Shown here: positions 1 to 28,029 of the stretch, in pieces
How positions within the stretch are numbered: the stretch's first letter is position 1
How the letters are laid out: each line of letters starts with the position of its first letter
Virus record (IMG/VR): IMGVR_UViG_3300042507_008101
Coordinates: 1-28,029 of that record
Strand: one strand, 5' to 3'
DNA: 28,029 nucleotides
Source: a virus
The notes under the pieces: generated by a model
Databases searched by the model: none
What the model was told of the DNA's origin: nothing
What the model saw: only the letters and a program-made list of their open reading frames with translations
Made by a program: the position numbers and the translations under genes

Positions 1-1
1 T

Positions 2-385
2 ATTAAAAATTTAGGCGATGAATTAAAGAAGTTTGGGGTGGGTTGCTATAACAATAAAAGCAAAGCCATATCAGATTTAATATCAAAAAATTTAGATTTA
101 TCGACTTGTTCAATAGAAGATCTTGAAAACGTTTGGGGATTGGGACCCAAAAGTGTCAGATGTTTTATGATCCACACAAGAAAAAATCAAAACATAGCTG
201 GGCTTGACAGGCATGTTTTAAGATACTTAAGAGAACTGGGGCACAAAGTTCCTAAGTCTACACCCAATAAAAAACAATATTTAGAAATTGAAAAAATATT
301 TATTGATTTGGCAAAAAGTATGGGTAAAAGCATAAGCGAGCTTGATCTTGAAATATGGACCAAATACAGAAAGAAAACAGCATGA
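2..385 (+). CDS. HhH-GPD-type DNA glycosylase, 5'-truncated by the window edge
   Basis: The frame is open from base 2, so the N-terminus lies outside the window; the GTG at 38 is probably internal. The visible part matches the C-terminal half of helix-hairpin-helix base-excision glycosylases (endonuclease III/OGG superfamily). Counting from the GTG, the hairpin GLGPKS is at residues 34-39 and LDRHV at 56-60. In the family the Lys after the hairpin glycines (K38 here) and the Asp of (L/V)DxHV (D57) are the catalytic lyase and activating residues, and both are present, so the enzyme looks active. No Cys cluster for an iron-sulfur centre follows. It overlaps the next gene by four bases (ATGA), as the first visible member of an operon. 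The damaged base recognised cannot be told. Confidence 0.75.
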   Translation: MKNLGDELKKFGVGCYNNKSKAISDLISKNLDLSTCSIEDLENVWGLGPKSVRCFMIHTRKNQNIAGLDRHVLRYLRELGHKVPKSTPNKKQYLEIEKIFIDLAKSMGKSISELDLEIWTKYRKKTA

Positions 386-567
386 ATAACATTAAATGGA
401 CTTTTGAAAAATGTAAAAAAGAAGCAAAGAAATATTCTACAAAAATTGAATTTAAAAAGGAATGTAAAAATAGAAATGAGTTTAAGACAAAATACAAAGG
501 TGGTTACCACGCATCTTTAAAAAATAATTGGTTAAATGAATTTTTTATAAAGGATAATAAAAAATGA
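382..567 (+). CDS. small phage module protein of the W-x-x-E-x-C-x-x-E-A type
   Basis: A 61-aa protein, start chosen at the ATG overlapping the preceding stop (ATGA); an in-frame ATG at 355 would lie inside the upstream gene. The pattern (WTFEKCKKEAKKY near residues 6-18, then EF, then a YHASLKNNWL element) resembles a short module I know from many phage proteins and homing-endonuclease-associated regions, of the form W-s-x-E-x-C-x-x-E-A-x-k-y ... aY-x-A-x-x-x-gWl. There it is thought to be a small DNA-binding or accessory module. Here it stands alone between the glycosylase and the deaminase. The assignment is a pattern match, and the function is unknown. Confidence 0.65.
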   Translation: MNNIKWTFEKCKKEAKKYSTKIEFKKECKNRNEFKTKYKGGYHASLKNNWLNEFFIKDNKK

Positions 568-1004
568 ACAACTGGGATATAAAATTCTTAGAACTATCAG
601 ACCACATATCAAATTGGTCAAAAGACAAACACACCAAAGTCGGTGCTGTCATAGTAAACGATTCAAACAGAATAGTTTCAACTGGGTATAATGGTATGCC
701 TATTGGAGCTGATGACTCTATTTTGTCAAGATATAGTAGAGAAAATAAATACTTTTATTTTGAACATGCGGAAAGAAATGCTATTTATTCTGCCGCAGAT
801 AAAGGGGATTCTACACGAGACTCTACAATTTATATAAATAATCTATATCCATGCGCAGACTGTGCAAGAGCCATAATTCAAGCAAGAATTAAAAGAGTGG
901 TTTGTTCCAAGCCTGTTTTTGATCACGAAAGATGGGGGAAAAGTTGGACTGTTGCAAATGAGCTATTTGTGGAGTGTGGCGTGGAAGTAATATACTTTAA
1001 ATAA
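564..1004 (+). CDS. deoxycytidylate (dCMP) deaminase
   Basis: A 146-aa zinc-dependent deaminase of the cytidine/deoxycytidylate deaminase fold. The zinc-binding and catalytic signature is complete: HAE at residues 68-70 and PCADC at 96-100 (zinc ligands H68, C97, C100; proton shuttle E70). The length suits the short phage/bacterial dCMP deaminases that convert dCMP to dUMP for thymidylate synthesis in the infected cytoplasm. A further zinc site as in T4 Cd is not evident. The ATG overlaps the previous stop (ATGA), so it is translationally coupled. With an AT-rich genome, making dTTP precursors is a plausible selective role, though that is inference. Another substrate of the superfamily (e.g. 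tRNA adenosine) is unlikely given the size and phage context. Confidence 0.9.
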   Translation: MNNWDIKFLELSDHISNWSKDKHTKVGAVIVNDSNRIVSTGYNGMPIGADDSILSRYSRENKYFYFEHAERNAIYSAADKGDSTRDSTIYINNLYPCADCARAIIQARIKRVVCSKPVFDHERWGKSWTVANELFVECGVEVIYFK

Positions 1005-1020
1005 AATTGGAAAATATTAA

Positions 1021-1626
1021 ATGCTAGAGCAGTTGGAAAAAGATTTAACCAAATCCATAGTCACAACAAACACGCTCACCAGCGGATCTAAATTTATAGA
1101 TGAGGCTAGCAGAAGAAGCGGAGCTTTTAATGATCCTTTGTACATACCTTTCTACTACCATCTGGGAAAATATTTATATCCCAAAAACTTGCTAGAGATA
1201 GGAACTGATTTGGGTTTTATCAGCAGTTGTTTTCTTAAATCTTGCAAAACTGTAGATTACCTATTAACAGTTCAAAATAAATCAAACAATCATTGGGATG
1301 ATAAACTGGGGAGGTCTAATATAAAAAGAAATTATAAAAAAGACCTTGAATTATATTATGGAGAGTTGCTGGATAAAGAGCTGTTGGACAAAATTGAAAA
1401 TAAAATGTTCGACTTAGCAATAATCAACTTTCAAGGAAGTTATGACAGCCTGTTTACTTTATGTGACTTTATATATTTAAAATTAAACAAAGATGGTTTT
1501 ATCGCAATAGATTTTATAAAAAGTAATAAAAAAAATGAAGAAATATTTTTTAATATTGCAAATGGATATAAAAAAGAATATAAAGTGTTTAACACAAGAT
1601 ACGGAACTGGAGTAATTAAAAAATAA
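1021..1626 (+). CDS. class I SAM-dependent methyltransferase-like protein
   Basis: A 201-aa protein. Residues around 59-66 (LLEIGTDLGF) resemble motif I, the SAM-binding glycine-rich loop of Rossmann methyltransferases. A later FDLAIINFQGSYDSLF stretch followed by LNKDGFIAIDF resembles motifs IV-VI of the Methyltransf_24-like group. The loop is degenerate (G-T-D-L-G rather than G-x-G-x-G), so activity is uncertain, and the substrate (small molecule, glycan or protein) cannot be read. The start at 1021 has only a weak GGAAAA upstream; no better start exists. It follows the deaminase by 16 bases and ends in a TAATG overlap with the next gene, so it belongs to the same operon. Confidence 0.55.
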   Translation: MLEQLEKDLTKSIVTTNTLTSGSKFIDEASRRSGAFNDPLYIPFYYHLGKYLYPKNLLEIGTDLGFISSCFLKSCKTVDYLLTVQNKSNNHWDDKLGRSNIKRNYKKDLELYYGELLDKELLDKIENKMFDLAIINFQGSYDSLFTLCDFIYLKLNKDGFIAIDFIKSNKKNEEIFFNIANGYKKEYKVFNTRYGTGVIKK

Positions 1627-2297
1627 TGGGATACGAAGTAATTTTTTATTATAAATCAAAAGACAAAGAAACGGGAACCTATAAAGAAGAAGAATCAAAC
1701 AACTTCAAAAAAAGAGTTGGAGATCCTTATGAAGATACACCCATAGAAAAGCTTGCTTCTGTTATTATGAAGCAATTGGCAAGAAGAGATGTGTGGGTTG
1801 AAGATGTAGAAATTTATGAAATAACTAAAAAGAAAATCAGTTTCAAAGAAACTAAAAATGGAATTATAATTAAAAACAAAAAGATTATTTTAGATGACAA
1901 TTTTGAAATAGATATAAAACAAGAAAGCGACGAAACAGAAGTTGTTGAATCGAGATCAGAAATTCCGGCGCAACAAAAAAGTGAAGCTGGTGTTGTGAAA
2001 GGAACCACAAGAGTTTTAAGAAGAATGTTGTTCGCCCCAGAACCACAACAGCAGATCAATTTGCTTAAACAGGGTGTCAAGCTCACTCCAGATAAAGTCT
2101 ATGATATCTATAAAATAGAAAAAGGATTAAATGGTGTAAGTGAAATTTATCTTTTAATAGACGATAATAATCATGAAAAAAAGGTATCAGACGATTGCTT
2201 TGTCCCAGCCACAACTTTATCTCAACAGGACGAAGAAGAAAGTGATGGTCTTAATTGGGGCGGTGTTATAAAAGGTAGTCTTCCATCAGTAAGGTGA
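1626..2297 (+). CDS. conserved phage hypothetical protein, 223 aa
   Basis: No firm family. The ATG uses the last base of the previous stop (TAATG). The N-terminal ~90 residues mix short beta-like and helical stretches (YEVIFYYKSKDKETG, then IEKLASVIMKQLARR). A charged, low-complexity linker with several E/S/Q residues sits near 100-130. The C-terminal part (KLTPDKVYDIYKI ... EIYLLIDDNNHEKKVSDD-FVP) looks like a compact beta domain seen at the ends of other phage proteins, in which a DD-x-G-like turn precedes V-S-D-x-x-FVP. The operon position suggests an early or middle infection role, but nothing specific can be assigned. Confidence 0.6.
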   Translation: MGYEVIFYYKSKDKETGTYKEEESNNFKKRVGDPYEDTPIEKLASVIMKQLARRDVWVEDVEIYEITKKKISFKETKNGIIIKNKKIILDDNFEIDIKQESDETEVVESRSEIPAQQKSEAGVVKGTTRVLRRMLFAPEPQQQINLLKQGVKLTPDKVYDIYKIEKGLNGVSEIYLLIDDNNHEKKVSDDCFVPATTLSQQDEEESDGLNWGGVIKGSLPSVR

Positions 2298-2301
2298 AAA
2301 A

Positions 2302-2694
2302 ATGAGTAAAAAACAAAAAGAAAGAAAAAAGAAAAACAGAGAAAAGATAGCAAGAGCAAGAGTGCTATCTAGAAGAAAACAGATCAGAGAATCAGCGAAA
2401 AAAGAAAAACAAGATCAACTTAGATTTGAGACAGAATATGAATTAAAAAATGGAAAGCAAAAGCCTTTTATGAAAAATATAGACCCCGAGCTGGAAAAAA
2501 TAAAAAATGAAAATATTAAAAATAAGTTGGAAAGAAATATGAAACTGTTGGAAGCACTTGAACAAGAATATATCAGAGAGCAAAAAGAGCGTGAAGAAAA
2601 TATGAAGTTAACAGAAGGTATGGACTTAAAAGAAAAAATAAAGACTATCGCAGAAAAAAATCTGGAAGAAAAATCAGATAAACCTATTGAATGA
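2302..2694 (+). CDS. lysine/glutamate-rich coiled-coil-like hypothetical protein
   Basis: A 130-aa, highly charged protein with no hydrophobic core segment. The first 40 residues are very basic (KKQKERKKKNREK, RRKQIRES), followed by long helix-prone stretches rich in E, K and L (EKIKNENIKNKLERNMKLLEALEQEY), the pattern of an extended helix or coiled coil. A good Shine-Dalgarno (AAGGTG) precedes the ATG, inside the end of the upstream gene. Nucleic-acid binding by the basic N-terminus is possible but is inference. Its stop codon overlaps the -35 box of the promoter for the gp32-like gene. Confidence 0.6.
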   Translation: MSKKQKERKKKNREKIARARVLSRRKQIRESAKKEKQDQLRFETEYELKNGKQKPFMKNIDPELEKIKNENIKNKLERNMKLLEALEQEYIREQKEREENMKLTEGMDLKEKIKTIAEKNLEEKSDKPIE

Positions 2695-2714
2695 AAAAAA
2701 GCTTTGGTTATAAT
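2687..2714 (+). promoter_or_regulatory. sigma70-like promoter for the gp32-like gene
   Basis: TTGAAT at 2687-2692, a 16-base spacer, and a perfect TATAAT at 2709-2714, ending 47 bases before the ATG at 2762. The -35 overlaps the stop codon of the upstream gene, so the ssDNA-binding protein can be made independently of the metabolism operon. The same -35 hexamer, spacer length and -10 recur at 5392-5419. Confidence 0.6.
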
Positions 2715-2761
2715 GAATCTGTTCTAACAAATAACACCCACCTAATTATAGGAGTTCAGTC

Positions 2762-3715
2762 ATGGCAGCTTACGAAGCACTCGACCTAAGTGATCTTGAA
2801 TTAGAGAGCAATAGAGTTAATTCAAAGGGACCGAATGGAGAGGGAAATAATAATTCCTACGTCAGATATCCTGACGCAAATTCGTTCGTTACCCTCAGAC
2901 TCCTCCCCAGACGTAAGGGAGAACCTTTATTTTGTGCAGTCAAATACCATATGCTCAGAGACAGCAATGGAAACAAAAAGATTTTCTTTAGCCCAAAACA
3001 GCTTGTCAAAACTGACAAGGGTCCAAAGTGGGTTGGAGACAATACAGTGATTGATAAGTATTTAAGAGATCTTTGGGCTAAGAGTGATAAAGTAACTGGT
3101 AAGGCTCAGGATGATCTCCGAAATCAGTACAGAGAGTTAAAGGGGATTGAGCGTTACTACTACAATGTTATGCAAAGACAGGAAAAAGATCCCAAAACCG
3201 GTGAGACCCTCAAAAACACTGGACCAAAGATCTTCAGTTGTGGAAAAACAATTCATGCCATGATTGTCAGAGCAATCGTTGGAGACAAAGATGCTGGGGA
3301 AGAAGCTCTGGGAGATGTTACAAATCCCAAGTCTGGAAGAGACTTCAAGCTAGTCAAGAAGATGAATGGAGAGTATCCCAACTACGATCTATCAAAGTTC
3401 TTAGATAGTTCACCTTTGGGTGAGTCGGATGAGGTCAACACTTGGCTAGAGAATCTCCATGATCTTCAGGCTATCAGGGTTGTCAAAACTGAAGATGAAC
3501 TTAAACACGCATTAAAGGTTCATCTTGGTTTGGTTGAAGAGGCTACTCAGAGTGATGATAGCTATGATCCATCTGAATTTACCTCAAAACCTTCTGCCAA
3601 GACTTCAAAGCCCACTTCATCTGCTGATCTGGGTCTGGAAACAGTTTCGTCAACAGTTGTAGAAGAAGAAGTAATGGCTGATGATGAATTTCTCAAGGAA
3701 ATAGACGATCTGTGA
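2762..3715 (+). CDS. 32: gp32-like single-stranded DNA-binding protein
   Basis: A 317-aa helix-destabilising protein of T4 gp32 type, coating ssDNA during replication and recombination in the cytoplasm. Evidence: the OB-fold region begins SFVTLRLLPRRKGEPLF (residues 41-57) and continues through a KYHML element. The FSCGKTIHAMI and DFKLVKKMNGEYPNYDLSKF stretches match the order of gp32 core elements. The C-terminus is strongly acidic (EEEVMADDEFLKEIDDL), as expected for the partner-binding A domain. Length is close to T4 gp32 (301 aa). The His of the T4 zinc site seems kept (H63), but the three Cys ligands are replaced (around F75/F76, T95, D98), so the zinc-binding subdomain is probably lost. 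AGGAG at 2750-2754 gives a strong ribosome binding site, and a strong terminator follows. Confidence 0.9.
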   Translation: MAAYEALDLSDLELESNRVNSKGPNGEGNNNSYVRYPDANSFVTLRLLPRRKGEPLFCAVKYHMLRDSNGNKKIFFSPKQLVKTDKGPKWVGDNTVIDKYLRDLWAKSDKVTGKAQDDLRNQYRELKGIERYYYNVMQRQEKDPKTGETLKNTGPKIFSCGKTIHAMIVRAIVGDKDAGEEALGDVTNPKSGRDFKLVKKMNGEYPNYDLSKFLDSSPLGESDEVNTWLENLHDLQAIRVVKTEDELKHALKVHLGLVEEATQSDDSYDPSEFTSKPSAKTSKPTSSADLGLETVSSTVVEEEVMADDEFLKEIDDL

Positions 3716-3733
3716 AGTGTGGGTGCCGCTCGA

Positions 3734-3774
3734 CCCCGCAGCCTAGACAACGCCTAGGCTGCGGGGTTTTTTTT
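3734..3774 (+). terminator. strong rho-independent terminator after the gp32-like gene
   Basis: A perfect 13-bp GC-rich stem (CCCCGCAGCCTAG at 3734-3746 paired with 3754-3766), a 7-base loop, and eight T residues at 3767-3774. It starts 18 bases after the stop codon. Only 30 bases separate it from the recombinase ATG and no clear promoter is visible in them, so it may attenuate rather than fully stop transcription. Confidence 0.92.
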
Positions 3775-3804
3775 CAAACACAATTATTAAAAGGAATTGT
3801 AAAA

Positions 3805-5028
3805 ATGGGACGTAAAAAAATATCAAGCTCATCCGATGACTCTCTCGATGATCTGTTTAAAGAAATTGCTTCTGAAACAGGTGGAGATGTTTTAGATAAA
3901 ATAGATAGTGTAAACTACTTCGTAGACACTGGTAGCTTGGCTTTAAACTACATATGCAGTGGTAAATTTATAGATGGTGGAATACCTGGGGGCAAATTAA
4001 CTGAAATTTATGGCCCTTCAAGTTCTGCAAAAAGCTTGTTTGGCAACAATATTCTTTTTGGCTGCCAGAAAATGGGCGGCATCCCAGTTCTTCTAGACTG
4101 TGAAAATAGTGCAAATAAAGAATTTATAATGAAGGCAAGCCATTGTGATCTTAATAAGGTTTTGAGATATACTCCTCAAAGCCTTGAAGAAGTTTTCGCA
4201 AAAATGTATTCAGTTATAGAAAAAATTAGAAAGAAAGATTCCGAGAGACCAATTGTAATAGTTTACGACAGCATTGGCGTATCTCCAAGTGCAAGAGAAT
4301 TAAGAGAGGTGGATCTCCCAGAAGGTTACGATAAAGCCACATACAAGAGAATTGTGGGTGGCAATGAGCAGCCTGGAGAAAGAGCTAAAATCTGCTCCAG
4401 AGAGCTGAGAAAACTCAACACTGTTATGGAGAAGAGCGGTGCCACTGTAATAATTTTGAATCAGACTCGTGAAAAAATTGGAATAATGTTCGGCAACCCA
4501 GAAACAACGGCAGGTGGTGGTAATGCACTTCCGTTTTATGCAAGTTGCAGAATCAGACCTCAGACTCAAAAGAAAATAGAGAAGAAAATAACAGCCAAGA
4601 AAAACAAAATTCTTGGTGTTAACATAAAGTTAAAAAATGTTAAAAATAAAACTCACAAGCCTTTTGTTGAGTCTGAGGGTATACAGTTACTTTTTGATAA
4701 AGGAATAAACCCCCTTAGTGGTCTTCTTACATGCTTATTAGAGGCAGAAAGACTAGAGGCGAAAGGTGCTGGTAATTTTATTATAAAAGATGATTATTTA
4801 GGAGACGACAAAGAGGATAATAAATTCAAGGCATCACTAGAGAAAAATGAAATGCCGCTAGATGTCGTGTTGAATAACCCAAAGTTGATCAATGCAACCT
4901 CCAGAGAACAGGTGGAAAGCTATTTTGCTCCATATATGGAAGCAATTAGTTTTGAAATTTCTGGGGACATCATGGAAGTTGAATCATCAGATGATGATGA
5001 TGATTTGATAGATTCAGAATTAGCATAA
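3805..5028 (+). CDS. uvsX: RecA/UvsX-type recombinase
   Basis: A 407-aa strand-exchange ATPase. The start is placed at ATG 3805 after AAGGAA; the longer frame from 3712 would run through the terminator. The Walker A is GPSSSAKS (residues 70-77), with Ala in place of the usual Gly before the Lys. T4 UvsX (GPSKSFKS) also deviates there, so activity is likely kept. The catalytic Glu is E100 (LLDCEN), Walker B is VIVYDS (about 151-156), and the allosteric Gln and L2 loop are clear (LNQTREKIGIMFGNPETTAGGGN, in two halves near 218-240). The C-terminus is acidic (SSDDDDDLIDSELA), a feature of bacterial RecA. It acts with the gp32-like protein just upstream in recombination-dependent replication and repair. 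Confidence 0.93.
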   Translation: MGRKKISSSSDDSLDDLFKEIASETGGDVLDKIDSVNYFVDTGSLALNYICSGKFIDGGIPGGKLTEIYGPSSSAKSLFGNNILFGCQKMGGIPVLLDCENSANKEFIMKASHCDLNKVLRYTPQSLEEVFAKMYSVIEKIRKKDSERPIVIVYDSIGVSPSARELREVDLPEGYDKATYKRIVGGNEQPGERAKICSRELRKLNTVMEKSGATVIILNQTREKIGIMFGNPETTAGGGNALPFYASCRIRPQTQKKIEKKITAKKNKILGVNIKLKNVKNKTHKPFVESEGIQLLFDKGINPLSGLLTCLLEAERLEAKGAGNFIIKDDYLGDDKEDNKFKASLEKNEMPLDVVLNNPKLINATSREQVESYFAPYMEAISFEISGDIMEVESSDDDDDLIDSELA

Positions 5029-5078
5029 AAAACAACCAAACCTCCACCGATTATATTAAAGGTGGAGGTTTGGTTGTT
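5027..5078. terminator. bidirectional hairpin terminator between convergent genes
   Basis: A perfect 18-bp inverted repeat: 5031-5048 pairs with 5061-5078, with a 12-base loop. It lies between the recombinase (+) and a small minus-strand gene. On the minus strand the stem is followed by a T run (the A run at 5027-5032 on +), so it terminates leftward transcription well; on the plus strand the downstream tract is only GTATTTAT. Confidence 0.85.
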
Positions 5079-5105
5079 GTATTTATATCTGTAGCTTTCC
5101 TAAGC

Positions 5106-5306
5106 TCAGTCCTTAGCCTTGCCGCCCTTTAGCTTCACCAAAGCATCGGCAGCGATTGGCAGGAAGTAGGAGTCAGGATACTGACCTCTTGCCACAGCGT
5201 CCGGGTAAGCCCAGGTCGCTATTCCGCCTCTTTTTGTCTTTTCGTCAAGAATAAAGACTGGTAGTTCTTTTTTGGTTTCAGTAGCCCAATCAATAAAATT
5301 TTTCAT
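5106..5306 (-). CDS. small protein with capsid-targeting-like N-terminus, 66 aa
   Basis: It starts MKNFIDWATET, resembling the T4 capsid-targeting sequence of internal proteins (MKTYQEFIAE) in having M-K-x-F/Y-x-x-W/F, but without a good (L/I)-x-E cleavage site in the first 20 residues. The body carries YPDAVARGQYPDSYFL...AADAL, which resembles YPPGYGGIALYPPQWYL...SADAI in the 8177 protein, so the two probably share a fold or role. GAGGT stands five bases before the ATG. It is a monocistronic minus-strand unit ending at the shared palindromic terminator. An internal head or virion role is inference from the N-terminus; no enzymatic motif is visible. Confidence 0.6.
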   Translation of the reverse strand: MKNFIDWATETKKELPVFILDEKTKRGGIATWAYPDAVARGQYPDSYFLPIAADALVKLKGGKAKD

Positions 5307-5358
5307 TTTTACCTCACTAATGGTTGCAATAGTTGCAAAGTATCTATTACTTATATAT

Positions 5359-5380
5359 CAAAAATTATTCAAAAATTATT
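5359..5380 (+). repeat. tandem 11-bp A/T direct repeat upstream of a promoter
   Basis: CAAAAATTATT occurs twice head to tail (5359-5369, 5370-5380), ending 11 bases before the -35 at 5392. Its position fits an UP element or an activator/repressor site. A second pair, TTGCAA twice, lies just upstream near 5323-5337. Confidence 0.55.
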
Positions 5381-5391
5381 TACAAAACATC

Positions 5392-5419
5392 TTGAATTTT
5401 AAAAAAAATTATGTATAAT
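5392..5419 (+). promoter_or_regulatory. sigma70-like promoter for the 5513 gene
   Basis: TTGAAT at 5392-5397, 16-base spacer, TATAAT at 5414-5419. The architecture matches the promoter of the gp32-like gene. The leader to the ATG at 5513 is about 85 bases and contains an inverted repeat. Confidence 0.65.
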
Positions 5420-5447
5420 AGAAGTATCAAGCGAGCAATAAAGATCG

Positions 5448-5476
5448 ACTTTAAAAACAAATGTAGTTTTTAAAGT
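5448..5476 (+). promoter_or_regulatory. 5'-leader stem-loop
   Basis: ACTTTAAAAAC (5448-5458) pairs perfectly with GTTTTTAAAGT (5466-5476) around a 7-base loop, inside the transcribed leader between promoter and 5513. There is no U run after it, so it is more likely an mRNA-stabilising element or protein-binding hairpin than a terminator. AAAGGA follows as ribosome binding site. Confidence 0.5.
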
Positions 5477-5512
5477 TTGTCCTTAAAAACTCACACCTAA
5501 GAAAGGATTTTT

Positions 5513-5815
5513 ATGACGAATTTAAATGTCCAGGTATCTTCAAAGAAGATTAGTTCCTCGAATTATTTTGAGGCAACGGTAGATGTTGATGGGCTTCGTC
5601 CAACAAAGTTGGAGAGAAAGGCTGATGGCAGCACATGGTTCTCAACTAGATCGGCTCTTATTACTGCTGCCAAGAATATGGCAAAGAGACTAGGCTACAA
5701 TAATGTCCGAATTATTGAGTCTGGTAACGCTGTGATCAAGAGAGCAAGCAAGTCTATTCCACCATCAAATACAAAGACTTGCAAAAACAAGAAGAAGACT
5801 GTACTTAGTAGGTAG
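5513..5815 (+). CDS. small basic hypothetical protein, 100 aa
   Basis: Unassigned. The N-terminal half is beta-like (NYFEATVDVDGLRPTKLERKADGSTWFSTRSAL), followed by a helical basic segment (ITAAKNMAKRLGYNNVRIIE) and a lysine/serine-rich tail ending KTCKNKKKTVLSR. The pattern resembles small phage proteins that I know only as conserved hypotheticals. It is a single-gene unit with its own sigma70-like promoter, structured leader, AAAGGA ribosome binding site and downstream terminator, which suggests high or separately timed expression. The basic tail suggests nucleic-acid contact, which is inference. Confidence 0.65.
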   Translation: MTNLNVQVSSKKISSSNYFEATVDVDGLRPTKLERKADGSTWFSTRSALITAAKNMAKRLGYNNVRIIESGNAVIKRASKSIPPSNTKTCKNKKKTVLSR

Positions 5816-5884
5816 TTTAAAACTATAATTGTGTAGTTTAAAACTATAATTGTGTAGTTTAAAACTATAATTGTGTAGTTTAAA
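5812..5884 (+). repeat. 21-bp tandem repeat, about 3.5 copies
   Basis: Three perfect 21-base units (5812-5832, 5833-5853, 5854-5874) and a 10-base partial unit. Each contains the near-palindrome AGTTTAAAACT directly followed by a TATAAT hexamer. The array begins at the stop codon of the 5513 gene and runs up to the terminator stem. Confidence 0.9.
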
Positions 5885-5917
5885 CTCTCCCAGATATCTG
5901 TCTGGGAGGGTTTTTTT
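5885..5917 (+). terminator. rho-independent terminator after the 5513 gene
   Basis: Stem CTCTCCCAGA (5885-5894) with TCTGGGAGGG (5901-5910), one G-T pair, 6-base loop, then seven T residues (5911-5917). Confidence 0.9.
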
Positions 5918-5922
5918 ATATA

Positions 5923-5930
5923 TATAAACA
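5923..5930 (+). promoter_or_regulatory. candidate T4-type late promoter box TATAAACA
   Basis: TATAAACA resembles the T4 late box TATAAATA. It sits 38 bases before the ATG at 5969, with the AAAGGAG ribosome binding site in between. The surroundings are A/T-rich, so chance occurrence is possible. The same octamer precedes the 15649 gene. Confidence 0.35.
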
Positions 5931-5968
5931 ATATATACATATAGGTCCATTAACTAAAGGAGTTTAAT

Positions 5969-6187
5969 ATGGGATGTGGCTGTTCAAAAAATGCTGGTAG
6001 GGTTACAAGAACACAATCGGCAACTACACCTAGAATTGTTCAAAATACGCCAAGACCATCATCGCAAATAGTTAGTCCAAGTAATCTTACACCAAGAGCA
6101 TCTCAAAGTGTTTCTGGTTTGAATGTAAATAGAAATGCTGTTAATCAAATAAGACAGGATGCAATCAAAAGGGCTCTTGGTAAGTAG
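5969..6187 (+). CDS. small Ser/Thr/Arg-rich protein with Cys-rich N-terminus, 72 aa
   Basis: It starts MGCGCSKNAG and continues as a low-complexity segment rich in T, P, S, R and Q. It ends with a short amphipathic stretch (NQIRQDAIKRALGK). AAAGGAG at 5956-5962 is a strong ribosome binding site at good spacing, which supports translation. The CGCSK motif also occurs in the acidic 6936 protein (SCGCSKCGKN), possibly by chance. The 3' end overlaps the convergent 6165-6887 gene by 23 bases. No function can be assigned. Confidence 0.6.
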   Translation: MGCGCSKNAGRVTRTQSATTPRIVQNTPRPSSQIVSPSNLTPRASQSVSGLNVNRNAVNQIRQDAIKRALGK

Positions 6188-6887
6188 GAATCATTTCATT
6201 CAATACCCTGTAATCAGAAAAGGGTGTTAAAAAGACGCTTTCATCAATTTTGTTTTTGAAAGCGTCTTTTATTTTTATCTTTATTTTTATGTGTTTTTCA
6301 AAAAAAGTATACTCAATCTCGGAGTTGTTCAGAACGATAGCTTGGGAAATCTTGTTTTTTTGATCACTTAATTCATATTTCTTTACTTGATTGCTTTTTT
6401 TGTCTATAAAATAAGAAAACAACAATTCTTTTTTATTTATTTTAACAATGTAGAATTCAGTGTTTTCGCCATCATATTTGCCGAACTCTTTATTTTTTAA
6501 AGTTTCCAAGAGCCAGATAATGTTGAAGCTTTTTTCAAAAACATCCACCATATGCTCTTTTTTGGAATAAAATAGTTTTTCTGGAGCCTCATCCCTAGAC
6601 CAATACCAAAAGTAAGTTTGGTTGGCTCCAGCCTCAACTTGTTTTTTTAAATTTTTATAAAGATTAAACTTAAAATTATCTTTATTTGTGTATAAAAATC
6701 CTTCCAATTCCAGGGTTAGAAACCCTTTTTTTATCTCACAGTCTAAAACAATTGTTTCTTGCTCAGTGATTTGAATAGATTTTCTATCGAAGTCTATGTA
6801 TTCTTTGTTTTTAATATTAAATTTTATAAATATTGTAATTACAGCAAGCGTCAGAATGACCGTTATTTTTTTTAAAAAATTAAACAC
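6165..6887 (-). CDS. membrane-anchored or secreted hypothetical protein, 240 aa
   Basis: It starts with GTG at 6887. Residues 1-22 form a typical signal-anchor: a basic FLKK patch followed by the hydrophobic ITVILTLAVITIFIKF. No lipobox or obvious signal peptidase site follows, so the rest is probably outside the inner membrane and tethered. The remainder alternates short beta-like strands with charged turns, including a YFWYWSRDEAPEKLFYS segment and a C-terminal IKIKIKIKD strand. This could be a beta-rich periplasmic-facing domain such as an exclusion or envelope protein, but no family was recognised. There is no Shine-Dalgarno; a TATAAATG box lies 13 bases upstream. It is monocistronic and divergent from the 6936 gene. 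Confidence 0.6.
   Translation of the reverse strand: MFNFLKKITVILTLAVITIFIKFNIKNKEYIDFDRKSIQITEQETIVLDCEIKKGFLTLELEGFLYTNKDNFKFNLYKNLKKQVEAGANQTYFWYWSRDEAPEKLFYSKKEHMVDVFEKSFNIIWLLETLKNKEFGKYDGENTEFYIVKINKKELLFSYFIDKKSNQVKKYELSDQKNKISQAIVLNNSEIEYTFFEKHIKIKIKIKDAFKNKIDESVFLTPFSDYRVLNEMIPTYQEPF
6230..6270 (+). terminator. hairpin terminator lying inside the convergent gene
   Basis: A perfect 14-bp stem: AAAAGACGCTTTCA (6230-6243) with 6257-6270, whose right arm ends in TTTT, followed by ATTTTTATCTTTATTTTTAT. It would terminate rightward transcription of the 5969 gene 43 bases after its stop, while being translated as part of the minus-strand gene at 6165-6887. Confidence 0.65.
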
Positions 6888-6900
6888 TAATTGATATATA

Positions 6901-6908
6901 CATTTATA
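6901..6908 (-). promoter_or_regulatory. candidate late promoter box TATAAATG (minus strand)
   Basis: One base off the T4 late consensus TATAAATA and 13 bases upstream of the GTG at 6887, which has no Shine-Dalgarno. It lies in the 48-base divergent gap shared with the 6936 gene. Confidence 0.4.
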
Positions 6909-6935
6909 ACTTTAACTTTTAATTAGAGGTCTAAA

Positions 6936-7979
6936 ATGCTCAGCTACAAACAATGGAAACAATTAAACGAATCAGTTTTTGGTTCATTCCCCTTAGGTTT
7001 ATCACAAACTCAGTCACTAGGAATGTCTTCAAATGTAGAGGGCGTAGAATTAGAAGAAGGTAGGAAGAAGAAAAAAGTCGAAGAAAAGAAAAAAGAAGAT
7101 GAAGTTAAAGTTGTTGAAGATGAGACCGGAGATGGAGAAGTAGTCAAGTCAGCATCAAAAAAAGACGAGCCCGGCACCGGTAGCTGCGGCTGCTCAAAAT
7201 GTGGAAAAAACTGCAAAAACATGCTTTCAGACGAAGATGATGCGGATGATGAAGATGAAGATGAAGATGAAGATGAAGATGAAGATGAGGATGAAGATGA
7301 GGATGAGGATGAAGATGAAGATGAAGATGAAGATGAAGATGAGGATGAGGATGAAGATGCGGATGATGAGGATGAAGATGAAGATGAAGATGAAGATGAG
7401 GATGAGGATGAGGATGAGGATGAGGATGAAGAAGCTCCAAAAATGATGAAAAATAAGATGAAAAAAGAGGAAAGAGAATGGCTCGGTAGTCTTTTAAATC
7501 AAATTGGAGATCCCACTCAAAAGTTCGACAGCGGATTCTCGGATGGTAATTTCTCAGCTGACGAAGCCGGTCCTGGAGAGGTTGGATATGCACCATCAGG
7601 TAGAATCGCAGATAATTTCACACAAGTTACAGAAGCTTCTGAAGGATTGACTGCAAAACAAAAAAAACTTCCCAAAGCTTTACAAGATGCAATTCTTAAA
7701 AAGAAAGGCGTAAAGTCTGATAAGGATAGCGACGAAAAATCTGAAGATTCAGAGAAAGTAAGCGACAAGTCCGACAAAAAAGATTCAGATGAATCAAGCG
7801 ATAAAGAGTCTGATGAGGGTTCAAAAGGCAGCGTCGAAAAGCACTTAAAAGCTTGTCTTAAGAAAAATCCCAAAGCTTCTTTCAAAGAAGCCAAAGATTA
7901 TGTAAAGAAGCAAAAAGGCATGGAAAAAAGCAAAGTGACTTTAAAAGATTATCTTGTTTGTAAGAAAAAAGCAAAATGA
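6936..7979 (+). CDS. very acidic internal-head/core-like protein with capsid-targeting N-terminus
   Basis: 347 aa, starting MLSYKQWKQLNES. This matches the T4 capsid-targeting pattern and contains an L-N-E|S site (residues 10-13) that fits the gp21 protease consensus (L/I)-x-E. Domains in order: targeting peptide; Lys/Glu-rich linker; Cys cluster SCGCSKCGKNC (about 83-93); an Asp/Glu run of about 65 residues; a less biased segment ending in GPGEVGYAPSGRI; a Lys/Asp/Ser linker; and a basic C-terminus (KKNPKASFKEAKDYVKKQKG). T4 prohead core peptides such as gp67 are also very acidic, so a scaffold or DNA-neutralising internal protein is plausible by analogy. GAGGT precedes the ATG. It overlaps the next gene by four bases. 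Confidence 0.65.
   Translation: MLSYKQWKQLNESVFGSFPLGLSQTQSLGMSSNVEGVELEEGRKKKKVEEKKKEDEVKVVEDETGDGEVVKSASKKDEPGTGSCGCSKCGKNCKNMLSDEDDADDEDEDEDEDEDEDEDEDEDEDEDEDEDEDEDEDEDEDADDEDEDEDEDEDEDEDEDEDEDEEAPKMMKNKMKKEEREWLGSLLNQIGDPTQKFDSGFSDGNFSADEAGPGEVGYAPSGRIADNFTQVTEASEGLTAKQKKLPKALQDAILKKKGVKSDKDSDEKSEDSEKVSDKSDKKDSDESSDKESDEGSKGSVEKHLKACLKKNPKASFKEAKDYVKKQKGMEKSKVTLKDYLVCKKKAK
7230..7434 (+). repeat. (GATGAA/GATGAG)n hexanucleotide tract coding Asp-Glu
   Basis: About 200 bases composed almost entirely of GAT plus GAA/GAG, with two GCG interruptions near 7242 and 7358. Such a tract is prone to replication slippage in multiples of 3 or 6 bases, which keeps the frame and changes the length of the acidic run. 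It can also cause assembly collapse. Confidence 0.95.
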
Positions 7980-8167
7980 AAAGCTTTCTTAATTGGCTTG
8001 AGGATGCCGTAGCAACAACAACTGCCTTAGTCTCTGGAAGTCCAGGAGCGACCACATCAGGTGATGTCGCTCCTTACCTAAGACCAATTTCTATGGTAAC
8101 AAGACAGTTTCCTGGAGAGCACAAAAGTCACAGAAGGCGCACAAGACGTAAAAAGCATAAAAGGTAG
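7976..8167 (+). CDS. 63-aa protein: capsid-targeting-like N-terminus, very basic C-terminus
   Basis: MKSFLNWLEDA at the N-terminus resembles the T4 internal-protein targeting signal (M-K-x-F/Y-x-x-W/F), although the following residues give L-E-D rather than L-x-E. A Thr/Gly/Ala-rich middle (TTTALVSGSPGATTSGDVAP) is followed by an Arg/Lys/His tail (HKSHRRRTRRKKHKR) suited to binding packaged DNA. It overlaps the acidic 6936 gene by ATGA, so an acidic and a basic targeted protein are made together, which is suggestive of core assembly. Function is inferred from composition only. Confidence 0.6.
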   Translation: MKSFLNWLEDAVATTTALVSGSPGATTSGDVAPYLRPISMVTRQFPGEHKSHRRRTRRKKHKR

Positions 8168-8176
8168 TATATCTAT

Positions 8177-8734
8177 ATGCAGTTTAAAGATTGGTTAAAT
8201 ATAAACGAAGGCTCAAATCCAGGGTCTAAAACTGGTATTTACCCACCCGGATATGGAGGAATAGCACTTTATCCTCCTCAATGGTATTTAACTAGAAGCG
8301 CCGATGCTATTTTCTACCTATCAATAGATGATAGAATATATAACTTTAAGAATCACAAAATGATTAATACTTCTCTTAATACAGGAGAAGGTGGGATGTG
8401 GAATATAAAGCATATTCCTGGCGGCGGGCATCAGACAAAGCCTACTAAAGACGGATTGGGCACCAATAATGGTGAGGGTGGAATGTGGAGCATAAAGCAT
8501 ATAAAGGGCAAACCGACCTGCACTAAAAACAAAGAGTTTATACCAGATGCTGGTGAAGGTGGAATGTGGAGTATAAAGCACATAAAAGGCGATTCTACGG
8601 CTCCAAAGACTACTACTGGTGAAGGAGAGCCTTGGAATATATCTAATTTAAAAGGCAAGCCAAGCTACACAAAAAATAAAGACACTGTTCCGGATGCGGG
8701 CGAAGGTGGAACCTGGAGCATAAAGAATATTTGA
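8177..8734 (+). CDS. internal-head-like protein with five GEGGMWSIKHIKG repeats
   Basis: 185 aa. It begins MQFKDWLNINEGS: a targeting-like N-terminus with an I-N-E|G site (residues 9-12). Residues 21-46 (YPPGYGGIALYPPQWYL...SADA) resemble the body of the 5106 protein. From residue 70 there are five copies of a 13-residue element, GEGGMWSIKHIKG or variants (starts near 70, 99, 126, 148, 175), separated by variable linkers. Two linkers share TKNK and PDAG, showing a longer ancestral unit. The Trp/Gly-rich repeats could bind a repeated partner such as a shell or core protein. Only a distant AAGG precedes the ATG; instead an A/T box abuts it. It ends exactly next to the convergent 8735 gene. Confidence 0.65.
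   Translation: MQFKDWLNINEGSNPGSKTGIYPPGYGGIALYPPQWYLTRSADAIFYLSIDDRIYNFKNHKMINTSLNTGEGGMWNIKHIPGGGHQTKPTKDGLGTNNGEGGMWSIKHIKGKPTCTKNKEFIPDAGEGGMWSIKHIKGDSTAPKTTTGEGEPWNISNLKGKPSYTKNKDTVPDAGEGGTWSIKNI
8384..8731 (+). repeat. coding tandem repeats of the 8177 protein
   Basis: Five diverged units at the DNA level, each starting with a GGTGARGGTGG-like core and coding for GEGGMW(S/N)IKHIKG. Units 2 and 3 are nearly identical, and units 3 and 5 share the preceding PDAG linker, which points to duplication of a unit of about 80 bases. Confidence 0.85.
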
Positions 8735-8968
8735 CTATCCTTCCATCTCTTTTTTGAGTATATCTCTGCATTTTTGCATTGTTTCTTCAAGCTCTTTTGG
8801 CTTACAACCTAAAAGTCTGCAAGCCCCGCTTTTATTTAATCTTCCCTTTTTAGTATAAACTTTATTTTCATTTAAAAGTAAAATATCTATTATTTTTCCG
8901 TAACCATTATCTATTAATTTTTGAATTAACTCTTGTCTCTCAATAAGTTCCAGAAAACTTAATTTCAT
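8735..8968 (-). CDS. 77-aa helical, HTH-like hypothetical protein
   Basis: An almost all-helical small protein. Residues 43-70 (GRLNKSGACRLLGCKPKELEETMQKC) have the spacing of a helix-turn-helix: SGACRLLG as first helix, CKPKELEETM as recognition helix. The N-terminal half (LELIERQELIQKLIDNGY) is amphipathic and could dimerise. A DNA-binding regulator is a reasonable guess, but no family was recognised. AAAGGA precedes the ATG at good spacing. It is tail-to-tail with the 8177 gene with no gap, and its upstream flank is the IS-like remnant. Confidence 0.6.
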   Translation of the reverse strand: MKLSFLELIERQELIQKLIDNGYGKIIDILLLNENKVYTKKGRLNKSGACRLLGCKPKELEETMQKCRDILKKEMEG

Positions 8969-9048
8969 ATTTTTTTCCTTTTTGTTGTGCCTATAATAAC
9001 AATATTTTTATATTAAATCAACGACAAATTTAATTTTTATATCCTCAC

Positions 9049-9089
9049 GCCAGAAAACCCAGTCACTTTTAGGGGCTGGGATGAATGGC
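9049..9089. repeat. IS200/IS605-type imperfect palindrome (left or inner)
   Basis: Outer arms GCCA (9049-9052) and TGGC (9086-9089) enclose CCCAGTCAC (9058-9066) pairing with GGGGCTGGG (9072-9080) around a TTTTA loop, with one mismatch. The shape and sequence resemble subterminal hairpins of IS200/IS605/IS1341 elements and the second hairpin at 9303-9324. It may be a left end or the right end of another, deleted element. Confidence 0.5.
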
Positions 9090-9094
9090 AGTAA

Positions 9095-9316
9095 AATTAC
9101 ACACACTATATAGGGTGTCACATTACGGAAGATACAAGTCAAATATGCAGTAGTTGTGGCATTAAGGTCAAGAAAGAACTGGGTGAAAGAATCCACGATT
9201 GTTCTTCTTGTGGCTTACAATTAAGCCGTGATCTTAATGCTGCCAAAAACATATTAAGAGTTGGAATGAACTCTTTGGGCAACCGCAAGGTTGCCTTAGA
9301 AGCCCACTCGCTTTAG
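9095..9316 (+). pseudogene. tnpB: TnpB (IS605 OrfB) C-terminal remnant
   Basis: An open stretch after an in-frame TAA (9092-9094), with no usable start, encodes the end of a TnpB RNA-guided nuclease. TSQICSSCG starts at 9134, the second zinc-ribbon pair is DCSSCG, and the RuvC-III motif SRDLNAAKNIL keeps the catalytic Asp. It ends GNRKVALEAHSL and a TAG in the loop of the right-end hairpin. Complete TnpB proteins are roughly 370-400 aa; the whole N-terminal and RuvC I/II portion is missing, so no nuclease can be made. No TnpA gene is present. The surviving 3' end is the segment from which TnpB guide RNA (omega/reRNA) scaffolds come in intact elements. Confidence 0.88.
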
Positions 9317-9333
9317 CGGGCGGGAGCATTCAC
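9303..9333 (+). mobile_element. right end of the IS200/IS605-like element
   Basis: Stem CCCACTCGC (9303-9311) and GCGGGCGGG (9316-9324) with a TTTA loop, one A-C mismatch and one G-T pair, followed by AGCATTCAC (9325-9333). Hairpin plus TTCAC is typical of IS605-family right ends; the exact boundary is inferred. The TCA at 9330-9332 is the stop codon of the minus-strand tube gene that begins there. Confidence 0.7.
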
Positions 9334-9860
9334 GATTCTAAATATGCTCTATCATATCGAAGAGTCAAATCTACAGTAACAACATCGCTGGTACTCATAT
9401 CAAGATCGCCAAAATCGATAGAATTTGGCCACACATTCTCTAAAATCCACTTTTCTATGATGCTCCCACTGCCATCGTACAACTCTAGAAAGCATTTCCC
9501 CATTTTGAAGCCAGATGCACTAGGCTTCCAAGTAGATCCAGTTGATTTAACCTCATAGGACTTTTTGATCCAATCCATTACTGGGTTAGATTTCTTTTTA
9601 ATATCATATAAACTTAAATTTATCGGTTTCCAATCTGGTTTGCTTGGAAAGTAAATTGTTTCATTTAAATGTTGAGCGTCCATTTCTTTGAATGTTAATC
9701 CTGGTCTACCTCCTTTAAATGGAGGCAAACACGGACTACCTTCCCAAGCAGAGACATTTTCTATTTTGAAAAGCCATCTATTTTTACGCTTAAAACAAAC
9801 GTCTGGATCATTGAGTGCACCATCTCCATAATCCCATCCCATATTCATATTTTTTGCCAT
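9330..9860 (-). CDS. second tail tube protein (gp19-like paralogue)
   Basis: 176 aa, taking ATG 9860 (MAKNMNMGWDYGDG); an upstream in-frame ATG at 9995 would run through the terminator and the neighbouring gene. It is a clear paralogue of the 9940-10560 tube protein: CFKRKNRWLFKIEN against IFKRKYRWTFSLET, LELYDGSGSIIEKWILENVWP against LNLYDGCGSVLETWVLRHVWP (near residues 123-143), and VTVDLTLRYD against ATVEVTLRYS. Tube proteins of this fold stack as hexameric rings inside the sheath. A diverged copy could form a special ring (initiator, terminator or tube variant). Its last residue and TGA stop are made by the IS-like right end, so the native C-terminus was probably altered. AAATAATATT, not a Shine-Dalgarno, precedes the start. 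Confidence 0.8.
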   Translation of the reverse strand: MAKNMNMGWDYGDGALNDPDVCFKRKNRWLFKIENVSAWEGSPCLPPFKGGRPGLTFKEMDAQHLNETIYFPSKPDWKPINLSLYDIKKKSNPVMDWIKKSYEVKSTGSTWKPSASGFKMGKCFLELYDGSGSIIEKWILENVWPNSIDFGDLDMSTSDVVTVDLTLRYDRAYLES

Positions 9861-9881
9861 AATATTATTTAGTACAAATAT

Positions 9882-9918
9882 AAAAAAAAAGAAGCAAGAT
9901 TGCGAACAATCTTGCTTC
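9882..9918 (-). terminator. rho-independent terminator between the two tube genes
   Basis: Perfect 12-bp stem GAAGCAAGATTG (9891-9902) / CAATCTTGCTTC (9907-9918), CGAA loop. Read leftwards it is followed by nine T residues (A run 9882-9890 on +). It ends the tail transcript 22 bases after the main tube stop and isolates the second tube gene. Confidence 0.92.
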
Positions 9919-9939
9919 TTTAAATTAAAGCACTTTTGA

Positions 9940-10560
9940 TTACTTAGAGCTGCAACCCACGCAAGAGCAAGGAGCAAATGCTGCTTGGCAGCCATTCTTC
10001 TTTTTGTTGTACTCCACCTCAGAATATCTTAATGTTACTTCCACGGTAGCTTCGTCGCTACTGGCGTAATCAAGTTCTCCAAAACTAATAGATGTTGGCC
10101 AAACATGACGTAATACCCATGTTTCCAATACGCTTCCACATCCATCGTATAGGTTGAGGGTGCCAGTTCCGGCGTAGCCACCACCACCCGAATTCATGCC
10201 GCTACCCTTAACTGAAGATTGGTGCAGCCCTTTGCTGTCATGAAAAGCGTAGACTGTGCTCAGCCATCTATAAAGATTGCTTATGTCGTTTTCCCCGCCG
10301 CTACCATCTTGTACCAAAACGTCATAAAAGGTAACCGAAGTTGTTTGCCAAGCGGCTTTTCCTGGTATCCACATTTTACCATGCAAATAGTTTATTTCTG
10401 TTTCATCTATATCTATTTGTGGTCTATTTGCAACTTTAACAATGGTTTCTGGAATTTTGCCACAGCCCGTCTCCAGAGAAAATGTCCATCTATATTTTCT
10501 TTTAAATATGGTGTTGGCGTTCGACAACACTCCCAATCCCATGTTTATACCTGTACCCAT
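9940..10560 (-). CDS. 19: tail tube protein (gp19-like)
   Basis: A 206-aa protein with the T4 gp19/T4-like tube layout: an N-terminal IFKRKYRWTFSLE strand, a MWIPGKAAWQTTSVTFYDV central element, and a C-terminal WPTSISFGELDYASSDEATVEVTLRY region that is the hallmark of contractile-tail tube proteins. It directly follows the sheath gene, as in T4 (18-19). The C-terminus has an unusual Cys-rich tail (GCQAAFAPCSCVGCSSK, five Cys) not present in the second copy. AAGGAG gives strong translation; the leader before it carries a tandem TGATTTTTAA. A strong terminator follows. Confidence 0.88.
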   Translation of the reverse strand: MGTGINMGLGVLSNANTIFKRKYRWTFSLETGCGKIPETIVKVANRPQIDIDETEINYLHGKMWIPGKAAWQTTSVTFYDVLVQDGSGGENDISNLYRWLSTVYAFHDSKGLHQSSVKGSGMNSGGGGYAGTGTLNLYDGCGSVLETWVLRHVWPTSISFGELDYASSDEATVEVTLRYSEVEYNKKKNGCQAAFAPCSCVGCSSK

Positions 10561-10592
10561 ATCAAATTCTCCTTATTAAAAATCATTAAAAA

Positions 10593-13019
10593 TCATGCTG
10601 TCTCGGCAAAACTTCCGGTCCTGTGTATGCTGAACTCAAGGAATATAAATTCTGCTGCACGTACAGGTTGTATTCCTATTCTTGCTCTAAATTCATTTCT
10701 ATCTATAACATCAGCTGTATTAAGCTCGGTGTCAGCTTTAATTATATAAGCCGTTATGCCTCTTCCGACCTGAATAGTATCCAATATTCCTGATGCTATG
10801 ATTTCAAATCTTTGTCTGAAGATATCATCGTTTGGTTCAAATAACAGTGATCTACTTGCTGTTCTTAATTGCTTCTCAATTGTAAGCATAAGTCTTCTTA
10901 CGTTGACTCTATCGAGAGCAGTTGGTTTTCTCTGAAGTGTCTTTTGTCCAAATATAACGAATCCACCGATATCAACAAACTGAATAATTGGATTCACGCA
11001 ATTTCTGTTGCCATACATAAGATCTCTCTCCTCCAATGTTGGACGATCATAAACATCCAATATGTTGGAAACAGTTCCTCTGTTCAGACCGGCAGGAGCA
11101 AACCACGGAGCACTCAAGCTGTCGGATCGAGCGAATGTTGACATAACAGCACCGCTTGGTGGAACCCAAACGTCAATTAGATTAAAGGTATCTCTAATCT
11201 TGACCCAGGGCCAGTATAGCGCAGCAAAATCGCTGTCAAATCTATCGTTGTTTAGAGGATGAGCCCCATTTTGCCACTGAACTATTTCTTTAACAGTTAG
11301 TCCAAATGGAGGATCTATTATAGCCATGCAGTCCATTCTGACATTTTGGCAAAGATCAATTAGAGCCATAACAACATTTGTGCTGCTATGACCTGGAACT
11401 GCAATTAGATCAATATCAATTTGTTCTGGCTCGCTAAGAGCGTAAATTCCAGTGTAGCCTAAAGCACTACCAATGATAAGATCGTCTTGCTTTTCTGGAT
11501 CTGAAGGTATACCGTCAGAACCACCTGTTAGTGAATAAGCTCCGCTTAGTGGAGAATATGTAGTGGAATTTAGTGGGGGTGAACTTATATCAGAAGCATC
11601 AACTACTCTGACGTAATCAGATACCTGAGCTAAATATGATTCAACATAGTAGCTGCTAGCAGGATCTTTGGTTAAATTACCCCAAGATTCAACTTGAACT
11701 CCATTACTATAAACTTCCATTGAGAAATTATTCTCATAAGAATTATTTGTTATCTTTACTTGTGTTCTGTTTCCTTCAATTCCTGGAGAGTCGGCGTATA
11801 CCGTGAAAGTTATCTGACTCATTCCTGTGTTGTCAGATCCCACAATAATTCCACCAACATCCGAATCAGAGTTAGAGATAGATCCGTCAACAGCAACAGC
11901 ACTTGATTGAACTGGACTAACACCTGTTGCTGTTGCTGTGCTCATTCCGAAAACGTCTAAGGCTACGCCAACGGCTTTAACTCTTAGTCTTGCGTCTCGC
12001 CCATAATGTTTGGTGTTAAAAGCAAGATAATCATTTGTATCGTTAGTAAACTCATATGCTTCCCAACCACCTGGGAGAGTTCCCTCTTCTGAACCACCTT
12101 CAGAAGATATTCTTTGTTCGTTTATTGCGGTCACAAGCTCGGTAAGAGTTACGCCAGACTCTCCGTCAAAAGCAGAAAGATCGATAACTTGAACCACATT
12201 GTCAATTAAAGCACTATCTGTTCCGTCCAAAACAAGTTGAATGTTTAAGCCGGTCATTCCACTAAAATTAAAAATACCATTTACGGCAGCATCTGTTGTT
12301 CCGCTATATCCATAATTTGAAGCAACAACTTCTGCTTGGGTCATGCCCACGCCGAGCCCAGTAACGCCAGTAGCTCCGTATATTGAATCTTTAACAGAAA
12401 CAAGCTCTAGGCTTGAGTTGGGACCATAAGCCCAAACTGTTTTGACGCCAATGTAGGTGTCTGTATTTACTGTGTGAGAGAAAAATATTATTCCATCATT
12501 CACAGTATCTATTTGATCGTTTAAAGCTGATGCTAATTCATTGGCGCTATATTCTCCAGCAGAAACAACAAGTGTCTTTGATGAAAGAACTGTGTTTAGT
12601 CTCCATCTGAAAAATGAATCTACTGTGAAATTATAGGGTCCCTCTTGTTTTGAAATTATTTCGACTGTAGATCCAGCGCTTGGAACATCAACATAAGCAG
12701 ACTCGGCTCTTTCATTGCTAACAGCTTCTTCGTCTGCGACTCTTACTATATAAAGTTCATTTGCTGAATTTAGGTATTGCTCAGCAGCATATATTAAAAA
12801 GGGATCGCTAACATCTGGATGGGGATAACCAAAAACTGTGTTGAGCTGTCTTCTGGTGGAAACTAGAGTGGGGGTATTAATTGGACCCTTGCTAGCAAAA
12901 CCTACCAGAGCACCTCTGTGGAAAGATTGGTTGGGAGCTATAAAGCTCAAATCCTTCTCAGCTATTCTAACGCTTGGACTTATTGTATTGGAAGGTGGAA
13001 ATCCCCTTAAAATTGCCAT
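10593..13019 (-). CDS. 18: contractile tail sheath protein (gp18-like)
   Basis: 808 aa, longer than T4 gp18 (659 aa). The C-terminal third is diagnostic: WPWVKIRDTFN, PPSGAVMSTFARSD, FAPAGLNRG, then LMYGNRNCVNPIIQF, GQKTLQRKPTALDRVNVRR and a RFEIIASGILDTIQVGRGI element before a final WxxR-like beta segment (RAAEFIFLEFSIHRTG). These form the inter-subunit handshake domain of contractile sheaths. The N-terminal GALVGFASKGPINTPTLVS resembles the sheath start domain. The middle, about residues 100-500, is Ser/Thr/Gly-rich and poorly conserved and accounts for the extra length, probably as surface-exposed domains. AGGGAG precedes the ATG. Order gp15, small protein, sheath, tube matches a late tail operon. 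Confidence 0.95.
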   Translation of the reverse strand: MAILRGFPPSNTISPSVRIAEKDLSFIAPNQSFHRGALVGFASKGPINTPTLVSTRRQLNTVFGYPHPDVSDPFLIYAAEQYLNSANELYIVRVADEEAVSNERAESAYVDVPSAGSTVEIISKQEGPYNFTVDSFFRWRLNTVLSSKTLVVSAGEYSANELASALNDQIDTVNDGIIFFSHTVNTDTYIGVKTVWAYGPNSSLELVSVKDSIYGATGVTGLGVGMTQAEVVASNYGYSGTTDAAVNGIFNFSGMTGLNIQLVLDGTDSALIDNVVQVIDLSAFDGESGVTLTELVTAINEQRISSEGGSEEGTLPGGWEAYEFTNDTNDYLAFNTKHYGRDARLRVKAVGVALDVFGMSTATATGVSPVQSSAVAVDGSISNSDSDVGGIIVGSDNTGMSQITFTVYADSPGIEGNRTQVKITNNSYENNFSMEVYSNGVQVESWGNLTKDPASSYYVESYLAQVSDYVRVVDASDISSPPLNSTTYSPLSGAYSLTGGSDGIPSDPEKQDDLIIGSALGYTGIYALSEPEQIDIDLIAVPGHSSTNVVMALIDLCQNVRMDCMAIIDPPFGLTVKEIVQWQNGAHPLNNDRFDSDFAALYWPWVKIRDTFNLIDVWVPPSGAVMSTFARSDSLSAPWFAPAGLNRGTVSNILDVYDRPTLEERDLMYGNRNCVNPIIQFVDIGGFVIFGQKTLQRKPTALDRVNVRRLMLTIEKQLRTASRSLLFEPNDDIFRQRFEIIASGILDTIQVGRGITAYIIKADTELNTADVIDRNEFRARIGIQPVRAAEFIFLEFSIHRTGSFAETA

Positions 13020-13039
13020 TTTTTATTCTCCCTTTGTAT

Positions 13040-13237
13040 CTAAATTTTCTTAGTAGTAATTAATCCTTTTTTCTCTGCCCTAAGTATATAGTCAGTTGAT
13101 CTCTCTTCTTCGAGCAAAAAAATATTTTTTCCTGAACCAACTCCTGGTACATTTAAAACTGTAAATGTACGGGGCGCCCTTCTTGACAAAACAACCAGTT
13201 GCATAGGAAATTTATTTCTATTTGTTATCTCTAACAC
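13040..13237 (-). CDS. 65-aa conserved tail-cassette protein
   Basis: GTG start at 13237 with AAGGAG seven bases upstream, inside the end of the gp15-like gene (overlap of seven bases). It has a compact beta-rich sequence (LEITNRNKFPMQLVVLSRRAP, FTVLNVPGVGSGKNIFLLEEE) followed by a short helix (DYILRAEKKGLITTKKI). It lies between the gp15-like gene and the sheath and is coupled to both, so a tail role such as sheath or terminator assembly is likely from context. The family is not known to me by name. Confidence 0.65.
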   Translation of the reverse strand: MLEITNRNKFPMQLVVLSRRAPRTFTVLNVPGVGSGKNIFLLEEERSTDYILRAEKKGLITTKKI

Positions 13238-14169
13238 TTCATCTCCTTAACTGTTTCCTCGATTCGACTCACAATTGCATCTATATCTTCTTCTGCCAAA
13301 CCATTTGTCAATTCCACCTTTGTAGATAGAACAGACTTTTTTCTGACAATCGGCTGGGGTATATAAGACTCAGCAGTTAAGTTGAATTGAAATTTCACAA
13401 CTCTAACTGCTTGGTCACCTGGTTCTATCTCAAGATTATTAGCTATTGAGTCTAATTTCACTTGAGTTTCCCAGGTTACACCTCTAACCTTTATATATGC
13501 AACAGGACTAAATTTTAAAATAATTTGCTCTAATATTTGATTCATATCTTCGATATACATAGTCCAAGCATATAAACTATATGATATGTCTATGGGTATT
13601 CCCCAAGACGTTCCAAAAATTGTGTCTCTTGGGTATTTTTCACTATGAGCAATTGGCTTTTTATCTGCTCCTCTCGGATAGTCAACAGCTTTATGATAAA
13701 TGTATCTTGCTTGATTAAATTGATAATCTTGGCTATGTATTGCCATTATTGGAAGCCTAATTCTATCCACAACTAAAGAATTATCTTTTCTCACATTATC
13801 CTGAAGTATTGCCGCTACTGCTTTTTCTTGTGTTCCCCAAATAATAGGAACTGGATGTGCTTTTCCATCTTCATCTAACACAACAATATCTTTAAACAAA
13901 TCTAAGATAGCTTCATCGGCTCCTCTTAAAGATTTTGTATATCTATAGATTGTATTATAGTTTGTTCCATCATTTATGATCTTGCCGCTTTGCATAGGAT
14001 CGCAAAGATCACTTTTTCCATTACCTGTTTTTTCATTTATTGAAGATTCTTTTAAAAAATCTAAATTATTTGGTTGACTTGAACAAGTGTCAGGCGTAGT
14101 TTTATTTTCTTGAAAATTAAATCCTTTTGGATTACAATCAACAAAACTTTTTTCTGGGTGGTTTTGCAT
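13231..14169 (-). CDS. 15: tail sheath stabilizer / tail terminator, gp15-like
   Basis: 312 aa from ATG 14169; a start at 14238 would lie inside the divergent gene. T4 gp15 forms the hexamer that caps the sheath and tube and joins the tail to the head. The match is in the order YTKSLRGADEAILDLF, a central VDRIRLPIMAIHSQDYQF, and the diagnostic SYSLYAWTMYIEDMNQILEQ followed by ILKFSP, equivalent to the T4 YELSIFTRYEDDMFQIVEQ region, then VVKFQFNLTAESYIPQPI near the C-terminus. The N-terminal ~70 residues are extra, polar and Cys-containing. It is the first gene of the minus-strand tail operon. Only 10 bases separate its ATG from that of the divergent gene, and neither has a Shine-Dalgarno. Confidence 0.85.
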   Translation of the reverse strand: MQNHPEKSFVDCNPKGFNFQENKTTPDTCSSQPNNLDFLKESSINEKTGNGKSDLCDPMQSGKIINDGTNYNTIYRYTKSLRGADEAILDLFKDIVVLDEDGKAHPVPIIWGTQEKAVAAILQDNVRKDNSLVVDRIRLPIMAIHSQDYQFNQARYIYHKAVDYPRGADKKPIAHSEKYPRDTIFGTSWGIPIDISYSLYAWTMYIEDMNQILEQIILKFSPVAYIKVRGVTWETQVKLDSIANNLEIEPGDQAVRVVKFQFNLTAESYIPQPIVRKKSVLSTKVELTNGLAEEDIDAIVSRIEETVKEMKC

Positions 14170-14179
14170 AATAATATAT
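14170..14179. promoter_or_regulatory. 10-base A/T gap between divergent start codons
   Basis: AATAATATAT lies between the two ATGs at 14169 (-) and 14180 (+). Any promoter and ribosome-recognition signals must overlap the opposite coding region or be absent. No AGGAG-like sequence is found within 20 bases on either side. Confidence 0.45.
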
Positions 14180-14998
14180 ATGAGTAATCTTAAATTAAAG
14201 TGGAGAAGTTTTTTTAACGCAAAAGAATTTCCTCCCACTCAAATAAAACTCCAAATACCAGGGTGGGCAGGAGAAGATAAAACCCACGGAAATGGGTCTA
14301 AACCTCAGCCTTGGCATTGCCCACCGTTTGTAGAGGCGAGCACATATGGAATAGAATTGGTTTATCCATTTGAAACAGAATGTACCGTTAAAAACATAGA
14401 TGGAAAAACAGTATTTGAAGGTGATTTTTCTGGAGAAGAGAAAAAATACAATCATCCAATGCCTCCTTTTATGAATTTTGCTCCTGGGCATTTTGGGTTT
14501 ACATCAAGCTTTGATTTTGAACCACCTGTCGATCATATAATAAGAATAGAGCCTCACCCCAAGTATTACACAGATTCATCATGGACAACACCCTTGCCTG
14601 TAGCCGGGCACATACAGGGAGAATGGTGGTCAAAGATATTCTTTGTTGTTTTTAAACAGCCGCCTTTAAACGGCAGCTATGTATTTAGAAAGGGAGAACC
14701 TTATGCCCAAATATTAATTTTACCAAGAAGAATAAGTTATGAAATAACAGAAATGACAGAACAAGAAAAAGAAAAAAGAATTTTATTAGAAGCAAATATT
14801 TCAAAATATAGTGGAGAATTTTGTAAAAAATGGAAAGATCACGAAGGTAATACTTTTGACAATAAATATAAAGTTTTAAGCACATCTTTTTCTAAAGATG
14901 GAATGACGGGTGTAAATAAATTGATCAAACAATCGGCAGACAAATATTTTAAAAAGAAGCACCCAAGAGTAAAGCTCTTTAGGCGAAAAAGAAAATGA
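14180..14998 (+). CDS. DUF6065-like conserved protein, 272 aa
   Basis: The sequence resembles a family I recall as DUF6065, found in bacteria and phages, of unknown function. Conserved-looking stretches are QPWHCPPFVEASTYGIELVY (43-62), FAPGHFGFTSSFDFEPPV, IRIEPHPKYY, GHIQGEWWSKIFFVVFK and RKGEPYAQILILPRR. The His/Pro/Trp-rich core with GH and EPHP elements looks like a beta-sandwich or cupin-like fold with possible metal or sugar contacts, but no catalytic set is established. The last 70 residues are Lys-rich and helical (SADKYFKKKHPRVKLFRRKRK). It starts without a Shine-Dalgarno next to an A/T box and is coupled by ATGA to the next tiny gene. Confidence 0.65.
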   Translation: MSNLKLKWRSFFNAKEFPPTQIKLQIPGWAGEDKTHGNGSKPQPWHCPPFVEASTYGIELVYPFETECTVKNIDGKTVFEGDFSGEEKKYNHPMPPFMNFAPGHFGFTSSFDFEPPVDHIIRIEPHPKYYTDSSWTTPLPVAGHIQGEWWSKIFFVVFKQPPLNGSYVFRKGEPYAQILILPRRISYEITEMTEQEKEKRILLEANISKYSGEFCKKWKDHEGNTFDNKYKVLSTSFSKDGMTGVNKLIKQSADKYFKKKHPRVKLFRRKRK

Positions 14999-15123
14999 AA
15001 CTTATAAACAATAAACCTAAAAATTTTGTAAAGAGAGAATTATTTATTCCATTTCCAATTATAGAATACAAGCAGCTCAGAAAGCCCAGGTTGCCTTTGA
15101 AACTACTTAAAAAATCTAAATAA
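14995..15123 (+). CDS. 42-aa basic hypothetical protein
   Basis: It begins at the ATG overlapping the stop of the DUF6065-like gene (ATGA) and ends in TAA, overlapping the convergent 15116-15649 gene by eight bases. Composition is Lys/Pro-rich with a short hydrophobic middle (RELFIPFPIIEYKQL) and a basic end (RLPLKLLKKSK). Support comes only from the coupled start, the fit between neighbours and the lack of other coding, so it is tentative. Confidence 0.45.
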   Translation: MKLINNKPKNFVKRELFIPFPIIEYKQLRKPRLPLKLLKKSK

Positions 15124-15649
15124 TTTTAAAGTCTTGTTTCGGAGTAGGGATTTTACCTTCACCAGAAGTAACGCTCTCTTGAAACTTCTGAGAAATCAGT
15201 TGGATGTGTAATACGCCCCACTGTTTAAACTCAGCTAAATTTCTTTGTATAATTACCCAGTTTTCTTGAAGATGTGGCGTGTATAATCTTGATCCAATTT
15301 TAGGAGGATGTCCAATAGCCCTCAATACCGATCTATAGTTGAGCTCAAATATTTGTTCGTCTGGTGCATCTATTCCAAATTGATTCACATAGTTCTGACT
15401 TGCCGCTGGTTCATAGTAACCCCAAAGTTGAACTGGGGTTGGTGAAAATATTTTGCCTCTATCTTCAAGATAAATAGGATCTACCGTGGATGACTGTATG
15501 AAAACTTCGTAGTAGAATATTGGAATTCCACCTCTTTTTATAGCTTCCTCATCCCAACTATCATAAAGAGTGAATTGTGGATCTTGGGGATCAAACTGTT
15601 GATAGCTTCCTGCCACACAATATGGAGTTCCGTCTTGTTTTCTAATCAT
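15116..15649 (-). CDS. neck protein, gp14-like
   Basis: 177 aa. The central NQFGIDAPDEQIFELNYRS...PPKIGSRLYTPHLQENWVI follows the pattern F-G-i-d-x-x-D-e-x-i-F ... P-k-x-G-d-l-i-y-f-P seen in T4-like neck proteins (gp14 family), which sit between portal and tail. A preceding YYEVFIQSS...PTPVQLWGYYEP element agrees. T4 gp14 is longer (256 aa), so this would be a short member. The ATG has no Shine-Dalgarno; TATATAATAGT abuts it and TATAAACA lies 11 bases upstream. Head-to-tail connector is the best reading, but another adaptor protein is possible. Confidence 0.55.
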   Translation of the reverse strand: MIRKQDGTPYCVAGSYQQFDPQDPQFTLYDSWDEEAIKRGGIPIFYYEVFIQSSTVDPIYLEDRGKIFSPTPVQLWGYYEPAASQNYVNQFGIDAPDEQIFELNYRSVLRAIGHPPKIGSRLYTPHLQENWVIIQRNLAEFKQWGVLHIQLISQKFQESVTSGEGKIPTPKQDFKII

Positions 15650-15660
15650 ACTATTATATA

Positions 15661-15668
15661 TGTTTATA
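15661..15668 (-). promoter_or_regulatory. candidate late promoter box TATAAACA (minus strand)
   Basis: TATAAACA, near the T4 late consensus and identical to 5923-5930 on the other strand, ends 11 bases before the ATG at 15649. The implied leader would be only a few bases. Confidence 0.4.
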
Positions 15669-15678
15669 AAACATTAAT

Positions 15679-16083
15679 TTACGAAACACCAATGTTTAAG
15701 CTGACTGCTATTGATCCTCCGCCTCCCGGTAATTCAAATGGTACAGAAAATCTTTCTACCCAGAGCAAGTAGTTTGTACCATCTATGCTTGTTGTTACAT
15801 AATATCCATATACTTTTATATTGTTATTAAAAGTAAAAGTGTGCTCAGGATATGAGGCTGTAGTAATATTGCTTGATGTAACTATAGCCCAATCTGATGC
15901 GGCTAGGCTTTTAGAAGCATAGCTGGCTGTGGAAGCCTCTGTTAGATCAGAAAGAACAGTAGTTTTACTTGGGTTGTGATTATTCACAAAAAGTCTTAAA
16001 GTTTGTGTGTTAGAATTAGATATTTTACCAAAAATAAACTTTAAAATTGTCTGATTTGATATGTTTGGGATTATTAGGCTCAT
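15679..16083 (-). CDS. small beta-rich virion protein, fibre/decoration-like
   Basis: 134 aa, Ser/Thr/Asn-rich with strong beta pattern. The C-terminal half runs ASYPEHTFTFNNNIKVYGYY, then a WVERFSVPFELPGGGGSIAV strand pair. This resembles a jelly-roll-like domain I know from aquatic phage fibre or decoration proteins, in which a YGYYV strand precedes L-W-x-E-r-F and a Gly-rich turn before the last strand. No trimerisation or collagen-like repeats are seen. It sits between the neck gene and the 16127 gene, with a 29-base gap to the neck gene, in a late cluster. The assignment is by shape rather than a named family. Confidence 0.55.
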   Translation of the reverse strand: MSLIIPNISNQTILKFIFGKISNSNTQTLRLFVNNHNPSKTTVLSDLTEASTASYASKSLAASDWAIVTSSNITTASYPEHTFTFNNNIKVYGYYVTTSIDGTNYLLWVERFSVPFELPGGGGSIAVSLNIGVS

Positions 16084-16126
16084 TTGTTTGTTCGATTGGA
16101 TGAATAATTACTAATATATAGATATC

Positions 16127-16699
16127 ATGGCGATAAAAAATAAAGACGGAACTGTCTTCAAAATTTCTGGTCCTAATCCTTTAATGGAAGAGCAGACCTT
16201 GTGGAAAGGTTTTACAAAACATAATTTTGAATGGACAGAAGAAATAGACAAACAAAATAAATCTAAAAGCTTTGAAATAAAGCAGAACAAAGAAGATGTA
16301 GTATTTGAAGAAAAGAAAATAGTCATAGAAGAGCCCAAAATAATAGAAAAAGAAGAAGAAGAAGAAGAAGAAGAAGTTAAACAACAAAAAAAAATTTCAG
16401 ATCATAAAACCATTCAATGCTTCTGCCTACCAGCAAAAATTATAGAGAAAAAAGATAGCTTATATGGTGAAGCTTATCAAAGAACAGAGTATCTCGATAA
16501 ATTTATATTTGAAACAGTGGTAATAGAAAAAGAAGATATTTATATAAAATTTTGGACCATGGAAAAAATTACTAAAAACTCAATAGTATACCCAAAAAAT
16601 AAAGATAAAAGATGGTGGAAAGTTTCTGAGCACACGGAAGCTCCCATGGGCTTTATATACACGGCTCTAATATCAGATTACACACCTTCTTTTGAATGA
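16127..16699 (+). CDS. conserved phage hypothetical protein, 190 aa, likely virion
   Basis: It begins MAIKNKDGTVFKISGPNPLM, a start I associate with T4-like aquatic phage structural operons. A short acidic linker follows (IEKEEEEEEEEVKQQKK, about 73-89). The C-terminal domain of about 100 residues has alternating aromatic/beta stretches: CFCLPA, LYGEAYQRTEYLDKFIFETVVIE (split by a turn), IYIKFWTM, RWWKVSEH and ISDYTPSFE. It looks like a small OB/beta-barrel. The start has no Shine-Dalgarno; AATATATAGATATC abuts the ATG. The end overlaps the convergent 16678 gene by 22 bases. Function unknown. Confidence 0.6.
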   Translation: MAIKNKDGTVFKISGPNPLMEEQTLWKGFTKHNFEWTEEIDKQNKSKSFEIKQNKEDVVFEEKKIVIEEPKIIEKEEEEEEEEVKQQKKISDHKTIQCFCLPAKIIEKKDSLYGEAYQRTEYLDKFIFETVVIEKEDIYIKFWTMEKITKNSIVYPKNKDKRWWKVSEHTEAPMGFIYTALISDYTPSFE

Positions 16700-16944
16700 T
16701 CAGACGTTACTTTTACGCTATATCCTAATTGTTCAAACTTTTTTCTGTGATCATCTACACATTTTAGATAGGCAGTTTCATAAACATCAGCTATCAATTT
16801 ATTAAGATCTTTCAAATCTTGTTCCGTAGCTAGGTGATATAATATTCTGTCTATTATATTTTCATTTCTACTAAATCTTTCTTTTAAAACTTCAAATATA
16901 TATTTTTTAATATAATGATTTCTTTGATTTTGTAAAAAGTCCAT
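16678..16944 (-). CDS. 88-aa helical hypothetical protein
   Basis: Its ATG overlaps the stop of the 1293-aa gene by one base (TAATG), so it is translationally coupled to it and presumably its partner. Nearly all helical and charged (KKYIFEVLKERFSRNENIIDR, in two helices, then EQDLKDLNKLIADVYETAY), with one Cys. It could be a chaperone or accessory for the large protein; that is inferred from coupling only. Confidence 0.6.
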   Translation of the reverse strand: MDFLQNQRNHYIKKYIFEVLKERFSRNENIIDRILYHLATEQDLKDLNKLIADVYETAYLKCVDDHRKKFEQLGYSVKVTSDHSKEGV

Positions 16945-19900
16945 TATTTAATTTCTTTTGCTTGTTTTATAAACTCTGATCTAACTTTAGTTTGCATAAA
17001 ACCCTGAAGTTTTGGAGCTTGTTCCACTGCGTATTTCGCCAGTTGCGTATTGCTTTTTGGCGGCTGGACTTCCATTAATTTTGCAAATTCTCCAAAATTA
17101 CTGGAAATTTTATTTAAAAAAGCTTCCATAGGATATTTTAGCCCTTGACCAAAATTAGACTTTCCACCCTTATGCCTTAAAATAATTTGAATTAAACTTT
17201 CTTTCTTTTTTGTGTCTACTGAACGTGTAAGGTTTATTAATAACTGTCGAATATAATCATACCACAGTAGAATTTTTGGACCTTGAGACACAAGTTTCTT
17301 ATCTACTTTATTAAAATAATTCTCACCTCCATAACTTTCATCTTCAATAATCTTCTCTATTTCTTTTGCAATAGCAAGCATGTTGTTGTAACCGGCTTCT
17401 ATTTGGGAATCTATTGGTATTTCTTGTTTTGGAGCAATTATTTTTTTACTTGCTTTTTTATTAAGCTCTTCTTTCTCAGCTTCGTAAACATTCTCTATGT
17501 GCGCTGGTATACTTGTATCACATTTTTGAATGTATGACAACAAGTCCTCGCCGTGACCACCAATCTTATCCATAGTGGTCTTATAATGTTGAGAGTATTG
17601 AGGAAAAGTACTAGCCCAGAAAGATAATAGATTTTTTTCTTCCACGTTTAAAATTTCAATAATTTTCTTGTGGTTAGAAACATCTATTTTATCTGAGTTT
17701 TCTGATAAAAACCTGAGTATATTAGAGGTGCTATAAAGTGCATTCATCAAATCATTTTTATTTTTTCTAAACACATATGGCTGTTTCGCATCAGAGTCGG
17801 GCATTTGTACTGTGGGCGTCCAGGTTTTACCTGTATTGCTGGTGAATACAATTTGATTGTTTGTATCAAAGAAAATAGACACAAACTGTGCTCTTTTTTG
17901 TTTATCAAAAGATTTATCATAAGCAAGAGGTTCAATATTATTAATATCTTCCTGAGGCTCTGTGGAGCTCTTAGGATTTCTCATAATCATGCTTTCGGTG
18001 CTTGTCCTTGATTTTCTTCCCTTGCTGCCAGTTGCTTCATTTTCCCTAGATAAAAATTTATCTGCCTCGCTACTAGCCCTGGTTTTTCTTCCCAAAGAAG
18101 TATAAAGATCTTCATCCCTAGCATTAAGATAAAAAACATCTACTATCTCATCATGGATTCTTTGAAAATCTTTTATGTATTCTCTTATGTCAACCCTATT
18201 GGCGTCCACTCCACTATATTTTTTCTTCAAAAATACAGCAGACATTCCTTCGACAATATCATTCCAGCCTGAAAGATTACCATAACCATCTTTTGTTGGC
18301 ACTATTTGATAATAGTGTTTAGCTGTACCTGTTCGATCCCACTTTGCTGTTAATTTGCCGCCTTTTCTTGCACCGCCAGTATCTCTATCTATTTCATCTG
18401 ACTCGTCTGATTCTTTTATGATTCTAAAATCTGATAGACTAAAGGATTCTTCTATATATCGACTTGAGCTTCGTGGTGCATCATCAGGTCCAGTATCCGA
18501 AAGATCATACTGTACGTACTTCATGGGAGATGCATCTTTTGGAACTAATTCTGGATTTCTTTTGAAATAATCCCAAGTTTCTTTTCCAATAACTAATCCG
18601 TCTGATCCCATTACTGGACTTCCTATTGGAAATATTTTTGCAAATCCTATTCTTGTTTCTTTATTATGGGGCGCCCCAGGCACCTGACTAGAAACTTCTG
18701 GTCTGAATCCCGTTATTCTAGTTCCCGGAAGACCATGGGAATATCTTGGAACTTTATAAAAATTATTTAATGTTGTTTCTTTTCCATCTTTTCCAATAAT
18801 TACCCCGCTTCTGGGTGTTGTCATCAGGCTTTTTTCTGGATCTTCTCCTAAAAATACTATTAGATTTTTAATTAAATCTTTAGTATTATCTTTAATTTTA
18901 TCAGAATTTAATAATTTTTCTAAATCATCAACAGAATCTAAATCTACAGAATCGGTGTTTATTTTTGATTTTTTAAGAGTAGAGAGTATTTTATTTTTTA
19001 ATTTAGATATTTCTATGGAATCTGTGTTTACAGAAGATCTAATAAAAGATGGAGTGTTTAATAATGGAACAGATCTTTCATTATCACCCTCTCCAATTTT
19101 CACATAAGGTAAAATTATTTTTGGAGAATCTCCTTCTTTTATTTTTCCATTTTTATCTTTTGTTTTTGCTGATCCTATTCTTAATTCTTCACCTTTAATT
19201 TTATATGGTATTCTGCCCGTCTTTTGAAAAGTCTCCCAATCCTCCTTACCAAGTATTTTTTCCAATTCTTCTCTATCCTTAGGGCTTATCTTCTCTAGTT
19301 CTTTTTTTCTTATTTCTTCATCTTTAACGGGATCTCCTGTTATTACTGAGGAAAGTATTTTTGGACCATGAACATTTTGTTGTCTAATTATCTCCTTGGT
19401 TCTTTCGTTTGAGAAATATTCTGCAAACATCTTTTTTAATTTAGTGTTATTAACAACGTTCCAGCCTGCTTCTCTATCACCAAGTGGAACTCCTGGCTGT
19501 GTCATCCAAGAAATAGTACGCATATCTATCTTGCCATTTGTTTTCCATTTTTCTACTTCATCATAATTATCATGAAATATATTTTTAAAAGCAGATTCAT
19601 CAACCTTGGATAAATCTTCTTTTGTTGCGTTTGGATTTTTAAGAATATATCGTATAAGCCACAGTCCGCTTTCCATTTCTTCTTTTTCTTTTGATGGAAA
19701 AGGGCTATTCTCTAACAACTCTGCAACTTTTGGATCACCCCAAGACCTCATTCCTTTATTGTTGTTTATAAATCTTGTTATAAAATTAGATATATTTCTT
19801 TGTATTGTGTTTTGAGCTTCTGTGTCATCAATATCTTGTAATTGTTTTATTCCGCTTCTCACTATTTTATAAGTTATATCTCTGTCATGCGAAGGATCAT

Positions 19901-20825
19901 CAGAAGGTAGGCTTCCATAATGTCTATGATAATTTAATGAATAAAGATTTTTAAGAGCCTCTCCCGCACCGCTGGACTTAGAAAAGTTAAAACCCCCTTC
20001 GGTGCCGCCACGACCATCGGTGCCAGACCCAGCTCTATATATAATGTCTTTTCCTCCCTTGGTTTTAACTTTTCTTGCATTGGATAAATCTATTCCATAT
20101 TTTCCATGTGATTCAAATTCTATATCTTTTCCATACACCTGACTAATATGATCTAATTTTGTTTTTATAGTATGCTCATCACCAGGAAGAGTTTCAAGTT
20201 TTTCTATGTATCTGTTAATATAAAATTTTATTTTTTTGTTTCCAACATAATATTCTTCTTGGTCTCCACCTTTTACATATATTACTATATGCTTGATTAC
20301 CTCGTGAATTAAATCTCTTATTGTTCTAAAGTTATCCTCATATCCTCTGGTGGAAGGATTTATTAAATCATAATTATCCATAACTTTATCAAGCCAAACA
20401 GATAGCTCTTCCCTATTTTCTTCTGAAGAAGAAGACTTTCCTCCATAATTATCGTATTTCCCCGCTATGCTTAGTATGAGATTTTTTAAATCACTCAGGT
20501 TTGAATCATTTATTGATATTCTTCTTTTAGACCGAACGCCACCAGCGGCGGTTTTTGATAAGCCAAATTTAGATTTGATCTCCGACAGCATCTCTCTAGT
20601 AATTCTATTTCTGATTTCTTGTCTATTTTTTAAAAGACTCCAAGTTTTTTGTATTCTTTGTTGTAAAGCTTCTTTCCAATGAGTTTGATCTATTTGATAA
20701 AGATAGTCTAAGTCTTCTTCATCTAATAATGTTGGGTTTTTAATATAAGTGCCTCTATTGGCTCTTGCTTCCAATAAAGTTATATAATCAAAATTTTTGG
20801 TAAAGAATTCTTTAAAGTTGTACAT
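16944..20825 (-). CDS. giant 1293-aa capsid-targeted internal-protein candidate
   Basis: The largest gene of the window. The N-terminus MYNFKEFFTKNFDYITLLEA fits M-x-x-F-x-x-F and holds an L-L-E|A site (17-20), as in T4 internal proteins cut by gp21. The rest is hydrophilic, Lys/Ser/Asp/Glu-rich, with just one Cys and no membrane segment. Regions: helical 20-130; a Gly-rich stretch near 275-305 (RAGSGTDGRGGTEGGF); helical/charged 320-560; a more compact part about 690-850 (VPRYSHGLPGTRITGFRP, IGSPVMGSDGLVIGKETW); a C-terminal helical half. No enzyme motif was recognised. AGGAAG precedes the ATG with TATAAAGT upstream. A protein packaged in the head and ejected with DNA is the favoured idea; a scaffold is the alternative. 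Confidence 0.7.
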   Translation of the reverse strand: MYNFKEFFTKNFDYITLLEARANRGTYIKNPTLLDEEDLDYLYQIDQTHWKEALQQRIQKTWSLLKNRQEIRNRITREMLSEIKSKFGLSKTAAGGVRSKRRISINDSNLSDLKNLILSIAGKYDNYGGKSSSSEENREELSVWLDKVMDNYDLINPSTRGYEDNFRTIRDLIHEVIKHIVIYVKGGDQEEYYVGNKKIKFYINRYIEKLETLPGDEHTIKTKLDHISQVYGKDIEFESHGKYGIDLSNARKVKTKGGKDIIYRAGSGTDGRGGTEGGFNFSKSSGAGEALKNLYSLNYHRHYGSLPSDDPSHDRDITYKIVRSGIKQLQDIDDTEAQNTIQRNISNFITRFINNNKGMRSWGDPKVAELLENSPFPSKEKEEMESGLWLIRYILKNPNATKEDLSKVDESAFKNIFHDNYDEVEKWKTNGKIDMRTISWMTQPGVPLGDREAGWNVVNNTKLKKMFAEYFSNERTKEIIRQQNVHGPKILSSVITGDPVKDEEIRKKELEKISPKDREELEKILGKEDWETFQKTGRIPYKIKGEELRIGSAKTKDKNGKIKEGDSPKIILPYVKIGEGDNERSVPLLNTPSFIRSSVNTDSIEISKLKNKILSTLKKSKINTDSVDLDSVDDLEKLLNSDKIKDNTKDLIKNLIVFLGEDPEKSLMTTPRSGVIIGKDGKETTLNNFYKVPRYSHGLPGTRITGFRPEVSSQVPGAPHNKETRIGFAKIFPIGSPVMGSDGLVIGKETWDYFKRNPELVPKDASPMKYVQYDLSDTGPDDAPRSSSRYIEESFSLSDFRIIKESDESDEIDRDTGGARKGGKLTAKWDRTGTAKHYYQIVPTKDGYGNLSGWNDIVEGMSAVFLKKKYSGVDANRVDIREYIKDFQRIHDEIVDVFYLNARDEDLYTSLGRKTRASSEADKFLSRENEATGSKGRKSRTSTESMIMRNPKSSTEPQEDINNIEPLAYDKSFDKQKRAQFVSIFFDTNNQIVFTSNTGKTWTPTVQMPDSDAKQPYVFRKNKNDLMNALYSTSNILRFLSENSDKIDVSNHKKIIEILNVEEKNLLSFWASTFPQYSQHYKTTMDKIGGHGEDLLSYIQKCDTSIPAHIENVYEAEKEELNKKASKKIIAPKQEIPIDSQIEAGYNNMLAIAKEIEKIIEDESYGGENYFNKVDKKLVSQGPKILLWYDYIRQLLINLTRSVDTKKKESLIQIILRHKGGKSNFGQGLKYPMEAFLNKISSNFGEFAKLMEVQPPKSNTQLAKYAVEQAPKLQGFMQTKVRSEFIKQAKEIK

Positions 20826-20846
20826 GGTTTTAATTTCTTCCTGGTT

Positions 20847-20854
20847 ACTTTATA
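20847..20854 (-). promoter_or_regulatory. candidate late promoter box TATAAAGT for the 1293-aa gene
   Basis: TATAAAGT (minus strand) lies 21 bases upstream of the ATG at 20825, with AGGAAG in between: the spacing expected of a late promoter plus ribosome binding site. It overlaps the A/T box of the divergent neck gene at 20865. Confidence 0.45.
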
Positions 20855-20864
20855 TATATAATAT

Positions 20865-21731
20865 ATGAGCAATATTTTAGAAATCCCCAGACCTTCTCAA
20901 GATGTAAATTGTCAATCTTCATCACCTTGTGGTTCAAATTTAGGTCCAACAGACCCACTTGTTAAAATATCACCTAGAAGAAACAGAGAAAAAGTAAGAG
21001 AACAAATAAAGGATTATGTCCTTTTGATGCTCGGAGCGCCTGTAGTAAGCATAGAGTTGGACCAACAACAGCTCGATGGTGCCGTAGATTTTGCTCTTCA
21101 AATATTTGAGGATTATGCCCCTAGGGAGTATTATCAATGGTATGTTTTTAACACTGTGCCAGGACAAACAATATATCAAATGCCCAACGATGTGGGGATG
21201 GTTAGAGAAGTTGCATACAAAGAAACAGCTCAATATGCTTTTAGTGCCTCAGACCTGGGTGGTGTGATACCTCTAGAGTATATGGGTGCTGGAGCATATG
21301 GAAGCATTGCTGGAGGTATTAATCCACAGACGCCTGTTTGGGGAAAAATGAATGAGTGGATGTTATATAAGCAGTATGAAGACACATATAATAGAATGGC
21401 AAGCCAGCAAGGAGGTTGGGAGTGGATTGGAGGATATGGTTCTATAAAGCTTTATCCTGTTCCTTATAAATCCCACTTAGTTGCTGTTCATTACTTGCAA
21501 AAAAACACAGACTTTAAACAAGTTACACAAGCAATGCAAGAAGGTGCGCTTGCTTTTGCCAAAATAATGCTGGGTAGAATTCGTTCCAAGATAACAAATC
21601 CTCCTGGTCCAAATGGTGGAGTCCAGCTTGATGGTCAGCAAATACTTCAGGAAGGACTACAAGAAAAAAAAGATTGGGAAGAAAGATTAATAAATAGGTT
21701 TGGAGATCTCCCGCAAATTAAATTAGGCTAA
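20865..21731 (+). CDS. 13: neck protein, gp13-like
   Basis: 288 aa. The region VREQIKDYVLLMLGAPVVSI followed by ELDQQQLDGAVDFALQIFEDY (about 44-84) is the characteristic gp13 N-terminal domain (k-x-Y-v-l-x-r-L-G-a-P-v-v-x-i-e-l ... l-d-x-a-i-d-e-A-L). In T4, gp13 and gp14 complete the head and form the neck on the portal after DNA packaging. Then come FNTVPGQTIYQMPNDV and a Gly/Tyr-rich central part, and a helical C-terminus. The ATG abuts a 14-base TATATATATAATAT box and has no Shine-Dalgarno. The gene is divergent from the 1293-aa gene and is followed after four bases by the targeted 153-aa protein. Confidence 0.8.
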   Translation: MSNILEIPRPSQDVNCQSSSPCGSNLGPTDPLVKISPRRNREKVREQIKDYVLLMLGAPVVSIELDQQQLDGAVDFALQIFEDYAPREYYQWYVFNTVPGQTIYQMPNDVGMVREVAYKETAQYAFSASDLGGVIPLEYMGAGAYGSIAGGINPQTPVWGKMNEWMLYKQYEDTYNRMASQQGGWEWIGGYGSIKLYPVPYKSHLVAVHYLQKNTDFKQVTQAMQEGALAFAKIMLGRIRSKITNPPGPNGGVQLDGQQILQEGLQEKKDWEERLINRFGDLPQIKLG

Positions 21732-21735
21732 AATT

Positions 21736-22197
21736 ATGAAATCATTCAAAGAATGGAAATTAGAAGAAAGTGTAGATTCAACAAGATATAGCGTTGCTAT
21801 AAACTATAGAACCGATCCAAACGAAGTGCTGGATGCATATTCAAAAATAGCTCTTGGCTATATAAGTGCTGCGATGAAAAACCATGGGTTTCATACAAAA
21901 CACGTATACTCAGAACAACCATACAGACTAATTGTTGCAAGTAGAAATTGGGATGATGGAGAGTGGGTTGGTGTTGCAAGCTGGGACCATAAGAATAAAT
22001 GTTTTGTAATATCAAAAGGATTTTACAATAAATCAAATAAAACAACTTCAATTATAAGCACGGATAAGTGCTCTGGAACTACACCAGGAGATATAAGTAA
22101 AGATTTATATAAATTAATGCAAGATTTAAAAGATAAGCCGGATAGGTACTCAGAAAAATTAAAACCAGTTAATATGAAAAGAGGACCAAAAACTTAA
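21736..22197 (+). CDS. 153-aa capsid-targeted internal-protein candidate
   Basis: It begins MKSFKEWKLEES, the closest match in the window to T4 MKTYQEFIAEA, with L-E-E|S at residues 9-12 for a gp21-type protease. The mature part would be a compact alpha/beta domain (RYSVAINYRTDPNEVLDAYS, then VASRNWDDGEWVGVASWDH) with a Lys-rich C-terminal tail. No known toxin or nuclease motif is visible. It is four bases after the gp13-like gene and its stop overlaps the convergent sigma-factor gene by four bases. Size and targeting fit T4 IPI-IPIII-type ejected proteins, which counter host defences; that role is an analogy only. Confidence 0.65.
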   Translation: MKSFKEWKLEESVDSTRYSVAINYRTDPNEVLDAYSKIALGYISAAMKNHGFHTKHVYSEQPYRLIVASRNWDDGEWVGVASWDHKNKCFVISKGFYNKSNKTTSIISTDKCSGTTPGDISKDLYKLMQDLKDKPDRYSEKLKPVNMKRGPKT

Positions 22198-22697
22198 TCT
22201 CTAGGCTTGTGTGTTTTTGATACATTTATTTCGCTCTGAAGCTCTCTAGACATGTGATCTTGATACTTTTTCTTTAATTCTGTGTAGTTTCTGGCGGATC
22301 TATATAATTGCTTGAAGTGATTTAAGATACAGGTTGTCATGTAATTAAAAGCTTTTCCAAACCTTGGATCAAAACGATCTAGTTTTTCAAAACATATAAG
22401 AACGCCTTCTTGCACACTGTCATCTGGATCTATTAAGTTAAATTTTGCGTATCTAACTATATTCTCAGATAGTGTATAAAATGCAGTAGCTAAGTCTCTT
22501 TGAGTAATATCATAATCACTTAAAGCTCTGTTGTATTCATCTTTAACAAAGACCCAAGATTCAGGCTCTTTTTCTTTAATGCCTTGCTCTTTGATATTAT
22601 TCATTAAATACTGATACATATTTTTGCTTCTTTTTATTTTTTGAAAAGAAACTATAACCTTTTCGAGCTTCTTGTTATTCAGGTATTCTGATGCCAT
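22194..22697 (-). CDS. 55: late transcription sigma factor, gp55-like
   Basis: A 167-aa, minimal sigma70-family protein. The region FYTLSENIVRYAKFNLIDPD, DDSVQEGVLICFEKLDRFDP and GKAFNYMTTCILNHFKQLYR (about 70-135) is a sigma region 2, including the core-binding helix and the aromatic/basic -10-recognition helix, as in T4 gp55. No region 4 is present, as expected, since gp55 recognises only a TATAAATA-type late box and needs coactivator and sliding clamp. AAAGGAAA precedes the ATG. It is monocistronic, divergent from 22739, with a perfect palindrome in the gap. It should direct the late virion genes of this window. Confidence 0.85.
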   Translation of the reverse strand: MASEYLNNKKLEKVIVSFQKIKRSKNMYQYLMNNIKEQGIKEKEPESWVFVKDEYNRALSDYDITQRDLATAFYTLSENIVRYAKFNLIDPDDSVQEGVLICFEKLDRFDPRFGKAFNYMTTCILNHFKQLYRSARNYTELKKKYQDHMSRELQSEINVSKTHKPRD

Positions 22698-22718
22698 TAA
22701 TTTCCTTTTAATTTTTAA

Positions 22719-22730
22719 AGAATATATTCT
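22719..22730. promoter_or_regulatory. 12-bp palindrome between sigma factor and 22739
   Basis: AGAATATATTCT, a perfect dyad 22 bases upstream of the gp55-like ATG and nine bases upstream of the ATG at 22739. Placed in the 41-base divergent gap, it may be an operator or a shared promoter core; A/T richness raises the odds of chance. Confidence 0.35.
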
Positions 22731-22738
22731 ATTAATTT

Positions 22739-22882
22739 ATGGATTATTATTACATATTCTATAAAATATTAGAAGATCCGAGATGCATAAAGCATTACAA
22801 AGATCTGTTGTGTTATTATAAAAGTAAAAATAAACAAAATTTTATATCTGCAATAGAAAATTTGATTGAAAAAATAAAATGA
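22739..22882 (+). CDS. 47-aa hypothetical protein
   Basis: ATG 22739 to TGA 22882, the stop overlapping the ATG of the glycosyltransferase-like gene (ATGA). It is aromatic and Lys-rich: MDYYYIFYKILEDP, then CIKHYKDLLCYYKSKNKQ and a final AIENLIEKIK helix. This resembles small phage proteins of the type ...Y-K-x-a-i-x-Y-Y-k-x-x-g-k. The coupled stop/start and lack of other coding in the gap support it. Function unknown. Confidence 0.55.
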   Translation: MDYYYIFYKILEDPRCIKHYKDLLCYYKSKNKQNFISAIENLIEKIK

Positions 22883-23817
22883 ATGACAATCTATCTTTTT
22901 GTATTGTTGCAAAAAATAATGAAGAAACTTTGCCAAGCTGCATAGAATCTTTTTTTGATATCTGCAGAGACATTTCTTATGTTGACATGGGATCAACAGA
23001 TAAAACCGTAAGTATTTTGGAAAAATATAATGGCAAAAAATTTAAAAAAATAAATGAAGATTTTGCTTCAAATAAGAATCACTTAATAAGTAATGTTAAA
23101 AAAGATTGGTTGTTTTTCATTGAACCAAATGAAAAAATCATAAATGGTAAAAAAGAAATATTAGACATTGTCGGCAAAAAAGAAGGTGTGTTTAGCGTCT
23201 TACTTCTACAAAATGAAATTTTATCTAAATCAACAAGATTTTTTTGTGATAACAAAATAAAATTTGAAAATCCAATTTTTGAAACCATATATTCAAAATC
23301 TTCTTGCTCAAATATAATTTTGAAAGAGTCTGCGGCAATAGAGATCCCAGACGAATATGAAAAAATATTAAAATGGAAGGCTAAAGAGCCTTTAAAAACA
23401 CATCCTCTTTATTACGAATCATGTTTTTATATTAAAAATAAAAGATGGGAAGATTTTATTAAAACAGCTGAAAAATATCTTTTCATGGAAAAAGATACGA
23501 ATTTACCAAGCTACATTATGGTTAAATATTATCTTTCTTTAATTTTATTTTACACACAAAAAGATATTAAGAAATCTATTCAGACACTTGCGTTTTGTTT
23601 GGAAAAAAATCCCACTATGTCTGAATTTTGGTGTTTGCTCGGAGATATTAATTTTGAAATGAAAAAATATCAAAAAGCATATTATTTTTACGATAATGCT
23701 ATAATACTGGGATCTCAAAGATTAAATGGTGATGAACTGCCAATAGATGTTAAGAAATATAAAGAGTATCCAGATAAAATGAAAATTATATGCAAAGATT
23801 TAGTAGACAAAATCTAG
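22879..23817 (+). CDS. family 2 glycosyltransferase-like protein with TPR C-terminus
   Basis: 312 aa. The N-terminal part follows the TPR-GT2 pattern: FCIVAKNNEETLPSCIESF (7-25) for the nucleotide-sugar fold, VDMGSTDKT, and FASNKNHLISNVKKDWLFFI. In active members the next residues are D-a-D-E; here they are E-P-N-E (about 83-86), so the metal-binding DxD is replaced and catalysis is doubtful. The C-terminal half (about 200-290) has TPR-like helix pairs, e.g. KKSIQTLAFCLEKNPTMSEFW and LLGDINFEMKKYQKAYYFYDNA. It may act on surface sugars or virion proteins, or be a binding-only relative. It overlaps the convergent 23800 gene by 18 bases. Confidence 0.7.
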   Translation: MNDNLSFCIVAKNNEETLPSCIESFFDICRDISYVDMGSTDKTVSILEKYNGKKFKKINEDFASNKNHLISNVKKDWLFFIEPNEKIINGKKEILDIVGKKEGVFSVLLLQNEILSKSTRFFCDNKIKFENPIFETIYSKSSCSNIILKESAAIEIPDEYEKILKWKAKEPLKTHPLYYESCFYIKNKRWEDFIKTAEKYLFMEKDTNLPSYIMVKYYLSLILFYTQKDIKKSIQTLAFCLEKNPTMSEFWCLLGDINFEMKKYQKAYYFYDNAIILGSQRLNGDELPIDVKKYKEYPDKMKIICKDLVDKI

Positions 23818-24180
23818 CTCATTTATCACTACAGTCACCTGATCCTCATATCTTGAAATGGCAAGTTGCTTACGCCCAGGAGACAAAGCTCTTAATTTTG
23901 ATTCCAATTCATCTATAGAGCAGTTTATTATAGAAAAGTTATTTTGAGAGAGCTTACTCACCTGTTCTTCTACAGCAACAACTTCCTTGTCTGGGAAGTA
24001 TTCTTGAAGTTGTGGTTTGGCTTCTGACAACAATCTCTTATAAAGACCTACATTACAACCACAGCCAGGGTTGGATATAAATTTATTTAAATCTTCCTTA
24101 AATGTATCCGGAAGACTATTTCTGAATCTATCGTCCCTCAATGCTTGTTTGACATCTATCAAACTAATAGGTTGTTTCAT
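23800..24180 (-). CDS. conserved phage hypothetical protein with NPGCGCN motif
   Basis: 126 aa. The N-terminal half (ISLIDVKQALRDDRFRNSLPDTFKEDLNKF) is helical, followed by a conserved-looking NPGCGCNVGLYKRLL at about 37-51 and LQEYFPD, a combination I recall from T4-like aquatic phage genomes without known function. The three neighbouring Cys-containing residues could bind metal or stay reduced in a small fold. It is the last of three minus-strand genes (24849 to 23800), six bases after the membrane protein gene. It has a weak ribosome binding site (GAGA). Confidence 0.6.
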   Translation of the reverse strand: MKQPISLIDVKQALRDDRFRNSLPDTFKEDLNKFISNPGCGCNVGLYKRLLSEAKPQLQEYFPDKEVVAVEEQVSKLSQNNFSIINCSIDELESKLRALSPGRKQLAISRYEDQVTVVINELDFVY

Positions 24181-24186
24181 TTTTTC

Positions 24187-24486
24187 TCATTTCGTTAAGT
24201 TTATTATCGAAGCTTCTAATAAATTCAATACCACAGCCATTAGCTGAGATAATATACTACCAGCACAACCACAAGCAAATACTTGAACAGGATCTGTTGT
24301 TAAAAGAGAGGCTCCCATGAACATACCACACCAGAAACCTAAGCACATATAGCATTCAAATAACTTAGCTATCTTTTCAGGAAGATTGTTTTTAATCCAA
24401 TCTCTTAAAAATTGAAATATAGAACCATCTATTATTATGTGAGTCATTCCTATTGATGCCAAAATAAATATAATAGTATTATTCAC
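24187..24486 (-). CDS. small inner-membrane protein with CxxCxGFW motif
   Basis: 99 aa from a GTG at 24486 with an excellent GGAGGT five bases upstream. Three hydrophobic segments: about 4-22, 47-64 and 68-92. Between the first two is a charged loop (RDWIKNNLPEKIAKLFE), then CYMCLGFWCGMFMG, in which C-x-x-C-x-G-F-W matches the signature of the DUF1360 family of small membrane proteins found in phages and bacteria. The function of that family is not established; the paired Cys at the membrane edge may bind metal. A role in envelope modification or exclusion is a guess. It sits between two cytosolic hypotheticals in one operon. Confidence 0.7.
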   Translation of the reverse strand: MNNTIIFILASIGMTHIIIDGSIFQFLRDWIKNNLPEKIAKLFECYMCLGFWCGMFMGASLLTTDPVQVFACGCAGSILSQLMAVVLNLLEASIINLTK

Positions 24487-24489
24487 TGA

Positions 24490-24849
24490 TTACCTCCATA
24501 ACGTTATATTAAAACTATCTTTTCCGCGAGACACACAAAATTCTCTGTATTCCTTTGCTTCTATTGGAACTTCACAATCACCGATAGAAAACTCAAAAGT
24601 TTTTGTTATATTATTACTGATTTTTTTCAAAATAACATTTGTTTTAAAATATTGACTTAAAATATCTACGTGTTTTTGTTCCAGAGAATTAATGAGGGTG
24701 ATCTCCATGTCCCTTAGCTTAGATGCCATCCCACCCACCATTTTTGCAAACTTCCATTGATCAAAAATTTCCTTAAAATCATATAATTTTTTGTGTAATT
24801 CTGGATTTAAAAAAATTTTTTCTTCTAAGTTGTAAAGATTTATTTCCAC
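24490..24849 (-). CDS. conserved hypothetical protein, 119 aa
   Basis: It starts with GTG at 24849 with no Shine-Dalgarno; TATTATATTGA lies directly before it. The N-terminal helical part (NLEEKIFLNPELHKKLYDFKEIF) leads into FDQWKFAKMVGGMASKLRDMEI, which resembles a short motif (F-D-Q-W-k-l-x-x-x) in small phage proteins. The C-terminal part is beta-rich (FEFSIGDCEVPIEAKEYREF, then SFNITLW). It is the first gene of the minus-strand trio. Function unknown. Confidence 0.55.
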   Translation of the reverse strand: MEINLYNLEEKIFLNPELHKKLYDFKEIFDQWKFAKMVGGMASKLRDMEITLINSLEQKHVDILSQYFKTNVILKKISNNITKTFEFSIGDCEVPIEAKEYREFCVSRGKDSFNITLWR

Positions 24850-24897
24850 TCAATATAATAGAAAAATTAAAAATTTTTCACTATGATAAATTTGCCA

Positions 24898-24906
24898 TAT
24901 AAGATA
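24898..24906 (+). promoter_or_regulatory. candidate late promoter box TATAAGATA
   Basis: TATAAGATA lies 22 bases before ATG 24929, with AGAAAGG as ribosome binding site between them: a normal late-promoter layout for the baseplate gene. One inserted base relative to T4 TATAAATA. Confidence 0.4.
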
Positions 24907-24928
24907 ATTTTTAAGAAAGGCTTTACAT

Positions 24929-25948
24929 ATGTCTGAAGAAGTGTTCCGCCCCAGAAAACCCGAAGAAAATTTAGAAAAATTGAATGCAGCTGAGTCTATT
25001 AGGCAGGCAGCAGCGGGCGAAGCAAAACGACCAGAAGGGCAAGCGCCTTTTGAGATCAAAGGAAATGTCCCGCCTGAATTTTTAAATGCTATGGGAATGC
25101 AAAATTCCCAGGCTACTTCAACAGCAAATTCAGACAGACAACCAGTAAGTGGAAATTTAAAAGATCTTCTTGAAGATCTAAAGCAGTCAACTTCTGTTTA
25201 TGAAGAAATAGAACTGCCTTCTAGGGGTGTTTTTTATGACGGAGAGAACGGTCCTGCTGATGGAATAGTTCATATTAGACCAATGACTGGAGAAGAGGAA
25301 CAAATTTTAGCCACTCCAAGGTTTGTCAGAAAAGGACAAGCATTGAATATGATATTCGCCAGATGTATAAAAGAAAAAATAAAGCCAGAAGATCTTTTGA
25401 CTGTTGATAGAACATATTTATTGATATACTTAAGAGGAATTTCTTATTCTCCATTATATGAAGTTGAAATAAAGTGCCCAGAGTGCGAAAGAAAGTTTTC
25501 AACAGAAATTGACTTGAACACTTTGATGGTTGAATCCTGCCCAGAAGGATATGGACCATCACTAGAAGGTGTTTTACCAACTTCAAAGTATGTTTTCAGA
25601 TACCGATTATCTAAAGGCAAGGATGAAACAGATATACAAGACCATCGAGATAGAAGAATCAAAAACTTTGGAGATAATTCAACAGATGACACGCTGATAT
25701 ACAGAACATCTATTTTAGTTGATGAAATACAAGGAATCACAGACAAGAGAGATCTTCAAACATTGATTAAAAATCTCCCAATTTCAGATGTTTCGCACAT
25801 AAGAAATTGTGTGAATGAACCGCCATTTGGTGTAGATACAAAAGTTGATATGGCTTGCCCGAGTTGCCTACAAGAGTTTGATGTTGATCTGCCACTTGAA
25901 GCAAATTTTTTCTTCCCGCGTCGGAGGAGGGAGAAAACACAAGCTTAA
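24929..25948 (+). CDS. baseplate hub protein, gp26-family (T4_baseplate)
   Basis: 339 aa against 208 for T4 gp26; the first ~85 residues are an extra polar, disordered-looking tail. The core from YEEIELPSRGVFYDGENG (about 91-108) through VHIRPMTGEEEQILATPRF, a DLLTVDRTYLLIYLRGISY element and CPECERKFSTEIDL is the typical order of the T4 baseplate family, which helps assemble the hub. Two Cys pairs (CPEC and CPSC) look like zinc ribbons flanking the middle domain. The C-terminus ends NFFFPRRRREKTQA after a slippery A AAT TTT TTC, from which a -1 shift would fuse it to the next gene. A late-type box and AGAAAGG precede it. Exact numbering (gp26 or a fusion equivalent) is uncertain. Confidence 0.75.
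   Translation: MSEEVFRPRKPEENLEKLNAAESIRQAAAGEAKRPEGQAPFEIKGNVPPEFLNAMGMQNSQATSTANSDRQPVSGNLKDLLEDLKQSTSVYEEIELPSRGVFYDGENGPADGIVHIRPMTGEEEQILATPRFVRKGQALNMIFARCIKEKIKPEDLLTVDRTYLLIYLRGISYSPLYEVEIKCPECERKFSTEIDLNTLMVESCPEGYGPSLEGVLPTSKYVFRYRLSKGKDETDIQDHRDRRIKNFGDNSTDDTLIYRTSILVDEIQGITDKRDLQTLIKNLPISDVSHIRNCVNEPPFGVDTKVDMACPSCLQEFDVDLPLEANFFFPRRRREKTQA
25903..25912 (+). promoter_or_regulatory. candidate -1 ribosomal frameshift site (AAATTTTTTC)
   Basis: In the reading frame of the baseplate gene this is A AAT TTT TTC, which contains two overlapping X-XXY-YYZ heptamers (A AAT TTT and T TTT TTC). A -1 slip enters an open frame that continues without a stop into the 25951-26130 gene. The purine-rich GGAGGAGGGAG (25923-25933) and the palindrome at 25938-25955 lie downstream. 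Confidence 0.5.
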
Positions 25949-25955
25949 GCTTGTG
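25938..25955. repeat. perfect 18-bp palindrome at the baseplate gene stop codon
   Basis: CACAAGCTTAAGCTTGTG; as RNA a 7-bp stem with a TTAA loop. The baseplate gene's TAA (25946-25948) is at its centre and the only plausible start of the next gene (TTG 25951) is in its right arm. It may influence termination, reinitiation or frameshifting. Confidence 0.7.
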
Positions 25956-26130
25956 GGAAAACCTGGCAGAAGAAATCTTCTTCTTTCAATACCACATGCG
26001 ACAAAGCATGAAAGATACCATGATCTTGCCCATTAACCTCAGAAAATGGTTAATACAAAGATACATACAACAAAAAGAAAGAGAGAATGAACAAATGGAA
26101 GCAGAAAGAAGAAAAATTAGAAAGAAATAA
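25951..26130 (+). CDS. tail-assembly-chaperone-like small protein, TTG start or -1 frameshift product
   Basis: The frame codes WENLAEEIFFFQYHMRQSMKD, then TMILPINLRKWLIQRYIQQK and a charged helix, 59 aa counted from TTG 25951. Pattern L-x-E-x-i-f-f-l-x-y-h ... d-x-x-x-m-P-i-x-x-R-x-w is what I associate with the small second domain of phage tail-assembly chaperone or hub-assembly genes. There is no ATG before 25996, which would cut off the first helix, and no ribosome binding site at fitting distance. The gene is therefore either reinitiated at TTG within a palindrome or translated as an extension of the baseplate protein by -1 shifting at 25903-25912. Three bases separate it from the next gene. 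Confidence 0.6.
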   Translation: MWENLAEEIFFFQYHMRQSMKDTMILPINLRKWLIQRYIQQKERENEQMEAERRKIRKK

Positions 26131-26133
26131 AAT

Positions 26134-26877
26134 ATGCCTACGAAAGAAAGATTTCAAAACCCAAATTGTGATGATGATATAAATCTTAGACTATTCTCTT
26201 TTAATTCAAACACAAAAACAAATTTTCACCAGGTGGATAAAGTAGACATATTCGTCTTAGATCCAGAAGAAGTTACTGCGGAAAACCCGAGCGGAAAAAG
26301 ATTGGTACAGTCTATATTAGGAGAAGAAGTCACCAATAACAACGAAGGTGAATATCTTTTAACTGTGAATTTAACAAGTCCTTTATATACAATTGGCAAG
26401 TATATTGATGTGTGGCATGTAAAATTTGAAGAAGGACAGCCCTGCGTAGAATCAAGTATTGAAAATTACTTCGAAGTATTTCCAGGTCTTTGGTTTACTT
26501 CGACCTCTCCAAGCATATACGATTTTAGCTTTTACTTTAAGCCCAATAAAGTAACCAAGGGTAGCAAGAGATACATAATAATAGAAGTTATTCCTAATGT
26601 TCCAAAAAGCGAAGAATTAGAAAGATATTACAATAATCTTGCTATAACATCCGATCTTAAGATTTACATAGAGAAAAATTGCTCGGATTGCCTGCCCACA
26701 GAACAAGATTTAAGATTGGTTGTCGATGGTGAAAGCGTCTCATTTAGAGAAAAGAGGTTCGGATATTACTTCTTAGACACTACCGAGTTAGACAAAGGCA
26801 TATATGATATTTGGTTTGAATTAAACTATGCTGAAAACACTTTCATATCAGATAGAAGTCAACTACAAATATATTAG
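26134..26877 (+). CDS. conserved phage hypothetical, probable virion/baseplate protein
   Basis: 247 aa, beta-rich. It begins MPTKERFQNPNCDDDINLRL and has repeated Ig-like stretches: DKVDIFVLDPEEV, GEYLLTVNLTSPLYTIGKY, DVWHVKFEEGQPCVES and, near the end, GIYDIWFELNYAENT. The middle carries KGSKRYIIIEVIPNVPKSEE and a cysteine pair (NCSDCLP). The recurring Y-x-(V/I)-W-(H/F)-(V/E)-x-(F/L) strand suggests two related beta domains. Such proteins occur in structural clusters of T4-like aquatic phages. Being next to the gp26-family gene suggests a tail or baseplate part, but no named homologue was recognised. Confidence 0.6.
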   Translation: MPTKERFQNPNCDDDINLRLFSFNSNTKTNFHQVDKVDIFVLDPEEVTAENPSGKRLVQSILGEEVTNNNEGEYLLTVNLTSPLYTIGKYIDVWHVKFEEGQPCVESSIENYFEVFPGLWFTSTSPSIYDFSFYFKPNKVTKGSKRYIIIEVIPNVPKSEELERYYNNLAITSDLKIYIEKNCSDCLPTEQDLRLVVDGESVSFREKRFGYYFLDTTELDKGIYDIWFELNYAENTFISDRSQLQIY

Positions 26878-26888
26878 GAATATTTTTT

Positions 26889-28029
26889 ATGGAAAAAATA
26901 TTTGTCAGCATAGCATCATATAGAGATTCTCAGTTAATACCAACGATAAAAGATTTATTAAATAAATCAAAATACCCAGATAATCTAACATTTGGTATAT
27001 GTTGGCAACACGGCGATGACGAAAATCTAGATGAGTTTAAAAGCGACCCAAGGTTTAAGATACTTGATATAAACTATAAAGATAGTAGGGGAGCTTGTTG
27101 GGCTAGGAGTAAAGTGCAGGAGCTATACTCTGGGGAGAAGTATTATTTCCAATTAGATTCTCATCACAGGTTTCTGCCAGAGTGGGATTCTAAGCTCGTA
27201 GAAATGTATTGTGGATTGAAATCCAACAAGCCTTTATTGACTGGTTATTGTACAGTTCTGGACATGCAGAATGATCAGAAATTAAATAATCAGCCTTTGA
27301 AAATAGTTGGATTTGAAACTTTTTCTCAAGATGGAAACTTGATGCTTAAGCCACATTATGTTGATGAATTTAAAACCTTGACCGATCCTATTCCCGCAAG
27401 ATTTGTTTCTGGGCATTTTGTATTCGTAGATGGTAAGTGGGTAGAAGAGTGTGGATATGATCCTAATTTGTACTTTCATGGAGAAGAAGTAAGTCTGAGT
27501 ATAAGATCTTACACACACGGATATGATTTGTTTCACCCTCACTATTCAATAATATGGCATCAGTACATCAGAGAGGGCAATAAGAAGCATTGGGACGATC
27601 ACACAAAAGATAATCCTTGGTGGAATCTCGACTCAAAAGCTAAAAAAAGACTAAGAAAGTTATTGCAACAAGAAGAAAATGACGAGCACTTGGGAAAATA
27701 CTGTTTAGGGACAGCCAGATCTTTTCATGATTATGAATTGTACACAGGAATTGATTTCAAAAATAAAAAAATAGGTTCCAAAGCCAAACGAGGACAAAAT
27801 CCTTACATAATGACAGAAGAAGAGTGGTCAAAAGATTTTGAAAATAAGTATAATTTAAACTTATCTTGGGATCCAAAAGATGTACCATCAAGAGATGATT
27901 GTGATTTTTGGTTCTTCGGAATAGAAGATGTTGACAATAAATTAATTTTTAGAAACGATTTTTTTCCTGAGAATAACAAAGAAATACTTGATAAAAAGAT
28001 CAGTAGATTTAATGCCGTCTTTGATTCTA
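26889..28029 (+). CDS. GT60-type (GlcNAc-transferase-like) glycosyltransferase, 3'-truncated by the window end
   Basis: Open for 380 codons to the window edge. AGGA at 26876-26879 precedes the ATG. The sequence follows the Glycosyltransferase (GlcNAc)/GT60 family: IFVSIASYRDSQLIPTI (4-20), FGICWQHGDD, DSRGACWARSKVQELYSGEKYYFQ, and the metal-binding QLDSHHRF, in which D-x-H takes the place of DxD. FVSGHFVFVDG and YFHGEEVSLSIRSYTHGYDL complete the catalytic domain (to about 230). Family members add GlcNAc to Ser/Thr of proteins, so virion-protein or host-surface glycosylation is likely. About 130 further residues form a C-terminal extension with FWFFGIEDVDN, of unknown role. Confidence 0.85.
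   Translation, partial: MEKIFVSIASYRDSQLIPTIKDLLNKSKYPDNLTFGICWQHGDDENLDEFKSDPRFKILDINYKDSRGACWARSKVQELYSGEKYYFQLDSHHRFLPEWDSKLVEMYCGLKSNKPLLTGYCTVLDMQNDQKLNNQPLKIVGFETFSQDGNLMLKPHYVDEFKTLTDPIPARFVSGHFVFVDGKWVEECGYDPNLYFHGEEVSLSIRSYTHGYDLFHPHYSIIWHQYIREGNKKHWDDHTKDNPWWNLDSKAKKRLRKLLQQEENDEHLGKYCLGTARSFHDYELYTGIDFKNKKIGSKAKRGQNPYIMTEEEWSKDFENKYNLNLSWDPKDVPSRDDCDFWFFGIEDVDNKLIFRNDFFPENNKEILDKKISRFNAVFDS

Follow-up and report, generated by a model that had tools for sequence, protein, structure and literature searches.

A probable programmed −1 frameshift at an invariant T TTT TTC site joins a T4 gp26-family gene to a small helical domain in mostly uncultivated phages

In a 28-kb IMG/VR virus record, the 3′ end of a T4 gp26-family gene is overlapped by a small open frame in the −1 phase, which raises the question of whether the two are decoded as one protein and what role such a product might play in tail assembly. 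We analysed the whole stretch of 28,029 nucleotides, hereafter the window, together with its relatives. Sequence comparison makes it highly probable that this locus encodes a tail assembly chaperone (TAC) in two forms by programmed −1 frameshifting, chaperone role included, with the shift itself more certain than the chaperone role. The features at issue are the following.

24929..25948, plus strand: TAC-N, the T4 gp26-family (PF12322) gene, 339 aa, the short product by standard decoding
25903..25909, plus strand: overlapping heptamer A AAT TTT, unconserved, intact in 31/38 representatives
25906..25912, plus strand: slippery heptamer T TTT TTC, the putative −1 shift site, in frame in 38/38 representatives
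25912..26130, plus strand: TAC-C, the predicted −1 extension, an all-alpha domain of 72 aa (LPASEEG...RKIRKK) plus stop
25925..25930, plus strand: AGGAGG, Shine-Dalgarno-like, 20 nt 5′ of TTG 25951, implausible as an initiation site
25938..25955, plus strand: perfect 18-nt palindrome CACAAGCTTAAGCTTGTG, spanning the zero-frame stop, its hairpin not conserved in the family

The identity of the upstream gene is well defined. Its zero-frame protein matches the Pfam family T4_baseplate (PF12322) with an E-value of 2.9e-18, scoring 66.8 bits, above the curated cut-off of 24.5, and the baseplate hub family phrog_150 with an E-value of 5.9e-22. AlphaFold was run on the N and C domains separately; the TAC-N model (pLDDT 90.7) has its BFVD matches among viral baseplate hub assembly proteins, and a PDB fold search with this model returned nothing significant. 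From 25901, the zero-frame codons read GCA AAT TTT TTC TTC CCG ... GCT TAA, with the TAA stop at 25946-25948, so that T TTT TTC ends 33 nt 5′ of it.

From 25900 the −1 frame runs without interruption to its stop at 26128-26130. As relatives we took the 80 nearest loci from an IMG/VR scan (52-94% identity), and thinning them to less than 90% identity left 38 representatives. Every one of the 80 keeps the overlap and the domain that it encodes, the −1 frame entering before the zero-frame stop and extending approximately 165-240 nt beyond it; the sequence-only reading, which had described a frame open through a small conserved domain, is thus borne out over 25900-26130 in the window and across the relatives. 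The −1 domains share the pattern (S)KFFLP..EEG..PSL.LW..LAEEIFFFQYHM...LPINLRKWMIERFI.QKE. Past the zero-frame stop, divergence by codon position is coding-like (0.36, 0.24 and 0.56), and the median dN/dS is 0.17 (0.22 among the least saturated pairs), values obtained from only 48 of the 300 sampled pairs. By these sequence measures, purifying selection acts on the −1 codons that follow the zero-frame stop.

AlphaFold predicts a compact three-helix fold for TAC-C (pLDDT 85.7), and a fold search among viral models found no significant match to it. A Pfam match to Tma16 (25912-26127; 34 of the 38 representatives), which in the window lies just over the gathering score, was judged spurious, as a charged helix matching a eukaryotic family. 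DUF6760, whose function is uncharacterised, weakly matches the C domain in 7/38 representatives (best E 0.0018), the window member falling below the cut-off; the resemblance lies at 25957-26106 and leaves a wider relationship of TAC-C possible. By eye, the C-terminal tail of T4 gp51 also resembles TAC-C (FTFYQINHTL..IPAERGFVLKLI), and a profile search for this resemblance was not significant.

Conservation at the junction identifies the candidate shift site. A double heptamer, A AAT TTT TTC, had been proposed, and both heptamers are indeed in frame in the window, but only T TTT TTC is conserved: A AAT TTT is broken in 7/38 representatives (AGT, CAAT, GAAT), which singles out T TTT TTC as the conserved site. 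The two slip codons are TTT in 38/38 and TTC in 38/38, although the 3′ part of the gene uses the two phenylalanine codons about equally (229 TTT versus 255 TTC across the representatives), and none of approximately 105 other conserved columns is codon-invariant. Across 18 lineages of less than 80% identity, which are not fully independent of one another, background codon use gives a chance of 8.7e-7 for all-TTT at the first slip codon and, with the same dependence among lineages, 1.5e-5 for all-TTC at the second. Elsewhere upstream in these genes, in-frame X_XXY_YYZ heptamers occur at a background of 0.0039 per codon. The constancy of TTC may partly reflect dual coding, since its C also begins the codon (Leu) read first after the −1 shift; the TTT codon precedes the shift, so that overlap with the −1 frame is unable to explain its invariance. 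The site is therefore kept at synonymous positions, as a functional slippery sequence was expected to be, including one position free of dual-coding pressure. Together, the layout retained in 80/80 relatives and the slip site retained in 38/38 representatives support the −1 fusion that the sequence-only reading had put forward.

We propose that most ribosomes would read the gp26-family frame to the stop at 25948, giving the short form TAC-N, while a minority would slip back one base with tRNA-Phe in both sites on T TTT TTC (25906-25912) and read on in the −1 phase as far as 26130. The resulting long form, TAC-NC, would comprise approximately 400 aa, with the junction ...LEANFF-LPASEEG.... If it works as lambda gpG/gpGT does, the chaperone would coat the tape measure protein with its N part and use the extra helical domain to bring in tail tube subunits; the N part and the extra domain would both leave afterwards.

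The downstream frame might instead be a separate small gene, reached by re-initiation or by a non-ATG start at TTG 25951, a reading that we regard as very unlikely. Termination-reinitiation is known to occur in phages, and TTG 25951, which has AGGAGG 20 nt 5′ of it, closely follows the zero-frame stop. This spacing, however, exceeds that of a normal Shine-Dalgarno sequence and makes TTG 25951, the sole bacterial start codon in the −1 frame of the window before the EEIFFF motif, an implausible start. Moreover, 18/38 representatives have no ATG, GTG or TTG between the slip site and the EExFF motif, and the scan of all 38 found no conserved start for the small frame, so an independent start is rejected for most lineages and the earlier observation that the domain lacks a proper start and ribosome site extends beyond the window. 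The −1 residues LP..EEG, encoded 5′ of any start, are also conserved, and a separate gene leaves the invariant TTT TTC unexplained. If the domain is joined by frameshifting, it should be annotated as a C-terminal extension and not as a gene of its own.

Two further explanations concern the T run itself. RNA polymerase slippage on AAATTTTTT would generate mRNAs of altered length whose standard translation gives the fusion; the run of exactly six T is invariant in the clade, and homopolymer slippage can yield products like those of ribosomal shifting. Nevertheless, for transcription to slip efficiently, a run of six T with flanking C is short, and the phase and codon context obey the X XXY YYZ rule exactly. 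Ribosomal slippage is, besides, what known TAC genes use (PMC5009743), and we consider the polymerase explanation very unlikely, about on a par with a separate gene. An assembly or sequencing indel, splitting one continuous gene at the homopolymer that does sit at the junction, has a negligible probability and is refuted by the comparative data: T TTT TTC is present, in the same phase, in all 57 distinct relative sequences listed, which come from many independent metagenomes, and the zero-frame tail (RR/KK...TQA stop) is retained in nearly all relatives.

Programmed frameshifting at T TTT TTC thus remains the preferred explanation, and its RNA context was considered as well. The local fold of 25903-25990 in the window is strong (z = −3.08), while the downstream fold in relatives has only slightly negative z values, and the downstream 75 nt yielded no consensus fold in the 38 representatives, in an analysis of pseudoknot-free structures. 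A conserved stimulatory hairpin is accordingly rejected, the strong hairpin of the window being lineage-specific. Since no consensus structure emerges among the relatives, frameshift efficiency may be modest.

Vladimirov and colleagues reportedly assigned T4 genes 26 and 51 as TAC-N and TAC-NC, with frameshifting said to occur in several T4-like groups. These are genes of the same kind as ours, a T4-like TAC with a C domain, but in T4 genes 26 and 51 are separate and lie on opposite strands, unlike the overlapping frames of the window. A passage in PMC12846349 cites Vladimirov, Gautam and Davidson (2022, Virology 566:9-15), a study in which TAC genes of T4-like phages were identified, for polyT −1 signals in the TAC-N genes of these phages. 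On the strength of that passage, the remark in the sequence-only reading that it knew of no such frameshifting for a gp26-family gene is out of date. The device is already known for phage TACs and already proposed for T4-like ones, and our finding is not new in kind, because polyT −1 signals in T4-like TAC-N genes have been described. If the −1 reading is correct, a large, mostly uncultivated phage lineage is added to the phages in which slipping ribosomes fix a tail-assembly ratio.

The parallel drawn earlier with lambda G/GT and P2 E/E′ also fits. Lambda likewise gains a C domain by a −1 shift close to where its short gene ends, and the low-level frameshift product is needed for tail assembly (PMC5009743), although this siphovirus has a different slippery heptamer. 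P2, a contractile-tailed phage, shifts by −1 at a T-run heptamer (T TTT TTG), but its E/E′ proteins belong to a family other than PF12322. According to PMC12846349, the TAC of Pseudomonas phage Adele and of Vandenendeviridae/Andersonviridae adjoins the tape measure and shifts by −1 at a conserved GTTTTT, with a −1 frame that is uninterrupted in all genomes; the conserved T-run site and uninterrupted frame resemble our case, in other phage groups. A 2016 review in NAR described G-T frameshifting as widespread except in T4 and listed a likely +1 case in HSTV-2 (PMC5009743).

Beyond the 80 relatives, both directions of joining are found. In the jumbo phages RAS14, Atu_ph07 and XaC1 a −1 open frame occurs at T TTT TTT or T TTT TTC, whereas in SP-15, LIS04, GXN1, Mel-JY01 and the uncultured LR756508 the second open frame lies in the +1 phase. 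Among 35 representatives of the Mel-JY01 clade, the junction reads TTT TTT TGG CCT in 31, CTT TTT TGG CCT in two and TTT TTT TAC CCT in two; 34 of the 35 have a long +1 frame, 20 of them without any start in its first 22 codons. Homology links the −1 domain of the window to the shifted domain in SP-15 (E 1.9e-9) and to the +1 domain in the Mel-JY01 clade (hhalign probability 97, E 1.7e-11). Because homologous C domains are joined by both shifts, we favour, with some reserve, a single TAC family with the same C domain, joined by −1 at T TTT TTC and by +1 (or −2) elsewhere, in which the direction of recoding changed, one or more times, at a shared U-rich position. If so, the protein product was kept through the change, and the homologous −1 and +1 solutions would allow the evolution of recoding direction to be tested in a natural setting.

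Several related observations accompany these comparisons. Joins in +1 (or −2) occur in loci L083 (4851-5087), L094-L173 and L084-L087 (Mel-JY01-like phages, SP-15, LIS04, GXN1), with junctions TTT TTT TGG CCT or TTT C. Annotation treats the C domain as a hypothetical gene of its own in Mel-JY01 and omits it in LIS04, and Alishewanella phage Slickus01 (L090 4714) has a PF12322-like gene without a clear slip site. Matches in bacterial assemblies are of the +1 form in 6/7 cases and of the −1 form in one, L177 (3001-3738), which has the same −1 site at 62% identity; its 13.5-kb contig was placed in a Neisseriaceae MAG, possibly a hint of the host or possibly a mis-binned phage contig.

Gene order in the wider family is consistent with the chaperone role. 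The classical place of a TAC gene is between the tail tube and tape measure genes. SP-15 has the order sheath, tube, PF12322 gene, small open frame and tape measure, and LIS04 and Mel-JY01 are laid out similarly, with the PF12322 gene between tail tube and tape measure. In the window, the tail tube genes lie away from the PF12322 gene, at 9330-10560 on the minus strand, as two adjacent overlapping genes (both phrog_4542) adjoining a sheath gene that is long, at 808 aa. The Pfam/PHROG matches of the window include no tape measure gene; a 1293-aa protein encoded at 16944-20825 on the minus strand, which has no Pfam/PHROG match at E < 0.05, could conceivably be one. The tail chaperone region is flanked by two glycosyltransferase genes, at 22879-23817 and 26889-28028 on the plus strand.
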